Positions 1-64,000 of a DNA stretch of 64,000 nucleotides are shown here, in pieces. Within the stretch, counting starts at the first letter, position 1. Each line of letters opens with the position of its first letter. The notes below the pieces were generated by a model. That model was not told the origin of the DNA and did not search any database. It saw only the letters and a list, made by a program, of their open reading frames with translations. The DNA comes from Halovivax gelatinilyticus (GTDB lineage Archaea > Halobacteriota > Halobacteria > Halobacteriales > Natrialbaceae). The translations under genes were made by a program, and so were the position numbers. The DNA is taken from contig NZ_CP101322.1 of assembly GCF_024300625.1 (NCBI RefSeq), positions 75,992 to 139,991 on the forward strand. The letters are read 5' to 3'.

Positions 1-34
1 TCTTCACCGTTCAATAACCTATCCCCCTCACTCG

Positions 35-1180
35 TCACGGGTAGAGACGAGGCAGAGTGAACTTGTGGAACTCGACAAGGTCGTCGGCGACCTGCTCGGC
101 CAAGCGGTGATCGGCAAGGCGTTCGGGGTCGTACTCCGCCGCGATTTGGACTCGGTCAAAATCACCAAGTGCATCCGCTCCTTTCAGAACGGTGGTCATC
201 TCTGACGGTTCGTCCACCCGATCGATGACGTTGAAATTCCAATCCGTGCATAGCAACGCCCACTCGTGTTCGGTCAGGAACTCAACGATCTCGTCGGCGC
301 ACTCGATAAGCATCTCACGTGATGCTTCGCTTTGCTTTGGGCTTACAGAGTAGCCGACACGCATGGCGGGCGTCCGGCGGCCTTCGACGCAGAAGGCAAC
401 GAACAGGTAGTGCTGGTTTTTGTTGTTGATCGCGAACTCCGGCTTGCCGTAGGCGATCCACAGATGGGTAGGGACGAATTTCATCTCGCCTGGAAACCGG
501 TTGAAGTCCTGGGAGATGCCGTCACGCCACATGTTTTTCGCCTGAAGACCGCTTTCGCTGAGGCGTCCTTCGACGTCGCGGTGAAACCGCGCGATGTACC
601 TGTGATACTGCTTCGAGAGTTCCCAGACGGTGGGTAAATCGTCGAGCAATTGGTCCGGAAAGCCGGTGAACGGCACGTAGCCTTCCTCTTCGAGCTTCGA
701 TCGTAGCAGGTCTAGAAGTCCCTGCTGGGATTTCGAAAGTTTCGAGCGATCACATCGGGAGATACCGATCGCTATCTCTCTCCACCCCAGCCATTCTGCG
801 TGTTCGAGGTCGAGATCATCGAGCGAGGCGGGTTGTGAGTCGTGACCTGAGACGAGAAACAGGTGTTTCTGGGCTCGTCCGAATCGTTGCAGGTCGTCGT
901 GTTCCTCTTGTAGTTGCTCGGGGTCGAACTCCGTGCCGAGTTTCGCCTCGATCATGACGGTCGTCCGGTCATCCTCGATGGTTACGTCTGGGATTCGTGT
1001 CGCGCGCGGATCGATACGGTCGTGAAACTCGATTCGCACGTCGTCGGAGAACGCGTCGTCAGGTAATTCGAGTACCTCTGCCAGCACCGGCGGCCCGATG
1101 AGTTCGAGGATTCCAAAAACGATCCGTGTCAGGTCGTCCTCGCTCTCGACGTCTAAGTATCGTGCGAGCGTTGTTGACAT
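35..1180 (-). CDS. PD-(D/E)XK nuclease-like protein
   Basis: Predicted 381-aa soluble protein. Near the N-terminus it has a spaced acidic motif typical of the PD-(D/E)XK fold: IPD (D65), then a short hairpin leading to IEAK (E78, K80). This suggests a metal-dependent nuclease or a catalytically related defence or repair protein. The C-terminal two thirds, with several Trp and aromatic positions, match nothing I recognise. An in-frame ATG lies 15 nt upstream, but a TATA-like box at 1201-1210 is 25-28 nt from the ATG chosen here, which fits a leaderless mRNA. The gene stands alone on the minus strand, next to an 89-aa hypothetical gene. The nuclease call rests on the motif and its predicted strand context only. 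Confidence 0.7.
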   Translation of the reverse strand: MSTTLARYLDVESEDDLTRIVFGILELIGPPVLAEVLELPDDAFSDDVRIEFHDRIDPRATRIPDVTIEDDRTTVMIEAKLGTEFDPEQLQEEHDDLQRFGRAQKHLFLVSGHDSQPASLDDLDLEHAEWLGWREIAIGISRCDRSKLSKSQQGLLDLLRSKLEEEGYVPFTGFPDQLLDDLPTVWELSKQYHRYIARFHRDVEGRLSESGLQAKNMWRDGISQDFNRFPGEMKFVPTHLWIAYGKPEFAINNKNQHYLFVAFCVEGRRTPAMRVGYSVSPKQSEASREMLIECADEIVEFLTEHEWALLCTDWNFNVIDRVDEPSEMTTVLKGADALGDFDRVQIAAEYDPERLADHRLAEQVADDLVEFHKFTLPRLYP

Positions 1181-1200
1181 GCGATTCACTACCATTCCGA

Positions 1201-1210
1201 GCTATATTAG
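1201..1210 (-). promoter_or_regulatory. TATA box of the PD-(D/E)XK-like gene
   Basis: Read on the minus strand this is CTAATATAGC, about 26 nt before the ATG at 1180. That is the usual haloarchaeal TATA spacing for a leaderless transcript, and it decides between the two possible start codons. Confidence 0.5.
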
Positions 1211-1289
1211 CGCCTGAGACGACTCTCGGCATTCGTGAACAACGGTCGTCTGGTTCCCGCTCGGACTGCACAACTGGAACGAACTCGTC

Positions 1290-1559
1290 TTAATGCTGGT
1301 ACGGACACACCTCGTATCCCTCCCGCTGAAGCTTCTCTTCGGCACTCGTGATGCCGAACTCCGTCTCGATCCGGTCGCCCTCGTAGGGAACGTCCGCCGT
1401 GGCAAACAACTCGAACTCACCGTCTGTCGTCTCTCGGAAATAGTACAGCCAGTGACGACCGGTTGCGTCCCACGTATCCACGCGAACAGTCGACTGATCG
1501 TCCTCGGTCTCGAGTTCGCACACATCGTATCCCATAATCATCTCGAGCTGGTCATACAT
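1290..1559 (-). CDS. hypothetical 89-aa protein
   Basis: Small acidic protein with alternating aromatic and hydrophobic residues (HWLYYF, FELFATADV) that suggest a beta-rich domain, ending in CPYQH. No family recognised. An internal Met (MGYDV, residue 9) is an alternative start. It reads toward the nuclease-like gene with about 100 nt between them, so the two might be co-transcribed. Acidic composition and codon use are haloarchaeal, which supports a real gene. Confidence 0.5.
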   Translation of the reverse strand: MYDQLEMIMGYDVCELETEDDQSTVRVDTWDATGRHWLYYFRETTDGEFELFATADVPYEGDRIETEFGITSAEEKLQREGYEVCPYQH

Positions 1560-1704
1560 TCATAACGTTTCTCGCCGTCAACTCTTCGGACGTTCCGGAC
1601 ACGACGAGCGCTTCAACTGTGGGTAAGAATTTGGAACGGATAAGGAGATCCGCTTAATAAATCCTTCTTGAGACTTCGAAGCGGTTCAGATTGTGCGGAC
1701 AGAA

Positions 1705-1711
1705 TTATATC
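1705..1711 (+). promoter_or_regulatory. TATA box of xseA
   Basis: TTATATC lies 26-31 nt upstream of the ATG at 1736 and supports that ATG over an upstream TTG at 1691. Confidence 0.5.
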
Positions 1712-1735
1712 CTGTGTCGAGAATGCAAACCAGTG

Positions 1736-2971
1736 ATGGCGGGCACCGACGAGGGATCGACGACGGTCGAAACGGCTGAGCTTGCGTCTTCGGCGTGGTC
1801 GGTTTCCCGGTTGAACGGCGAGATCGAGGCGGTCCTGGATCGCGCCGGCGATCGATTTCCGACCTACGTGGTCGGTGAAATCGCGGAGGTGAATCGCTAC
1901 GACTTCGGGACGTTCTTCGAGCTTCGTGATCTTGAGGACGAAGCTGTGATCTCCTGTCTGGCCTGGAGCTTTGCGGTTGACGGGTTCGACCGTGAACTCG
2001 AAAATGGTACTGAGGCGATTGTGCGCGCATCAGTTGACTTCTACCCCGAACGCGGCGACACGCAACTGGTCGTCAGCGACTACTGGCCGGTCGGCGATTC
2101 CGACCGGTCGCGTGAGCTTGCCGAGCTTCGATCGGCGCTCGAAGCGGAAGGGTTGCTCGACGAGTTACAAAAACAATCCCTCCCGGAGTATCCCGACTGC
2201 ATCGGCGTCGTCACCTCGCTCTCGGGGTCCGCTCGCGAGGACTTTGTTAGCGCCGTTCGATCCAGGTGGGCACACACGTCGATCAGGCTTTGCGGCGCGA
2301 CCGTGCAGGGTGAGAACGCGGTCCCCTCGCTGGTCGGGGCGATCCAGACACTCGAGTGGGACGCGTACGTTGACGTGATCGTCGTCACTCGCGGAGGTGG
2401 CTCCGATACCGATCTCTGGTGTTTCAACGAGGAGGCGGTCGTCAGGTCGATCGCCGACTGCCTGACGCCGGTCGTCGTCGCCGTCGGTCACGAAGACGAC
2501 GAGACGCTGGCCGAGGCGGTCGCCGACCGCCGTGCGATGACACCCACCGACGCCGGGGTCACGACGACACCGAACGGGGCAGCCCTCAACGAATCGATTG
2601 GGCAACTTGAACGGTACATCGACGTCACGTACGACGGCCTGGTCGACGATCGATTGGGCACGTTAGAACGGCGTATCGAAAATGCGTTCAAGACGGTCAA
2701 GCACGAGGCGAAAACCGAGGCTGTGACGGCTCGAGCGGCCCGGGGTCGCGTCGGCGACCTTGAGGCGCGAATCGACCGGGCGTACGACCGACGCGTCGAG
2801 CGAGAACTCGAGACCCTCGACACGCGAATCGACACCGCGTACCGGGATCTGGAAACGGACGCACGGGTTGCGGCTGGCACCGCCGAAGCCCGGCGACTCC
2901 GAATCGTCGTCGCCGCGTTAGTTGCGCTTCTACTCATCGGAACGGCGCTCGTCCTCTTGTTGCTTCTGTAG
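1736..2971 (+). CDS. xseA: exodeoxyribonuclease VII large subunit, with C-terminal membrane segment
   Basis: Catalytic subunit of exonuclease VII, which degrades single-stranded DNA into oligonucleotides in repair and recombination. The 411-aa protein begins with an OB-fold (VGEIAEVNRY, FFELRDLEDEAVISC) and continues with the XseA core: GVVTSLSGSAREDF, VVTRGGGSDTDLWCFN, VAVGHEDDETLAEAVAD. A charged, coiled-coil-like region follows. The unusual feature is the last ~24 residues, a strongly hydrophobic stretch (VVAALVALLLIGTALVLLLLL) that looks like a membrane anchor, which bacterial XseA lacks. The predicted small subunit xseB follows after 75 nt. The start is set by the TATA box at 1705. Confidence 0.9.
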   Translation: MAGTDEGSTTVETAELASSAWSVSRLNGEIEAVLDRAGDRFPTYVVGEIAEVNRYDFGTFFELRDLEDEAVISCLAWSFAVDGFDRELENGTEAIVRASVDFYPERGDTQLVVSDYWPVGDSDRSRELAELRSALEAEGLLDELQKQSLPEYPDCIGVVTSLSGSAREDFVSAVRSRWAHTSIRLCGATVQGENAVPSLVGAIQTLEWDAYVDVIVVTRGGGSDTDLWCFNEEAVVRSIADCLTPVVVAVGHEDDETLAEAVADRRAMTPTDAGVTTTPNGAALNESIGQLERYIDVTYDGLVDDRLGTLERRIENAFKTVKHEAKTEAVTARAARGRVGDLEARIDRAYDRRVERELETLDTRIDTAYRDLETDARVAAGTAEARRLRIVVAALVALLLIGTALVLLLLL

Positions 2972-3046
2972 AGAGTAATGGAGGATCGGGTGGAGCGTAG
3001 GTTGCACGTCCTGTAGATTCATGGTGACCGGCACACATCGTGACGT

Positions 3047-3259
3047 ATGACCCCTGACGTTGATATCAAAGGCAGGATCGAGCGTCTGGAGGAGATTGCT
3101 GAGACGCTCGAGGACGGTGAGATTGGATTAGATTCCGCGAAGGAACTCCGTGTAGAGGCCGATGATCACCTTGAAGCGCTGCGCGACGCGCTTGACGCAG
3201 GTGATGGTGACATCATCGAGATCGACAGCAGCGACGCCGACGTAGATGACTGGGAATGA
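3047..3259 (+). CDS. xseB: exodeoxyribonuclease VII small subunit
   Basis: 70-aa acidic, helical protein. It has the short two-helix pattern of XseB (IERLEEIAETLEDGEIGLD followed by a second helix) that packs against the XseA coiled coil. The length fits the family (60-85 aa), and the position directly after xseA confirms the assignment. The C-terminus is a run of acidic residues typical of halophiles. Confidence 0.85.
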   Translation: MTPDVDIKGRIERLEEIAETLEDGEIGLDSAKELRVEADDHLEALRDALDAGDGDIIEIDSSDADVDDWE

Positions 3260-3586
3260 CTGGAATGGGTACCCCCTTCGTCCGTGAGGGTATTTGATCA
3301 ATAGTTTCTGGTGGAATTGCATGGTGGACGGATTCACCTGAAGGTTCGGCGATCGTAGAACCCTTTTGCAGGCTGCTGACTCGAAATATGCGAGGTGGAA
3401 TCAGCTTCAGGGTGGGTTTTGATGCGAGAAAGAGGTGGTGGGGGAATAGTCGCGTCGTGCTGCTTCGGTGTTGCTTGTACGTGATTCGCTCGTGACGGTT
3501 GGTGGATTGATTATGGCGAGGGTAGAGCTTGATCTCAGGGCAGAGGTTTTTAAGTAACCCTTTCATTTACTGTTTGCTGTTTAACA
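3260..3586. other. intergenic stretch without a gene
   Basis: AT-richer than its neighbours, with no convincing coding frame on either strand. The right end carries a TATA-like TTTTTAAG at about 3547-3554, roughly 35 nt before the ATG of the next gene, so it holds at least that promoter. Confidence 0.6.
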
Positions 3587-4114
3587 ATGGAGCAAAAATC
3601 CACAAATGACACAGCAGCACAGAGCGGTTCAAACAAGCCAGCAGAAAATATTGCGTTCCGCATCGATAACCGTCGTCGTGAAGGCGAAAGTCGTGAGGAC
3701 GTCATTAATCGATGTCTCGATGAAACTGTTGAATCAGTCACTCTCGAAGAGGTCACCGCTGCAATCGAAGAAGAGTTTGACGAAATCTCTTGTGTACGGT
3801 TCGCTGCGCACGTGCCTATCGATGAAACGGGGTTGGTGATCTTCACCGTCCATACCCCCGAAGCGTTCGACTTCGATGAGCGTGAATTCGCTTTCGGGAC
3901 CGATCGGTATCGACTCGTCTTCCCGGACATAGATGGGTTAGATCGTGAGTACGAGTTTGGGGTCGAGGCGTCCGAATTTTCGCCGGGAGACGAGCGGTTG
4001 TCCGACTACACGCATGTGTACCGAGCGGACCACTTCGAGTCGTTGGCGCCACTGACGTTCGCCGAAGGGCTCGAAAGTCTGCGTACCCGATTCCGCGACG
4101 AGCTCAACGCGTAA
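3587..4114 (+). CDS. hypothetical 175-aa protein
   Basis: Soluble acidic protein with no recognised family. The Ser/Asn/Gln-rich first ~20 residues look disordered. A charged helical part follows (RREGESREDVINRCLDE, which resembles the helix of small CopG- or antitoxin-like haloarchaeal proteins), then a beta-rich C-terminal half (FDFDEREFAFGTDRYRLVFP). It has its own TATA-like box about 35 nt upstream and stands alone between intergenic regions. The lower GC at its 5' end suggests it belongs to the accessory part of the window. Confidence 0.6.
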   Translation: MEQKSTNDTAAQSGSNKPAENIAFRIDNRRREGESREDVINRCLDETVESVTLEEVTAAIEEEFDEISCVRFAAHVPIDETGLVIFTVHTPEAFDFDEREFAFGTDRYRLVFPDIDGLDREYEFGVEASEFSPGDERLSDYTHVYRADHFESLAPLTFAEGLESLRTRFRDELNA

Positions 4115-4190
4115 GCGGAATCCGCCGACTCTTTTTTCACCAACCGAGAAGGTCGCTCGCACGGGGTGTTTGGATAAGTGACAAGTACAG

Positions 4191-4224
4191 GGTCGTGGTG
4201 GATTCCGACGGGTTCACCACGACC
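4191..4224. promoter_or_regulatory. 10-bp perfect inverted repeat before the Tat-protein gene
   Basis: GGTCGTGGTG (4191-4200) and CACCACGACC (4215-4224) form perfect 10-bp arms around a 14-nt loop, ending 9 nt before the ATG at 4234. It could be a 5'-leader hairpin that affects translation or an operator for a dimeric regulator. Confidence 0.55.
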
Positions 4225-4233
4225 TGAGAGACA

Positions 4234-5136
4234 ATGTATACGACCGGTGAATCGGATGTGAATCCGAAACGGCGCGCAATACTCGGTGCGGTGGGTGGTG
4301 TGGCTGGGCTGTCTGCACTCGCGGATCCTGCACTGGCACAGGATGAGAAATGTCCGGAGTGGGATCCATCTTACAGAGGACGGACCTGCACACTCACATG
4401 CAACGAACTTCCGGGAGAGCGTGGCGACGGCAAAAAGAAGCCATGGTACGAGTCGAAGCTCACCTTCCATAACTGTTCGACCTGTACTCGATTGATCGGT
4501 GCTCGGGTAACGGACGGGCACATTAGTGACAAGCGCGAGTCGGAACCGCACGTATCCGACCAGTCGAGTGTACTCTCGTACCATATCGAAGCAGGGGAGC
4601 GAAAGACGTTCTGGTACACGGGTAGCATCAATAATTTCGATCTTTCAGAACCGGCGGACATGAACGTCGCTATCACGCAGCGGTCGGTCGAACGCGCCCC
4701 GACCGAACAGTGTTACCGACCAGATCCCGATGCGAAACGGACGACCAAACGGGAGAAAACGTGCCCGGAAGGTGATCCGGAAGCAGGTGGGCGGACGTGT
4801 TCGCTCAAGTGTGGTGAACTCTCACCAGAGTTCCATGAGGGGAAGAAGAAACCGTGGTACGAATCGGCGATCACGTTCCAGAACTGTTCGAGTTGTACTC
4901 GCAAGATAGCGGTCGGTGTCAGCGACGGGTCTATTCACGAAGATAAATCGGTCGAGCCGGACGCCGGCCATCATGCAGGGAGTGTTAGCTATCACCTGAA
5001 GGAAAACGAACGGAAGACGTTCTGGTTTACCGGCAGCGTTGGCTTCCTCGATCTCTCCGAACACGCGGACATGAACGTCGCGATCAGCCAGCGATCGATC
5101 GAATACGCACAATCTTCACGTTGCTACCGGCCCTAA
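4234..5136 (+). CDS. secreted protein with two copies of one Cys-rich domain
   Basis: 300-aa exported protein. The N-terminus resembles a Tat signal: RR at residues 13-14, a hydrophobic stretch GAVGGVAGLSAL, and a likely cut after ALA at 35. The mature part is an internal tandem duplication, roughly residues 40-160 and 176-300. Both halves share the order CPE-x-DP, GRTC-x-L-x-C, KKPWYES, TF-x-NCS-x-CTR, SYH, RKTFW-x-TGS, ADMNVAI-x-QRS and a final CYRP. Each repeat has about six Cys, so disulfides or metal binding are likely. Family and function are not recognised. A perfect inverted repeat precedes the start, and the 42-bp repeat array begins just downstream. Confidence 0.75.
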   Translation: MYTTGESDVNPKRRAILGAVGGVAGLSALADPALAQDEKCPEWDPSYRGRTCTLTCNELPGERGDGKKKPWYESKLTFHNCSTCTRLIGARVTDGHISDKRESEPHVSDQSSVLSYHIEAGERKTFWYTGSINNFDLSEPADMNVAITQRSVERAPTEQCYRPDPDAKRTTKREKTCPEGDPEAGGRTCSLKCGELSPEFHEGKKKPWYESAITFQNCSSCTRKIAVGVSDGSIHEDKSVEPDAGHHAGSVSYHLKENERKTFWFTGSVGFLDLSEHADMNVAISQRSIEYAQSSRCYRP

Positions 5137-5201
5137 GAATAGAGAAATACTCTCAGCAACACCATTTCAACCTGCTTGAACAGCGTTCACGACAATCCAC
5201 C

Positions 5202-5453
5202 TTCAACCGTGAAACTCTGCGCTTCACACGAAATACACCCACCTTCAACCGTGAAACTCTGCGTTTCACACGGAATACCCCCTTCTTCAACCGTGAAACT
5301 CTGCGTTTCACACGGAATACCCCCTTCTTCAACCGTGAAACACTGCGTTTCACACGAAATACCCTCTTCTTCAACCGTGAAACACTGCGTTTCACACGAA
5401 ATGCTCCCTCCTTCAACGGTGGAACTCTGTGCTTCACGCGGAATACCGTGATT
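5202..5453. repeat. array of six 42-bp tandem repeats, each with a 7-bp-arm palindrome
   Basis: Units start at 5202, 5244, 5286, 5328, 5370 and 5412, a period of exactly 42 bp. A worn seventh copy lies just upstream near 5165. Each unit contains GTGAAAC-NCTGC-GTTTCAC, a dyad with 7-bp arms and a 5-nt centre. The four central units have perfect arms, while the first and last have mismatches. The 42-bp period equals four turns of B-DNA, so all dyads face the same side of the helix. This suits iterated protein binding sites (transposase, partition or replication-type iterons) or a set of hairpins. No unique spacers are present, so it is not a CRISPR array. Confidence 0.9.
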
Positions 5454-5799
5454 CAATGGACAAGTATCTAACTCGCCCCCCTCCCAAGTTTTGAGGAATT
5501 GATGCTATAATTCACATTCTTATAGAGAAGGTTTCTAAAGGGTGAATTTTGTAGAAGAGAGATTTCAATTTGGGTCAGTTACTGTCCAATTGCGTTACTC
5601 GATCACGCAAGTTACGCTGGGTTGTGAACGTCAAAACCAGCCGAGGGCAGTGAGGTTTTACGTGACGTTTCGTAACTAGAAGGGTCGAGGTGTTCGAGAT
5701 GCATATCCTGTGTGGAATTGAGGGTTGAATCTTCATTGCGTTTTATTTTATCAATTGGGCAAACGCTTTTCCTTGGCGAACCGGCCAATTTCAATTGCA
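5454..5799. other. AT-rich leader region of the transposase gene
   Basis: No credible gene. It contains an AATTCAC / GTGAATT inverted repeat (5509-5515 and 5542-5548) that echoes the GTGAA arm of the array, and an imperfect inverted repeat (5627-5638 with 5654-5669; 7+5 bp). An AT-rich box TTTTATTTTA near 5742-5751 lies about 50 nt before the transposase ATG and may be its TATA element. Confidence 0.5.
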
Positions 5800-7605
5800 A
5801 TGGCAGAAAAATCACCAGAGAAACCTACTGTCGTACATGCAGACCTGGCAGCGAAAGATCTCGGGGTCCCAGTGTACTACAGTGCAACCCTCGATGTTAG
5901 TGAGGGTAACACAGATACCGGGACAAATATCGAAGAACGGGGTGCTGACGTTACGGTCTCCCATCCAGTTGCTGATCCCGCGGAATTACGACGCAGAGCC
6001 CACATCACTGCACAACTTGCCATTTACAACCGCGACCTTTGGGACGTCGAGAGAAGTCCGGAAGCGTTCGATACAGCAGTAATCGATGTCGCTGAGAGGG
6101 TATTCGAGGCGTTCGAGATCGACGTTGGAACGTTACCAATCGAACGCCCATACACGTACGCGATCCTGGTTCACGACGTCTGGAAAATCGACTCGATGCC
6201 AGGACTCCGTCAATACCTGCAGGACCATCCATCTACCGCAAACCGGATTGGCCTAGCAGAGGTGCCGAGTACCGCATCGTTCTATCGACGCCGGAACCTC
6301 CTTCGAGAGGCTCGGTTGCGATCAGTTTTCGCTGCGGTAAGTGAGTGTATCGTTCACGCGATTTGGCGATCAGGCCATCCGCTCCCCGAAGAAATAATTG
6401 ACCGATGGGAACTCGACACTACACCGGTCGTCACGGAGTTTGATATCTCTCCAGAGACACGCGATGAAGCGCTGCGAAACTGGGCGCGAGAACTTCTTGC
6501 AGACGCGAGTACTGCTCTCTCATTTAATCGAGATTCATCTCGTGTCTCGTATTCGATCGAGCAGTACATCGGTTTGCTCGCACACAGCACATTACAACAA
6601 GTCGGTCTCACGCGAGCACAGAATACCGCGGGTTGGGTATTCGGCGACGCAGTCGTTCCAGGTGGTGATGGTCTACTCAAGCACATCACCGCCTTAGATC
6701 TGGACAAGATTGAATCGCAGTTTGCGACCGCTCACAGCCAGGTGTTTGATCGATTCGCCGCCCGCGGCCTATTTGACGATCCGATCGATCTCGCGTTCGA
6801 CACGACCGAAATCATTTGGTGGGGAGATGAGATGGATGCGACAATTGGCAAACGACGGCCGGAAAAAGACGCGACACCCAAATGGGTGTTCGCGCTCCTC
6901 GTCGGATTCAACTCCGATGTCAGGGTGAATTTCGGAGCAGTGCACGTGAGAAGCAAAGATCGACACGCGAGCGTCCTCGAAGAGTTGCTCTCGACTGCCA
7001 CCGCGAACGCTGAACCCAGGTACGCATTCTGTGACAAAGAGTTCTACGACGGCTCAGTGATTGAAGCGCTGCGGACAGGCCTTGGGAAACAGTGGGTGAT
7101 TAAAGCTCAAAATTACGATTCGATCGAGGATTTCATTAAGAAAACTCCATCAGATGAACCCGGGTTCATAAAAGAAATTGAAGCAACGAGCGCAAAACCC
7201 CGACCTAACGCGTTCGCCATCCCAAAAAAGCTGCACAGGCAACAAACGCTCATCAACTTCAGGACTACTGACCAAGTGCTCGATCCTGATGGGAGTGCAA
7301 GCACTCATACTGTCTATCTCACCGATATGGATGACGTAGAGACGACACCAGAGGTTATCAAATTCCGGTACGACTACCGATGGAACGTTGAAACAGCCAA
7401 CCGTCAGTTTAAACGGGTACTCCCTAACACAGCCAGCCAGAACGTGCGAGCCCGGATTTACTGTGCCAATATTGCGACACTGTTCATTAACTGGCACAGC
7501 CTGATCAACCGCACGCTCTCACCAACGTACAATCTTCCCCTCACCGTTACACGGAACGAGTTACTCACCGCGATCCGTGACGTGGCGTTTACAGAGACGG
7601 AGTAA
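5800..7605 (+). CDS. IS4-type DDE transposase, large form
   Basis: 601-aa protein with an RNase H-like DDE catalytic domain in its second half. The triad is readable: D334 (FDTTEI), D412 (FCDKEF) and E531 in YDYRWNVETANRQFK, which matches the IS4 signature Y-(2)-R-(3)-E-(6)-K exactly. The first ~300 residues form a helical DNA-binding-like region and make the protein longer than typical haloarchaeal IS4 transposases. All catalytic residues are present and the frame is uninterrupted, so it may be active. ATG 5800 is chosen because the upstream extension is not acidic and overlaps promoter-like sequence. A PCNA-like clamp gene starts 2 nt after its stop, implying one transcript. No clear terminal inverted repeats were found, so it may be a domesticated or non-standard transposase. 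Confidence 0.9.
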   Translation: MAEKSPEKPTVVHADLAAKDLGVPVYYSATLDVSEGNTDTGTNIEERGADVTVSHPVADPAELRRRAHITAQLAIYNRDLWDVERSPEAFDTAVIDVAERVFEAFEIDVGTLPIERPYTYAILVHDVWKIDSMPGLRQYLQDHPSTANRIGLAEVPSTASFYRRRNLLREARLRSVFAAVSECIVHAIWRSGHPLPEEIIDRWELDTTPVVTEFDISPETRDEALRNWARELLADASTALSFNRDSSRVSYSIEQYIGLLAHSTLQQVGLTRAQNTAGWVFGDAVVPGGDGLLKHITALDLDKIESQFATAHSQVFDRFAARGLFDDPIDLAFDTTEIIWWGDEMDATIGKRRPEKDATPKWVFALLVGFNSDVRVNFGAVHVRSKDRHASVLEELLSTATANAEPRYAFCDKEFYDGSVIEALRTGLGKQWVIKAQNYDSIEDFIKKTPSDEPGFIKEIEATSAKPRPNAFAIPKKLHRQQTLINFRTTDQVLDPDGSASTHTVYLTDMDDVETTPEVIKFRYDYRWNVETANRQFKRVLPNTASQNVRARIYCANIATLFINWHSLINRTLSPTYNLPLTVTRNELLTAIRDVAFTETE

Positions 7606-7607
7606 CC

Positions 7608-8354
7608 ATGGAGGGGACGATAGCTGCCAGCGGGCTTCGCGACGTGATTGCTCCTGCCACCGCGCTCGTTAATGAAGCGGTGTTAACTGCGAGTTACGAG
7701 GAGATGCAGCTCCAGGCTCTCAGCGCCGATAAGAACGCTGTCGTGACCACAACGGTAGCAATTGACGAATTTGATGCGTACTCCGCAGAAACGTCCGCTA
7801 TAGGCGTGCGTGTAGACGCGTTGGATGCGTATCTCAAGTTGGTTGACCCGGCCAGCCCTGTCCAGATACGGACGCCCCCGCACAGTGACTCCATCAGGGT
7901 GATCGCCCCGGATTTAGTGGTCAATAGCGACGGAATAGATGGTAAGAATATTCGGCAACAAACGGGTTGGACTGATCGACAGGACTCGTTTAGATTCAGT
8001 TGCCGGAGTAACGCTAGATCGCTACGTCGGAGCCTCGAAGCGGCTGACCTTTGTGGGCCGTCAATTACGATCAACGCCGATCGTGATGATTCGGTAGAGT
8101 TTACCGCAACTGGGGAAGCAGACGATATGCGATGCCGAGTGACCGGCGACGTAATCACTGAGCATCCAGAACCACCGGTGAAGCCAACATATCCGGTCGA
8201 GAAGCTCCGGGAAATGCATCAGAGCCTCTATACGCGTACTGATTTTCTGACCTTCGAGGTGAACATCGAGGGAGTCCTTACAATGTCTGGCAAGCACGTC
8301 GAAACGTCAGCGATTACTCGATTTGCACTGGCACCCCTATCATCGGATTCGTAG
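7608..8354 (+). CDS. divergent PCNA-like DNA sliding clamp
   Basis: 248 aa, the length of haloarchaeal PCNA. It aligns by eye along its whole length with PCNA: N-terminal LRDVIAPATALVNEAVL, IDEFDAYSAE, the domain crossover near KNIRQQTGW (compare DSIRQEP in cellular PCNA), SLEAADLCGPSITI, VEFTATGEADD, KLREMHQSL and C-terminal TRFALAPL. PCNA is a ring-shaped trimer that tethers polymerases, ligase and nucleases to DNA. Here the gene is translationally coupled to a transposase rather than placed with replication genes. It is clearly diverged from the housekeeping clamp, so it is either a mobile-element paralogue or a virus-derived copy. Haloarchaeal tailed viruses are known to carry PCNA genes. 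Whether it forms rings or joins host PCNA is unknown. Confidence 0.85.
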   Translation: MEGTIAASGLRDVIAPATALVNEAVLTASYEEMQLQALSADKNAVVTTTVAIDEFDAYSAETSAIGVRVDALDAYLKLVDPASPVQIRTPPHSDSIRVIAPDLVVNSDGIDGKNIRQQTGWTDRQDSFRFSCRSNARSLRRSLEAADLCGPSITINADRDDSVEFTATGEADDMRCRVTGDVITEHPEPPVKPTYPVEKLREMHQSLYTRTDFLTFEVNIEGVLTMSGKHVETSAITRFALAPLSSDS

Positions 8355-8402
8355 TCAGAGCGCGAGTGAGAAAGAACGAGCGTCAGTGATGGTTCGTCGG
8401 GG

Positions 8403-8813
8403 TTAGTAGAACGTAGTGTCGCCACCGGGAACATCGGCGTGAGCGGTAATTTCGGCCGCGTCGAAAGGTTGCTCGATACCGTTGATCTTGCGACGATGGA
8501 GTTCGATATCGTCGAAATTCTCGTCGGTAGGGTGGATTTGAAAGTACGCGGCTAAATCGTCGATGATTTGTCGGTGATGGTCGGGGATCGCGGACTTGTT
8601 CACGGTGAATACGAGTTCGGTGCTGGTCGTTGGGACTGGCTTGATCACCCCTACCGTTTCGCCTTCCGTCAGTCGGCGGTCGAGTGTTCGTTCTGGCACA
8701 TCGATCATCGTGATGAGTTGTTGCCGGGTGCGTGATGATTCGAGGAGTGCTGTACATAGTTCGTAGCCGCCGGCGTGGGTGAGAAAGGTACTTACACGAT
8801 CAGTTCCTGACAT
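8403..8813 (-). CDS. small HTH-type regulator facing the transposase-clamp operon
   Basis: 136-aa protein with a winged-helix-like N-terminal half: LCTALLESSRTRQQL, then IDVPERTLDRRLTEGETVG as recognition helix and turn, and a wing with VFTVNKSAI. The C-terminal half is acidic and unrecognised. It is convergent with the clamp gene (48 nt between stops) and divergent from the tyrosine recombinase. A TATA element (minus strand TTTATAC, 8839-8845) is 26 nt from the ATG, giving a leaderless transcript. It could repress the recombinase or the transposase operon; this is inferred from position. Confidence 0.6.
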   Translation of the reverse strand: MSGTDRVSTFLTHAGGYELCTALLESSRTRQQLITMIDVPERTLDRRLTEGETVGVIKPVPTTSTELVFTVNKSAIPDHHRQIIDDLAAYFQIHPTDENFDDIELHRRKINGIEQPFDAAEITAHADVPGGDTTFY

Positions 8814-8838
8814 TCTAAATTGTGAATAAGCTGGATAC

Positions 8839-8883
8839 GTATAAACCCTCGGCGTGAGAGAGCGTCAAAACCCGAGTTTATAC
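8839..8883. promoter_or_regulatory. divergent promoters with mirror-image TATA elements
   Basis: GTATAAA (8839-8845, serving the minus-strand regulator) and TTTATAC (8877-8883, serving the plus-strand recombinase) lie within an imperfect inverted repeat TATAAACCCTCGG / CCCGAGTTTATA. One dimeric regulator could control both directions. The plus-strand box predicts a start near 8905 and a ~50-nt leader before ATG 8955. Confidence 0.5.
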
Positions 8884-8954
8884 TTAATCCTTTGGGTCTG
8901 TCTACCTCTCGTCATCTGTTCTCGAATTTATTTACCCCGTCCCTGGACAATCAT

Positions 8955-10121
8955 ATGAGTAGTTCCGGCAAGAGTGAAGAAATCGAGGAATCACCCTCGA
9001 AACGGATTTTGCAGTCCATGTTTCAAGATGTTCTGGGACACCGACGAGCGGTTCACTTCTTCAAAGAGTTAGATGAGTGCTACGAGTGGATGGTGACGCG
9101 AGGGATCGAACCGAACGCACGGAACCCCACTGGGTACGAAGAGAGCAGCGCGGAGAATTACCTCAAACGACTCGGCAAAGCACTGCCACACCTCTGGCTA
9201 CGACACGGCGGCTTTACCCTAGAGATCACGAACGACTTGGCCACCTGGTACGTCGAACAGCTCGAAGACGACGAACTCACGACAGAAAACGGGTCGCCGT
9301 ACGCCGCCTCGACGAAACGCAAACACGTGTGCGCCGTATTCGCGATGAAACGCTGGCGCGCTGATCAACGCGGCGACCAGCCCTGGCGGCCACACACGCT
9401 GTTCGAAGCGGAACAACCGGAACGACCAATGGCCGACCCCATCACGCTCGAAGAACGCTCCGTGCTCCGCGAGCACGTCCTCGAATACAACACCATCACT
9501 CGATACAACAACTGTACACCAGAACAACGCGATCGGATTCGAGCGGAACTCGCGCAGCGACTCGGAAAGCCGAAAGCCGACGTCACGAAAGACGATTGGG
9601 AACGAGTGAACACGTGCTGGAAATACCCGAGCTTAATCTACCTGTCTCTCGACACTGGGCTTCGACCGATCGAAGTCGCGACCGCAAAGGTCGAGTGGGT
9701 GAACCTCTCGAAGGAGACACTCGAAGTTCCGAAATCGGATTCGGTGAAAAACGATGCGAGGTGGGAGAATCCGATTACGTCGCGAACCGCCGATACGTTA
9801 GAACGGTGGTTCCGGCAGCGAGCGGCCGAACCCGCGTACGATGACACCGACCTCATCTGGCTGACGCGCGAGGGTAATCCGTACTCGTCCGGCCCGCTCG
9901 GCCGAAACCTGCGAAAACTCTTGGAAGACGCAGGCGTCGATATCAGTGACCGGAACATATCGTGGTACTCACTGAGGCACTCGCTCGGAACGCATTACGC
10001 GAGAGTCGCGGACAACATCGACGACGTTCGTCGCCAACTGCGACACAAAACGATCGAGGCTACCCTTCGCTACATCCACCCGCCGGACGAGGACGTCCGC
10101 GATAACCTGAACCGGATCTAA
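8955..10121 (+). CDS. tyrosine recombinase / integrase (copy 1)
   Basis: 388-aa site-specific recombinase. It has a SAM-like core-binding N-terminal domain (about residues 20-150) and a catalytic domain with R237 (TGLRPIE), R341 in WYSLRHS, H364 in QLRHK and the nucleophile Y373 (TLRYIHP). The usual first His of HxxR is Tyr here, as in its partner. The frame is intact and the catalytic set looks complete. It shares YNN, RPIE, LTREGNPY, WYxxRHS and LRHK blocks with the second recombinase at 12.4-13.5 kb, so the two are paralogues. ATG 8955 is preferred over an upstream in-frame TTG at 8892, given the TATA position. Confidence 0.9.
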   Translation: MSSSGKSEEIEESPSKRILQSMFQDVLGHRRAVHFFKELDECYEWMVTRGIEPNARNPTGYEESSAENYLKRLGKALPHLWLRHGGFTLEITNDLATWYVEQLEDDELTTENGSPYAASTKRKHVCAVFAMKRWRADQRGDQPWRPHTLFEAEQPERPMADPITLEERSVLREHVLEYNTITRYNNCTPEQRDRIRAELAQRLGKPKADVTKDDWERVNTCWKYPSLIYLSLDTGLRPIEVATAKVEWVNLSKETLEVPKSDSVKNDARWENPITSRTADTLERWFRQRAAEPAYDDTDLIWLTREGNPYSSGPLGRNLRKLLEDAGVDISDRNISWYSLRHSLGTHYARVADNIDDVRRQLRHKTIEATLRYIHPPDEDVRDNLNRI

Positions 10122-10361
10122 CCAGGCAACTGTTTTCCTTTTTCGACTACGTGCGACTGGGCTCGACGCGAGTCGAACGGTTCGAGGGGTGACGACGATC
10201 GGAGTTCCTGCCACCGATACTTGTTGCGGAGAGAATACTCCTCGGTGTACTCGGAGTGAGTTACTGGGACTGGTTCTTGCTGTGTTGATGAGCGCGACCG
10301 GTTTGTGCCCGTTTTGGTCTGAACGAGTTCGATGAGCCCCGGAATTGATCCTGCGAGTCGA

Positions 10362-10380
10362 AGTTGCCTCAGAGGCAACT
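10362..10380. promoter_or_regulatory. 19-bp perfect palindrome
   Basis: AGTTGCCTC-A-GAGGCAACT: two 9-bp arms around one central base, in non-coding DNA 240 nt after the recombinase stop. It is compatible with an operator, a recombinase core site or a terminator stem. No T-run follows, which weakens the terminator reading. Confidence 0.55.
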
Positions 10381-10843
10381 ATCCGGGTTTTTATAAGGTT
10401 GAATCGCCTTTCTCGACCTGAGCGGGCCGAAATCGGGCCAAACGGCGCGACAAACGGGCCGGATGCTGCCAACGAATCCTTCCAATCCGGATGGACTCTC
10501 ACTCCAACGGGGATGGTTGGACTACTCAATTGCTGCTTCCACCTGGTTAATTACCAGAAACTACAGGGCACGTAAAACAGGCTTACAGCTAATCCTGCTT
10601 CGATAAATTATTCTCTTGAATACACACCCCAGGCTTGGAGATCGAAGGTTGCACGTGGCGAGCGCCAACGTTCTTATCAGCCTTTACAGATGCTTATCGC
10701 ACCGTGTTGAATCCAGCGCGTAACTGTGAAACGGACTAAGGCGGGACTTGCAAGGTTCGCAATAGATCAGTACTAAGACATATTGAACGCAAGTGGTTTC
10801 TAGACTGTGTGGCTCAGAACTTAAGTGGCCGGCTCAGCCAACG

Positions 10844-10880
10844 CATTGGTTAGACATATAAGCCCGAACGTTAACCAATG
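10844..10880 (+). promoter_or_regulatory. toxin-antitoxin promoter with flanking operator arms
   Basis: Perfect 9-bp inverted arms, CATTGGTTA (10844-10852) and TAACCAATG (10872-10880), enclose a TATA box TATAAG at 10857-10862. The ATG follows at 10885, 28 nt from the TATA. The layout suits autorepression by the HTH antitoxin encoded immediately downstream. Confidence 0.6.
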
Positions 10881-10884
10881 TATT

Positions 10885-11493
10885 ATGGCGATATTGGAGC
10901 AGCCTGACCGGGAACGCGGATTCAACAAGGATCGGATCATCCGGGTCCTGTTGAATCACACGGGAGATGAATTGACGAAGTACCGGTTAGCACAGCTTTC
11001 TGGTGCGTCTGAACCGTGGACGCGCCAGTACACTGAATCACTCGAAGAAAAGGGTTTAGTCGAGGGTACTGAGGTCAAGGCACCAGTGGGACTGTACCGG
11101 ACCTGGTTGGACCAGCGGATCGAGCCGAATCAATTGGAGGTGTCCCTCCAGTACCCGATGGACCGGCTAGCAGAGACTGACTTGCAGTACGCGCTAACGA
11201 CATACCAAGCAGAGAATCTGAATCAGGGCTTTCTCTTCACCTCGACCACTGACTTCTACATTTCTCCGGAGGAAATCAACGACTGGCTTGCAATCGTCGA
11301 GGAGAACGGATTGCTAGGCGGTGGAAATACTCGAATCAGAGTCCTTGACGACCACGTCTTCTACAATCAGCAGGCAGTCGATGGCTTCTCGACTGTGTCT
11401 ATCCCGCAACTAATTCTGGATTTGCTTGCGGAGGGCGGACCGTGTGAGCAAGCGGCGAAGAAACTCATCGATTCGTATCATGGTGACCAATAG
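10885..11493 (+). CDS. HTH antitoxin-like partner of a nucleotidyltransferase (AbiEi-like)
   Basis: 202-aa protein with an N-terminal winged-helix region: DELTKYRLAQLSGAS, then WTRQYTESLEEKGLVEG. A mixed alpha/beta C-terminal part follows, as in AbiEi or antitoxin proteins that bind their own promoter. The downstream nucleotidyltransferase start overlaps this stop by one base, so they are coupled. ATG 10885 is chosen over an in-frame GTG at 10825 because the TATA box at 10857 lies between them. The antitoxin role is inferred from HTH, coupling and operator, not from a recognised family signature. Confidence 0.65.
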   Translation: MAILEQPDRERGFNKDRIIRVLLNHTGDELTKYRLAQLSGASEPWTRQYTESLEEKGLVEGTEVKAPVGLYRTWLDQRIEPNQLEVSLQYPMDRLAETDLQYALTTYQAENLNQGFLFTSTTDFYISPEEINDWLAIVEENGLLGGGNTRIRVLDDHVFYNQQAVDGFSTVSIPQLILDLLAEGGPCEQAAKKLIDSYHGDQ

Positions 11494-12308
11494 TGGTGAG
11501 ACAATACTACGTGCCGCAGATCACGGAACTCTCCGAACAAGAACTCCAGGCAGTGTTTGAAGCAGCCCAACCCCCGGTATGTCTGCTCGGCGGGTGGGCT
11601 GTCCATCTTCACGTAACCCCCGGATTCCACTCAGCGCACGGCCGCGAGTACATCGGATCACGAGACATCGATCTCGGCGTCCACGTCGATGCAAGTTGGA
11701 GTGGGGAGGACTTCCAGGAAACACCGGTTGAAGACTCGATCTCAGCAATCGAAGAGTTAGGGTATACGAAGAGTCGCTTCGGCTTCGTTCAGAACTTCCT
11801 CCGCGACAGCCAAGAACGAATCAGCGAAGCCGAAGCCAGCGAACACAGCTTGCACGAGGTGTTTCAAGTCTACGTCGATGTTATCCCTGACACTACGGAG
11901 CTAGACAAATTCCGAGACGTGTTCGGGTTCAAACCGCCAGCGGAACCACTCCTGGCACCGGTGTTCGAAACGAACAGCGGTGAGCAGTTAGCGGAGTATG
12001 TGTCATGGTCGCCGCCTGCGAACAAACTGATTGCCCCGCCAGAATTACTGGCTGCGATGAAAATCCGGTCGCTCCCGGATCGAGACAAGAGTCACAAACG
12101 AGTGAAGGATGTCGCTGACCTCCATGCGCTCCTCTGGTACGTCACAGACTACACGGACGTGAAAACCGGCGCACTGGAACACGTCTCACACTCCGACTTA
12201 ACGCAATTTGCGGACGCAGTTGACGACCCAGTATTCGAAGACGCAGCTACGCTCCTCCAGATTGAACCACAACTCATCAGCGGATCCATTACCCGGTTAC
12301 TTCGGTAA
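11493..12308 (+). CDS. nucleotidyltransferase toxin-like protein (AbiEii/MNT type)
   Basis: 271-aa protein with a DNA polymerase beta-like nucleotidyltransferase core: the GGW motif (residues 33-35, LLGGWAVHLH), the metal-binding pair D58-x-D60 in SRDIDLGV, and a third Asp about D129 in VYVDVIPD. Conserved helical residues follow (PPELLAAMKIRSLP, KRVKDVADLHALL), typical of AbiEii and related enzymes that modify tRNA or protein. Such enzymes act as toxins or phage-abortive factors with an HTH partner. The start GTG overlaps the upstream stop; a second GTG follows directly. Confidence 0.75.
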   Translation: MVRQYYVPQITELSEQELQAVFEAAQPPVCLLGGWAVHLHVTPGFHSAHGREYIGSRDIDLGVHVDASWSGEDFQETPVEDSISAIEELGYTKSRFGFVQNFLRDSQERISEAEASEHSLHEVFQVYVDVIPDTTELDKFRDVFGFKPPAEPLLAPVFETNSGEQLAEYVSWSPPANKLIAPPELLAAMKIRSLPDRDKSHKRVKDVADLHALLWYVTDYTDVKTGALEHVSHSDLTQFADAVDDPVFEDAATLLQIEPQLISGSITRLLR

Positions 12309-12416
12309 CCCAGTCACACCGGAGACCACACAACTGTCCCCGCGAGATGAATCACCGGCTCACTATACCATCGTACTCGCCAGCTGTGAGGCCGCCCAAG
12401 CGTGTCGACGGGCCCG

Positions 12417-13520
12417 TCACCCGATACGATCTAACGCTTTTTTGCGGTCCTCGAGGGGGGTTTGATCATATTTAAGGGTGGATTTTGGGCTTTTGTGCCG
12501 GAGTTGGGTCTGGGCCGCTGCGAGGTCTTCTTCGCGCGTCATGTACGTACCGGTGGAGTGCCGGATGACGTACCAACTGCATTTCCGGTTTTCGTGATCG
12601 ATGCCGGCGATCTCGAACAGTTGGTGAAGGATTCGTCTGAGCGAGGCTGACCCGTACGGATTTCCTTCGCGCGTTAACCACAGCTCGTCGCGCCCGTCGT
12701 ACAGGTCGTACGTCGCGCGCTGGTCGAGCCACCGGTCGAGCATGTCGATCGTTCGCGTGCTGAGGCTGACGTGCCAGTTGTCTTCGTTTTTCGAGCTGTC
12801 CTCGATCGGGATTCGCAAGATCCCGTTATCGATATCGACCCAGGACGTGACCGCTCGTTCGACCTCGATCGGTCGTAAGGCCGCGTCGAGGCTGACGCTT
12901 ACGAGACTCGGGATCTTCCAACTGTTCGCACGCTCCCACTCTCGTTCGGTGATTTCCTCGACCGGTTTCTCGAATCGCTGGGCGAGATACGCGTTGATCT
13001 CGCGTCGTTCGGTCGGCGAGACGTTGTTGTACGAGGGGATGGAGCCGTACTCCAGCGCTGCTTCGCGGATCAGTTTCCGTTCATCGAGCGTCAGGTAGTC
13101 TCGCGGGGCCGTGGTGCCGTCGTTTGAGCTGAACGTGATCGTTGGCTCCCACTCTTCGCCGCCGCGTTCGTACGCACGCCATTTGAACAGCATCCGGACG
13201 GCTTTCTGACACAGGTCGCGGTGAGTGTCGCTGCACTCGGCGTGGGCCAGTTCCTGCATCCAGGCATCGGCGTGGTCGTGAGTCACGGCCGTGGTGTACT
13301 GGCCTTCCTGGTCCCAGACGAACCGGAGGAATTGATCCATTCGGTAGATCCGGTTTTTGACCGTGCTTTCGGCGTACCCGTTTGCTTTTTCGGGTTCGAT
13401 GCCGAACGCGAGCAGCCACTTGACCATGGCTTCTCGCTCGGTTCGGTAATCGACGAGTTGTCGTTCGCCGAGTCGGTCTTCGGTCGGTCCTGGAACGAGC
13501 GCGTACTCGCTTAGATCCAT
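12417..13520 (-). CDS. tyrosine recombinase / integrase (copy 2), next to tRNA-Glu
   Basis: 367-aa recombinase with catalytic residues R216 (AALRPIE), R320 (WYVIRHS), H342 (QLRHK) and Y351 (STLKYDQ), so it looks complete. The 5' end lies about 170 nt from the 3' end of tRNA-Glu, the standard placement for an integrase that uses the tRNA 3' end as attachment site. It is paralogous to the recombinase at 8.96-10.1 kb and points back toward it. ATG 13520 is chosen because the in-frame upstream extension is rich in Arg and Cys and not halophile-like. Confidence 0.9.
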   Translation of the reverse strand: MDLSEYALVPGPTEDRLGERQLVDYRTEREAMVKWLLAFGIEPEKANGYAESTVKNRIYRMDQFLRFVWDQEGQYTTAVTHDHADAWMQELAHAECSDTHRDLCQKAVRMLFKWRAYERGGEEWEPTITFSSNDGTTAPRDYLTLDERKLIREAALEYGSIPSYNNVSPTERREINAYLAQRFEKPVEEITEREWERANSWKIPSLVSVSLDAALRPIEVERAVTSWVDIDNGILRIPIEDSSKNEDNWHVSLSTRTIDMLDRWLDQRATYDLYDGRDELWLTREGNPYGSASLRRILHQLFEIAGIDHENRKCSWYVIRHSTGTYMTREEDLAAAQTQLRHKSPKSTLKYDQTPLEDRKKALDRIG

Positions 13521-13688
13521 TCCGACCACCCTCGAAGGAATCCTGCGAATCGGATTGCAGGGCAAATAGTCGGAATCGCTGTACGGCGTCGGGGTAACCC
13601 GGTCCTCTGAATCGCATTGCCGTTCGAATTCATGTTTACGTGAGGTAAGCACGGGCTAAGAAATCGGGAGACGGCGACGGGAAAAGGA

Positions 13689-13763
13689 TGCTCCGACTGG
13701 GATTCGAACCCAGGTCATTGCCGTGAGAGGGCAATATGATTGGCCGGACTACACCATCGGAGC
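13689..13763 (-). tRNA. tRNA-Glu (CTC)
   Basis: 75-nt cloverleaf. The acceptor stem is GCTCCGA/TCGGAGC with discriminator A, the D-arm is GGTGTAGTCCGG, the anticodon stem TTGCC/GGCAA closes loop CTCTCAC with anticodon CTC, and the T-arm contains GGTTCGAATCC. No CCA is encoded. Its 3' end faces an integrase gene, so it is a probable attachment site. Confidence 0.97.
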
Positions 13764-13855
13764 CGGTGTCGTACAGTATTTCGTTACGTCGTCCGGTGTT
13801 TAAGCGTTCCGTTTCCCCCCGATGGGCGGGTCGAACCGCCCGGAACCGGCGGTGG

Positions 13856-15040
13856 TCACTCGTCGTGAGACGACCGAACGGCTTCCGGTTCGAACCCGTG
13901 GAGGCTGATGATATTCTCACGACCGACGCGGAGTTTGCTGATCGTTCCGTCATCTTCCATCTCCGAAAGCAACATACTCACCTTCGACTTCGACCAATCC
14001 GTCTCATCGACGATCTTTACCTGTTTCATCCGCCCGCCGTTTTCCTCGATGAGTTTTCGAACGCGATCTTCGTCCGAGAGTAATTCGACCGTATCGGCAC
14101 CGAGCTCCGCACTCGCCTCGGGGGTTGCCGATTTCTCCTGGTGTATCGCTGTCGGTCCGTCGGTCGGTTCGATCGAAAGCGCGTCGGCGATCGGTTTCGG
14201 AATCGATTCCGGCCGCCGACGGACGATTGCGACGATACCCACGACGAGGGCGGCCAGTACCAGTACACCGACCCACCGAAGCCATCCCGGAAGTAGCCCG
14301 CTATCGGCGTCGTCCGTCCCGAGAGCCGCCTCGTCGTAGGCAAACACGACGTACGGGTGTGCGTCCGCGAAGTCACGTTCGCCGGACCAGGTGACAGACG
14401 GAGCGTCTTGTATGTCACCGGCGTACTGACCTTCGGGACGAATCGTCTCGAACGTGAGTCCGTCACCGGCGCGGAAGACGAGCGACTGATCGCTCATGAG
14501 AAAGAATCCACCCTCGAAGACGTCCGAGACGACGACCCTGTCGTCGTGCGTTTCGGCGAAGTTCTCCCAGGTAAAGGACATGCGAACGACTCCCGTCGGA
14601 TTGATCGGGTTCTCGACCGTCGCCTCTCGGTCGAACTCGGTCGCCGACATCTCTCGATCGGTGTGATCGGCCCCCGACGCGACCAGCGACGTCGCCTGAT
14701 CGGTAAATCTGACGTACAGATCGGTCTCTTCTGATTCGAACGTCTCCGCGAAAGACTCGAAGTCGGCTTGCTCCGAGTCGGAATCGAGCGGTCGTTCGTA
14801 CTCGAACGTCCACCGCGCAGTTCCGTCTTCGTCGACCGTTACGTCGAACGTGGTTCGGTCGAATTCCTGATCGATCGAGAGGGTCTGTGATCCCGTCGCG
14901 GTCGGTGCGGGATCGGCGTCGATGCGTTCGACGCCCTCGTCAGCCAGTGAACCGTCGATGGATCCGGCTAACGCAACGGTCATACCGATTCCGAGGACCG
15001 ACAAGCAGATGACGACGACCAAGAGCGTCGACCGATGCAT
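13856..15040 (-). CDS. membrane-anchored winged-helix transcriptional regulator
   Basis: 394 aa. An N-terminal signal/anchor (LLVVVICLSVLGIGMTVALAG) is followed by a ~230-residue extracellular beta-rich domain (DUF7345-like), one transmembrane helix (LRWVGVLVLAALVVGIVAIV) and a cytoplasmic tail. The tail ends in a winged helix (DRVRKLIEENGGRMKQVKI, KSKVSMLLSEMEDDG). This layout belongs to a haloarchaeal family thought to pass an envelope signal to transcription. Target genes are unknown. It starts just before an MBL hydrolase gene transcribed the other way. Confidence 0.8.
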   Translation of the reverse strand: MHRSTLLVVVICLSVLGIGMTVALAGSIDGSLADEGVERIDADPAPTATGSQTLSIDQEFDRTTFDVTVDEDGTARWTFEYERPLDSDSEQADFESFAETFESEETDLYVRFTDQATSLVASGADHTDREMSATEFDREATVENPINPTGVVRMSFTWENFAETHDDRVVVSDVFEGGFFLMSDQSLVFRAGDGLTFETIRPEGQYAGDIQDAPSVTWSGERDFADAHPYVVFAYDEAALGTDDADSGLLPGWLRWVGVLVLAALVVGIVAIVRRRPESIPKPIADALSIEPTDGPTAIHQEKSATPEASAELGADTVELLSDEDRVRKLIEENGGRMKQVKIVDETDWSKSKVSMLLSEMEDDGTISKLRVGRENIISLHGFEPEAVRSSHDE

Positions 15041-15170
15041 TCACCTAGACGTCGGGGGGATACCTCAAAGAGTTTTTGAGTCACCAGGCACTGCGCGAAT
15101 CTCGGCTCACCAGCGTCGTCCACCGGGCGTGGACGACAGGCACTAACCGACCGACCGCTAACCGGATGCC

Positions 15171-15749
15171 ATGATCGAAAATCTCGCTTCCGGCGTTCGG
15201 GCGTTCACCAGTAATGCGTTTCTCGTCGACGGATCGCGAACGGTCCTCGTCGACGCCGGCTCGAACTTCGACGTCGTCTCGGCAATCGAAGATCGAAGCG
15301 ATCGACTCGATGCGGTCGTACTTACGCACACCCACCCAGACCACGTCGGTAACGTTCCCGCGGTGGCCTCGGCGTTCGACGTCGAGGTGTGGGGGTACGA
15401 TTCGACGGTCGACGGCGTCGACCGCGAACTGACCGATGGCGAGGAGGTCACGCTCGGTGAGGACGACTACGTCGTCGTTCACACGCCGGGACACAAGGAC
15501 GATCACGTCTGTCTCTACGCGGCCGATCCGGGGATTTTGTTCGCCGGCGACCTCGTCTTCCAGAACGGCGGATTCGGCCGGACCGACCTTCCTGAAGGCG
15601 ATCGCGCGACGCTCGTAGCGAGTATCGACCGAGTCCTAGAGACGGTCGATCCGGCGCTCAGAGAAATGCACGTCGGACACGGCCCGAGCGTTACGACGGA
15701 CCCCTACGACCACATCGAACTGGCCGGTCGAACGGCACGAGAGCTGTAA
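15171..15749 (+). CDS. MBL-fold metallo-hydrolase
   Basis: 192-aa metallo-beta-lactamase-fold hydrolase. It has the metal motif THTHPDHVGN, a later His in VVHTPGHKDDHVCLY, the Asp in LFAGDLVF and the final His in HVGHGPS, so both zinc sites look complete. It is the short single-domain type, close to glyoxalase II-like or thioesterase-like haloarchaeal enzymes. The exact substrate cannot be read from sequence. Confidence 0.85.
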   Translation: MIENLASGVRAFTSNAFLVDGSRTVLVDAGSNFDVVSAIEDRSDRLDAVVLTHTHPDHVGNVPAVASAFDVEVWGYDSTVDGVDRELTDGEEVTLGEDDYVVVHTPGHKDDHVCLYAADPGILFAGDLVFQNGGFGRTDLPEGDRATLVASIDRVLETVDPALREMHVGHGPSVTTDPYDHIELAGRTAREL

Positions 15750-15764
15750 ACGCGGGGTTTCGAC

Positions 15765-16043
15765 TCAGTCCGAAGTCGTCTCGGCCAGCCCGTAGTGGCC
15801 CGGTTCGTCGTCGCTTCTCGGCTCGGCGACGACCAGTTCGTCCGCGTTCACCATGATCCACGGAATCGCCCAATCGAGCAAGATGTCTTCGGTGTCCCGT
15901 TCGAGTTCCGCGTCGGGCTCGAGACCTTGTAACAACCGGGCGATCTCGTAAACCGTGTACATCGCATCCGAAGCGAGCAAATCTGCCGGTTCGTAGAAAT
16001 CGCACGGAAATATCTCTTCGAACTCCGATTTCGGTCGTGGCAT
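15765..16043 (-). CDS. conserved haloarchaeal protein (DUF5827-like)
   Basis: 92-aa acidic protein beginning MPRPKSEFEEIFPCDFYEP with YTVYEIARLLQGL in the middle, a pattern I associate with DUF5827. No enzymatic motif. ATG 16043 is preferred because the 19 upstream in-frame residues are glycine-rich and unlike the family. It is convergent with the MBL gene. Confidence 0.7.
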   Translation of the reverse strand: MPRPKSEFEEIFPCDFYEPADLLASDAMYTVYEIARLLQGLEPDAELERDTEDILLDWAIPWIMVNADELVVAEPRSDDEPGHYGLAETTSD

Positions 16044-16137
16044 ACGATTACCGTACGTACGACCGGGTCCTAAATCTCCCGGCACGTACCCGTTCGACAC
16101 TCCGCATCGTCGCTATGAAAAAACGTGAGTCGGATCG

Positions 16138-16740
16138 TTACTCGAAGTGGTCGACGCAGGTCTGGTACTCGTCGGCGACGTCGTCCCAGTCGACCACGTC
16201 GAAGAACCCGTCGATGAAGGAACCACGGTCCGGACCGTAGTCGTGGTAGTACGAGTGCTCCCAGACGTCGAGCGCGAGGATGGGATGTGCACCCCAAAGC
16301 GCGTGGAGGTCGTGCTTGTCGACCTTCAGATTGCGCAGTTGCTTGGCGACGGGATCGTAGACGAGCAGCGCCCATCCGCCCGCGGCGCCGGCGGCCGCCT
16401 TGAATTCGCCCTTCCAGGCGTCGTAGGAGCCAAAGTCCGCTTCGATACGGTCGGCCAGGTCACCCTCGGGTTCGCCGCCGCCGTTCGGCGACATGTTCTC
16501 CCAGAAGAGCGTGTGGAGATAGTGGCCACAGCCGTTGTGTGTAACACCCTCCATCGCCGACGGGGAGCTGGCGAAGTCGCCCGACTCGCGGTTTTCGGCG
16601 AGCGTTTCTTCGGCCGAGTTGAGCCCGTTGACGTAGCCCTGGTGGTGCGTATCGTGATGCCAGGTGACTACCTGTTCTGAGATCGCCGGTTCGAGCGCGT
16701 CGTAATCGTACGGTAGTGGTGGAAGTTCGTGATCAGTCAT
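16138..16740 (-). CDS. sod: superoxide dismutase (Mn/Fe family)
   Basis: 200-aa cytoplasmic enzyme converting superoxide to peroxide and oxygen. Metal ligands are visible in the N-terminal helices (WHHDTHHQGYVNGLN, HNGCGHYLHTLFWENM) and in the C-terminal domain (LALDVWEHSYYHDYGP). The MSPNGGGEP loop and length match haloarchaeal Mn-SOD. ATG 16740 (MTDHELPPLPYDYDALEP) gives the standard N-terminus; an ATG 9 nt upstream is less likely. A TATA-like TTTAAC lies near 16777-16782. Confidence 0.96.
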   Translation of the reverse strand: MTDHELPPLPYDYDALEPAISEQVVTWHHDTHHQGYVNGLNSAEETLAENRESGDFASSPSAMEGVTHNGCGHYLHTLFWENMSPNGGGEPEGDLADRIEADFGSYDAWKGEFKAAAGAAGGWALLVYDPVAKQLRNLKVDKHDLHALWGAHPILALDVWEHSYYHDYGPDRGSFIDGFFDVVDWDDVADEYQTCVDHFE

Positions 16741-16986
16741 TGTGGACACCCGCGTATGTGTTCGATTTCGCGACTGTTAAACGTTGAGGAGGGAAACGAT
16801 AACACGACCCACTGCGAGCGATCCTCGCCGGGGAGATCGCGTATCGAAACCTCCCTCCCACTGTCCCACCACGAACTACGTGTTAACGGTTTCTCACCGA
16901 ACAGAGAGGCAAATCGGAGACGTCGAATAGTCCCACTCTTGGAGAGTTGGATTGGGCGAAAAGAAACCGGTGTCGCGTAGACGACG

Positions 16987-17451
16987 TTACTCGTAGAGCC
17001 AGCCCGCGTCGTGCTGGTCGTACTCGGCGAGTTCGTCCTCGTCGAAGTGAATCGCGATCTCTCGTTCGTTCGCGCCCTCGTCTTCGTGGTCGGCGGCGTG
17101 GACGACGTTCCGACCGAGGTCGAGCGCGAAGTCGCCACGGATCGTCCCCGATTCGGCTTCGAGGGGGTCCGTCGCACCGATCATCTGACGGACCTGTCGG
17201 GTTGCGTCCTGGCCCTCCCAGACCATCGGGACGACGGGACCGGACGTGATAAAGTCGACGAGGTCGTCGTAGAACGGCTTGTCCTCGTGTTCGGCGTAGT
17301 GCTCTTCGGCCCGTTCGCGGGGCATGGTCTCCACCTTGATCCCGACGAGTTTCAGCCCGCGGCCTTCGAGTCGGGAAATAACGTCACCGACCAGCCCTCG
17401 GGCGAATGCGTCGGGCTTCACCATGACGAACGTCCGTTCGTGATCGCTCAC
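16987..17451 (-). CDS. ndk: nucleoside diphosphate kinase
   Basis: 154-aa enzyme that balances NTP pools by transferring the gamma phosphate through a His. It has [22 protein letters not shown] at the N-terminus, and [20 protein letters not shown] includes the active-site His. It overlaps the L24e gene stop by 4 nt (ATGA) and is the last gene of the L7Ae-S28e-L24e-ndk operon, a conserved haloarchaeal order. Confidence 0.97.
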
Positions 17452-17951
17452 GCCTGTTCACCCTCCTCGGATTCGCCCTCGTCGGTTGCGTCGACCTCGT
17501 CGGTCGGGACGTCCTCGTCGTCGGCCGTCACGTCGTCGGCGTCGGTCGCCGGCACCGCTTCGTCATCTTCGGAATCGTCCGACCCGTCCTCCTCCGATTC
17601 GTCGCGAACTTCGTCTTCGGGTTCCGACTCGGCTTCGGCCTGATCGCTCGTTGCGGGTTCGTCGTCAGCTTCGACATCGCTCTCTTCGACCTGGTCGTCG
17701 TCGACGTCGGCACCCGCCTGCTCGTCGGTCGCGTCCGACTTCTCGGCTGGCGTTTCGTCCTGTGCCGGCGCTTTGCCGCGACGACCCTCCTCGGTCCACT
17801 CCAGATCGCGAGGTTCGCGTCCGAGCAGGTAGTTTTTCTCGGCTTTCGAGTTGACGAAGTGGAGCACCGTTCCATCGTTTCGGACGTACATGATGCCCGT
17901 TCCGGGTTCGATCTCTTCGCCTGTGTAGTCACACGTTCGTTTCTCGACCAT
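17448..17951 (-). CDS. rpl24e: ribosomal protein L24e with long acidic tail
   Basis: 167 aa, though the L24e core is only about the first 60 residues: [18 protein letters not shown], then [19 protein letters not shown]. The zinc ribbon of other L24e proteins has four Cys. Here only C7 remains, and the other positions are T10, V33 and A37, so zinc binding is lost. The remaining ~100 residues are an Asp/Glu-rich low-complexity tail, far longer than usual. ATG 17951 gives the family N-terminus and leaves 2 nt to the S28e stop. Confidence 0.93.
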
Positions 17952-17953
17952 CG

Positions 17954-18178
17954 TTACTGTCCTCCGATCGAATCGGCCTCGCGAGCGGTCTCGCGCAGCT
18001 GGAGGATGTCCCCCACGCGGACCGGGCCGAGGCAGTTTCGGGTGATGATACGGCCCTGGTTTTCGCCCTCTTTGATCCGGCACTTGACCTGCATGGCTTC
18101 GCCGTGCATACCTGTCTTGCCGACAATCTCGATGACTTCCGCGGGCGTCGAGCCGCCCTCTCCTTCTTCAGCGCTCAT
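17954..18178 (-). CDS. rps28e: ribosomal protein S28e
   Basis: 74-aa small-subunit protein with the S28e OB-like core: [20 protein letters not shown], then [18 protein letters not shown] and a terminal LRETAREAD. It has the usual short acidic N-terminal halophile extension. It sits between L7Ae and L24e in one operon. Confidence 0.97.
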
Positions 18179-18189
18179 CTATCACCACC

Positions 18190-18552
18190 TCACTGAAGGT
18201 CCTCGATCTTCCCGGCGATGTCGTCGACGTCGTCTTCGGCTTCGCCAGTGTCGACGATCGCGGCGGCGGCCGAGCCGACCTCGAGGCCGGCGGCGTGACC
18301 GACGTCGTCTTGCGTCGCGACGAAGACGACCGGAATCCCCTTCTCGTCTGCGAGTTCCGGAATGTGCATGACGATCTCCTCGGGGCTGACGTCTTCGGCG
18401 ACGAAAACGAGGTTCGCATTGCCGCGCTCGATCGCTTTGGTGGTTTCGTTCGTTCCTTTCTTTACGCGTCCTGTGTCTCGGGCGACCTCGAGGGCCTCTA
18501 GGGCGTCCTCTTGAAGATCGGCCGGGACGTCGATAGTGACGTAGACTGACAT
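18190..18552 (-). CDS. rpl7ae: ribosomal protein L7Ae (kink-turn binding)
   Basis: 120-aa protein of the 50S subunit. It also belongs to box C/D and H/ACA RNPs and to RNase P in archaea, and binds kink-turn RNA. Typical stretches are [32 protein letters not shown] and [20 protein letters not shown] 18552 gives the family start [13 protein letters not shown]. The structured leader directly upstream may be an L7Ae target. Confidence 0.97.
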
Positions 18553-18720
18553 TGGTTGTTCACCTCTCCTACGCGCGGGCTCGCGCTCCCCTGCCGGTGG
18601 GGCGCTGGGTGCCCCGTACCGGATCGGGCTGTCGCCCGGCATCCGGCGGAGTTCCTGTGCGGCTAGGAGCATCATCAACCCCGCGTAGGGTGTACTCCTC
18701 AGTAGCGGTGCCCCCCATAA
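18553..18720 (-). ncRNA. structured leader / candidate H/ACA-like or kink-turn RNA upstream of rpl7ae
   Basis: A GC-rich ~165-nt stretch without a gene, read on the minus strand. It contains a strong hairpin CCGGAT-GC-CGGGC-GACA-GCCCG-ATCCGG. An earlier stem-loop has outer AGGAG/CTCCT and inner ACCC/GGGT stems separated by an internal loop with UGAUGA, the sheared-GA motif expected for a kink-turn. ACA trinucleotides occur downstream of each stem. Archaeal L7Ae is reported to bind kink-turns in its own mRNA leader, and haloarchaea have very few H/ACA guide RNAs. Which of the two this is cannot be decided by reading. Confidence 0.5.
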
Positions 18721-18867
18721 AAGCGTGTTCAAACAAAATTCGGAGTGACACGGTGGCGCACGTTCGATCGTTGGGTGAAACGGCGGCGGACGAGTGATAC
18801 CTAAGACGCCAACCCACCGTCGATACCGAACGGTGGAATTACCGTCGTCGGATCACTATGAGTGGCC

Positions 18868-21234
18868 ATGGACGTGCGTGCCCTCGCGACAGAGCTTCGC
18901 GCTGAGGCGCTGGCGACCGACGAGCGCCGACTCATCGTGCTCGCGGGGGATGATCGATCGGCGGCCTACGCGGCACTTGACGAGGCACTCGCTGCGCTCG
19001 ACGTCGGAATTTCGGAGACGACGCTCGTCGGCCCGGAAGATAGACTTCGCTGTCCGCACCTGACCCAATCGAGGGCGGATCAGCTGCTCGGGACGACCCG
19101 AACGGTCATCGTCGTGGACGGACACGAAGCGTTTCGGCCGAACGCCCTGGGCAGCGTCGTCGGAGCGGTCGACGGCGGTGGGCTAGTGGTGTTACTGACC
19201 CCGCCGCTCGAATCGTGGCCCGACCGGCGCGATAGCTTCGACGAAACGTTGACAGCGCCGCCGTTCGACGTCGAGGACGTCTCCGGACACGTTCGAACGC
19301 GGCTGGTCGAAACGCTCACGACGCACCCCGGTATCGCCGTCGTCGACGTCGATCGCGACCGGATCGAACGCGATGGATCGACGGATCCGCCACCGCGGCT
19401 GGATGGACTGTCGAGCGACGAATCGCGAATCGATCGTACTCCGAAGAGAACTGAATTCCCGATAGAGGCGTTCGATGCCTGTCGCACGGCGGATCAGGTG
19501 GACGCGGTCGCCGCGTTCGAGGGCTTCACCACCACTGATCGGGGACGGCAGGCCGTCGTCCTCGAAGCGGACCGCGGTCGCGGGAAGTCGAGCGCGGCCG
19601 GCCTGGCCGCCGGCTCGCTCGCCATCGCCGGACGCGACGTCGTCGTAACGGCTCCGTCGAAGGACAACGCCGTCGAAGTCTTCGCCAGAGCGGCCGAGAT
19701 ACTCACCGACCAAGACGCGACCGAATCCGTCGACGGCTCCGCGATCGGGCCCCAACAGTCGCGTTCGAACGGTGACGCGGAGGTCTCGCCCGAGAGCGAC
19801 CTCCGGAGTCGAACCGGCGGAGCGGTCCGGTTCGAACCGGTGACGGACGTCGACGACTGGATCGACGAACCGGACGTCGTCATCGTCGACGAGGCGGCCG
19901 CGCTGCCGGTGTCGATTCTCGACGCCACGCTCCGAACGGACCGCGTCGCGTACGCCACCACGGTTCACGGCTACGAAGGGGCGGGTCGCGGGTTTTCGGT
20001 TCGATTTCGAGAGCGGCTCGAACGGTCGGATCACGACCTGACGGACCTGACGCTCACGGAGCCGATCCGGTACGCGGCCGGCGATCCGATCGAAACCTGG
20101 GCGTTTCGCGTCCTCGCACTCGACGCGCGACCACCGGTGGAGCCGCTCGTCTCCGAGGCGTCGACGGAATCGGTCAACTACTGCCGACCGTCGTCTGCCG
20201 ATCTTGCCGCGGACGAACACCGGTTACGCGAGGCGTTCGGGCTCCTCGTGCTCGCACACTACCGAACGGAACCGACGGATCTCGCGCGGTTGCTGGACGC
20301 GCCGAACATCGTCGTCCGGACGCTCGAACACGACGGACACGTCGTTGCCGTCGCCCTGCTCGCCCGGGAGGGCGGATTAGACCGCAACACCCGAGAGAAG
20401 ATGTACGACGGCGACCGGATCCGCGGGAACATGATCCCTGACGTGTTGACGAGTCAGCTCAGAGACGAGGCCGCCGGCCGAACGATCGGCTACCGGATCG
20501 TGAGGATCGCGACCCATCACGCCGTTCGATCTCGGGGCCTCGGCTCCCGTCTCCTCGAGGAGATTGCCGCGGAGTTCGCATCGGCCGTCGACTGGCTCGG
20601 GTCGGGCTTTGGTGCGACGCCGGAACTGCTTCGGTTCTGGACGAAAAACGGCTATCGGACGACTCACACCTCCACCACGCGTAACGACCGCAGCGGCGAG
20701 TACTCGGCGATCGTCCTCTCACCGACCAGTGATGCAGGACGGTCGCTGGTCGACCGACACGCGAGATGGTTCGCGCGCAGAGTGCCGGCAGTCTTCTCCG
20801 ACGCCCTTGACGATCTCGACGCGGATACCGCCAGGGCGATTCTCGCTTCGGTTCCGGACGACGCCGCGCCCGCACTCACCGACCGACCGCACGACTGGCG
20901 GGTGATCGCTGGCGCCGCCTACGGCCCCGGCCTGTTCGACGTCGATCCCGGCCCGTTTCGGCCGCTTCTCGTCCGATACCTGATCGAACGGCCGGACTCG
21001 ATCGAGCGCTCCGAGCGCGAAGAACGGCTCTTCGTCCGCCGCGGGCTGCAAGCCGGTTCGTGGCCGGCCGTCGCGGACGAACTCGACTATCACTCTCCCG
21101 GCCAGTGTATGCGATCGTTCGGTGCGGCGCTCACTCCGCTCGTCACCCACTACGGGACGAATCCGGACCTCGTCGGAGACGAATCTGCGGAGACCGTTCG
21201 TTCGCTTCGCACTCGATTTTTAGGAAACGAGTAA
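18868..21234 (+). CDS. tmcA: tRNA(Met) cytidine acetyltransferase TmcA
   Basis: 788-aa enzyme of the TmcA/NAT10 family, which makes N4-acetylcytidine in RNA using ATP and acetyl-CoA. Domains in order: an N-terminal DUF1726-like region; a RecD-like helicase with Walker A EADRGRGKSSAAG and DEAA box (VIVDEAAALPVS); a GNAT acetyltransferase (RSRGLGSRLLEEIAAEF, GFGATPELLRFWTKNGY); and a C-terminal tRNA-binding part. ATG 18868 is the likely start; a GTG two codons upstream is possible. It is divergent from the L7Ae operon. Confidence 0.95.
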   Translation: MDVRALATELRAEALATDERRLIVLAGDDRSAAYAALDEALAALDVGISETTLVGPEDRLRCPHLTQSRADQLLGTTRTVIVVDGHEAFRPNALGSVVGAVDGGGLVVLLTPPLESWPDRRDSFDETLTAPPFDVEDVSGHVRTRLVETLTTHPGIAVVDVDRDRIERDGSTDPPPRLDGLSSDESRIDRTPKRTEFPIEAFDACRTADQVDAVAAFEGFTTTDRGRQAVVLEADRGRGKSSAAGLAAGSLAIAGRDVVVTAPSKDNAVEVFARAAEILTDQDATESVDGSAIGPQQSRSNGDAEVSPESDLRSRTGGAVRFEPVTDVDDWIDEPDVVIVDEAAALPVSILDATLRTDRVAYATTVHGYEGAGRGFSVRFRERLERSDHDLTDLTLTEPIRYAAGDPIETWAFRVLALDARPPVEPLVSEASTESVNYCRPSSADLAADEHRLREAFGLLVLAHYRTEPTDLARLLDAPNIVVRTLEHDGHVVAVALLAREGGLDRNTREKMYDGDRIRGNMIPDVLTSQLRDEAAGRTIGYRIVRIATHHAVRSRGLGSRLLEEIAAEFASAVDWLGSGFGATPELLRFWTKNGYRTTHTSTTRNDRSGEYSAIVLSPTSDAGRSLVDRHARWFARRVPAVFSDALDDLDADTARAILASVPDDAAPALTDRPHDWRVIAGAAYGPGLFDVDPGPFRPLLVRYLIERPDSIERSEREERLFVRRGLQAGSWPAVADELDYHSPGQCMRSFGAALTPLVTHYGTNPDLVGDESAETVRSLRTRFLGNE

Positions 21235-21250
21235 CCCGTTCTGTGCGATC

Positions 21251-22009
21251 CTACGTGAGCAGCCGTCTGACGATCGGTTCCGGGAGCACCTCGAACAGCC
21301 AGGCGACCAGTCGCCACCGGCGGGTGACGAAGACGTGCGATCGTCGCTTCTCGATCGCGGTAGCGATCTGGGCAGCAGCCGTCTCCGGCGAACTCATCCA
21401 GAACAGGGTCTCGCCCATCGCCATCTCGGTGTCGACGAACCCGGGTTCGACCGTCGTGATCGTCACGTTCGTCGGCCGCGTCTCCTGTCGCGTGCGCAAC
21501 CCCTCGAGGTATCGCGAGACGTACGCCTTCGAGGCGTTGTACGTCGGTGCACCGGGATTACCGAAGCGCGCCGCTACGGAGGAAATTCCGACGAGATGGC
21601 CGTCGTACCGGCGGTTCGACCCGTCGGTCGGCGCTTCGGCGCGGGTTTCGAAGTAGGCCATCGCCGCCGACGCGATCGCCGTAAAGCCGCGGACGTTCAC
21701 CGCGACCGTCTCGCTCGCCGGTTCCCATTCCAGGGATCGATTTAGTTCGCCAACGCCAGCGCTGACGACGACGAGGTCGACCCGCCCCATTCGTTCGGCC
21801 AGGGCGAAGAAGGTCTCCCGGGCCGAGTCGGTTTCGGTCACGTCCATCGTGGCCACGTGCGCCGTCGTCGGGATTTCGGAGGCGATCTCGTTCAGACGGT
21901 CGGTCCGCCGGGCCGCCAATCCGACGTCGTATCCCCGCTCGGCGAGCGTTCGAACGAGCGCTTCGCCGATCCCCGATGACGCCCCGACGACGATCGCACC
22001 GCGAGTCAT
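21251..22009 (-). CDS. short-chain dehydrogenase/reductase
   Basis: 252-aa NAD(P)-dependent oxidoreductase. It has the Rossmann motif GASSGIGEAL near the N-terminus, AARR after strand 2 (suggesting NADP preference), VVSAGVGELN in place of NNAG, catalytic Ser in GISSVAA, and YNASK with Tyr and Lys. A hydrophobic C-terminal part (RLVAWLFEVLPEP) may touch the membrane. ATG 22009 is chosen because the upstream in-frame extension crosses the promoter region. Substrate unknown. Confidence 0.9.
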   Translation of the reverse strand: MTRGAIVVGASSGIGEALVRTLAERGYDVGLAARRTDRLNEIASEIPTTAHVATMDVTETDSARETFFALAERMGRVDLVVVSAGVGELNRSLEWEPASETVAVNVRGFTAIASAAMAYFETRAEAPTDGSNRRYDGHLVGISSVAARFGNPGAPTYNASKAYVSRYLEGLRTRQETRPTNVTITTVEPGFVDTEMAMGETLFWMSSPETAAAQIATAIEKRRSHVFVTRRWRLVAWLFEVLPEPIVRRLLT

Positions 22010-22120
22010 GGATTGCGATTGGACGACCAGCGACAAAATTGGTTCGACGCGGCGGTCGACCGGTGACGGGAGACACGCACCAACGGAAATACTGACGACG
22101 GTGGGGGCGTAGATGAAGCT

Positions 22121-22285
22121 ATGGACTGCAGCGAAGGCGATTGCGATCGGCCGGCCGTCGTCGAACTCCACATTCCGTGGGACGACAACCGGTTCGTCTG
22201 TGCCGCCCACGGCCGCGTTCTCGGCCGCCAGGACGGCGTCGTCGCGGATCCGAAACCGGACGCGGGAGAAGACTTACTCGGGTGA
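22121..22285 (+). CDS. 54-aa putative zinc-binding microprotein
   Basis: A short frame starts MDCSEGDCDRPAVVELHIP and ends GEDLLG. The spacing C3-x4-C8 ... C27-x2-H30 (FVCAAHGR) suits one zinc ion. The composition is acidic and halophile-like, and the gene fills the space between the divergent SDR promoter and the gltX stop, 4 nt away. A G-rich GGTGGGGG sequence about 15-20 nt upstream may serve as a weak ribosome site. Function unknown; a real gene is likely but not certain. Confidence 0.6.
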   Translation: MDCSEGDCDRPAVVELHIPWDDNRFVCAAHGRVLGRQDGVVADPKPDAGEDLLG

Positions 22286-22289
22286 GCGA

Positions 22290-24005
22290 TCAGGGGTGGG
22301 TGAAGTACGTCACCGTCTCGTCGGCCTCGTGGGCGTCGATTCTGGCGAATCCGACCCGGACGAACTGAACGACCTCGTCGGTCGGGAGCGACCCGACGCC
22401 GGGTTCCGCGTGCCCCGTGACGTCGCCCTCCGGCGTCCGCATCGTCACCGGCGCGTTCTCCTCGGCTGGCACCCAGTGAACGACGTCGACGTCGTCCTCC
22501 CGGACCACCTCGATGTCCGCTCCCGTGTACTGTAACGTATCACGCGTGTACTGGAAACAGCCCAGCCCTTTGAGCCAGACGCGTTCCTGTCGATCCGGGA
22601 CGTCCGCCGGTTCGAGTCTGACGGCGTCGCCGACCGGGATCTCGCGGACGCCCCGGTCGTGGTCCGGGTGTACCGGGGGAGTCGCCTCTCCGGGCGGGCT
22701 GCCGCCAAGGGGTAGTTCGGTCCCGTCGCGAACGAAAAAGCGCCGGTCACTCTCGTCGTCGATCAGTTCGCGGTTGTTCGCGTAGATCGTACTCATCGCG
22801 AGATCGACGTCGCTCGTCGACGTGCCGAGACCGATCATGGCTTCGGTGATCGCCTCTCCGCGGATTCCTCGCCGTCGGAGGCTGCCGATCGTCGGCGCGC
22901 GCGGATCGTCCCAGCCGTCCAGCTCGCCGTCGTCGATCAGTTCCTTGATCGAGGAGGTGCTCATCGGAACGTCGTACGCGTCGAGCTGGACGTGGCCCCA
23001 GTGGACCACCTCGGGGTACTCCCAGTCGAAGTAGTCGTAGACGAACCGCTGGCGCTTGGCCGAGTCCTGAAGGTCGATCCCGCGGATGATGTGTGTCACC
23101 CCGAGTAGGTGATCGTCGATTCCAGACTGGAAATCGAGCATCGGCCAGCATCGGTACTCGCTCGCTTCCTCCCGCGGGTGCGGCGTATCGACCATGCGGA
23201 AAGCGACCCAGTCTCGAAGCGCCGGGTTCTTGTGCTCGATATCGGTTCTGATCCGGAGGACGATCTCGCCGCTCTCGTAGGCTCCCTCGACCATCTCCTC
23301 GAACTCCTCGCTGACGGTTTCCGGGTCCTTCTCGCGGTGGGGGCACGCCTCGGCGCTGTTTTTCAGCTCGCTAAACTCTTCTCCCGGACAGGTACACGTG
23401 TAGGCCCCGCCGAGATCGATCAGCTCCCGAGCGTGGTCGTAGTACGTCTCGACGCGGTCGCTCGCCCGGAAGACGTCGTCCGGTTCGAATCCGAGATACT
23501 CGACGTCTTCGAGGATCGCATCGTAAGCGTCGAGGTCCGGTCGCTTGGTCTCCGGGTCGGTATCGTCGAACCGAACGCAGAACCAGCCGTCGTACCGATC
23601 CCGGTAGGTGCCGATGACAGCCGGCATGCGCGCGTGCCCGACGTGCCACGGCCCGTTGGGATTCGGCGCACACCGCATCCGAACCTCGTCGTAGTCGTCG
23701 GCGTTCGGCAGTTCCGGAAGGGTGTGTTCGTCGCCCTCGTCTTCGGCCTGGATCTCGGCCAGTTCCTCGGGGGCGAGTTCCTCGATTCTCGCCCGACGGT
23801 CGGCAGGATCGAGCCCGTTGACCTCGGACACAACCGGTCCGACGATTCCCGGAATCTCCCCGCCGTGCGGTCGAAACTCCGGGTTCTCTCCCATGAGCGG
23901 GCCCATGATCGCCCCGACGTCCGCCTCGCTATCGTGCTTGACCGCGTTCAAGAGCGCGTGCTTTTCGGCCTCACGCTCGACCCGGTCGCGTACCTCGTCG
24001 TCCAT
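22290..24005 (-). CDS. gltX: glutamate--tRNA ligase (archaeal type)
   Basis: 571-aa class I aminoacyl-tRNA synthetase that charges tRNA with glutamate. It has the HIGH-like motif in PNPNGPWHVGHARMP, followed by RFDDTDPETKRP and a KMSKS-like VPMSTSSIKELI. The long acidic N-terminal part and beta-barrel C-terminal anticodon domain are typical of archaeal GluRS. Archaea often use a non-discriminating GluRS or pair it with GatDE; this cannot be read here. Last gene of the rnj-idsA-gltX block. Confidence 0.95.
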   Translation of the reverse strand: MDDEVRDRVEREAEKHALLNAVKHDSEADVGAIMGPLMGENPEFRPHGGEIPGIVGPVVSEVNGLDPADRRARIEELAPEELAEIQAEDEGDEHTLPELPNADDYDEVRMRCAPNPNGPWHVGHARMPAVIGTYRDRYDGWFCVRFDDTDPETKRPDLDAYDAILEDVEYLGFEPDDVFRASDRVETYYDHARELIDLGGAYTCTCPGEEFSELKNSAEACPHREKDPETVSEEFEEMVEGAYESGEIVLRIRTDIEHKNPALRDWVAFRMVDTPHPREEASEYRCWPMLDFQSGIDDHLLGVTHIIRGIDLQDSAKRQRFVYDYFDWEYPEVVHWGHVQLDAYDVPMSTSSIKELIDDGELDGWDDPRAPTIGSLRRRGIRGEAITEAMIGLGTSTSDVDLAMSTIYANNRELIDDESDRRFFVRDGTELPLGGSPPGEATPPVHPDHDRGVREIPVGDAVRLEPADVPDRQERVWLKGLGCFQYTRDTLQYTGADIEVVREDDVDVVHWVPAEENAPVTMRTPEGDVTGHAEPGVGSLPTDEVVQFVRVGFARIDAHEADETVTYFTHP

Positions 24006-24109
24006 CGGGTGGACGTTCTCGGGCGCCGGTCAAAACATCCGCGGATCCGATCGGCACCGACGAGACGACCTCGGTCGACCCGAACGCGAGCGATAGATCA
24101 GAACAGCCC

Positions 24110-25162
24110 TCAGTAGCCCCGTTCGACGAGGTAGTACGCCAGCTCGCGGAGGAGCGAGCGAGCCTCGTTATCGGGGAGGACGTCGAGCCGTTCGGTTCCC
24201 TGAGAGACGAGGTCACGGGCTGTCTGCCGGGCGTACTCGATACTCCCGACCGCTTCCAGTTCGGCCACCGCGGCGTCGATCTCCGCTTCCGTCACCGCGT
24301 CGACGTCGTCGGTGTCGACGAGCGAGTCGACGTCGACGCCCTGTTCGCGGGCGTGGACCGTTATCAGCGTCTGCTTGTTCTCGACGAGATCGCTGCCTCG
24401 CTGTTTGCCGAGCGTCTCGCTCGGGACCGTCAAATCGAGAACGTCGTCGTGGATCTGAAAGCCACGACCGATGTCGAGCCCGTAGCCGTAGAGGGCGTCG
24501 ATCGTCTCGTCGTCGGCACCGAGTAGTACGGCGGGAAGCGCGGCCGAAGCCGCGTAAAGAACCGCCGTCTTCTGCTCTACCATCTCCAGGTACTCTGCGG
24601 TCGTGACCGCGTCGCGCTCTTCGAACTGGACGTCGAGCGATTGTCCCTCACAGATCTGCGTGCAGGTGTTCGCGAGGACGTCGAGGGCGCGAACCGTCCG
24701 GTCGGTCGTCGCGCCCGTCTCGAGCATGATCTCGAACGCCTTCGAGTAGAGCGTATCGCCTGCCAGGATCGCCGTTTCGAGATCGTACTCCCGGTGAACG
24801 GCCGGTACGCCCCGTCGGAGGTCGTCGTCGTCCATGATGTCGTCGTGGATCAGCGTGAACGACTGAATCACCTCGACGCTGACGCCCGCCGCGAGGACGT
24901 CGACCGGCCCGCTTCCATCCGGCGCGGGAAACGTACGGTAGGGCTGTGAGAGCGGATCGACGTCGGCGAGCGCCTCTGCGACGACCAGCAGAACCGACGG
25001 GCGAAGGCGTTTTCCACCGGCGTCGAGCAGGTATCGCGACGCCTCGTAGAGCCGTTCCGGTTTGCGAATCGGCAGTTCGTCCGGAATCGCCTCGTTCACC
25101 AGTTCGCGTCGCTCGCGAACCGCTTCGAGCACCGTCTCTTCGCGTGCCTCTTGGGTCGTCAT
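24110..25162 (-). CDS. idsA: geranylgeranyl / polyprenyl diphosphate synthase
   Basis: 350-aa trans-prenyltransferase supplying C20 or C25 chains for archaeal lipids. The first Asp-rich motif is IHDDIMDDDDLRRG, and the second FQIHDDVLDL. GGKRLRP near the N-terminus binds IPP. It begins 1 nt before the RNase J stop and precedes gltX, so it is part of a transcription unit joining isoprenoid and RNA functions. Chain length depends on residues before the first motif and is not settled here. Confidence 0.95.
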   Translation of the reverse strand: MTTQEAREETVLEAVRERRELVNEAIPDELPIRKPERLYEASRYLLDAGGKRLRPSVLLVVAEALADVDPLSQPYRTFPAPDGSGPVDVLAAGVSVEVIQSFTLIHDDIMDDDDLRRGVPAVHREYDLETAILAGDTLYSKAFEIMLETGATTDRTVRALDVLANTCTQICEGQSLDVQFEERDAVTTAEYLEMVEQKTAVLYAASAALPAVLLGADDETIDALYGYGLDIGRGFQIHDDVLDLTVPSETLGKQRGSDLVENKQTLITVHAREQGVDVDSLVDTDDVDAVTEAEIDAAVAELEAVGSIEYARQTARDLVSQGTERLDVLPDNEARSLLRELAYYLVERGY

Positions 25163-25163
25163 C

Positions 25164-26513
25164 TCACTCGACCAGTTTGATCAGGTTGCCGTTTCGCGAG
25201 ACGTGAACGTCGCGACCCATCTTGTACCCCTCGTTCTCACAGAGATTTACGTAGCCCGACAGGCCTTTCAGGTCCTGGTGGGCCGGGATAACGTTCTGGG
25301 GCTGGAGCGCATCCAGCATCTGGTAGTGACCCTCCTGGTTCAGGTGACCGGAGACGTGGATGTCGTCGTAGATGCGCGCCCCCTGCATGCCGAGCAGCTT
25401 CTCCGCCTGATAGCGCTGTCCCTCGTTCGTCGGCTCCGGGATAACTCGCGCGGAGAAGACGACTTTGTCGCCGTCGTCCAGTTCGTACGGCGTCTCGCCG
25501 CGAGCCATCCGGGTCAACATCGCCCGCGGTTCGCCCTGGTGGCCCGTAACGACCGGCAAGAAGTTCTCCTTGCCCTCGTTCATGATGCGTTTGAACGTGC
25601 GGTCGACGGACTTTCGGTGGCCGAACATACCGAGATCCGACGGGAAGTCGACGAAATCGAGGCGCTCTGCCGTCCCGGAGTACTTCTCCATCGACCGACC
25701 GAGGAGGACCGGCTGTCGGCCGATGTCTTCGGCGAACTCGACGAGCGAGGTAACCCGCGAAATGTGACTCGAGAAGGTCGTCGCGACGATGCCGCCGTCG
25801 TAGTCTTCCATGCTGTAGAGGACGTCTCGCAGGTGCTCGCGCGCGACGCTCTCCGAGGGAGTTCGTCCCTTCTTGTTCGCGTTAGTACAGTCTTCGATGT
25901 AACAGAGGACGCCCTCGTCTTCGCGACCGATTTCGCGAAAGCGCTCCATGTCGATCGGGTCGCCGATAACTGGCGAGTGATCCATGCGCTTGTCGAGTCC
26001 GTAGACGATCGCCCCTTCCGGCGTGTGGAGGACTGGGTTGATGGCGTCGATGATCGAGTGAGTGACGTTGACGAATTCGAGTTCGACCCCGTGATCGCCG
26101 ATCGTCATCGACTCGCCGGGATCCATCTTGATCAGGTCGTTTTCGACGCCGAACTTCTGTTCGCCCTCGATCTGCTGTTTGACGAGTTCGATCGTAAACG
26201 GCGTCGCGACGACGGGCGCGTTGTACCGGTGAGCCAGCTTCGAGATCGCGCCGATGTGGTCTAAGTGACCGTGCGTCGGGACGATCGCCTGAACGTCACC
26301 CTCCAGGTCGGACATGACCCGGTCGTCGGGAATTGCGCCCATGTCGATCAGATCGAGACTGTGCATTCGCTCGGTCTCGACGTTGTCGTGGATCAGAACC
26401 TGCGAGAGGTTCAGTCCCATGTCGAAAATGACCACGTCGTTACCCGCGCGGACGGCAGTCATCTGCCGTCCAACTTCCTCGTAACCGCCTATCGTTGCAA
26501 TTTCTATTTCCAT
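25164..26513 (-). CDS. rnj: ribonuclease J (archaeal type)
   Basis: 449-aa metallo-beta-lactamase/beta-CASP nuclease with 5'-3' exonuclease activity in archaeal RNA decay. The metal motif is [12 protein letters not shown]. Beta-CASP motifs include TTFSSHISR and [17 protein letters not shown], and the [11 protein letters not shown] segment near the C-terminus carries the late His. It is followed directly by idsA and has its own promoter and a ~165-nt leader because the upstream ipk gene is separated by an inserted transporter. Confidence 0.95.
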
Positions 26514-26524
26514 AGGGTTGTCAC

Positions 26525-26551
26525 CGAGAGCCTCGATGTGATGGGCTCTCG
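26525..26551 (-). other. leader hairpin just before rnj
   Basis: CGAGAGCC (26525-26532) and GGCTCTCG (26544-26551) form a perfect 8-bp stem with an 11-nt loop, 11 nt upstream of the rnj ATG in the predicted mRNA leader. It may influence translation or self-processing of this nuclease mRNA. Confidence 0.5.
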
Positions 26552-27036
26552 TCGTAACGGTCCGCGGACTCCCGGTTCCTACGGCCTCGACGTTGCCGCG
26601 CGTCGGCCATCCCGCTATGCGTTCGCCGACCGAGGTCAGCGCCCAGGTCGACGAGAACGCACTTGCCCGCGGGTCTCGCTACCTTCACCTACACAGCCAT
26701 CCCGTATAAACTCCGCGGGTTGAGACGACCCATCACACGAAGTCAGACTCCAGAGAGCGGTTGATCGACGGTATTGAACCCGCTCCGGGACGAATCGCTT
26801 CCCATCGGAGCCTATCTACGCTTCGACACTCGCCACAGTAACTCGACAAGCGTTCTACACTCTCCGCCAGACCCTGAGTACCGTTCGACACCCGGCAGCT
26901 CCTTCGCCGGATAAAATTCTACGAGCGTGCTATTATCCACGGCAAAATTTGTACCGGTACAGTTTCGTCAGACAGTTGTTGACGGACAGATCAAGAATAG
27001 CAAACTACCTAACGCTCCGTCTAAAACACGCTGTCA
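26552..27036. promoter_or_regulatory. divergent intergenic region between rnj and the amino-acid transporter
   Basis: No gene seen in about 485 bases. On the minus strand TTTATAC (26704-26710) is a good TATA box and places the rnj transcript start near 26680, giving a GC-rich leader of roughly 165 nt. No equally clear TATA element is visible before the transporter ATG at 27037. Confidence 0.5.
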
Positions 27037-29307
27037 ATGACCAAAGAGCTGGAGCGTGACCTGGGTTTTTTCGCCGTCGTCGCGATCAGCATGGGCGCGA
27101 TGATCGGCAGCGGTATCTTCATCCTGCCGGGACTGGCCATGGCCGAAACCGGCCCGTCGGTAATTCTGGCGTTCGTTATCGCCGCGATACTCGTCGTCCC
27201 GGCGGCGGTTTCGATCGCCGAACTCGGCACGGCGATGCCCGAAGCCGGCGGCGATTACGTCTTCATCGAACGGGGTATGGGACCGGCGATGGGAACGATC
27301 GCCGGACTTGGGACCTGGCTTATGTTGATGCTCAAAGGGGCGCTCGCCCTCTACGGCGGTATGTTCTACATCAACTACATCTACCAGCTGCCGACGTACA
27401 CGCTCGGACTTCCGATGCTCGAGGCGTCGCTTTCGATACCCGGGCTGCGAGCGCTCGCCATCACGCTCGCAATCGTTCTGATCGCCGTCAATTTAATCGG
27501 CGTCAAACAGACCGGCGGCCTCCAGCTCGTGATGGTGATCGTCATGCTCGTCATCCTCGCCGCCTTCGTCGTCGCGTCGATCGTTCAGGTCGAGAGCACG
27601 AGTTACGAGCCATTCTTCGAAGAAGGGTGGGGCGGACTCATGGGTGCAACCGCGATGGTCCTCGTCTCCTACGCCGGGGTGACCAAGGTCGCCGCCGTCG
27701 CCGAAGAGATCGAAAACCCCGGACGGAACCTCCCGCTCGGGCTGTTGACCTCGCTCATCGTGACGAGCTTTCTCTACGCCCTGCTCGTGTTCGTCCTCGT
27801 CGGCGTCATCGAGGGCGACCAGTTGATGGGATCGGAAGAACCCATGGCGCTCGCGACCGACGTCCTCTTTAACGACTTTCTCTTCGTCCTCGCGATCGTT
27901 TTCGCGGCCATGCTCGCGCTGTTAAGCACGGCGAACGCGGGCATCCTCACCGCGTCCCGATACCCGCTCGCGCTCAGCCGAGACGACCTCTTTCTCGACC
28001 GGTTCGAGTACATTCACCCGCGGTTTAACACCCCGACCGTCGCCATCGTGACGACCGGCGCCGTGATGGTCCTCGTGATCGCGACGATGCCGGTCGACGA
28101 GATCGCGAAAGCCGCCGGCGCGTTCCAGATTCTCGTCTACATCCTCGTCTGCGGGGCGCTGATCGCCTTTCGCGAACGGGACCTGGAGTGGTACGATCCC
28201 GACTTTTTCACACCGGGCTATCCGTGGGTCCAGCTGTTCGGTATCGCCTCTGGGATATACATCATGACCCACATGGACTTCCTGCCGATAGCGGGAGCCG
28301 TCGGGCTCACCATCTTCGGCTTCGCGTGGTACTACGTCTACGCGAAGGAGAACGTCGACCGCGAGGGGGCCGCGGTCGGGCTGGCCAGGCGCGAAGCCGG
28401 AAAACGGTTCGTCCGTGACACGGAGGCCGAACTCGACCGAGACACCTACGAGGTGCTGATCGCGATCCGACGCGACGTCAACCGGGAGAGCGAAGACGCC
28501 TTACTGCGACTCGCCTCGCCCATCGTCAGGAGCCGCGGCGGACGCATACGGGTCGTTCGCTTCGACGAAGTCCCCGACCAGATACCGCTCGACGCTGCGG
28601 CGGCCGAAACCACCGAAGCCGACGTCGCGTTCGAGCAACGGACGGACGAACTCGTCCGCGATCTCGACGTCCCCGTCGAGGTCGGGGAGATCGTCAGCCA
28701 CGACACCCCACACGCCGTCGTCAACTTTGCCGAACGAACCGAGGCCGACCTGATTCTCGCTCGCCAGGAGGTGACGAGCCGGCTCGAAACGCTCCTGGGG
28801 CGCGACACCGACTGGATCATGGAACACGCCCCGTGCGACGTCGTCTTCGTCCAGAACGAACGGCCGGAACCGATCGACGAGATCGCCGTCGTCACCGATC
28901 GAAGTCCGTTCAACGACCCGCTCAAAGTCGAACTCGCCGACGCGGTGGCCCGAGGACTCGACGCCAAACTCAGGTTCCTGTTCGCGGTCGACGAGTCAGC
29001 GCCCGACGATCTGGTCGAGACGGTCGAAGCGTACCACGCCGAGCTGGACGACCTCTGTACCGTCCCGGTCGAGAGTACGATCGTCCGGACGGACGACCCC
29101 ATCGCCGGGCTCTCAGACGCGCTCGCCGAGTCCGACCTCGTGATGCTGAGCACCGTCACCCACCACCGGATTCCGGACCTGCTCGTCGAACAGCGCTCCG
29201 ATCGCCTCGCCGCGGCGTTAGAACAGCCCTCCTTGCTCGTACACTCGAAGCAGACGCGACGCGGATCGTTCCTTCGTCCGATTCTCGACCGCCTGCTATT
29301 CGACTGA
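27037..29307 (+). CDS. APC-family amino-acid transporter with C-terminal USP domains
   Basis: 756-aa membrane protein. Residues about 1-440 form some 12 transmembrane helices of the amino acid-polyamine-organocation family (GAMIGSGIFILPGLA, SYAGVTKVAAVAEEIENPGRNLP). The C-terminal ~300 residues are two universal-stress-protein-like domains, likely nucleotide-binding regulators of transport. Haloarchaea have many such fusions. It lies on the opposite strand between ipk and rnj, so it interrupts the isoprenoid/RNA cluster. Substrate not readable; a cationic or neutral amino acid is likely. Confidence 0.9.
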   Translation: MTKELERDLGFFAVVAISMGAMIGSGIFILPGLAMAETGPSVILAFVIAAILVVPAAVSIAELGTAMPEAGGDYVFIERGMGPAMGTIAGLGTWLMLMLKGALALYGGMFYINYIYQLPTYTLGLPMLEASLSIPGLRALAITLAIVLIAVNLIGVKQTGGLQLVMVIVMLVILAAFVVASIVQVESTSYEPFFEEGWGGLMGATAMVLVSYAGVTKVAAVAEEIENPGRNLPLGLLTSLIVTSFLYALLVFVLVGVIEGDQLMGSEEPMALATDVLFNDFLFVLAIVFAAMLALLSTANAGILTASRYPLALSRDDLFLDRFEYIHPRFNTPTVAIVTTGAVMVLVIATMPVDEIAKAAGAFQILVYILVCGALIAFRERDLEWYDPDFFTPGYPWVQLFGIASGIYIMTHMDFLPIAGAVGLTIFGFAWYYVYAKENVDREGAAVGLARREAGKRFVRDTEAELDRDTYEVLIAIRRDVNRESEDALLRLASPIVRSRGGRIRVVRFDEVPDQIPLDAAAAETTEADVAFEQRTDELVRDLDVPVEVGEIVSHDTPHAVVNFAERTEADLILARQEVTSRLETLLGRDTDWIMEHAPCDVVFVQNERPEPIDEIAVVTDRSPFNDPLKVELADAVARGLDAKLRFLFAVDESAPDDLVETVEAYHAELDDLCTVPVESTIVRTDDPIAGLSDALAESDLVMLSTVTHHRIPDLLVEQRSDRLAAALEQPSLLVHSKQTRRGSFLRPILDRLLFD

Positions 29308-29313
29308 ACGGCG

Positions 29314-30060
29314 TCAGTCCACCGTCGTTCCGACGGATTCGCCCCGCAAAAACGATTCGAGCCCGTCGAGATCGAAAATCGTCGCCGGACGCTCGAGGTC
29401 GAGTAAGGTCCGAACCTTTCCCGCCATTCCACCGCTGACGTCGGTCGCGTCGCTCCCACCGACGACGTTCGCGACGGCTTCGAACGAGTCGATGCGTTCG
29501 ATGACGGCGTCCGATTCGTCCAGCACGCCAGGGACCGACGAACAGAGTCCGACCCGCTCTGCGCCGACGGCGTCGGCCAGTTCGACGACCAGTTCGTCAC
29601 CACTCAACACGGTCACGCCTGCCGATTCGTGGGCGACCAGATCGCCGTGAACGACGGGAACGAACCCCTCGCAGAGCAGGGTCGACACGGATCCGCTCGG
29701 AAGCGAGAGGGCTCCGGTCCGATCCCGGTGAGCGAGCGAGAACGGGTGAACCGGAACCGCAGGTACCCCTCTCGCTCGAAGCCAACGGACGACAGATTCG
29801 TTCAACGCACACATCGCACCGTGTATCGCGGCGACCGCCTCGACGTCGTGACGGCCCTCCGTCGTGCTCACTCCGAACTCGTTCGCGTGATGGTGGCCGA
29901 AGCTGCCACCACCGTGGACCACGATCAACCGACCCACCGCCGACGAATCGAGGGCTTCGGCGATGGCGTCCGACGCCCGGTCGAGCGCCGCCTCGTCTAC
30001 CGTCTCCGGCTCCGACTTTCGCGTGATCACGCTCCCGCCGAGTTTGACGACGACCGTCAT
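29314..30060 (-). CDS. ipk: isopentenyl phosphate kinase
   Basis: 248-aa amino-acid-kinase-fold enzyme that turns isopentenyl phosphate into IPP in the alternative archaeal mevalonate route. It has VKLGGSVITRKS at the N-terminus, VHGGGSFGHHHANEFG containing the catalytic His, and DVSGGMAGKVRTLL near the end. Its start overlaps the mvk stop by 4 nt, so the two kinases are coupled. Confidence 0.95.
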   Translation of the reverse strand: MTVVVKLGGSVITRKSEPETVDEAALDRASDAIAEALDSSAVGRLIVVHGGGSFGHHHANEFGVSTTEGRHDVEAVAAIHGAMCALNESVVRWLRARGVPAVPVHPFSLAHRDRTGALSLPSGSVSTLLCEGFVPVVHGDLVAHESAGVTVLSGDELVVELADAVGAERVGLCSSVPGVLDESDAVIERIDSFEAVANVVGGSDATDVSGGMAGKVRTLLDLERPATIFDLDGLESFLRGESVGTTVD

Positions 30061-31043
30061 TCGAGCCGACGCACCCCCTCTTCGGCCATCTCCGCGCGGA
30101 AAACCTCCTCACATCCAGGGAGGTACCGGAGAGCCGTTTCCGTTTCGGGCGTCGGATCGAGCGCGACGATACACCCGCCGCCACCGGCGCCGGTCAACTT
30201 CGCTCCGTGGGCGCCGGCCTCCCTGGCGGCCCACACCATGCTGTCGAGCGATCGCGACGAGACGCCGAGCGCCGAGAGCAATCCGTGTGTAAAATTCATC
30301 AACCGTCCCAGTTCCTCTACATCCGCGTTTTCGAGTGCGGTCTCCCCTCGCCTCACGATGTCGCCGATCGACGAAACGGTCTCGGCGGCGAAGTCGTACT
30401 CAGATCGGAGCGATCGAACGCCGGCGACGAGCGCGCCCGTGTCTCCGGCGCCGCCGTCGAACCCGATGACGAGCGGGAGGTCGGGTGCCGTGATCGACTG
30501 ACAGTCCGAACCTTCGACGCGAACCGCGCCGCCAGTCGCCGAACAGAACGTATCGGCGCGAGAGGCCTGGCCCTCCTGTACGTCGAGTTCCGTCTGGTAC
30601 GCTCGCTCGGCGAGTTCGTCCGTCGAGAGGGTAACGCCCAGCTCGCGCGTCGCCGCGTCGATCGCCGCCACGACGACGGCCGCAGAGGATCCGAGGCCGG
30701 CCCCGAGCGGTATATCGCTCTCGATCGTCACGTCGAAACCCGCCTCGGATTCGCCCGTCACCTCACGAACCTGCTCGATCGCACCGTCGACGTACCCCAT
30801 CGCGGCCTCAACCAGTTCGTTCGGGACGTCGATGTCCGGTCTGCCGTCGGTCCCGCCGCCATACTCGACGGTGAATCCGTCGAGACTCAGATCCTCGGCG
30901 CGGACGCGTAACTTCGAGTCCTCACGGCGCTCGACGTCCACCCGCGCCCGACGCTCGATCGCGCAGGGGACGGCCGGTTCGCCGTAAACCACCGCGTGCT
31001 CGCCGAAAAGGTAAATCTTCCCAGGTGCACTCGAACGAGTCAT
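30057..31043 (-). CDS. mvk: mevalonate kinase
   Basis: 328-aa GHMP kinase phosphorylating mevalonate. N-terminal APGKIYLFGEHAVVYGEPA, the ATP-binding loop IPLGAGLGSSAAVVVA, and C-terminal AKLTGAGGGGCIVAL are all canonical. It is followed by ipk with ATGA overlap and preceded by a predicted 42-aa membrane peptide and rpsB. The product feeds the lipid pathway that includes the idsA gene further along. Confidence 0.96.
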   Translation of the reverse strand: MTRSSAPGKIYLFGEHAVVYGEPAVPCAIERRARVDVERREDSKLRVRAEDLSLDGFTVEYGGGTDGRPDIDVPNELVEAAMGYVDGAIEQVREVTGESEAGFDVTIESDIPLGAGLGSSAAVVVAAIDAATRELGVTLSTDELAERAYQTELDVQEGQASRADTFCSATGGAVRVEGSDCQSITAPDLPLVIGFDGGAGDTGALVAGVRSLRSEYDFAAETVSSIGDIVRRGETALENADVEELGRLMNFTHGLLSALGVSSRSLDSMVWAAREAGAHGAKLTGAGGGGCIVALDPTPETETALRYLPGCEEVFRAEMAEEGVRRLE

Positions 31044-31109
31044 GTTCGGACGATTCGCCCGTCCGGGCTTAAGCGCTGTCGTCTCGGCCGGAAATCGCGC
31101 GAACCGATC

Positions 31110-31238
31110 TTAGAGGACGGCGAGTGCGAGCAGTCGGTACACCAGCCCCACGGCGAAGATTCCGATCAGGATTGCGGTCGCGAGGACGACAACGCGCGGA
31201 ATGTATTCTTCGTCGAACGTAAACAGGAGATCTCCCAT
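31110..31238 (-). CDS. 42-aa single-span membrane peptide
   Basis: A short frame between rpsB and mvk encodes MGDLLFTFDEEYIPR followed by one strong transmembrane helix (VVVLATAILIGIFAVGLVY) and RLLALAVL. Acidic N-terminal and Arg boundary residues suit a small inner-membrane protein. It lies in the operon direction, 66 nt before mvk. Too short for family recognition; the clean helix and position argue for a real gene. Confidence 0.6.
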   Translation of the reverse strand: MGDLLFTFDEEYIPRVVVLATAILIGIFAVGLVYRLLALAVL

Positions 31239-31361
31239 ATCCCATCGTTGGATGGGCCGTACGTAACTGTTTCCCTGTCCGATCCGCTCGAGTTCGACCG
31301 ACTCATCCGATGGTGGTAACGATCACGCGAGTACAGAACACGAGCAGCGAAAACGGTCAGT

Positions 31362-32147
31362 TCAAACGAGACTCTCGAAGTCGTCGAGCGCGTAGGTCGG
31401 CTCGGCACCGCGGCGGTCGAGCACCTCGTTCGCGAGGAGCCAGTAGACGACCGAAAGCGCCTTTCGCCCCTTGTTGTTCGTCGGGACGACGAGGTCGACG
31501 TTCCCAGTCTGGTTGTTCGAGTCACACATCGCGATGACCGGAATGCCGACCGTGATCGCTTCCTTGACGGCCTGTGCGTCGCCGATCGGGTCGGTGACGA
31601 CCACGACGTCGGGCTCGATGTAGCCATCGTACTTCGGGTTGGTCAGCGTTCCCGGGATGAATCGACCGGTTCGAGCGCGCGCGCCGACCGCTTCGGCGAA
31701 CTTCTCGGCCGGGAACCGCCCGTACTGACGGCTCGAGGTGACGAGAATCTGTTCGGGCGCGTAGTTCGCGAGGAAGTTCGCGGCCGTTCTGATTCGACCG
31801 TCGGTCTTCGAGACGTCCAGGACGTACAGCCCGTCCGTACGAACACGGTGGATGAACCGGTCCATATCGGCGGTCTTCTGCTGGGTCCCGATGTGAACAC
31901 CGGCGCCGAGGTAATCCTCGACGGGAATGAGCAGATCGGCTTCCTCGTCGCTCATGACGTCGTCGTCGAGGGTCGGTCCGGCATCGTCGGCTGGTTCAGC
32001 CTCGGCGTCAGCCTCGGCGGATTGTTCGTCTACGGGCTCGACGTCCGTTGCGGGATCGGCCGCTGGGCCAGCCCCCTCGGCCGGCTCCTCGTCGATCTCC
32101 GCCTCGGCGGCGTCGAGTCCTTCCTGTGGCGTGTCGTTTTCTGTCAT
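31362..32147 (-). CDS. rpsB: ribosomal protein S2
   Basis: 261-aa 30S protein. The first ~60 residues are a low-complexity Glu/Asp/Ala extension common in halophiles. The S2 core follows: [67 protein letters not shown]. It overlaps the enolase stop by 4 nt and ends the ribosomal/enolase operon. Confidence 0.97.
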
Positions 32148-33349
32148 ATCGCGTCGTCTTCGATTCGAATCAGCTCGTTGAGCTTGGCGGTTCGCTCGCC
32201 CCCGACGGCGCCCGTCTTGATAAACGGTACAGCCGTCGCCACGGCGAGGTGTGCGATCGTCGTATCTTCGGTCTCGCCCGACCGGTGTGAAACGACCGAC
32301 TCGTATCCGTTTGCGGTCGCGAGTTCGATCGCGTCGAACGCATCGGTGAGCGTTCCGATCTGGTTCGGCTTGATCAGGATACTGTTCGCCGCACCGCGGT
32401 CGATCCCATCGCGAAGGCGATCGACGTTAGTGACGAACAGGTCGTCTCCGCAGACGAGCGTCCGGTCGCCGACCCTGTCGGTCAGTTCGGCGTAGCCGTC
32501 GAAGTCGTTCTCGTCGAGTGGATCTTCAACGTAGACGAGTTCGTGCTCGTCGACGAGATCCACCACGTAGTCGACCTGCTCGTCGGTCGATCGGGTCGTC
32601 TCGCGGTAGACGTACTCGTCGGCGTCCGCGTCGTAGAGTTCGGATGCCGCGACGTCGAGACCGAATCCGATCTCGAACCCGACTTCGTCTTCGACCCGGC
32701 TTACGGCCTCGTCGACGACGTCGAAGGCCTCGGCGTCGGTGATCGACGGCGCCCACGCGCCCTCGTCACCCTTCGCCGCCGCAACGTCCCGCTCGTCGAG
32801 GATGTCGGCAACCGCCGCGTGAACGGCCGCGTTGGCGAAGATCGCATCGGCGACGCTCGGTGCGCCAACCGGTGCGGCGAGAAACTCCTGGATGTCCGTC
32901 GCGTCGGCGGCGTGTTCGCCGCCGCCGACGACGTTTCCGAGCGGCGTCGGGAACGACGCCCCGCGAAACGTTCCGCCCAGGTGCTGAAAGAGCGGCGCGC
33001 CGAGGACGTCGGCGCCGGCTTTCGCCGCGGCCATCGAAATGGCGACGGCGCTGTTGGCGCCGATCTCGGAGAAGTTCTCGGTCCCATCCGCCGCCCGCAA
33101 CGCCGCGTCGACGTCGCGCTGGTTACCGGCGAAGACCTCGCCGACGAGCCGCGGAACCGCACGCTCTCTGGCCGCCGCGATGGCGTCACCCGCCGGCCGT
33201 TCGATCGCTTCGTACTCGCCGGTACTCGCACCCGACGGCGCCGCCGCCCGGCCGAAACCTCCGCTCTCGGTGAGGACGTCAGCCTCGACCGTGGGGTTAC
33301 CGCGCGAATCGAGGATCTCGCGGAGCCGGACGTCGGTGATCAGCGTCAT
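32144..33349 (-). CDS. eno: enolase
   Basis: 401-aa glycolytic enzyme converting 2-phosphoglycerate to PEP. Conserved parts: IRERE-like start [39 protein letters not shown] and GDDLFVTN for Mg binding, [13 protein letters not shown] with the catalytic Lys, and [17 protein letters not shown]. Placement between rpoK and rpsB is the standard archaeal gene order, with 4-nt overlaps on both sides. Confidence 0.97.
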
Positions 33350-33531
33350 GTCTGTCTGGACCCTCGGTTGATCGTAAACGGCAAGACCCCGGCGTCGAAC
33401 TCCTCGGCCGCGATGAGGATCGGCTGGGTCCGGTCGGTCTCGATCAACACCGGCGCTCCGTACGATACCTGAAGTGCCCGTGCACCCAGGATTCGAGCCT
33501 TCTCGTACCGATTGTATCGTTCCTGTTGCAT
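33346..33531 (-). CDS. rpoK: RNA polymerase subunit K (omega-like)
   Basis: 61-aa subunit equivalent to bacterial omega and eukaryotic RPB6, which supports assembly of RNA polymerase. It has [18 protein letters not shown] followed by GAPVLIET and a C-terminal INRG. It overlaps eno and follows rpoN by 2 nt. Confidence 0.97.
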
Positions 33532-33533
33532 GA

Positions 33534-33728
33534 TTACTGATACGGTGAGACGACGTCGACGAGGTCGGTGTGCGAGACCAGCATCCGCCGACAGCAGTAG
33601 CGGTCGACGCCCAGCTCGTCTAAGACGACAGCTGGGTCCTCGTCACCGTCGCGAGCGCGTTCTTCGAACTCCTCCCAGTGTTCGGCGACGACCGAGCCGC
33701 ACGTGAAACACCGGACTGGAACCATCAT
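33534..33728 (-). CDS. rpoN: RNA polymerase subunit N (RPB10-like)
   Basis: 64-aa zinc-binding subunit with the CFTCG motif near the N-terminus and [10 protein letters not shown] near the C-terminus, which together bind one zinc and anchor subunits D and L. It is preceded by rpsI within the archaeal L18e-L13-S9-RpoN-RpoK string. This is not the bacterial sigma-54 of the same symbol. Confidence 0.97.
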
Positions 33729-33740
33729 ACTTGTATCACC

Positions 33741-34139
33741 TTAGCGGTACGATTTCTGGTAGCGAGCCCGCGCACCGGGGCCGCCCCACTTTTTGGGTTC
33801 GGACTGGCGAACGTCGTTCACCAGCAGCGATCGATCGAACGACATGTACGCATCGCGCAGTTCCGCGTCGTTCGTGTGCTGAACGATTCCTCGTGCGATG
33901 GCCGTCCGGACGGCGTCGGCCTGTCCGCTGATACCGCCACCCTCGACGCGAACGTCGATGTCGATTCCGTCGCGCAGCTCGTCGCCGGCGATCCGGAACG
34001 GTTCGAGCATCTTCAGCCGCGACATCTCCGGTTCGATCAGTTCGACCGGCTGTGCGTTGATTCGGACCCGGCCCTCGCCATCGCGTACGGTCGCGCGGGC
34101 GACGGCTGTCTTCTTCTTTCCGCTCGTATTCGTTACCAT
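33741..34139 (-). CDS. rpsI: ribosomal protein S9
   Basis: 132-aa 30S protein with the basic start [19 protein letters not shown], the core [18 protein letters not shown], and the decoding-site tail [12 protein letters not shown]. It overlaps the L13 stop by 7 nt. Confidence 0.97.
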
Positions 34140-34582
34140 GTGACGTTAGCACCTAGTTGTTCGGACACTTCGCCCAGGTGGACGAAGCGGATGTTCGACA
34201 ATCGATCCAGCGACGTCCCGTCGAGGACTTCCGGCTCCCGGTCGTCATCCCCGTCGTAGGGATTGCCGACGTAGACGCGGACGCCCTCGAACGCGTCGCG
34301 ACCACGTTGCGTCTTGTACGGAAGCATGCCCCGGACGGCCCGTTTCAGGATCATGTCGGGTCGCTTGGGATAATTCGGACCCCGGTCGGACCCGAGCTGA
34401 GCCCGCGTCCGGTAGGTCTCGAATACGTCTTCTTTGTCCCCGGTGATGACGGCACCCTCGGCGTTGACGATGGCGATCCGCTCGCCGTCGAGGGCGCGCT
34501 GGGCTACCTGACTCGAGACGCGCCCGAGAATGCAATCGCGTGCGTCGACGACGAGGTCGGCGTCGAATTCGGCGACGCTCAT
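34133..34582 (-). CDS. rplM: ribosomal protein L13
   Basis: 149-aa 50S protein: [21 protein letters not shown], then [24 protein letters not shown] and YVGNPY. It starts 4 nt inside the L18e end (ATGA). Typical archaeal L13 length. Confidence 0.97.
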
Positions 34583-34932
34583 GCGATCACCCGCACGTTC
34601 GATCCCTCGGGGTTCTCTTCGAGCAGTTGCTCGATCGGTACGTACTCACCGACCTGGTCTATCTTCGTCGCAGCCGACGACGACGCGTCGACGGCCGCCA
34701 CGGTGACGTTCTTTCTGAGTCGTCCGCTTCCCAGCACCTTGCCGGGAACGATGACGGTCTCTTCTTCGCGAGCGTAGCGCTCGATCCGCCCCAGGTTCAC
34801 CTCCGCGTGGTTCGATCGGGGCTTTTCGAGGCGGTCTGCAACGTCGTGCCAGATGTCTGCGTCACGCGAACGAGACGCGGACTTCAACTCGGCGATGAGG
34901 TTGGTGAGCCTCGGATTGGTCTTCGTACTCAT
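34579..34932 (-). CDS. rpl18e: ribosomal protein L18e
   Basis: 117-aa archaeal/eukaryotic 50S protein: [17 protein letters not shown], then [27 protein letters not shown] and [13 protein letters not shown]. It is the first gene after tRNA-Leu and opens the L18e-L13-S9-RpoN-RpoK-eno-S2 string. Confidence 0.97.
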
Positions 34933-34989
34933 TGATATCCTCCAGTAATCTGTCGTGTTCGATTTCGCACCGCAATCTGCCAGAAGTGA

Positions 34990-35074
34990 TGCAGGGAGCA
35001 GGATTTGAACCTGCGGACTCCTACGAGACAGCGCCCTGAACGCTGCGCCGTTGGCCTGACTTGGCTATCCCTGC
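34990..35074 (-). tRNA. tRNA-Leu (CAG)
   Basis: 85-nt type II tRNA. The acceptor is GCAGGGA/TCCCTGC with discriminator A. The anticodon stem CAGCG/CGCTG encloses loop TTCAGGG with anticodon CAG. A long variable arm (about TCTCGTAGGAGT) and T-loop GTTCAAATC follow. It separates rpoD from rpl18e. No CCA encoded. Confidence 0.97.
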
Positions 35075-35201
35075 GTGCACTCCTGTCTACCCGCCACCCC
35101 TTCAAACCGCTTTCGATCCCGGCGGAAATCTGACCGACCTCGCAAGTCACGGCGTCAGTCTGTCCCGGCCGAATAGTGGTGTGGCGAGTCATGTGTCTCT
35201 C

Positions 35202-35954
35202 TTATAGCTGTACCGCTTCTTCGAGTTCGGCGGCTCGCTCGTCGATCGAGTCGGCGGCACGGCCGACGAGTTCTTCGACGGAGAACGATCCGTCCGTCTC
35301 CACGTGGAAGACGAAGGCGTTCGGAACGTCTTCGATCGTCACCGACTTGCCCGGATAGCGTTCGTTCAGATCGTGGTCGAACTCGCTCGTCTCGATTAGT
35401 TCACCGTCGTCTTCGATGACGCCGCGGATGACCCGTCGTTCGGGTTCCTCGAACTCCGGAAGGTCGCCGTCGACCGTCACTCGCTGTAGGTGCCGGTAGC
35501 CGACCGCGACACCGCCCTGGTGTTTCGCGTGATTCTTTCCGCGATCGTAGGTGGCGTCCGCTTCGGCTTCCAGACGCTGTCCGTCTTTCAGGTGAATAAT
35601 CGGGACGTTCTCCTCGGCCGGACGAACCAGATCGGGTTCGCTCGAGACGAGATCGCCCGAGTACGCCGTTCCCGGCCCCTCGACGTCGATCGAGAGCGTG
35701 ACCACGTCGTCGTCACCGAACTCTTCGGGCGACGGCGTCGTCAGGGGAACGAGCCCCAGACGAAGCGACAGTTGCTCGTCGAACATCACCGAAGAGTTTT
35801 CGACGAACCGAACGGTGTCGATCGCCAGCGTCGGCACGTCGGCGACCATCGCGCGACGGATGCCGTTGGCGAACGCGGGAGTCACCCCGCGTACGAGAAA
35901 GCGAGCCTCGCGTTCACCGCGGTCGACGAACTCGACGTCGTAGTCGGCTGTCAT
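35202..35954 (-). CDS. rpoD: RNA polymerase subunit D (alpha-like)
   Basis: 250-aa subunit equivalent to bacterial alpha and RPB3, which nucleates polymerase assembly with subunit L. Core segments: [37 protein letters not shown], and [16 protein letters not shown]. The Cys-rich iron-sulfur domain of some archaeal RpoD is absent: the insertion region has no Cys cluster. It is followed by tRNA-Leu and preceded by S11. Not the bacterial sigma-70 of the same symbol. Confidence 0.96.
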
Positions 35955-35957
35955 CGG

Positions 35958-36347
35958 TTAGAACCCGCCTTTGCCTTTTGGTGCACGCGATCCGTCGTGC
36001 GGAATCGGCGTGACGTCTTCGATTCGACCGATTTCGATGCCCGAACGGGCGAGCGCTCGAATGGTCGCCTGTGCACCGGGACCGGGAGATTTCTGCAGGT
36101 TCCCGCCCGGGCCGCGGACGCGAACGTGCAGTCCGCTGATACCGGCGGCCTTGACCTCCTCGGCCACGGCTTCCGCCATCTGCATCGCGGCGTACGGCGA
36201 GGCCTCGTCGCGGTTCTGCTTGACCGCCGTCCCGCCGCTGGATTTAGCGATCGTCTCCGCGCCCGTGAGATCGGTCACGGTCATGATGGTGTTGTTGAAC
36301 GATGCGTGTACGTGGGCGACGCCCCACTTATCGTCGTCTTGACTCAT
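35958..36347 (-). CDS. rps11: ribosomal protein S11
   Basis: 129-aa 30S platform protein: [64 protein letters not shown], and C-terminal [15 protein letters not shown]. Part of the S13-S4-S11-RpoD unit, with only 3 nt to rpoD. Confidence 0.97.
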
Positions 36348-36350
36348 GAT

Positions 36351-36872
36351 TTACTGTCCCTCCGCGCGTTCTGGGTGGAGTTCGTCCGCCAGCGGACTCG
36401 TCTCGTCGAACCCGATGAGATCTTCTTCGTCGACGTCGACGACGTACGACGGCACGCGGTGACGGCGTTCGCCGACGACGACGTGACCGTGCGTGATGAA
36501 CTGCCTCGCCTGGAACGGCGAGTTCGCCAGGCCTTTCCGATAGACGACGGTCTGGAGGCGACGTTCGAGGACGTCTTCGATCTCGAGTCCCAGCACGTCG
36601 CCGAGTCCGCCCTCCTCGTCGAGGACACCGACTCGCTTGAGTCGGCCGAGAAACTCCTGCGTTCGACGCTGAACGACGGGATCGTCCTGCGCCTGTGCGA
36701 GCAGGTCTCGGGACTCGCGTCGGTACGAGCGAAGCTCGGACTGAGCCCGCCAGAGCTCCTCTTTGTTCGAGAGGCCGTACCGATCGAGCAGCGAGTGCTC
36801 GGTGGCGATTCGCTCGCCCTGGTACGGGTGGTTCGGCGTCTCGTAGTGCTTGGTGTCGGTTCCGAGCGCCAT
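36351..36872 (-). CDS. rps4: ribosomal protein S4
   Basis: 173-aa primary 16S-binding protein. It has YETPNHPYQGERIATEHSLLD at the N-terminus and an S4 RNA-binding domain with FQARQFITHGHVVVGERRHRVPSY. The start overlaps the S13 stop by one base. Typical archaeal S4 length. Confidence 0.97.
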   Translation of the reverse strand: MALGTDTKHYETPNHPYQGERIATEHSLLDRYGLSNKEELWRAQSELRSYRRESRDLLAQAQDDPVVQRRTQEFLGRLKRVGVLDEEGGLGDVLGLEIEDVLERRLQTVVYRKGLANSPFQARQFITHGHVVVGERRHRVPSYVVDVDEEDLIGFDETSPLADELHPERAEGQ

Positions 36873-37384
36873 TATTCGTCAGCCTCCGCCTCTTCGGCTG
36901 CTTCTTCACGGATCTGTTCGACGTTGACGCCGATCGTCCCTTCGGTTCGACCGGTCGACTTCGTTCGCTGTCCGCGAACCTTCTGGCCGCGCTTGTGGCG
37001 AGCACCCTTGTAGGAGTTGATCATCTTCATACGGTTGATGTCCTGTTGACGGGTGAGTTCGAGATCGTTACCGATCTCGTGTCTCGTCTCGCCGGTGTAG
37101 TAGTCTCCCGGCCGGTTAGTGAGCCAGTCGGGGAGGTCGTCGGCCAGTCCCTCGACGATCGAGACGACTTCGTCGATCGTCTCCTCGTCGAGTGCACCGA
37201 ACGTCGCCGTACGGTCGACGCCGGCTTCGTTCGCGACGAGTCGAGCGGTTCGTCGCCCGACTCCCTTGAGCTCGGACAGCGATCGCTCGACGGATTTCGT
37301 CCCGTCGAGGTCGGTCTGTCCGATCCGAACGAAGTACTGGATGTCTTCGTCAGCTTCGGTTTCTTCTGGTGTTTCCTCGCTCAT
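36872..37384 (-). CDS. rps13: ribosomal protein S13
   Basis: 170-aa 30S head protein with an acidic N-terminal extension. The core has VRIGQTDLDGTKSVERSLSELKGVGRRTARLV, and the basic tail GARHKRGQKVRGQRTKSTGR contacts tRNA and rRNA. ATG 37384 gives the family start; the longer upstream frame runs through tRNA-Ser and is not real. It opens the alpha-operon-like cluster. Confidence 0.97.
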   Translation of the reverse strand: MSEETPEETEADEDIQYFVRIGQTDLDGTKSVERSLSELKGVGRRTARLVANEAGVDRTATFGALDEETIDEVVSIVEGLADDLPDWLTNRPGDYYTGETRHEIGNDLELTRQQDINRMKMINSYKGARHKRGQKVRGQRTKSTGRTEGTIGVNVEQIREEAAEEAEADE

Positions 37385-37458
37385 GTATCGTGTGTCTGTC
37401 TGTCGTCGCTGCCGGAAACGGCTACGCCGGTCCGACAGCGTGTTCTGTGTGGTGCGGA

Positions 37459-37542
37459 CGTCGTGGCGGGGATTCGAACCCCGGAGGCTTGACGCCACAT
37501 GGTTAGCAACCATGCGCCTTGGGCCTGCTTGGCTACCACGAC
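37459..37542 (-). tRNA. tRNA-Ser (GCT)
   Basis: 84-nt type II tRNA: acceptor GTCGTGG/CCACGAC with discriminator G, anticodon stem CATGG/CCATG with loop TTGCTAA and anticodon GCT, a long variable arm, and T-arm GGTTCGAATCC. It lies 75 nt upstream of rps13 on the same strand. No CCA encoded. Confidence 0.97.
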
Positions 37543-37910
37543 CCGTTCGTCTATGTTCGCCCGTGTGGACTCGGGAGCCGAACCCCCTGCAGCGTATCGT
37601 ACCCGAAAATACACCCCGTCGGGTACATAAGGGCAACGAAACGATCGGGCCGCACAGGACCGAGCCACCGGGAGAAATCAGCCGCAGAACGGGAGACCGC
37701 CTGTCTCAGACACGACGGTGAGCCGACCCTGACATCCTGATCGGACGAAACTGCGTCGCCAGCATCCGAAATTCGGTTCGTCTGACCCTGGACGGCACCA
37801 GGATTCGTGAACACCGATCAACTCCACTAACTCGACCCGATGCTGGACGACCCTACCGAAACGGAAATAAGTATGCTCTGTCCAGTGACACGTGAACACG
37901 GTCGGGTTCA
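37543..37910. promoter_or_regulatory. divergent promoter region, no gene
   Basis: No convincing coding frame. A TTATGT element at about 37622-37630 (minus strand) may serve tRNA-Ser and the ribosomal operon. AAATAAG near 37865-37871 is a plausible TATA box for the DUF4129 gene. Confidence 0.4.
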
Positions 37911-38972
37911 GTGATCAACTCACGCATGATAACCAGATCGACACTCCTGCGGGCCACGGCGGCGCTCGTGGGTATCGTCTCCATCGCCGTGGTCGCATCG
38001 ACCCTCCCGGAGGTTCTCGAAACGACGAACGGCGGCGGAGGGGTCGACGGACCGGACGGATCGACCGACGGTTCGGCGGGCGATCGCGCTCCATCGGATC
38101 CCGGCGCCGCCTGGATTCTACGACTGTTTCTCATCTCGTTCATGGTGATTCTCATCGGTGCGACGATCGCGTTTCTCCTCTTCGAACGACGCCACCTTCT
38201 CGAGTATGCAGCGAGGCTCGCCGCCCTGTCGCTTCTGATCCTGGCATTCGTAGTCGTCGCCGTCGTCGCGATGGATGTAGCCGACCTCACACCCCCGATG
38301 GAGAACGAATCCGCGGGCGAAGAGGGACTCGGCCCCGGCGAAGGTGGAGACGACGAGGGGCCGGGCGACGGTGAGTCGGGAGACTCCACGACGTTCGGAA
38401 CGATGGAGATACTGCTCGTCGGTATCGCGTTGCTCGCGGCGGTCGCACTCGGCTACCTCTACGTACGGTACCGCAGCGACGAAGAGGCGAGCACCGCGGG
38501 TGACATCGATCGCTCGACGACCGAAACCGTCCGTGCCGTCGCCGGAGACGCCGCCGACCGAATCGAGGGTGGCGAAGGAGCGCCAGTCGAGAACGAGGTC
38601 TACCGCGCATGGCGGGAGATGACGACCCTGCTCGACGTCGACAACCCGGCGACGAGCACGCCCGGAGAGTTCGCCGACGCCGCCGTTGATGCCGGCCTCG
38701 ATACGGCCGACGTCCGGGAACTGACAGAACTGTTCGAATCGGTTAGATACGGCCCAGCACGCGCATCGTCGATGGAGGAGCGACGGGCCGTCGAGATCCT
38801 AAGAAACATCGAATCGGCGTACTCGGCCGTCACAGAATCCGAATCAGCCGCCGCTTCCACCCGAACGGGACAACCGGTAACATCGACGCAAATGGATCAC
38901 GACACTCGAACCGCTTCGGACGAAACGGCCGGATCGAACAACGACACCGAACGTCGAGGTGACGGCGCGTGA
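37911..38972 (+). CDS. DUF4129-domain membrane protein
   Basis: 353-aa integral membrane protein: about four transmembrane helices (near residues 10-28, 65-88, 100-124 and 165-185) separated by Gly/Asp/Glu-rich loops. A C-terminal cytoplasmic DUF4129 domain (AYRAWREMTTLLDVDNP, STPGEFADAAVDAGLD, FESVRYG) follows. Such proteins occur with DUF58 and MoxR ATPase genes in envelope or protein-maturation operons. A GTG start is used; an ATG five codons later is equally possible. It overlaps the DUF58 gene by 4 nt. Confidence 0.85.
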   Translation: MINSRMITRSTLLRATAALVGIVSIAVVASTLPEVLETTNGGGGVDGPDGSTDGSAGDRAPSDPGAAWILRLFLISFMVILIGATIAFLLFERRHLLEYAARLAALSLLILAFVVVAVVAMDVADLTPPMENESAGEEGLGPGEGGDDEGPGDGESGDSTTFGTMEILLVGIALLAAVALGYLYVRYRSDEEASTAGDIDRSTTETVRAVAGDAADRIEGGEGAPVENEVYRAWREMTTLLDVDNPATSTPGEFADAAVDAGLDTADVRELTELFESVRYGPARASSMEERRAVEILRNIESAYSAVTESESAAASTRTGQPVTSTQMDHDTRTASDETAGSNNDTERRGDGA

Positions 38973-40957
38973 GTCTCGTCGTCAAACGCTACGCGTACGT
39001 AATCGCGCTCGCGGCAGGTGCGGTCGGTATCCTGATCGCCACGGGATTGTACGCGTTCGAGGCGTCGACAGTTCTTCTCTCGATGCTCGGGGCCATCGCG
39101 CTCGGTAGCGCCATCCTCGGGCTGTCGTGGACCACGAGACGTCCGGTAATTCCGTCCACACCCACCCCCGAACAGCGTGTTTCGTCCGCGGTACCGGAAA
39201 CGGAGCCATCGGAGGCGTTCAACGAGTTCGACGGCTCGATCCTCACCGACGACGATCCGGCCTACAGACGGTGGCGCGGGCTGCGGGTCGTCGCGTACGA
39301 GTTCCTCTCTCGATACACGAGCGCCGACGATGAGCACGCGATTCGCCAGCTAGACGACGGAACGTGGACTGACGACACCACCGCCTCACGATACCTCTCG
39401 AAACCCCCGGATAGCGAGTCGTCGAACCGCCGGACGAAGAACCGATCACAACCGACGGGTGGCGACGACGTCGTCCGTCGGACCGTACGGGCGATCGCAT
39501 CCACGTATACCCAGCGGACGACGGGCGTGACCGAACGCCAACGGGACGATGTCGCCTCAGATCCGAGCGAACGGGAACACGTCGACGAAGCGGAGACGCG
39601 AACCACGTCCCGAACGCCGGATCGAGCGACCTCGCTGGCGCGCATCGAAACCGGCCACTGGTGGGGCGTCGGAACGATCGCACTCGGGATGGTCGGTATC
39701 GGTGCGCTGGCCGAAGTCCCCGGCCTTCTGCTCGCGGGAACCGTCGGTATCGGCTACGCCGGATTCGCTAGGTCGACGTCGCTCCCCGACCCGGAGCTCG
39801 AGATCGAACGGACAGTCGATCCGGAGACGCCGGAGCCCGGTGAAACGGTCACCGTCGAGACCACCCTCACGAACGTCGGTGAGACGACGCTGCTCGACGT
39901 GAAGTGTATCGACGGAGTCCCGGGTGCGTTACAGGTCGTCGATGGCCGCTGTCGGGTCGGAACGGTCATCCGACCGGGCCAATCGGTGACGATGACCTAC
40001 ACCGTCGAGGCGAGACCCGGCAATCACGCGTTCGACCCCGCCGTGGTGATCGTCGGTGACGCGTCCAGGTCGGCAGAACGAAGCGTTCTGGTGCCCGAAT
40101 CGACGACGATCACGTGCTCTCCTCGATTAGAATCCACTCGTTCGGCGATTCCGCTCAGACTCTCGCCGATCCGGCGCGCCGGACACCTGACGACGACCGA
40201 CGGTGGATCCGGCACGGACTTTCACTCGATTCGAGAGTACCAGAACGGCGATCCGATCAATCGCATCGACTGGAATCGACACGCGCGAACCGGCGAACTC
40301 GCGACGATCCAGTTTCACACCGAACAGGCCACGCGGGTGCTTCTCGTCGTCGATTCACGCCTCGAGGCCTACGTTGGCCCGTCCGAGACGGCGATCCACG
40401 CGGTCGATCGGTCCGTCGAGGCCGCCGGGAAAATCGCCGCGAGTCTCCTCGACGACGGAGACGCCGTCGGATTGACGGCGATCGGTCCGACGACCCGTTC
40501 GCGAGTCGAAGCGAGTGAAAGTAACGAGTTCATCGAGAACACGTGCTGGATTCCGCCGGCGTCCGGCCCCGACCACCGCCTCTCGATCAGAAAGGCGTTG
40601 ACCACACACCAGCAGTTCTCGACGGTCCCCGCCCCTGACACCCGCATGTGGATCACCCAGCTCGGACAGCTCAGGCGACACCTGAGCGGCGAAACCCAGG
40701 TGATCCTCTTTACGCCGCTCACCGACTTCGGATCGGTACTCATCGCTCGCCGCTTTGCCTCCAGGGGCCACCCGGTGACCGTCATCAGTCCCGATCCGAC
40801 GGCGACGCGAACTGCCACGGAAGAACTGGCGTGGCTGTGTCGAACGCTTCGACGGGATACGCTCCACCGAAACGGCATCCCGGTCCTCGACTGGTCGTAC
40901 GACGAACGGATCGATACGCTCTTAGAACGATACGCGAATCGAGGTGTCGTCCGATGA
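38969..40957 (+). CDS. fusion of DUF7269-like membrane part and DUF58 protein
   Basis: 662 aa, about 200 longer than usual haloarchaeal DUF58 proteins. The N-terminal ~200 residues (two helices, then a helical acidic domain) resemble the separate small membrane protein (DUF7269-like) that normally lies between DUF4129 and DUF58 genes. From about residue 215 follows the DUF58 part: two more helices, a beta-sandwich (PEPGETVTVETTLTNVGETT), DFHSIREYQNGDPINRIDWN, and a vWA-like domain with VLLVVDSRLEA. A gene fusion is the simplest reading. The GTG start overlaps the upstream stop, and the next gene overlaps the end (ATGA). Confidence 0.8.
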   Translation: MSLVVKRYAYVIALAAGAVGILIATGLYAFEASTVLLSMLGAIALGSAILGLSWTTRRPVIPSTPTPEQRVSSAVPETEPSEAFNEFDGSILTDDDPAYRRWRGLRVVAYEFLSRYTSADDEHAIRQLDDGTWTDDTTASRYLSKPPDSESSNRRTKNRSQPTGGDDVVRRTVRAIASTYTQRTTGVTERQRDDVASDPSEREHVDEAETRTTSRTPDRATSLARIETGHWWGVGTIALGMVGIGALAEVPGLLLAGTVGIGYAGFARSTSLPDPELEIERTVDPETPEPGETVTVETTLTNVGETTLLDVKCIDGVPGALQVVDGRCRVGTVIRPGQSVTMTYTVEARPGNHAFDPAVVIVGDASRSAERSVLVPESTTITCSPRLESTRSAIPLRLSPIRRAGHLTTTDGGSGTDFHSIREYQNGDPINRIDWNRHARTGELATIQFHTEQATRVLLVVDSRLEAYVGPSETAIHAVDRSVEAAGKIAASLLDDGDAVGLTAIGPTTRSRVEASESNEFIENTCWIPPASGPDHRLSIRKALTTHQQFSTVPAPDTRMWITQLGQLRRHLSGETQVILFTPLTDFGSVLIARRFASRGHPVTVISPDPTATRTATEELAWLCRTLRRDTLHRNGIPVLDWSYDERIDTLLERYANRGVVR

Positions 40958-41487
40958 GCCGCGTAACCCGCCGACCGACGCGAATCGCCGGTGGGGTCTC
41001 GCTCGTCGCCGGCCTCGGGATCGTCGTGAGTACGATCGTCGAGCCGGTACCCGCGACGATCGTTTCGGTCGTCGGTCTGGCGCTCATCGCGACGGCGCTC
41101 TCGATCGGTTCGCGCCGAGTGCTCGATCTGGGCGCCTTCGTCGGGTTGGTCGGCGTTTCCATTGGCGCGCTCTCGGCGCCGGTCGTCTGGCCGCTCGTCG
41201 GAACGGTGTCGGTGATCGTCGCGTGGGACCTCGGCGGCGTCGCGATCAGGCTCGGCGAGCAGCTCGGTCGCGAGGCGGAGACCGCTCGGCTCGAACTCTG
41301 GTACGTCCTTTCGAGTACGGCCGTCGGCGCTGGCACGGCTGCGCTCGCGTACGGCGTCTACCGCTACACCGAGTACGGGATCGGACTCGACGCCCTCGTG
41401 ATGATTCTCCTTGCCGGCGTCGGCGCCATCCTGGCACTCGGCGCCAGGTTCGAGTGGAACGAATCGGCCGTCAGAAATCGTCTCTAA
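40954..41487 (+). CDS. DUF7519-like membrane protein
   Basis: 177 aa, mostly hydrophobic, with about five transmembrane helices in pairs (GGVSLVAGLGIVVSTIV, TIVSVVGLALIATALSI, FVGLVGVSIGALSAPVVW, and two near the end). It matches the small last gene of haloarchaeal DUF4129-DUF58 operons. ATG 40954 overlaps the DUF58 stop by 4 nt. No MoxR ATPase gene adjoins here, although it often does. Confidence 0.7.
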   Translation: MSRVTRRPTRIAGGVSLVAGLGIVVSTIVEPVPATIVSVVGLALIATALSIGSRRVLDLGAFVGLVGVSIGALSAPVVWPLVGTVSVIVAWDLGGVAIRLGEQLGREAETARLELWYVLSSTAVGAGTAALAYGVYRYTEYGIGLDALVMILLAGVGAILALGARFEWNESAVRNRL

Positions 41488-41500
41488 CGCGTGAACGGGC

Positions 41501-42535
41501 TCAGTCCGACGCGACGGTATCGACGTACTCGTCGTTTACTTCCCACGATCCGTCCGCCGTTCTGACCATGTACTCGCCGTAGAACGGAACGCGGTTCGCG
41601 ACGACCTCGCGAAACGCCTCGCGGATCTCGCCCTTGCTCATCTCGCCCATCGGTCGGAGGTCGTCGTTGCGGTTGAGACAGCCTTTCAGGTAGCCGTCGT
41701 GAGTCACTCGAACGCGATGACAGTTGGCACAGAACGTCGGGTTTTCGACCGGATCGACGATCTCGACCATCCCGGCCGGCCCGTCGACGGCGTCCGGTGT
41801 GCGGTCTGACGCCGCGGGTGACGGACACTCGCCGTCCGCCTCGATCCAGTAGCGCGTCCGGTCGTGCATCTCTCGCTGTTCGACGACCCTCGCCTGATCG
41901 GCGAGCCAGCGGTGAACGCGCTCGATATCGATCGCCCACTCCGGATTCCCCGTCAGTTCGGGCATGTACTCGATGAGTTGTAACTGCAGACCCGGATTCG
42001 CCGCGACGTGATCGACCATCTCCGGGACGTATCCGGCCGTGTGAGAGAAGACGACCATGTTTAGCTTGACCGGATCGAGGCCCGCATCTAGGGCCGCTTC
42101 GACACCGTCAAGGACCGCATCGTAGGCGCCGCTCTTCGTAATACGGGCGAAGGCGTCGGGATCGAGCGCGTCCTGTGAGATGTTAACCCGCTCGAGACCC
42201 GCTTCGACGAGTTCCTCGGCGCGGCCCGGCAGAAACGTCCCGTTCGTCGTCATCGAGACGGCCAGTTCGTCGGGCGTCCGCGCGATGATCTCCGCTAAAT
42301 CTGAGCGGAGCATAGGTTCACCACCAGTGAACTTCACCGAATCGATATCGAATTCGGTCACGACCTCGAGAAATCGGACCACGTCGTCCGTGTTCATCTC
42401 TTCATCCTGGGGATCCATCGGCCCCCGCGTGTCGCCGAGACCCTCGTTGTGACAGTAGACGCAGTCGAAGTTACACCGGTCGGTGAGCGAGATCCGGACC
42501 CCGGTCACCTCGCGCCCGAACTCGTCGGTGAGCAT
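41501..42535 (-). CDS. moaA: GTP 3',8-cyclase (molybdenum cofactor synthesis)
   Basis: 344-aa radical SAM enzyme for the first step of molybdopterin synthesis. It has the N-terminal cluster [24 protein letters not shown], and the C-terminal second cluster [20 protein letters not shown] ~60-residue loop before the second cluster ([12 protein letters not shown]) is longer than in bacterial MoaA. The ACTTAAGC box at 42559-42566 is 24-31 nt from the ATG, suggesting a leaderless mRNA. Confidence 0.96.
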
Positions 42536-42697
42536 GACGGGAGATATCTGGCGGTCGTGCTTAAGTTCGACCGATTCGAGCCCCCGATAGTAACCGAATG
42601 TGGTTTCATCACGTTACAGATTGCGATCGGCCAGCTCGGTGAACGCTCACGTCGGGCTGAAGACCACTCATTTGGCTGGAGGACGTTGGAAGGGTGT

Positions 42698-43369
42698 ATG
42701 GGCACCACCGCCGAACTCGTGATTCCGGCGAGCGAGTTCGCCCTCGCCCGAACGCTCGACGAAATCGGGTCGCTCGACGTCTCGGTCGAGCCCGTCGTCG
42801 CGACGGACCCCGGTCAGCTGATGCCGTACGTTCGGTTTCGAGGTCCGACAGCGGAGATCGAACGAGTCGACGAAATCATTGCGGACGATCCGACCGTAAC
42901 GAGGGCGACGTTGCTAGCCAATAGCGAGGAGGAGTCCCGATATCGCATTCAGTGGGACGATTCAGTGACCGAGACGGTTCGCGTACTGACGGGCGAAAAC
43001 GCCTCGATCCTCGGCGCGAGCGCCAGCGATGCCCACTGGCACCTGCGAGTGCTCGTCCCCGAACGCGACGAGCTCTCACGGACCTACGAAACCGCGACCG
43101 AAGCGGGGATCACCGTCGATCTCGCCCGGGTACACGAGATCGAAACCGACGAGCGAAGTCGGTACGGGCTCACCGACGCGCAGTACGAGACCCTCGTCGA
43201 GGCGCTCGTCAACGGCTACTACGAGATCCCTCGCACGGTCGATATGGAGGCGCTCGCCGAGCACCTGGATATCTCTCACCAGGCGCTTTCCGAGCGGCTT
43301 CGACGAGCCCACCGGCGCCTGGTGACGGAGGCGTTAGACGTAGAACGCGACGTCGAGGAGTTCGAGTGA
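42698..43369 (+). CDS. Bat-type HTH transcriptional regulator
   Basis: 223-aa protein with an N-terminal sensory-like beta domain (VRFRGPTAEIERVDEI, ATLLANSEEESRYRIQW) and a C-terminal HTH_10 domain: LTDAQYETLVEALVNGYYEIPRTV, then MEALAEHLDISHQALSERLRR. This family includes bacterioopsin activator-like regulators, common in haloarchaea. It is divergent from moaA, so control of molybdopterin or anaerobic genes is possible but unproven. Confidence 0.85.
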   Translation: MGTTAELVIPASEFALARTLDEIGSLDVSVEPVVATDPGQLMPYVRFRGPTAEIERVDEIIADDPTVTRATLLANSEEESRYRIQWDDSVTETVRVLTGENASILGASASDAHWHLRVLVPERDELSRTYETATEAGITVDLARVHEIETDERSRYGLTDAQYETLVEALVNGYYEIPRTVDMEALAEHLDISHQALSERLRRAHRRLVTEALDVERDVEEFE

Positions 43370-43425
43370 GCCGAGCGCGTCGGCGACGGCACAACACCTA
43401 CGGCAGATCGCATCGTGGCCACCGT

Positions 43426-43629
43426 ATGGAATCGGAGATGCTCGTCGATCAGCGGACGCTGGTCGAGCTGGTCGAAGCTGAAGGCTGGGATATCACGGAT
43501 CTGGAACTGACCGCCTACGAGAGTCCGTGGGCCGACGAGGACGACCCCGAAGCGACGATTACGATCACAGCGAGAAAACGATACGAACCCGACGACGAGG
43601 ACGAAGAGAATCCGTTTAAAGTCAACTGA
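43426..43629 (+). CDS. hypothetical 67-aa acidic protein
   Basis: Frame MESEMLVDQRTLVELVEAE ... NPFKVN, with helical start, central beta part (LELTAYESPWADEDDPEATITITARKR) and an Asp/Glu tail. Halophile composition supports a real gene. It is separated from the Bat gene by 56 nt in the same direction. MLVDQ (43438) is an alternative start. Unknown function. Confidence 0.6.
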   Translation: MESEMLVDQRTLVELVEAEGWDITDLELTAYESPWADEDDPEATITITARKRYEPDDEDEENPFKVN

Positions 43630-43671
43630 GGTCTCGTCGCGGGCAACTCACTCGACGGAACGGAACTGGAG

Positions 43672-45138
43672 TCACCCCTTGATGTTACAGACCGGATACG
43701 TGCGAGCGACCGTGTCGCCGATACCGAGTTCGTCGGAGACGCGAACGACCTCGTCGACGTCCTTGTAGACGCCGGGGGCCTCTTCGGCGACGGTGGCCCC
43801 TGACTGGGCCTTGACGTATATCTGGTGTCGGTCCAGGAGCTGCTCCTGGACGTCGCCACCCCAGTACTCCTGTTTCGCCTGGGTCCGGCTCATCAGCCGA
43901 CCGGCCCCGTGGGCGGTCGACCCGAACGTGAGTTCCATCGAGGCCGCGCCGCCGCGGAGGACGTAACTGCCCGCACCCATGCTCCCGGGGATGATGACGG
44001 GCTGGCCGACGTCGCGATAGGCTCTCGGTACGTCGGGATGACCAGCGGGAAACGCCCGAGTGGCCCCTTTCCGGTGGACGTACAGCTCCCGTTCGGTCCC
44101 GTCAGAATCGACCACGTGCGTCTCTTTCTTCGCGATGTTGTGTGCGACGTCGTAGAGCAGCTCCATCTCCATCTCCTCCCAGGGACGGTCGAACACGCGC
44201 TCGAAGACGCGTCGGGTGCGGTGCATGATGAGCTGTCGGTTGACCCAGGCGAAGTTGATCGCCGCGTTCATCGCCCCGTAGTACTCTTCGGCGAGCTGCG
44301 AGCCGGCCGGCGCCGCTGCTAACTCCTTGTCGGGAAGTCGGTCGAGCAACCCACGATGTCGTTTCTCGATCTTCCGCAGGTAGTCGTTGCACGTCTGGTG
44401 GCCGAGCCCGCGAGAGCCACAGTGGATGAGGACAACGATCTGGTCCTCGGAGAGGCCGAACGCCTCGCCGACCTCGTCGTCGAAGACGTCGGTGACGCGC
44501 TGGACTTCGAGGAAGTGATTCCCCGAGCCGAGCGACCCGATCTGATTCTTCCCGCGGTCTTTCGCCTTCTGGCTCACCATCGACGGATCGGCACCCGCCC
44601 GAACGCCCTCGTCCTCGCAGTGGCGGAGATCCGACTCTACGGCGTGGCCGTTCTCCAGCGCCCACTCGACGCCACGCGCGAGAATCTCTTCGACCGTCTG
44701 GATATCCGACTCGACGATGCCGCCCCCGCCGAGTCCCGACGGGATATTGGCGAACAGCGAGTCGACGAGGTCCTCCTCGTGACCGCGGACGTCGTCGTAT
44801 TCGAGATTTGTTTTCATCATTCTTACTCCGCAATTAATGTCGTAGCCGACCGCTCCAGGGGAAATACAGCCATCTTCGGCGTCCATCGCGCCGACGCCAC
44901 CGACGGGGAAGCCGTAGCCCTGGTGACCGTCGGGCATGCAGATCGCGTAGTTCGTGATCCCCGGCAGGTGGGTCGTGTTCTGGATCTGTTCTAGGGTTTT
45001 ATCTTGGCTAATCTCGTCGAGCAACGTCTCGCTCGCGAGAATTCGAGCGGGAACGCGCATATCACCGGTTCGAGGCACCTCCCAGACGTATTCACGGACC
45101 TGCTCCAGTTCGAGTCCGTTCGCGTCGTACGTATTCAT
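43672..45138 (-). CDS. rtcB: RNA ligase RtcB (3'-phosphate tRNA splicing ligase)
   Basis: 488-aa GTP- and metal-dependent ligase that joins tRNA halves and other 3'-phosphate/5'-OH ends. Metal and active-site stretches: GYDINCGVRMMKTN, KDRGKNQIGSLGSGNHFLE, LIHCGSRGLGHQTCNDYL, STAHGAGRLMSRTQAK with the guanylylated His, and C-terminal ARTYPVCNIKG. ATG 45138 starts at MNTYDANGLELEQ; upstream in-frame residues are not halophile-like. Its activator archease lies two genes upstream. Confidence 0.96.
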   Translation of the reverse strand: MNTYDANGLELEQVREYVWEVPRTGDMRVPARILASETLLDEISQDKTLEQIQNTTHLPGITNYAICMPDGHQGYGFPVGGVGAMDAEDGCISPGAVGYDINCGVRMMKTNLEYDDVRGHEEDLVDSLFANIPSGLGGGGIVESDIQTVEEILARGVEWALENGHAVESDLRHCEDEGVRAGADPSMVSQKAKDRGKNQIGSLGSGNHFLEVQRVTDVFDDEVGEAFGLSEDQIVVLIHCGSRGLGHQTCNDYLRKIEKRHRGLLDRLPDKELAAAPAGSQLAEEYYGAMNAAINFAWVNRQLIMHRTRRVFERVFDRPWEEMEMELLYDVAHNIAKKETHVVDSDGTERELYVHRKGATRAFPAGHPDVPRAYRDVGQPVIIPGSMGAGSYVLRGGAASMELTFGSTAHGAGRLMSRTQAKQEYWGGDVQEQLLDRHQIYVKAQSGATVAEEAPGVYKDVDEVVRVSDELGIGDTVARTYPVCNIKG

Positions 45139-45240
45139 ATCTCCAACTCGGACGCCGGCGGTAAAAGACGTTGGCACCTCGCTTGCGAAATTCCGCATTC
45201 GGCGGGTGACTGACCCCGATTGACGGTTGTGTCTCAGCAT

Positions 45241-46377
45241 TTACTCGAATACGGCCGTATCCGCATCGCTGGCCGGTGGCACGCGCACGGTCGGCTCGCC
45301 GCGTGCGAGTACCTCGTCCACCGAGTACGGACCGCCGCCAGTGATCAAGAGCACCGAGGCCAGTCCGTAGAGCCCGACGTGGGCGAGGACCGGATCGTCG
45401 GGTAGGGCAAAGAGCGTCACGGTGAAGACGACGAGGGCGGTGACGGCAACGCCCCGGGTGAACGCACCGGCCAGTAACGCGAGCCCGAGGGCGACCTCGG
45501 TCAAGCCGGCGCCCAGCACCCACAACGCCGGATCGACCGGGACGACGCCCGTCAGATCGTAGTGATCGACGACGGCCAGTGCGAGCCCGGGATCGAGGAG
45601 TTTCTGGGTCGCACCGAGGTAAACGAACGTCACGCCCAACCCGAGTCGGCAGATCGTCGGAAGGTACTGCGTGGCTGGGCGAGTTCGAGCCTGGAACGAG
45701 GCAGCTCGATCGGTGACGAATTCAAAGCGATTCACGATCGTTCCCGGCGTCGAACCGAGTCGTAACAGCACGTGATCTCCACTGGGACGACCGCCGCCTA
45801 CCGCCGCGAGCGCGATCATTCCTCCGACCAGTTCGAGCTGGAGTAAGAGTGTGGGATAGGCGATAACCCCGACGACGTAGACGCCCAGCGTGAGGAGTGC
45901 GACGAACCGCGTCCCTAGGCCGAACAAGAGCAAGAATCCGAGCGCAACCTGGAGTAACCGTACGTCGACTTCGACGGCGGGGCTCACGAAGTAACCGCCG
46001 AACCCCGCGCCGATAAGCGGGATTCCGAACGAGATACGCAGCAGCCAGGGAACGTAGCTTCGATACTCTCCCATCGCGACCCGAAACGAAAGGACGTCAA
46101 GCCGGAACGGCCTGAACGACAAAAACAGCGAAAGCGTCACCGCCAGTAGCGCACCGACGAGCAAGAGCGGCCCGATTACCCCGGGATCGGTTAGCGCGTC
46201 CCGGTAGAACGCGACGAGCGAGACGTCCTCACGATCGTCGACGACGTACTCCTCGTGGGCGCGAACGCCCGACACGGAGACGAACGACAGACCGAGGAAG
46301 ACGAGTATCGCTACCAAGGCGTACCGCCACCGTCCGATTCGTCTGCGTCGGCGCACCCCGTTCTCCGCGTTCGACAT
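45241..46377 (-). CDS. DoxX-like integral membrane protein
   Basis: 378 aa. An N-terminal signal-anchor (RYALVAILVFLGLSFVSVSG) precedes an extracellular acidic stretch, then two four-helix hydrophobic modules. The last has the DoxX pattern (CRLGLGVTFVYLGATQKLLDP, GLTEVALGLALLAGAFTRGVA). The first module resembles a second copy, so the protein may be a duplicated DoxX. Role in redox or envelope is inferred from family. It lies between rtcB and archease. Confidence 0.75.
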   Translation of the reverse strand: MSNAENGVRRRRRIGRWRYALVAILVFLGLSFVSVSGVRAHEEYVVDDREDVSLVAFYRDALTDPGVIGPLLLVGALLAVTLSLFLSFRPFRLDVLSFRVAMGEYRSYVPWLLRISFGIPLIGAGFGGYFVSPAVEVDVRLLQVALGFLLLFGLGTRFVALLTLGVYVVGVIAYPTLLLQLELVGGMIALAAVGGGRPSGDHVLLRLGSTPGTIVNRFEFVTDRAASFQARTRPATQYLPTICRLGLGVTFVYLGATQKLLDPGLALAVVDHYDLTGVVPVDPALWVLGAGLTEVALGLALLAGAFTRGVAVTALVVFTVTLFALPDDPVLAHVGLYGLASVLLITGGGPYSVDEVLARGEPTVRVPPASDADTAVFE

Positions 46378-46467
46378 AGCTCGACAACCACCAACGGGCG
46401 TAAAAACGCCGCGGCTCGCCCGAGAGTAGCCGTCGCCTACGCTCCAGTTACGATCCCGTGTGACGGC

Positions 46468-46887
46468 TCAAACATCGAAGACGACGTACGCGTCCCACCC
46501 GTCCTCGGTCGGTTCGAGGCGCATCTCCGCGTAGGTCACCGCCTTCACTTCGCGAGCCGTGATCGTATCGAGGGGAACCCCCCGGGCGGTCGCTTCGAGC
46601 GACCAAGGGTCGTCAGCAGATTCCGGCTGATCTAGTTCGACCGCGTTTTCGACCGGAAGCACGGCCCGGACGTCCCGCTCGTAGATGAGTTCGTCCAGGT
46701 AATCGAACAGGAGCGCCTCGCGCGATTCGGCCTCGACGGAGAGTCGAAACCGGTCGCCGACGTCGGCGATTTCGTCGCAACTCGCAGCGGCGAGCCCGTC
46801 CGCGAGGGCCTCGAAGACCTCCGCGAGTGTCCGTCCCGTCGCGGCAACCGCGACGTCGGCGGTGTGCTCGCGAAGTTCGTACGTCAT
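46468..46887 (-). CDS. archease (RtcB activator)
   Basis: 139-aa protein that helps RtcB turn over and broadens NTP use. Typical stretches: YELREHTADVAVAATGRTLAEVFE, LFDYLDELIYERDVRAVLP, and ITAREVKAVTYAEMRL. The conserved His/Asp cluster is present. ATG 46887 gives the family start; the upstream frame overlaps the GNAT promoter. Encoded near rtcB, though the DoxX gene separates them. Confidence 0.93.
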   Translation of the reverse strand: MTYELREHTADVAVAATGRTLAEVFEALADGLAAASCDEIADVGDRFRLSVEAESREALLFDYLDELIYERDVRAVLPVENAVELDQPESADDPWSLEATARGVPLDTITAREVKAVTYAEMRLEPTEDGWDAYVVFDV

Positions 46888-46962
46888 GTGGCGGTCTTTC
46901 CCGCCGACGACCGTATCTCCATCGGTGAAAGAGATGGCACGCTCGCGGGGAGTGCCGGTGGA

Positions 46963-46969
46963 ATTATAT
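46963..46969. promoter_or_regulatory. TATA box before the GNAT gene
   Basis: ATTATAT lies 25-31 nt before the GTG at 46994, consistent with a leaderless transcript and supporting that start. Confidence 0.45.
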
Positions 46970-46993
46970 TGGCGACGATGGTACTGATGAACA

Positions 46994-47479
46994 GTGAGCG
47001 TCAACGTCGACAGTCGGACCATCCCTGCAGGCAGCGACGAGTACGTAGAGGAGGCGTGGGACCTAAAGGAGACGATCCACGACTCCGAAGGAGTCCTCAA
47101 ACAGCGCTGGGACTTCTTCTCCGACGCCTACCGTCGCTCCGCGGTCCACTGCATCTTTCACGAACACGGCGAGTCAGAACTCGTCGGGTTCGTCACCGTC
47201 AGACGCGACGGCTACATCCTCTTTCTGGCGGTCGACCCGGACTGTCGCGGCCACGGAATCGGAAAGGAACTCATCGCGACGGTCGCCTCGAAACACCGGT
47301 CTGTCACGTGTCACGCGCGAACGACGAACGAGAACGCCCTCCAGTTCTACGAGCATCTCGGATTCGAAATCACGCGACGGATCGACAACTACTACGAAGA
47401 CGGCGGCGACGCGTACTACCTCAAACTGACCACCGACGTCGGTCTGACCGACCGCCTCTCCGATCTCGTCCGTCGGTAG
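46994..47479 (+). CDS. GNAT-family N-acetyltransferase
   Basis: 161-aa acetyl-CoA-dependent transferase: FLAVDPDCRGHGIGKELIATVAS carries the acetyl-CoA loop (R/Q-x-x-G-x-G/A), and ARTTNENALQFYEHLGFEIT the last conserved part. RimI-like in size, but the acceptor is unknown. A GTG start is supported by the TATA box. It precedes priS in the same direction with ~60 nt between. Confidence 0.9.
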   Translation: MSVNVDSRTIPAGSDEYVEEAWDLKETIHDSEGVLKQRWDFFSDAYRRSAVHCIFHEHGESELVGFVTVRRDGYILFLAVDPDCRGHGIGKELIATVASKHRSVTCHARTTNENALQFYEHLGFEITRRIDNYYEDGGDAYYLKLTTDVGLTDRLSDLVRR

Positions 47480-47541
47480 GTCGTCCCGACATCGATCGGC
47501 TCCAATACAGTTATACCGACTGGCCAGCGAGTAGCGGGCGA

Positions 47542-48717
47542 ATGGAAGAGCGAACGCGGGCGTACCTGCGGGGTCGGTTTCGCGATTACTACCGCAGAGC
47601 CGAGATCACCCCGCCGCCGGACGCCACGGATAGAGAGTGGGGGTACATCCCGTGGACCGACGGACCCGACACGCGGATGGTCCGACACCGATCGTTGCTC
47701 GATCTCGGCGATATCGAATCCTTCCTCGCGCGCGAGCGACCGCGCCACGTCTACTTCTCCGCGGGACGATACGACCTTCCCGGGGCCGGGTCGATGTCCG
47801 AAAAAGGGTGGCGAGACTCGGATCTCATCTTCGACCTCGACGCGGACCACCTGCCGGGCGTGACGCTCGGTGAGGACTCCTACGCCGAGATGCTCGCGAA
47901 GTGTAAGGACGCCCTCTACCGATTGCTCGACTTTCTCGACGACGACTTCGGATTCGACGACCTGGAGATCGTCTTCTCCGGCGGTCGCGGCTATCACGTC
48001 CACGTTCGCGACGAGCGCGTTCGCCACTTAGATCGCGAACATCGTCGCGAGATCGTCGACTACGTCCGCGGGATCGGCCTCGAATACGACGAGTTGATCG
48101 AGACGGAGACGGTCGCTGGTCTCGGTCGGAAGACGCCGACCGAGCGGCGGATGCTCACGACGAGCGGCGGCTGGGGCGAGCGGGTCCACGACCGCTTCGT
48201 CGACTACCTCGACGAACTGCTGGCGATGGACGAGGAGGCGGCACTCACAGAACTCCAGTCGTTCGACGGAATCGGCGAGGGGAAGGCCAAAGCCGCGCTG
48301 AACGCCGCGAAGAACAACCGCGAGGCGATCGAGGACGGAAACGTGACCGTCCACACGGCCGTCTCACAGCTCGCCGAGCGCTTCGTCGACCGAACCGTCG
48401 AAGCGGAGAACGCGCCGATCGACGAACCGGTGACCACTGATACGAACCGACTGATCCGGCTTCCGGGGAGCCTTCACGGTGGAAGCGCGCTCGCGGTCCG
48501 TCGAATCGATCGCGCGGATCTAGAGTCGTTCGAGCCGCTCGTCGACGCCGTCCCGGAGACGTTTACGGGCCACGACATTCGCGTCACCGTCTCGCGCGGC
48601 GGCGAGATCGAACTCGGTGGCGACACCTTTACGGTCACGGACGGTGACCAGTCACTACCGGAGTACGTGGCCCTGTTCCTCATGGCGCGGGGCCGCGCCG
48701 AGAAGGAAAAAGAGTGA
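47542..48717 (+). CDS. priS: DNA primase small (catalytic) subunit PriS
   Basis: 391-aa archaeo-eukaryotic primase subunit that makes RNA/DNA primers. The metal motif is IFDLDADHL, HVYFSAGRYDL precedes it, the later stretch VFSGGRGYHVHVRDERV is canonical, and TNRLIRLPGSLHGGSAL holds the nucleotide-binding residues. ATG 47542 gives the family start MEERTRAYLRGRFRDYY. It is followed by the GINS gene, a conserved archaeal pair linking primase to the helicase. Confidence 0.95.
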   Translation: MEERTRAYLRGRFRDYYRRAEITPPPDATDREWGYIPWTDGPDTRMVRHRSLLDLGDIESFLARERPRHVYFSAGRYDLPGAGSMSEKGWRDSDLIFDLDADHLPGVTLGEDSYAEMLAKCKDALYRLLDFLDDDFGFDDLEIVFSGGRGYHVHVRDERVRHLDREHRREIVDYVRGIGLEYDELIETETVAGLGRKTPTERRMLTTSGGWGERVHDRFVDYLDELLAMDEEAALTELQSFDGIGEGKAKAALNAAKNNREAIEDGNVTVHTAVSQLAERFVDRTVEAENAPIDEPVTTDTNRLIRLPGSLHGGSALAVRRIDRADLESFEPLVDAVPETFTGHDIRVTVSRGGEIELGGDTFTVTDGDQSLPEYVALFLMARGRAEKEKE

Positions 48718-48757
48718 CCGACGCTCGGGTACGAACGTCGGTCAGCCGAAACACACG

Positions 48758-49612
48758 ATGAATCTGGAGGAACTACGGTCGGTCCGAAACACGGAACGCC
48801 AGCGAGATAGCCTCCAGGAACTGCGCCCCTCGTTCTATCAGGAAGTCGGCGAGTATATCGGGAACCTAGAGGACGAGCGCGACCGGTTGGCAGCCGAGAG
48901 TGCCAACCCGTTCTCCGAACCCGAGGTGAGTCGGCTCACCGACGAGATAGAGACCGCCAAAGACGTCGCCGAAGCGGTCTACGAGCGCCGGATGGGAAAA
49001 CTCGTCAAGCAGGCGAGCCTCGCAGCCGCGGGTCTGAGCGCCGACGCGGAAGGGCTCACGGAAGAAGAGCAAGCGTTGTTCGCCGACCTCGTCGAACGCA
49101 TCGAGTCGAACAAAGCCGAGGTCCTCGCCGTCGTCGACGGCGCCGATTCGACCGAACCGGGCGCCGATACAATGGAATCTGCGACGCCTCCACCGCCGCC
49201 CGACGAGCCGGTCAATGAGACCGCTCCCCCTCCGGACGAGAGTGGCGTCTCTATCGCCGACGCGATGGGGAGCGACGTGATCGAGGCGGACGGGTCGGTT
49301 CGCGACGAGGATCGGTCGGGATCGGACGCGGCGAACGTCGAGGGAGATGGCCCGAGAGACGACGAAACGCCACCGCCACCTCCCGAGGAGCGAAGCCAAT
49401 CCGAGCGTGACCCAGCACAATCTGAGCCGAACGGATCGAAACGTGAGAGCGACGACATCGACCGCGTAACCGTCCAGATCACGACCGACGTCGGCTCGAT
49501 CCTGGGCGTCGACGACCGCGAGTACACCCTCGCGAGTGACGACGTCGTCACCCTGCCCGAAGCAAACGCGGACCCGCTGATCGAGCGCGACGCCGCGAAG
49601 CCGCTAGAGTAA
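48758..49612 (+). CDS. GINS complex subunit (Gins51-type)
   Basis: 284-aa component of the CMG-like replicative helicase. The N-terminal helical domain (LEELRSVRNTERQRDSLQELR, YQEVGEYIGNLEDERDRL) and the small C-terminal beta domain (RVTVQITTDVGSILGVDDREYTLA) are in the Gins51 order. Between them is a ~110-residue Pro/Asp/Glu-rich linker, much longer than usual, with repeated TPPPPPDE stretches. Directly after priS. Confidence 0.88.
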   Translation: MNLEELRSVRNTERQRDSLQELRPSFYQEVGEYIGNLEDERDRLAAESANPFSEPEVSRLTDEIETAKDVAEAVYERRMGKLVKQASLAAAGLSADAEGLTEEEQALFADLVERIESNKAEVLAVVDGADSTEPGADTMESATPPPPPDEPVNETAPPPDESGVSIADAMGSDVIEADGSVRDEDRSGSDAANVEGDGPRDDETPPPPPEERSQSERDPAQSEPNGSKRESDDIDRVTVQITTDVGSILGVDDREYTLASDDVVTLPEANADPLIERDAAKPLE

Positions 49613-49679
49613 GTCGATTTTCCGGGCTGGTAGACGAAAGATCGACAGTACTACGGTGGTCTCGACCCGCCTCTCAGCT

Positions 49680-50138
49680 ATGCTCGAACCTGGAGACGAC
49701 GCACCAGCATTCGAACTGTCGAATCAACACGGCGAAACGGTCTCGCTTTCGGAGTTTTCCGGCCAGCCGGTCGTCGTCTACTTCTACCCACGAGCGAACA
49801 CGGAAGGCTGTACTGTCCAGGCGTGTGAGTTCCGTGACGCCAGTTCCGATCTCGACCGGCTGGACGCCGAAGTCGTCGGAATCAGCGACGACCCGGTCGA
49901 AGACCTCGCGTCGTTCGCCGAGGACTACGACCTCGAGTTCCACCTCCTCTCCGACGAGGACGGGTCGGTCTCCGCCGCGTATGACTCCTACGGCGAAAAG
50001 CAAATGTTCGGCAACACGTTCGACGGCGTGTTTCGGAACACCTACGTCGTCGACGAGGACGGGACGATCGCGGCCGTCTTCGAGGGCGTCACTCCCGAGG
50101 GACACGCAGACGAGGTCCTAGCGGCCCTGAAGCGCTAA
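49680..50138 (+). CDS. bcp: peroxiredoxin (BCP/PrxQ type)
   Basis: 152-aa thiol peroxidase. The peroxidatic Cys is C44 and the resolving Cys C49 in ANTEGCTVQACEFRD, the alpha-2 spacing of BCP enzymes. DDAPAFELSNQHGETVSL and TYVVDEDGTIAAVFEGV are also typical. ATG 49680 gives the family start; an upstream GTG adds only eight residues. It probably detoxifies peroxides with thioredoxin. Confidence 0.94.
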   Translation: MLEPGDDAPAFELSNQHGETVSLSEFSGQPVVVYFYPRANTEGCTVQACEFRDASSDLDRLDAEVVGISDDPVEDLASFAEDYDLEFHLLSDEDGSVSAAYDSYGEKQMFGNTFDGVFRNTYVVDEDGTIAAVFEGVTPEGHADEVLAALKR

Positions 50139-50193
50139 GCGGTCGAACCCTCGAGGGGTTGCGAAAGGAGAAAAGCGGACGGTAAGCCGGTCC

Positions 50194-52455
50194 TTACTGG
50201 AACGTTCGGCCGAGCTGATCTTTCTCCTTGGCCGGTTCGGCGCGCTTGAACTGTTCTTCGATCTCCTCGTACCGTTCGCGGGTTTCGGGCGTCACGCTCG
50301 GCGAGACCTCCTCTAGGGCACGTTCGAAGTGTTCTTTCGAGATACGGACGTTCCCGAGGGTGTCGGTCATGTCCTCCGGGTCGACCGAGTTGATGAACTC
50401 GCGCGTCGCTTCCATCGACGCTTCCCGACAGACCGCCTCGATGTCCGCGCCGACGTATCCCTCGGTTTCGGCGGCGAGCCAATCGAGATCGATCGCGTCC
50501 GCGAGCGGTTTCGAGGCCGTGTGGACATCGAAGATCTTCCGACGTCCCGCTTCGTCCGGCACGGGGACGTGGACGTGTCGGTCGAGACGGCCGGGTCTGA
50601 GTAGCGCCGGATCGATGAGGTCCGGCCGGTTCGTCGTCGCGATCACGACGACGTCTTCCAGTTCTTCTAAGCCGTCCAGTTCGGTCAGTAGCTGACTGAC
50701 CATCCGCTCGCCGACACCCGAATCGCCGGTCCGCTGTCCGCGTTCGGTCGCGATCGAGTCGATCTCGTCGAAGAAGATCACGGTCGGCGCGTTAGAGCGC
50801 GCCTTCTCGAAGACCTCCCTGATCCCCTTCTCCGACTCGCCGACGAATTTGTTGAGCAGTTCCGGCCCCTTGATCGAGATGAAGTTCGACTGGGACTCGT
50901 TGGCAACGGCCTTCGCGAGCAGGGTCTTTCCGGTACCGGGCGGTCCGTACATGAGGACGCCCTTCGGCGCATCCATGTCCATCTGCGCGTAGACCGCCGG
51001 GTAGTCGAGTGGCCACTGGATGGTCTCGCGGAGGCGCTCTTTCGTCTCCTCCAGACCACCGACGTCAGACCAGGTGACGTCCGGCACCTCGACGAATACC
51101 TCGCGCAGCGCCGAGGGCTGAATTCCTTTGAGCGCCTCCTTGAAGTCGGCCTCCGTCACGCGAAGTGACTCAAGGACGTCGGCGTCGATCTCCTCGGACT
51201 CCAGATCGAGTTCGGGGCGTATGCGCCGGAGTGCGTTCATCGCCGCCTCGCGCGCCAGCGTCGCGAGGTCGGCACCGACGAATCCGTGCGTGTTCTCCGC
51301 GTACTGATCCAGATCGATCGAGTCGGTGAGCGGCATGCCGCGCGTGTGGACCTGGAGGATTTCGGTCCGACCGTCCTTGTCCGGGACGCCGATCTCGATC
51401 TCGCGATCGAAGCGCCCGCCGCGACGCAGTGCCGGGTCGATCGAATCGACACGGTTCGTCGCCGCGATCACCGTGACTCGCCCGCGCTCTTCGAGTCCGT
51501 CCATCAGCGACAGCAACTGGGCGACGACCCGTCGTTCGACGTCGCCGCTCGTCTCCTCACGCTTCGAGGCGATCGAGTCGATCTCGTCGATGAAGACGAT
51601 CGCCGGCGCGTTCTCCTCGGCTTCTTCGAACACCTCGCGTAGTTGCTCTTCGGACTCGCCGTAGTACTTCGACATGATCTCCGGGCCGGAAATCGTCTCG
51701 AAGTGGGCGTCGATCTCGTTCGCGACGGCCTTCGCCATCAGAGTCTTACCCGTCCCGGGCGGGCCGTGCAACAAGACGCCCTTCGGCGGCTCGATTCCGA
51801 GTTGCTGGAACAGCTCGGGGTGGCGCATCGGCAGTTCGATCATCTCTCGCACCTGGTCGAGTTCGTCTTCCAGGCCGCCGATGTCCTCGTACGTGACGTT
51901 CGGAACGCCCTCGGGCGCCTCTCCGCGCGAGCGGATCTGTTCGGCCGGCGTCTCCGAGATCTCGATCGCCGTCGAGTCGGTGATGACGACCGTTCCCGAT
52001 GGAGACGTCTGGGCGATCTTCAACGGCACCGACTGTCCGGAGCCCGCCATCGGACCGAACGAGAGCGAGAACGGAACCGTCTGTCCTTCGGTCACGGCCT
52101 GACCGCTCAATTTATCTCGAACGAGCGGGCCGATATCCCCTCGAATTCGGAGGTTCTGCGGGAGCGCGACCGTGATCGACGTCGCCGGATTCACGTCGGC
52201 CGACTCCACCTCGATCCGGTCGTCGATCCCGACGCCGGCTTCCTGTCTGAGTCGACCATCGATACGCACGACGGCCTTTCCTTCGTCCTCGGGGTAGCCC
52301 GGCCAGACGCGAGCGACCGAACGACCCTCCCCGCGCCCTTTGAGGAGGATGTAATCGCCGTTTTCCAGCCCGAGTTCGCGCATCGACGAGCGGTCGATCG
52401 CTGCGAGCCCTCGACCGGCGTCTTTCTGTTTGAGCGGTTTGACGGTGAGCTTCAT
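50194..52455 (-). CDS. cdc48: AAA+ ATPase CDC48/VAT
   Basis: 753-aa double-AAA ATPase that unfolds and extracts proteins, often feeding the proteasome. The N-terminal CDC48-N barrel (residues ~1-180) precedes D1 with Walker [14 protein letters not shown] and Walker [12 protein letters not shown], and D2 with [13 protein letters not shown] and [11 protein letters not shown]. Arg fingers follow in both. Its start overlaps the stop of the small Hsp20-like gene by 4 nt, so the two are co-expressed. Confidence 0.97.
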
Positions 52456-52700
52456 CGGTTGGCCTCCACTTCGATGCTGAGCACGCCGTTTTTGATAAAC
52501 GTGTGCGCATCGTTCGCCCCGTCTGGCAGGTCAATCTCGAACTGACGGTCGTCGAAGACGACGATCGCCGTCCCGTCGACGACGTCGACGGCCGGGTCGT
52601 CGCTCAGACCGGACAGATCGACGGCGACGACGGATTCACCATCGTACTCGTACGTCCGAACCATCGGCGTAGCGCCGACGGTATGCGTTGTAGCAGTCAT
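52452..52700 (-). CDS. Hsp20-like small protein (DUF7127-type) preceding cdc48
   Basis: 82-aa beta-rich protein: [35 protein letters not shown], ending GVLSIEVEA, similar to the core of the alpha-crystallin fold. In haloarchaea this kind of gene commonly precedes cdc48 and may act as substrate-holding partner. Start uncertain: M1 or MVRTYEY (52664). Confidence 0.75.
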
Positions 52701-52706
52701 GTTTTA

Positions 52707-52738
52707 CTAACCATAGGTTAGCCCTTCAGATATATAAA
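52707..52738 (-). promoter_or_regulatory. cdc48-operon promoter with start-site palindrome
   Basis: On the minus strand TTTATAT (52732-52738) is the TATA box. CTAACC-ATA-GGTTAG (52707-52721) is a perfect palindrome at the expected transcription start, just before ATG 52700. The layout suggests a regulator, perhaps heat-shock-linked, that blocks initiation. Confidence 0.5.
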
Positions 52739-52820
52739 TGTATCGTAAGGATCTGCCCGCACCCCCTCGATTATCGTCGAGTACGCTGATTGCGGTTCAC
52801 GGTGACACTCACGGGGAGAC

Positions 52821-52826
52821 TTATAC
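52821..52826 (+). promoter_or_regulatory. TATA box of the alpha/beta hydrolase gene
   Basis: TTATAC is 23-28 nt upstream of ATG 52849 and supports that ATG as a leaderless start. Confidence 0.5.
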
Positions 52827-52848
52827 GAGCGATCGTTCAATATATCCC

Positions 52849-53622
52849 ATGGAGACGGTGAGCCACCACGGCAGGGTAACGGCCTACCGCCGCGTCAACC
52901 GCGAAGCCGGCCCGGGTTGTTGTTTCGTGCACGGAAGCGGCGGTACCGGCCGCGTCTGGAACGGGCAATTGAAACTGGCCGGTCGAACCCCCCTGTCGAT
53001 GGTCGACCTGAGCGGACACGGAGAATCGGAAGACGTCGACGCCGATCCCGGCTACCAGACGCTCTCGGCCTACGCTGACGACGTCCTGGCCGTTCGAGAC
53101 CGAACCGACGATCGGATTCTGGTCGGTACGTCGCTCGGTGCGGCCGTCGTCTTGCACCTGTGTATCGACCGGAACGTGGACGTCGACGGGATCGTTCTCA
53201 CCGGCGCCGGCGCCAGACTCGGCGTACTCGACGACCTGCTCACCTGGCTCGAACGCGACTTCGATCGCGCCATCGAGTTTCTCCACGAACCCGGCCGCTT
53301 TCTCCGGACCGAGGATCCAGACGTCGTCTCACGCTCGAAATCGACGCTCGTCGAAACCGGACGGACGGTCACCCAACGGGACTTTCTGACGTGTCACGAG
53401 TTCGACGTCCGCGAGCAACTCGACGCGGTCGACGTCCCGGCACTCGTCGTCTACGGAAGCGACGACCGGCTGACGCCACCGTGGTACCACCAGCATCTCG
53501 CCGAGATGATTCCCGAATCGACGCTCGTCGAGATAGAAGACGCCGCTCACCTGGCGATGATCGACCGCCCCGACGCGTTCAACAGCGTGTTGGCGGAATT
53601 CATCGACTCGATCGGCGACTGA
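52849..53622 (+). CDS. alpha/beta hydrolase
   Basis: 257-aa hydrolase. The oxyanion loop is FVHGSGGTGRVW, the nucleophile Ser lies in LVGTSLGAAV (G-x-S-x-G), the acid is in VYGSDDRLTP, and the final His in EDAAHLAMIDRP. The lid region is acidic. Substrate unknown; an esterase or lipase-like role is usual. The start is set by the TATA box at 52821. Confidence 0.9.
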   Translation: METVSHHGRVTAYRRVNREAGPGCCFVHGSGGTGRVWNGQLKLAGRTPLSMVDLSGHGESEDVDADPGYQTLSAYADDVLAVRDRTDDRILVGTSLGAAVVLHLCIDRNVDVDGIVLTGAGARLGVLDDLLTWLERDFDRAIEFLHEPGRFLRTEDPDVVSRSKSTLVETGRTVTQRDFLTCHEFDVREQLDAVDVPALVVYGSDDRLTPPWYHQHLAEMIPESTLVEIEDAAHLAMIDRPDAFNSVLAEFIDSIGD

Positions 53623-53655
53623 CGGCAATCGCTCTACGGCTCACAGCAACGGTTC

Positions 53656-54468
53656 TTAGTACAACTCGTCCAGATCGGGTTCGACGTGGCCGTGTTCGTC
53701 GGCCGGAAACTCGCGCGATTCGACGGCCTCGACGTAGTCGGAGACGGCCGATTGCATCGCTGTGCGGACGTCGCCGAACTGCTTCGAGAAGGACGGAGAC
53801 CACTCGCTCAATCCGACCGCGTCGTGAAAGACGAGCACCTGTCCGTCACAGTCGGGACCGGCGCCGATTCCGATCGTCGGTAGCTCGACGGCCTCGGTCA
53901 CTTCGGCCGCCAGATTCGACGGCACGTGTTCTAGGACGAGCGAGAACGCGCCCGCGTCGCCGTGCGCTCGCGCGAGTTCGAGGATCCGTTCGGCACCGTC
54001 ACGGTCCGTTCCCTGCCGTGGGTAACCGCCGTACTGGTTGACGTGCTGGGGCGTCAGCCCGAGGTGGGCCATCACCGGAATGCCGAGTTCGACCATCCGT
54101 CGGGTCAGTTCGATCGTGTGCGGCCCACACTCTAACTTGACGGCGTCGGCCCCGGCCTCTTTGAGCAGCTCACCGGCGTTTTCGATCGCCGCGGCCTCGT
54201 CGGTTCCGTACGAGAGAAACGGCATGTCCGCCACCACCAGCGCGTTCTCCGTTCCGCGGACGACCGCACCAGTGTGGTGGGCCACCTGCTCGAACGTGAC
54301 GGGTACCGTCGTCTCGTATCCGAGGACCGCGTTTCCTACGCTGTCCCCGACGAGAATGACGTCGACGCCCGCCTCGTCGACGATCGACGCCGTCGGCGCG
54401 TCGTAGGCGGTCAACATTGTAATCGGTTCGTCGCCGGCTTTCGCCCGCACGTCTCGGACGCTCACCAT
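53656..54468 (-). CDS. panB: 3-methyl-2-oxobutanoate hydroxymethyltransferase
   Basis: 270-aa (beta/alpha)8 enzyme of pantothenate/CoA synthesis, adding a hydroxymethyl group from methylene-tetrahydropterin. It has the family start VRDVRAKAGDEPITMLTAYDA, the Mg ligand loop VGDSVGN, VMAHLGLTPQHVNQYGGY, and the C-terminal GAGPDCDGQVLVFHDAVGL. A single gene between convergent neighbours. Confidence 0.95.
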   Translation of the reverse strand: MVSVRDVRAKAGDEPITMLTAYDAPTASIVDEAGVDVILVGDSVGNAVLGYETTVPVTFEQVAHHTGAVVRGTENALVVADMPFLSYGTDEAAAIENAGELLKEAGADAVKLECGPHTIELTRRMVELGIPVMAHLGLTPQHVNQYGGYPRQGTDRDGAERILELARAHGDAGAFSLVLEHVPSNLAAEVTEAVELPTIGIGAGPDCDGQVLVFHDAVGLSEWSPSFSKQFGDVRTAMQSAVSDYVEAVESREFPADEHGHVEPDLDELY

Positions 54469-54545
54469 GCGTAGACGTACGATCCGAAGGGGTAAACTCC
54501 ATTGATTGGCGCACCGACCGCCGGAACCGACGGGACGGCGAGTTT

Positions 54546-54815
54546 ATGAGGGGTGAGAAACGAGCAACCACCGTGCCAGAACCAGTCGAGACGACGTCGC
54601 CGGAGGGCGTAGACTACGCCTGGGTGATGCAGGTCACCTTCGTCCTCACGATCGTCGTCGGCGCGCCGATCGTCGCCCTCCTCTCGATTCCCGCAGAGCT
54701 ACCCAGCTGGGGCGACCGCGTCGAGTTCGCCATCCGCGTCGGCGCCGTCGTCTGGCTGGTGACCGCGGTAGCGGTCTTCACCTACGCGAAGCGTGCGGAA
54801 CGAGAAGAACAGTGA
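54546..54815 (+). CDS. small two-helix membrane protein (DUF5822-like)
   Basis: 89 aa (80 if the GTG at 54573 is used, giving VPEPVETTSPEGVDYAW). Two transmembrane helices (VMQVTFVLTIVVGAPIVALLSIP and VEFAIRVGAVVWLVTAVAVF) are joined by a short loop, and the basic tail is cytoplasmic. I associate the pattern with DUF5822. No function known. Divergent from panB. Confidence 0.7.
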   Translation: MRGEKRATTVPEPVETTSPEGVDYAWVMQVTFVLTIVVGAPIVALLSIPAELPSWGDRVEFAIRVGAVVWLVTAVAVFTYAKRAEREEQ

Positions 54816-54826
54816 CACGACCGACG

Positions 54827-55366
54827 TCAGAACGTCTCGACCCACTCGTAGACGTATCGAAACGCCACGCCGGCCCGTTCGGCCGTCACCTCGTCGCTGC
54901 GTGAATCGCCGACGAACAGGACCGACTCGCGGTCGCCGGGTAATCTCTCAACGGCTTCGAACAGCGCTGCCGGATCCGGTTTCATCGCCGGGACGGTGTC
55001 ACGTCCGACCACCGAATCGACCGCGTCCGTGAGTCCGTGTCGTTCGAGCGCGATGAGACACGCGGCTTCGCAGTTGAGCGAACAGACGCCGACCGGAGCC
55101 TGATGCGTCCCGATTGCGTCAGCGAGGGGCAACCGAGCGGACGTCCGCGCACCCGCTCGTTCGTGGCCGGCGATTACCGCGTCGACCTCCTCGCGACGGC
55201 CGATCCGATCCGCCTCCGTGAGCAGGTCCCACGACTCCGTCGCCGGCGGCTCCGTTCCGTTTCGTCGGTATACGTCTCTCGCCTCTCTCGAAACGGCGTC
55301 CCAGTCGACGTCCAGGTGAACCAGCGTACCGTCGAGATCGTAGACGATCGCGTCGTACTCGATCAC
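54827..55366 (-). CDS. HAD-superfamily phosphatase
   Basis: 179-aa hydrolase with motif I YDLDGTLV, motif II in VCSLNCEA, Lys in PAMKPDPAAL and motif IV FVGDSRSDEVTAERAG, like phosphoglycolate phosphatases. A GTG start (VIEYDAIVYDLD) is chosen because upstream residues are not family-like. Substrate unknown. It overlaps no neighbour and sits convergent to the small membrane gene. Confidence 0.9.
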   Translation of the reverse strand: MIEYDAIVYDLDGTLVHLDVDWDAVSREARDVYRRNGTEPPATESWDLLTEADRIGRREEVDAVIAGHERAGARTSARLPLADAIGTHQAPVGVCSLNCEAACLIALERHGLTDAVDSVVGRDTVPAMKPDPAALFEAVERLPGDRESVLFVGDSRSDEVTAERAGVAFRYVYEWVETF

Positions 55367-55460
55367 GGTCGCTGTACGGACGGGATGGAAAAAGTCGTAT
55401 CGACGTTCCGGTCTGACCGATCCGTCACAACCAGACCAGTCTTTCGCCGCACTCACAACC

Positions 55461-56585
55461 TCAATCGAGCAGGTTCCGTGCAATCACCGTCTTCTGTATC
55501 TCGGAGGTTCCCTCGTAGATCTCGGTGATCTTCGCGTCGCGATAGAGCCGCTCGACGTCGAACTCGCTAACGTAACCGTAGCCGCCGTGAATCTGGACGG
55601 CCTCGTTCGTGACGGCCATCGCCGCCTTGCTCGCGAACAGCTTCGCCATACTCGCCGCCATTGCGCCGTCTCCCGCGGCGCGTTCTCTGGCCGCGTACCG
55701 TGTCAGCTGGCGTGACGCTTGCACGCGCGTCGCCATCTCGGCGATCTTGTGACGAATCGTCTGAATCTCCGCGATCGGTTGATCGAACTGCTCGCGCTCA
55801 CCGCTGTACGCGATCGCCTCTTCGAGAGCGTGATCGGCCAGTCCGACCGCCTGCGATGCGATCGCGATCCGACCGCCAGTCAGAATCTCGAACGCCGCCG
55901 AGAGACCTCGCCCCTCCTCGGTCAGCCTGTTCTCGGCAGGAATCCTGACGTCGTCGAACGTCAACGAGGTCGTATCGCTCGCGCGCAGTCCGAGTTTGTC
56001 CTCCTTCTCGCCGACGGTCAGTCCGTCGACGTCCTTCGGAACCAGAAACTGGGTGACGGTCGACGGATCAGATCGGTCCGTTTTGGCGAACAGAATAACG
56101 ACGCCGGAGCGGTCGCCGTTGGTGATCCACTGCTTGTCGCCGTTTACGATGTACTCGTCGCCTTCGCGTCGAGCTTCGGTGGACATCTCTGCCGGGTTCG
56201 ACCCAGCGTGGGGTTCTGAGAGCGCGAACGCCCCCACCGGCCGACCCGCCGCCATCTCCGGGAGCCACCGCTCGCACTGGGCCTCCGAACCGAACGACGC
56301 GATGCACGAGGTCGCCAGACTGTGGACCGAGAGCGCGGTCGCGATCGACAGCGAACCGTAGGCGACGGCCTCGTTCACGACGCTCGCCGTTACTGGGTCC
56401 GCACCGAAGCCACCGTATTCCTCGGGAACCGTCAGCCCGGTCAGATCGAGTCCGGCCAGCCCGTCCCACACCGACTCGGGAAACGTCTGCGTCTCGTCGG
56501 CTTCCCGCGCCGACGGGCGAATCTCCTCGCGCGCGAATTCGCGAACGACGTCCCGAATCGCTCGCTGTTCGTCCGTGAGGCTCAT
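55461..56585 (-). CDS. acyl-CoA dehydrogenase
   Basis: 374-aa FAD enzyme oxidising acyl-CoA. It has FALSEPHAGSNPAEMST for FAD, GLRASDTTSLTFDDVRIPAENRL, and a C-terminal HGGYGYVSEFDVERLYRDA leading to IYEGTSEIQ, whose Glu is the likely catalytic base (short-chain or glutaryl-CoA type). Single gene here; the fatty-acid or branched-chain role is not fixed. Confidence 0.94.
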   Translation of the reverse strand: MSLTDEQRAIRDVVREFAREEIRPSAREADETQTFPESVWDGLAGLDLTGLTVPEEYGGFGADPVTASVVNEAVAYGSLSIATALSVHSLATSCIASFGSEAQCERWLPEMAAGRPVGAFALSEPHAGSNPAEMSTEARREGDEYIVNGDKQWITNGDRSGVVILFAKTDRSDPSTVTQFLVPKDVDGLTVGEKEDKLGLRASDTTSLTFDDVRIPAENRLTEEGRGLSAAFEILTGGRIAIASQAVGLADHALEEAIAYSGEREQFDQPIAEIQTIRHKIAEMATRVQASRQLTRYAARERAAGDGAMAASMAKLFASKAAMAVTNEAVQIHGGYGYVSEFDVERLYRDAKITEIYEGTSEIQKTVIARNLLD

Positions 56586-56684
56586 ACCCGTGATTCGAGT
56601 AGCCGGGTGAAAAGAACGATGATCCGCGGCGCGCGAACACCGCGGTCGGCCGACGCCACAATCGAGTACCCAGTCGCCTCGCGA

Positions 56685-57977
56685 TCACTCGAGGCCGGCG
56701 AAGACGTTCATCGCGTCGATCGTTCGCAGAACGTCCGCACTCCGACCCTCGTCGAACACGAGGGCGTCCGTCGAGAGGACGTGTTCGAGCACCGCCTTCG
56801 AGGCGTGATCCGGCGCCGCCGCGATTCCGGCATCGGTCGCGTCGATCCACTCCATGACGCGCAGGTCGCTCTTCGAGTCGCCCATCACGAGGGCGAACGG
56901 ATCCTCGATCCCGAGGACCTCGAACGCCCGTTCGACGCCGACCACTTTGTTCAACTCGAGGCTGCTGATCTCGGCGGCGTCGGCCTGATAGTAGCCAACG
57001 TCGATCCGAGAGAGTACGTCGGCCAGTGATGACGTGTCGAGGGGCGGATCGACCGACGGAAACGCCCCCTCGCGTTCGAGCACGCCCCGGATCTCCGGAT
57101 CGCCTTCGGCGTAGAACGCACGGGTTAGCGATGCCACGTCTTCGGAGGAGTCGGCGGAGCCATCCCCACCGTCGCCGTTTCTCCCTGCCTCACCTCCAAC
57201 GCCGACCCGTTCGGCGACCGAATCGGCGAGCAGGTCGATCAGGTAGACGAGCGCCTCGTCGATCAACTCGCGGGCTCTCGGCGATCCGATCTCGTAGTTC
57301 GGCTTCATCGTTACGTTGAACTCGTTCCCTTGCAAGTGACAGCCACGGCGGAGTTCCGGAGGCGCCTCCGTGAGCGCGCGGGCGCGGACGTTCTCGAACG
57401 TCTCCCGAATCGATTCGTCCAGATCGTCGTACAGTAGCTGCTTCGTCTCGCTCCCGTGACCCGGCGTGAAGACCCCCGTTCCCGCCTCGTAGACGATCGA
57501 CAGTTCGCCGGAGTGAACGAGTTCGCTGCCGAGACCCTGGATCGTGAATCCCTTGACGTTCTCTAAGGTCTGTCCGGTACAGATGACGATCGGTACGCCA
57601 GCTTCGTGGTACTCGGTGAGAACGTGTAACGTGTCGCGCGGAATCTCGTTGTCGGTGCTCCCCGCAGACCGAAGCGTCTCGTCGACGTCGAGAACGAGGA
57701 CGTTCACCGCCCTGCCGTGGGTCGCGTAGAGGTCGAGCCCGGTAAAGGCCTGATCGCGCGTCGCGCGGGCGGCGATCCCGGCCAGGGTTTCGCCGGCTGC
57801 GAACGACGACCGAATCGCTTCCTTGCGCCGCTCCAGCGCCTCGTTCGCTCGTTCCCAGTGTTCGAGCGCGACGCGCGAGTCGACCGGCGGAAACACGTCG
57901 ACGAACTCCTGATAGGCCCGGAGCGTCTCCGTGTCGAACTCGTCGTACAACTCGTAGAGGAGTTCGTGGTCCACCAT
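56685..57977 (-). CDS. HAD-superfamily hydrolase with haloarchaeal N-terminal extension
   Basis: 430-aa protein. The first ~90 residues are helical and acidic. The HAD core then starts with VLVLDVDETL (motif I), ICTGQT (motif II), and ends with VMGDSKSDLRVMEWID (motif IV). The cap includes CHLQGNEFNVTMKPNYEIGSP, as in sugar-phosphate or trehalose-phosphatase-like HADs, plus a Gly/Asp-rich loop. Substrate unknown. It is followed, on the same strand, by an acyl-CoA dehydrogenase. Confidence 0.85.
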   Translation of the reverse strand: MVDHELLYELYDEFDTETLRAYQEFVDVFPPVDSRVALEHWERANEALERRKEAIRSSFAAGETLAGIAARATRDQAFTGLDLYATHGRAVNVLVLDVDETLRSAGSTDNEIPRDTLHVLTEYHEAGVPIVICTGQTLENVKGFTIQGLGSELVHSGELSIVYEAGTGVFTPGHGSETKQLLYDDLDESIRETFENVRARALTEAPPELRRGCHLQGNEFNVTMKPNYEIGSPRARELIDEALVYLIDLLADSVAERVGVGGEAGRNGDGGDGSADSSEDVASLTRAFYAEGDPEIRGVLEREGAFPSVDPPLDTSSLADVLSRIDVGYYQADAAEISSLELNKVVGVERAFEVLGIEDPFALVMGDSKSDLRVMEWIDATDAGIAAAPDHASKAVLEHVLSTDALVFDEGRSADVLRTIDAMNVFAGLE

Positions 57978-58051
57978 GGTCGGACGCCACCGACTGGCGG
58001 GATAACGGTTTCTGTTACCGGGGCTACGAGTTACCGGATCGATGCGGGCCG

Positions 58052-59353
58052 TCAGGCCGATTCAGCTGGCGACGGGTGCAATTCGCCGGCCCGGGTCCGC
58101 GCTTTCTGTACGATCGCCGGTCTGGCTTCGAACGAGATATGAACGTCCTCGTCTCCGTAGGTCACGTCCTCGACGTGCGCGTTGTCGTGAATCCAGGAAA
58201 CGACGCTCATCGTCTCCTCACCCATCGGCAGAACGAGCCGTTCGTACTCCCAATCGGGAAGCTCCTCGTCGATCCGATCGAGCAGCGCGTCGATGTGTTG
58301 TCCGTCGCGAGCGCTCACGGCCACCGGATCGGGAGCGAGCGCCGACAGCGTCGCCCGTTTTTCCTCGAGTTCTCGCTCGCTCACACGGTCGATCTTGTTG
58401 AACACCGTCACGATCGGCGCCTCGTTGCGTTCGTAGAGGGTATCGTGGCTCGTGACGAGTTTTTCGTGAATCTCGTCGATCGGTTCGCTGACGTCGACGA
58501 CGAGCAAGACCAGGTCGGCCCGATAGACCGAATCCAGCGTCGACTTGAACGACTCGACGAGCCAGTGTGGCAGGTTGGAGATAAAGCCGACGGTATCGGT
58601 GAGGAGGACATCCCTGGGCTGGATGTCCGCCCGCCTCGTCGTCGTACCGAGCGTCGTAAACAACTGATCTTCGGATTCGGCCGTCGGGTCCAGGTCGGGA
58701 TGCAATCCGACGTTCTCGGAGACGTCGAGGTCGGCGGCCAGCCGTCGCAACAGCGTCGACTTACCGGCGTTCGTGTAGCCGGCCAGCGCGACCAGATCGA
58801 ACCCCGAGTCGCGTCTGCGGGCCCGGCGCTGGGCTTCGGTCTCTTCGATCTGCGCGAGCTGATCGCGGATTCGACTAATCTGGGCTTTGATGTCCTGTTC
58901 GCGGCTCTCGTCGTACTCGCCCAGCCCCATGAACCCCGGGTGCTCGTCGCGTTTGGCGAGGCTCGCTTTGGCCTCGGCCCGGGGAAGTTCGTAGCGAAGT
59001 TCTGCGAGTTCGACCTGGAGCTGGGCCTTTTTCGTCTGGGCTCGCTGGCCGAAGATTTCCAGGATGAGCGTAAAACGATCGATTACCTCGGTCCCCTCGG
59101 GTAGTCGCTGACCGAGGTTGTACGTCTGGTACGGCCCGAGGCGGTTGTCGAAGACGACGGTGGTCGCCCCGGTTCGAGCGACGAGTCGGACGAGGTCGTC
59201 GACTTTCCCCTCGCCGAGCTGGAGCGCCGCGTCGGCTCGGCGGGTCTGCGTGATCTCGCCGACGACGGTGTAACCGGCGGCTTCGCTCAATTCGCGGATC
59301 TCCTCTGTGTCCCCTACGCCCGAGTCAACGCGCTTTGCGACGACCGCCTTCAT
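58052..59353 (-). CDS. hflX: GTPase HflX
   Basis: 433-aa ribosome-associated GTPase involved in splitting or rescue of stalled ribosomes. An N-terminal HflX domain (VVFDNRLGPYQTYNLGQRL) and coiled coil (QDIKAQISRIRDQLAQIEE) precede the G domain with GYTNAGKSTL (G1), DTVGF (G3) and NKID (G4). A C-terminal wHTH-like tail follows. The start ATG opens with MKAVVAKR. Confidence 0.95.
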   Translation of the reverse strand: MKAVVAKRVDSGVGDTEEIRELSEAAGYTVVGEITQTRRADAALQLGEGKVDDLVRLVARTGATTVVFDNRLGPYQTYNLGQRLPEGTEVIDRFTLILEIFGQRAQTKKAQLQVELAELRYELPRAEAKASLAKRDEHPGFMGLGEYDESREQDIKAQISRIRDQLAQIEETEAQRRARRRDSGFDLVALAGYTNAGKSTLLRRLAADLDVSENVGLHPDLDPTAESEDQLFTTLGTTTRRADIQPRDVLLTDTVGFISNLPHWLVESFKSTLDSVYRADLVLLVVDVSEPIDEIHEKLVTSHDTLYERNEAPIVTVFNKIDRVSERELEEKRATLSALAPDPVAVSARDGQHIDALLDRIDEELPDWEYERLVLPMGEETMSVVSWIHDNAHVEDVTYGDEDVHISFEARPAIVQKARTRAGELHPSPAESA

Positions 59354-59560
59354 CGTCGAATCACCGCCAGTAGCGCCACAACTCCGGCCACCGGGATCAC
59401 GCTCGGTCGGTCAGGGATGGGAGCCGTTCACCCCGATTCGGATCGATTTCACCATAACCGTCGGTACGGGCTGGATCGCCTTGAATCCCGTGGCGAGCGA
59501 TGACATCGAGCCCACGTCCGCAGACCGGATCGCATCGAACGAGCGGCGACGACACCGTCG

Positions 59561-60286
59561 TTACCGGGTTTTCAGGTCGTCTTTGTCCTTTACTATCTGC
59601 GTTTCGGCCTCTCCGCTCGTGTGTTCGTTCACGAGATCGAAGAAATCGTTCTGGAGCCCGGCCGGGAACGTGACGACGCCGATCCACGAGCCGTCGGCCT
59701 GCCACTCTTCTCGCTCGAGATCGCCGTACTGTCGAACCTTCGCCTGGGTGCTCCCGGCGTACTCCGCGGGAATCTGCACGGCAAGTGTCACCTCCTCGAA
59801 CCGGATCGGGATGATCGGACGCAGCGCCTCCAGGGCGTCGTCGACCTGTCCTTCGACCGGTTCCATCGGATCGACCTGAAAGCCCGCTTCCTCCAGGGCC
59901 GACTCGATCCGCTCTGGCGGGTGCGGCGCGTTGTCCATCTGCGGGTTGACGGCGTTGCGAGCGATCTGATTGATGAGTTGCTTTCGCTTCTGTTCTTGCA
60001 TCTCGCGACGCTGCTCGGCGGTGATCTGGATCTCTCCGCGCTCGATCACTTCGGGGATGATCTCGAGCGGATCGGTCGTTTCGAAGACGTCCTCGAGTGC
60101 GCTTTCGGCCGGTCGATCGCCGCGCGAGGCGTTCTCGAAGACGTCTTCCGCGGCGATTACGTCCGTCAACTCGCCGTCGAACTCGCCGCGTTTGATCGCG
60201 AGCGCCGCGTCGGGGTCGACCAGCACCTCGAATCGTTCGCCGTGCGATTCGAGTTGCGCGGTGACCGCCTCGTCGAGTGATATCAT
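59561..60286 (-). CDS. ribosome maturation protein SBDS homologue
   Basis: 241-aa protein that releases the anti-association factor from new 60S-like particles. The N-terminal FYSH domain ([21 protein letters not shown]), central helical domain ([37 protein letters not shown]) and C-terminal ferredoxin-like domain ([20 protein letters not shown]) are in order. It follows psmA after ~165 nt, as in the common archaeal exosome/proteasome superoperon. Confidence 0.95.
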
Positions 60287-60452
60287 ACCAGATGGGTTTT
60301 TCGGGCGGTCATAAGAGTGTTTCCCGACGGTTCGAGCGCAGAGTCACTTCAACCGCCGGATCGGTGATACCACTCGATCGAGCGCCCGAACAGCGGCTGA
60401 ACCGATGGATCCGAACGCGTCGTCGCCGACGCCGAAAACTGAGCAGCGCGAG

Positions 60453-61211
60453 TTACTCGTCGTCGGTCTCTTCCTCGGGCGTTTCGAGCAGTTCGGACTC
60501 CTCGAGACGGGATTCGATCTCGTCGTAGTCGAACACCTCGTAGGTTTCCGTCTCGGCGTCGATCGTCGCCAGTCCGACCTCGTTCGGCAGGAGCGATCCG
60601 TCGTTGACGCTCGCGAGCGCATCGAGCGCGAGCGTGACGCCGTCGTTAAGCGTCGCCTCGTCGTCGTAGTTGCTCTCGAGGTAGTCCTGAAGTTCGCCGC
60701 GGTCGGCGCCGACGGCGAGGGCCTTCCACTCGTAGGGCGTTCCCGACGGGTCGGTTTCGAAGAGGCGCGGTTCGCCGTCTTCGATCCCGCCGACGATCAA
60801 CGCGACGCCGAACGGGCGCGCGCCGCCGACCTGCGTGTACTGCTGAATGTGGTCGGTAACGGCCTTCGTCAGGCTCTCGACGCCGATCGGCTCGCCGTAT
60901 CGAAGCTGATTGACCTGCGCCTGACGACGGGCGAAATCGATCAGCTGACGGGCGTCGGCGACGTGGCCCGCGCTCGCGATCCCGATGTGATCGTCGGCCT
61001 TGTGGATCTTCTCGACCGACGAATCTTCGAGCAGCGGCGAGGGGATTCGCTTGTCCACCGCGAGGACGACGCCGTCGGAGGTTCGAATGCCGATGCTCGC
61101 CGTTCCGCGTTTGACCGCTTCACGGGCGTACTCGACCTGATACAGCCTGCCATCAGGTGAGAAGATCGTGATGCCGCGGTCGTACGCCTGCTGTTGGGCT
61201 TGTCCCTGCAT
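60453..61211 (-). CDS. psmA: proteasome alpha subunit
   Basis: 252-aa outer-ring subunit of the 20S proteasome. The gate-forming N-terminus YDRGITIFSPDGRLYQVEYA is canonical, and a GTASIGIRTSDGVVLAVDKR core and acidic tail follow. It works with CDC48 or PAN ATPases, one of which (cdc48) is encoded in this window. Its own TATA-like box lies near 61315-61323. Confidence 0.97.
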   Translation of the reverse strand: MQGQAQQQAYDRGITIFSPDGRLYQVEYAREAVKRGTASIGIRTSDGVVLAVDKRIPSPLLEDSSVEKIHKADDHIGIASAGHVADARQLIDFARRQAQVNQLRYGEPIGVESLTKAVTDHIQQYTQVGGARPFGVALIVGGIEDGEPRLFETDPSGTPYEWKALAVGADRGELQDYLESNYDDEATLNDGVTLALDALASVNDGSLLPNEVGLATIDAETETYEVFDYDEIESRLEESELLETPEEETDDE

Positions 61212-61510
61212 AGTATCACGCTAGATCGAGGTCTGTCGTGGCGAGCGGATTTGCGACTGGAAACGGTTCCCGCCGATCACGACGTTTCTCTCGGTCCAAA
61301 ATTGCCTACCGCGTCCTAAATAGTTTACTTACCCGGATCGCTGGCACCAGTATCGAAACCGGACCGTCGTCGGCCCGTAGAGAAGACGTCCGGGCCCGGC
61401 CGATACAGGCTCGGACGATACCCGTCGGCCCCGAAGCAGTCTACTACCCGACAATCGAGCGGTACGCGTTCGGCGACAAACGCGAGAGGCGCGTTCGGCG
61501 ACCACGAACG
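61212..61510. promoter_or_regulatory. psmA promoter and leader
   Basis: No gene seen. The minus-strand CTATTTAGG (61315-61323) is a TATA-like box, predicting a psmA leader of about 80 nt. This separates psmA from pop5, though archaea often co-transcribe the two. Confidence 0.4.
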
Positions 61511-61864
61511 TTACGCGTTCGAGACGAACGAGTCTCGCGCGGATCTGATGGTGCCGCTCGTTCCGCGGACGTGGATTCCCACCGGAACGTCGTCGACGCG
61601 GTGAACGCACGCCAGCGCCGCTCTGGCGAGGTCAGTTTCACCCCGGCGAACGCGGACGAGCGCCTCGCCGGACCCGTCCTCGAACGAGAACGAGACGACC
61701 GTGAGGTCGGCGGCCGCGCTGCCCGGGTCGCCGAGTAAATTCTGTGCAGCGTACCACGTCTCGCGCTGAAAGCCGCGACGATCGATCGACTCGTCCGGGT
61801 CGGATTCGATACCGACGGCGAGGTACCGCCAGCGCGGTCGCAAGTGTTTCGGCAAGTGTTTCAT
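61511..61864 (-). CDS. rnp2: RNase P protein Pop5
   Basis: 117-aa RNase P protein: KHLPKHLRPRWRYLAVGIESDP at the N-terminus is nearly invariant in the haloarchaeal family, followed by RGFQRETWYAAQNLLGD. With Rpp30 it forms the complex that activates the RNase P RNA catalytic domain; that partner is encoded two genes upstream. Confidence 0.94.
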   Translation of the reverse strand: MKHLPKHLRPRWRYLAVGIESDPDESIDRRGFQRETWYAAQNLLGDPGSAAADLTVVSFSFEDGSGEALVRVRRGETDLARAALACVHRVDDVPVGIHVRGTSGTIRSARDSFVSNA

Positions 61865-61998
61865 GAGTCGATTTGGGTTCTATATTCCACAGCGGTTCGA
61901 ATTTCAGTCGGACGTTCGTGTTTCTGTCGTGGGTTCTTGAATCGGTCGGCGGCTCGTGTTTCGTACGTGGCGGGATGGCTCACGCGATCGTGAGTGGG

Positions 61999-62628
61999 CT
62001 AGTGGGATTGTTCGTCCACGGCGACATCGTATCGGCGCTCGGCAACGAGTACGCCCACCTGTTCGTGGATGCGTTCGACCGCCGTCACCACGAACCCGGC
62101 TTCGGTCATCGCCCAGACGAGGTGTCCGACCGTCGACGGATCGTCGACTGACGGATCGTAGAACGGTTCGTCCGGGTCGGGTTCGCCGAAGAACATCACG
62201 TCGCCCAGGACGAATCGGTTCGGCTCGAGCGAAGCGATCACGTCGATCGCCTCTCGCTTTTCGGCGTCGTCGAGGTGGTGCATGGCGAAGTTTGAGACGA
62301 CGACGTCTACGTCGTCGTCGAACTCGGGCGCCCTGAACGTACCGTAGCCGAACGAGACGTTCCCGAGGTCACGTTCTTCGGCCTTATCGCGCGCCCGCTC
62401 CATCATTCCCTCGCTAACGTCGCGACCGACGACGCGCGAGGCGTCCGGTGCGAGCGCGAGCGCGATGGCGCCCGTCCCGGTCCCGATGTCGAGAATCGTC
62501 GCACCCTCCGACCGGGCGTGATCGATCACCGTATCCGCACACGCGCGGTATTCCGGCGTCTTCGAGTCGTCGTACGCCGCCGCCTGTTCGTCGAACCGCT
62601 CGGCGTGTTCCTCAACGCTCCGTTTCAT
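61999..62628 (-). CDS. class I SAM-dependent methyltransferase
   Basis: 209-aa enzyme with motif I ILDIGTGTGAIALAL, acidic motif II (VGRDVSEGMMERARD), and VVVSNFAMHHLDD (motif IV). Small-molecule or RNA target unknown. ATG 62628 makes it overlap the rpp30 stop by 17 nt; it sits between two RNase P protein genes, so an RNA-related role is possible but only positional. Confidence 0.9.
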   Translation of the reverse strand: MKRSVEEHAERFDEQAAAYDDSKTPEYRACADTVIDHARSEGATILDIGTGTGAIALALAPDASRVVGRDVSEGMMERARDKAEERDLGNVSFGYGTFRAPEFDDDVDVVVSNFAMHHLDDAEKREAIDVIASLEPNRFVLGDVMFFGEPDPDEPFYDPSVDDPSTVGHLVWAMTEAGFVVTAVERIHEQVGVLVAERRYDVAVDEQSH

Positions 62629-63313
62629 ATCGACCCCGTTCGACCCCCGGTTCAATGAAAGACTCGGACTGGATGCGTCGGTTCTTCGTCGCGAGCCGAC
62701 CCCACTCGGCGAGTCCGTCCTCGATCCACGACGCGGACAGTCCGATCACGTCGCCGAGTGCGGCGAGTTCCCGAGGAGCCCTGAGTTCGAGATGCGATCC
62801 CGGATTCACGCTCACCACGTACGGGGCCTCGTAGTAAGAGACGATCTCGTGTAATTTTTGGAGAGCGGCCAGCGCCCTGACTCGTCGTCCGCCGCTCGAC
62901 CGCACGACGGGCCCGAGGTCGAATTCGATGCGAACGTCGTTTTCGACCGCCGCCTTGGCCATCACGTGGTTTACGTCACCCTGGCCGGCCATCGGCCTGG
63001 TGAGCACGTCGACCTTCTCCGTTTCGACGGCGAATCGGTTCATCGTGGGCGACCCGCCAACGACGGTGACGACGGTGTGATCCGGCCGGACGTTTCCGAC
63101 GGACCCGCTCGCCGTCTCTGGCGAGTCGGCGTCGATCTCGATGCCGTCGACGACATCGAGCGAGTGCGCCTCACCGAGCGGCTCGATTCGACCGACGGCG
63201 TCCGACGAAGGAGAACGAACGACAATACCCTCGTAGCCGTACGTCGCTGCCGTCTCTAGCACTGTAGCGAGTGACTCCTCGTCGCTCGGGTCGGTTGAGA
63301 CGGCCTCGTACAT
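62612..63313 (-). CDS. rnp3: RNase P protein Rpp30
   Basis: 233-aa TIM-barrel-like RNase P protein partnering Pop5. It has MYEAVSTDPSDEESLATVLE, an internal VRIEFDLGPVVRSSGGRRVRAL, and PYVVSVNPGSHLELRAPREL. A TATA-like AGAAATATCC (63341-63350, minus strand) lies about 30 nt upstream, so it heads the rpp30-methyltransferase-pop5 transcript. Confidence 0.93.
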   Translation of the reverse strand: MYEAVSTDPSDEESLATVLETAATYGYEGIVVRSPSSDAVGRIEPLGEAHSLDVVDGIEIDADSPETASGSVGNVRPDHTVVTVVGGSPTMNRFAVETEKVDVLTRPMAGQGDVNHVMAKAAVENDVRIEFDLGPVVRSSGGRRVRALAALQKLHEIVSYYEAPYVVSVNPGSHLELRAPRELAALGDVIGLSASWIEDGLAEWGRLATKNRRIQSESFIEPGVERGRYETER

Positions 63314-63550
63314 ACCTCACGATCGGACGCGACCACCTTGGATATTTCTTATTCGGCCGAGCCGAACGGACGGACCGACGGTTCGATAGGGTCACACAAA
63401 TTGTGGACTCATCCCGGGATGAGTGACTTCGACGATGAGCGATCCCAGCGATGAGTGACTTCGACGAGGAGGAGTCCTCGACGAGACGCCTCGAGGCCAA
63501 CTCCCAACTGGTGATGAAAGCGAGAAGAACGGACCGTGCGTGAACGCAGC
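63314..63550. other. intergenic region with palindrome and direct repeat
   Basis: No established gene. It holds the rpp30 promoter, a perfect 18-bp palindrome ACTCATCCC-GGGATGAGT (63407-63424), and an 18-bp direct repeat, GATGAGTGACTTCGACGA, at 63418-63435 and 63450-63467. Each repeat copy begins with a possible ATG; the second could start a 30-residue peptide (MSDFDEEESS...), too short to call. Confidence 0.55.
63407..63424. promoter_or_regulatory. 18-bp perfect palindrome
   Basis: Perfect dyad with 9-bp arms, overlapping by seven bases the first copy of the 18-bp direct repeat. Operator or protein-binding site is likely; no gene start is clearly attached. Confidence 0.5.
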
Positions 63551-64000
63551 CTAGTTAAGCATACTCTGGGCGACGGTCGCGAGCTGACCGTTGTCCGCCT
63601 CGGCGAGTCGATCGTCGCCGATCTTGAGTCGCAGGCGCGGACGGCCGACGTCGATCGGGACCTTCTCGGTGTCGATCAGACCCATGTCCTCGAGTTTCGT
63701 CTTCGTTCGGCTGAACGTCGCTTTCGACGCGATGCCGACGTCCTCGCCCCACTTGCTGATGTCGTAGAGCAGCGCTTCGTTCCGGGCGGCGACGAGGAGC
63801 GAGATCGTGACCTCGTCCAGTCCGTCTCCGTCACCGCGGGCCGTCTCGAGCGAGCCCAGGATTGTCGTGAAGTCCTCTTCGGCCTCCGGACTGATCTCAT
63901 CTGACAGCGTGTCTCGGACGCGCGTGATCGGCGGGGTGCGGAGACTGAACGACGCCGCATCCTCCCAGCGGTTCGCGTACGTCTCGGTGGTCGCCTCGAC
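63551..64000 (-). CDS. TbsP-like (DUF5821) transcriptional regulator, 3' part
   Basis: Only the last 149 residues are in the window; the start lies beyond the right edge. The C-terminal half is a winged helix: LLVAARNEALLYDISKWGE, then GIASKATFSRTKTKLEDMGL and a wing VDVGRPRLRLKIGDD. It is acidic and resembles DUF5821/TbsP, a haloarchaeal regulator of central carbon metabolism. Family attribution is from memory of the pattern. Confidence 0.6.
   Translation of the reverse strand, partial: VEATTETYANRWEDAASFSLRTPPITRVRDTLSDEISPEAEEDFTTILGSLETARGDGDGLDEVTISLLVAARNEALLYDISKWGEDVGIASKATFSRTKTKLEDMGLIDTEKVPIDVGRPRLRLKIGDDRLAEADNGQLATVAQSMLN

Follow-up and report, generated by a model that had tools for sequence, protein, structure and literature searches.

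A DDE transposase-like gene followed directly by a gene for its own PCNA-type sliding clamp was found at 16 distinct loci in haloarchaea, one of which lies in the window, the 64,000-nt stretch of the Halovivax gelatinilyticus genome analysed here. With moderate confidence, we read the two genes as a module in which a transposase-like recombinase or nuclease would be tethered by its own clamp, and which travels as cargo on integrative islands instead of forming a stand-alone insertion sequence, being either domesticated or a low-copy element. The pair and its surroundings in the window are as follows.

5800..7605, + strand: DDE (ISH3/IS4-like) transposase, 601 aa from ATG (open reading frame, Pfam and NCBIfam matches)
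7240..7260, + strand: PIP-box-like motif QQTLINF, transposase residues 481-487, in a variable linker (Fisher p 0.016; such motifs show no enrichment specific to the paired proteins)
7608..8354, + strand: dedicated PCNA-like sliding clamp, 248 aa (PCNA models, AlphaFold model)
8955..10121, + strand: tyrosine recombinase INT1, island member beside the pair (context; joint action with the pair is not implied)
10825..12308, + strand: wHTH protein and AbiEii-like nucleotidyltransferase, toxin-antitoxin-like cargo (context)
12417..13652, - strand: tyrosine recombinase INT2 beside tRNA-Glu (context)
13689..13763, - strand: tRNA-Glu (CTC), where the low-GC island ends; presumed attachment site in the chromosome (context)

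The two genes and their products

An earlier note on this DNA had described an intact IS4-type DDE transposase. The reading frame is intact, and it carries the D-D-E triad (D334, D412, E531) and the Y(2)R(3)E(6)K signature (Y524-R527-E531-K538) of the DDE/IS4 superfamily. Across 11 aligned paired transposases, D334, D412, E531 and R527 are invariant, with Y524 and K538 nearly so. Pfam DDE_Tnp_1 matches above its cut-off at 27 bits. Among NCBIfam models, ISH3 comes closest (52 bits, cut-off 225), with IS4 second (28 bits, cut-off 115); because both matches fall below their cut-offs, no family model is passed and the label "IS4-type" is valid at the superfamily level only. The protein also has an extra N-terminal region of ~230 aa. 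An AlphaFold model of the transposase (three sequences) reached a pLDDT of 51 and was unusable.

The same note's divergent, full-length PCNA homologue 2 nt downstream was borne out in each respect. The junction reads TAA, CC, ATG. The NCBIfam PCNA model spans clamp residues 4-243 with E 1e-18, a match that stays under its cut-off, and Pfam PCNA_N matches above cut-off. A profile built from four paired clamps found Haloferax volcanii PCNA as its best solved structure (E 2e-31). In its AlphaFold model (pLDDT 82.6, pTM 0.82), the window clamp has a complete two-domain PCNA fold and aligns with H. volcanii PCNA (3IFV) at Z 28.2 over 236 residues. Two elements of the PIP pocket, IDxxxIRQ and the C-terminal LAP, are kept in this clamp. 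They are gone from most other subgroups, and the C-terminal pocket and interdomain loop are eroded in paired clamps outside the window's subgroup, so the partner surfaces of the paired clamps have probably diverged among subgroups.

The transposase linker that precedes E531 contains the sequence QQTLINF, which hints at direct contact with the clamp. QQTLxxF is kept in the two closest paired transposases, and the linker is otherwise hardly alignable. PIP-like motifs occur 13 times against 7.2 expected in paired transposases and 22 times against 13 in unpaired relatives; with equal over-representation in the two sets, the motif is suggestive only, and PIP-box enrichment was rejected as a hallmark of the paired proteins.

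Recurrence and co-divergence of the pair

A scoring profile was made from 11 paired transposases and used to ask how often the clamp is the next gene across haloarchaea. The clamp follows in 16/16 cases above 380 bits and in 0 of 40-odd relatives at or below 353 bits, a sharp split that is partly built in because the profile came from paired sequences; the tree, described below, gives an independent view. The pairing is far beyond chance, and it is not confined to this genome. Sampling was at the order, family and class levels (highest genome handle G457), and the loci belong to several families: G000 (the window), G016, G017, G058, G072, G137, G160, G183, G227, G278, G329 (Halomicroarcula sp. 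SYNS111), G370, G396 (Halorubrum alkaliphilum), G418, G451 and G457. Outside this genome, the best-matching haloarchaeal transposases share only ~30-50% identity with that of the window, with a clamp again the next gene, and paired transposases are ~590-660 aa long. The clamp starts anywhere from an overlap to ~100 bases downstream of the transposase. In seven loci the stop and start codons share one base (TAATG, TGATG, TAGTG), an overlap that points to translational coupling.

Searching from the clamp side gave a PCNA match in 292 of 293 Halobacteriales genomes, nearly all of them ordinary host PCNA. Paired-type clamps of at least 235 bits numbered eight, and all eight adjoin a paired-type transposase; since the four most divergent paired clamps score under host PCNA in this search, the absence of orphan clamps holds for the well-scoring type only. 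Viral contigs scanned with three transposase profiles and the window clamp gave no relatives. A plasmid search with the window transposase returned distant transposases only (<28% identity among the matches listed), and the phylum-wide sample gave no strong match beyond the haloarchaea already found.

The two proteins diverge together. Pairwise distances of transposases and clamps are strongly correlated (Mantel r = 0.94, p = 1e-4), also within the largest clade alone (r = 0.81, exact p = 0.003), where clamps have diverged faster than transposases (mean identity 38% versus 58%). The transposase tree forms four groups, {G000, G418, G457}, {G137, G227}, a group of seven loci, and {G016, G329, G396, G072}. 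In the clamp tree the first three groups reappear, and G016 again joins G329; G396 and G072 sit on long branches of uncertain placement. Paired clamps fall on one side of a branch with support 98, and on the other are host PCNAs together with the clamp of the virus HRTV-DL1, which is placed among the host proteins. The clamp had been called the element's own, and this description fits a protein that is conserved, co-evolving, and separate from both host and virus PCNA. The paired state requires three changes on the transposase tree, with several open forks, and its patchy spread over families implies horizontal transfer.

Unpaired sister transposases (L003, L032, L049) have a 205-aa tyrosine recombinase where the paired ones have the clamp. 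A near-identical element (98% over 7.4 kb; L112, L113) with an unpaired sister transposase and a 205-aa tyrosine recombinase is present in two haloarchaeal families, and CRISPR-like repeat arrays lie nearby at L032.

Defence genes, transposon ends and tRNA-Glu islands

The first 89,700 nt of the contig (G000 C1:1-89,700, comprising L266-L269 and window positions 1-13,700) form a ~90-kb low-GC island, with the pair at its edge. This island carries DruE/BrxH-, Mokosh- and UvrD/GajB-like helicase genes, and its part upstream of the window is rich in such defence-type helicases. The neighbours of the pairs include AspBHI-type restriction enzymes along with AbiE-like and further defence genes. This setting, together with a fast-evolving clamp and a single gene copy, would suit a role in defence or inter-element conflict, in which the clamp would load the DDE enzyme as a nuclease on invading, replicating DNA that is then cut or inactivated. 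Such a role would make the domesticated form of the module specific, and we consider it possible but rather unlikely. PADLOC defence models match neither the transposase nor the clamp, the distinction of self from non-self is unexplained, and islands gather defence genes anyway. An ADP-ribosylglycohydrolase gene adjoins pairs of different clades at L031, L035 and L100, accompanied by a HEAT-repeat gene at L031 and L035.

The reading offered in the earlier note, a transposon that brings its own clamp, predicts an element moved by the DDE transposase, with the clamp directing insertion to replication forks or recruiting host polymerase or ligase for gap repair. The intact DDE and YREK residues of the aligned paired transposases and the horizontal transfer implied by their distribution are in its favour. 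Clamp use by other transposition proteins also speaks for it: IS1634/IS4/ISH3-group transposases bind clamps through a PIP-like motif, stronger binding raises transposition, and IS1634 peptides bind archaeal PCNA (PMC4549789), while TnsE targets Tn7 through the sliding clamp (PMC5371812). However, the paired-type transposase is present as one copy per genome in 16/16 cases, including the window's own. Inverted repeats were sought in 500-nt flanks, with a null maximum of 12 and four ISH3-family elements as positive controls. The controls scored 13-19 with clear ends, whereas no pair rose above the null: 14 of the 16 scored 8-10, and the remaining two reached 11 and 12. No end motif shared by groups of pairs was found, and the ISH3 controls again gave theirs. 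For asymmetric ends of the Tn7 kind, no inverted repeat convincingly exceeded the null within 6.5 kb on either side, a search that distant or diverged ends would escape; the positive controls cover the short-range end tests. Taken with the position of the pairs as island cargo at tRNA genes, these results leave a transposon in the usual sense unlikely.

Positions 5200-5447, immediately before the transposase gene, contain six tandem units of 42 nt whose core is palindromic (GTGAAACTCTGCGTTTCAC). They do not recur at other pair loci and so were not treated as transposon ends. The 300-aa protein encoded at 4234-5136 looks secreted and is internally duplicated, with a spacing of 411 nt.

The low-GC stretch that holds the window pair ends at the tRNA-Glu gene. 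About half of the mapped pairs lie in tRNA/integrase islands: 7 of 15 mapped loci, representing all four pair clades, have the pair within ~6 kb of an INT2/tRNA-Glu locus, with INT1-type as well as INT2 recombinases near this tRNA, whereas 0 of 13 random regions matched the INT1/INT2 recombinases. The gene order TNP-CLAMP-INT1-INT2 is seen in five loci, and two more pairs, from one genus, border a tRNA cluster. Being near a tRNA gene of any kind (10/15 pair loci versus 4/13 random regions) was not significant alone; the specific association is with tRNA-Glu/INT2 only. G329 retains a 39-nt 3' half of tRNA-Glu next to INT2, a pattern that an attachment site would be expected to show. In G029, which does not have the pair, a tRNA-Glu 3' repeat lies 5.4 kb away, and a search of the window's own genome with a 21-nt pattern did not find an att partner.

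This recurrent arrangement, with INT1-type and INT2 genes, a repeated gene order and an att-like half tRNA, could indicate that the pair is an accessory factor of tRNA-Glu islands that aids their excision, replication or maintenance with INT1/INT2. We regard this as improbable. The tRNA-Glu (CTC)/INT2 integration hot spot (window 12417-13763; L176-L189) is common to many pair-free haloarchaea, where an INT1-type recombinase often faces INT2 as well, and eight mapped pairs are located elsewhere. Chance neighbours or a decaying viral remnant can be dismissed, as the great divergence of the clamp is all that speaks for such an origin, and it is contradicted by 16 intact, recurring pairs with co-divergence and gene overlap and by a virus clamp that sits with host PCNAs, apart from the paired clamps.

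A proposed clamp-tethered DDE enzyme

The preferred reading remains a two-gene, clamp-tethered module carried by islands. Most likely the clamp would encircle DNA as a ring and tether the DDE enzyme to it, providing topological loading or selection of a substrate such as replicating or gapped DNA, which the enzyme may cleave. The module would be either domesticated, in which case conflict with viruses or other mobile elements is the most plausible purpose, or a low-copy element without ordinary terminal repeats. Several observations weigh against this reading. Contact and ring formation are putative, the C-terminal pocket and interdomain loop of the clamp are eroded outside the window's subgroup, and unpaired relatives show the same excess of PIP-like motifs. 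Tn7-like elements are likewise low in copy number, and far or highly diverged ends would be missed. For the conflict role, the enrichment of defence neighbours scored with PADLOC is modest to weak, and was counted per family, not per protein. A bolder form, which we put forward tentatively, is that the transposase-derived enzyme works only with its private clamp, as a clamp-loaded, processive or replication-sensing nuclease or integrase; archaeal islands would then carry a new class of module for DNA transactions or immunity.

The module can be compared with several known systems. Tn7 has defined ends and the TnsABC machinery. With Tn7 TnsE and other clamp-guided systems the module would share low copy number and the coupling of a transposition protein to a processivity clamp (PMC5371812), but Tn7 relies on the beta clamp of its host, which it reaches by way of a separate targeting protein, and neither Tn7 ends nor TnsABC were seen here. 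The IS1634/IS4/ISH3 group offers a same-superfamily DDE transposase with a clamp-binding motif, a candidate one in our case (PMC4549789). In that group, however, the clamp is that of the host, while here a dedicated gene is fixed beside the transposase and IS-type ends were not found. ISH3 insertion sequences of haloarchaea have a homologous catalytic domain, as the NCBIfam match indicates, but the ISH3 controls have terminal inverted repeats and many copies, whereas the paired proteins have the long extra N-terminal region, a single copy and no such repeats. ORF41 of HRTV-DL1, a virus-encoded PCNA predicted to serve virus replication (PMC10544981), is likewise a PCNA on a mobile genome in haloarchaea, but it groups with host PCNA, unlike the transposase-tied clamps. 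Searches of the open-access literature returned clamp-binding transposases but no case in which a transposon or a transposase comes with a sliding clamp of its own, in agreement with the earlier note, which knew of no archaeal example.

Transposases that dock on the host clamp were already known. A clamp gene of its own, fixed next to the transposase in four divergent clades, would show that clamp contact can turn into an obligate, private partnership. With only two proteins and culturable haloarchaeal hosts, the pair is a tractable system for asking how DDE enzymes are steered by clamps to replicating DNA, and whether transposase-clamp pairs have been recruited for defence.
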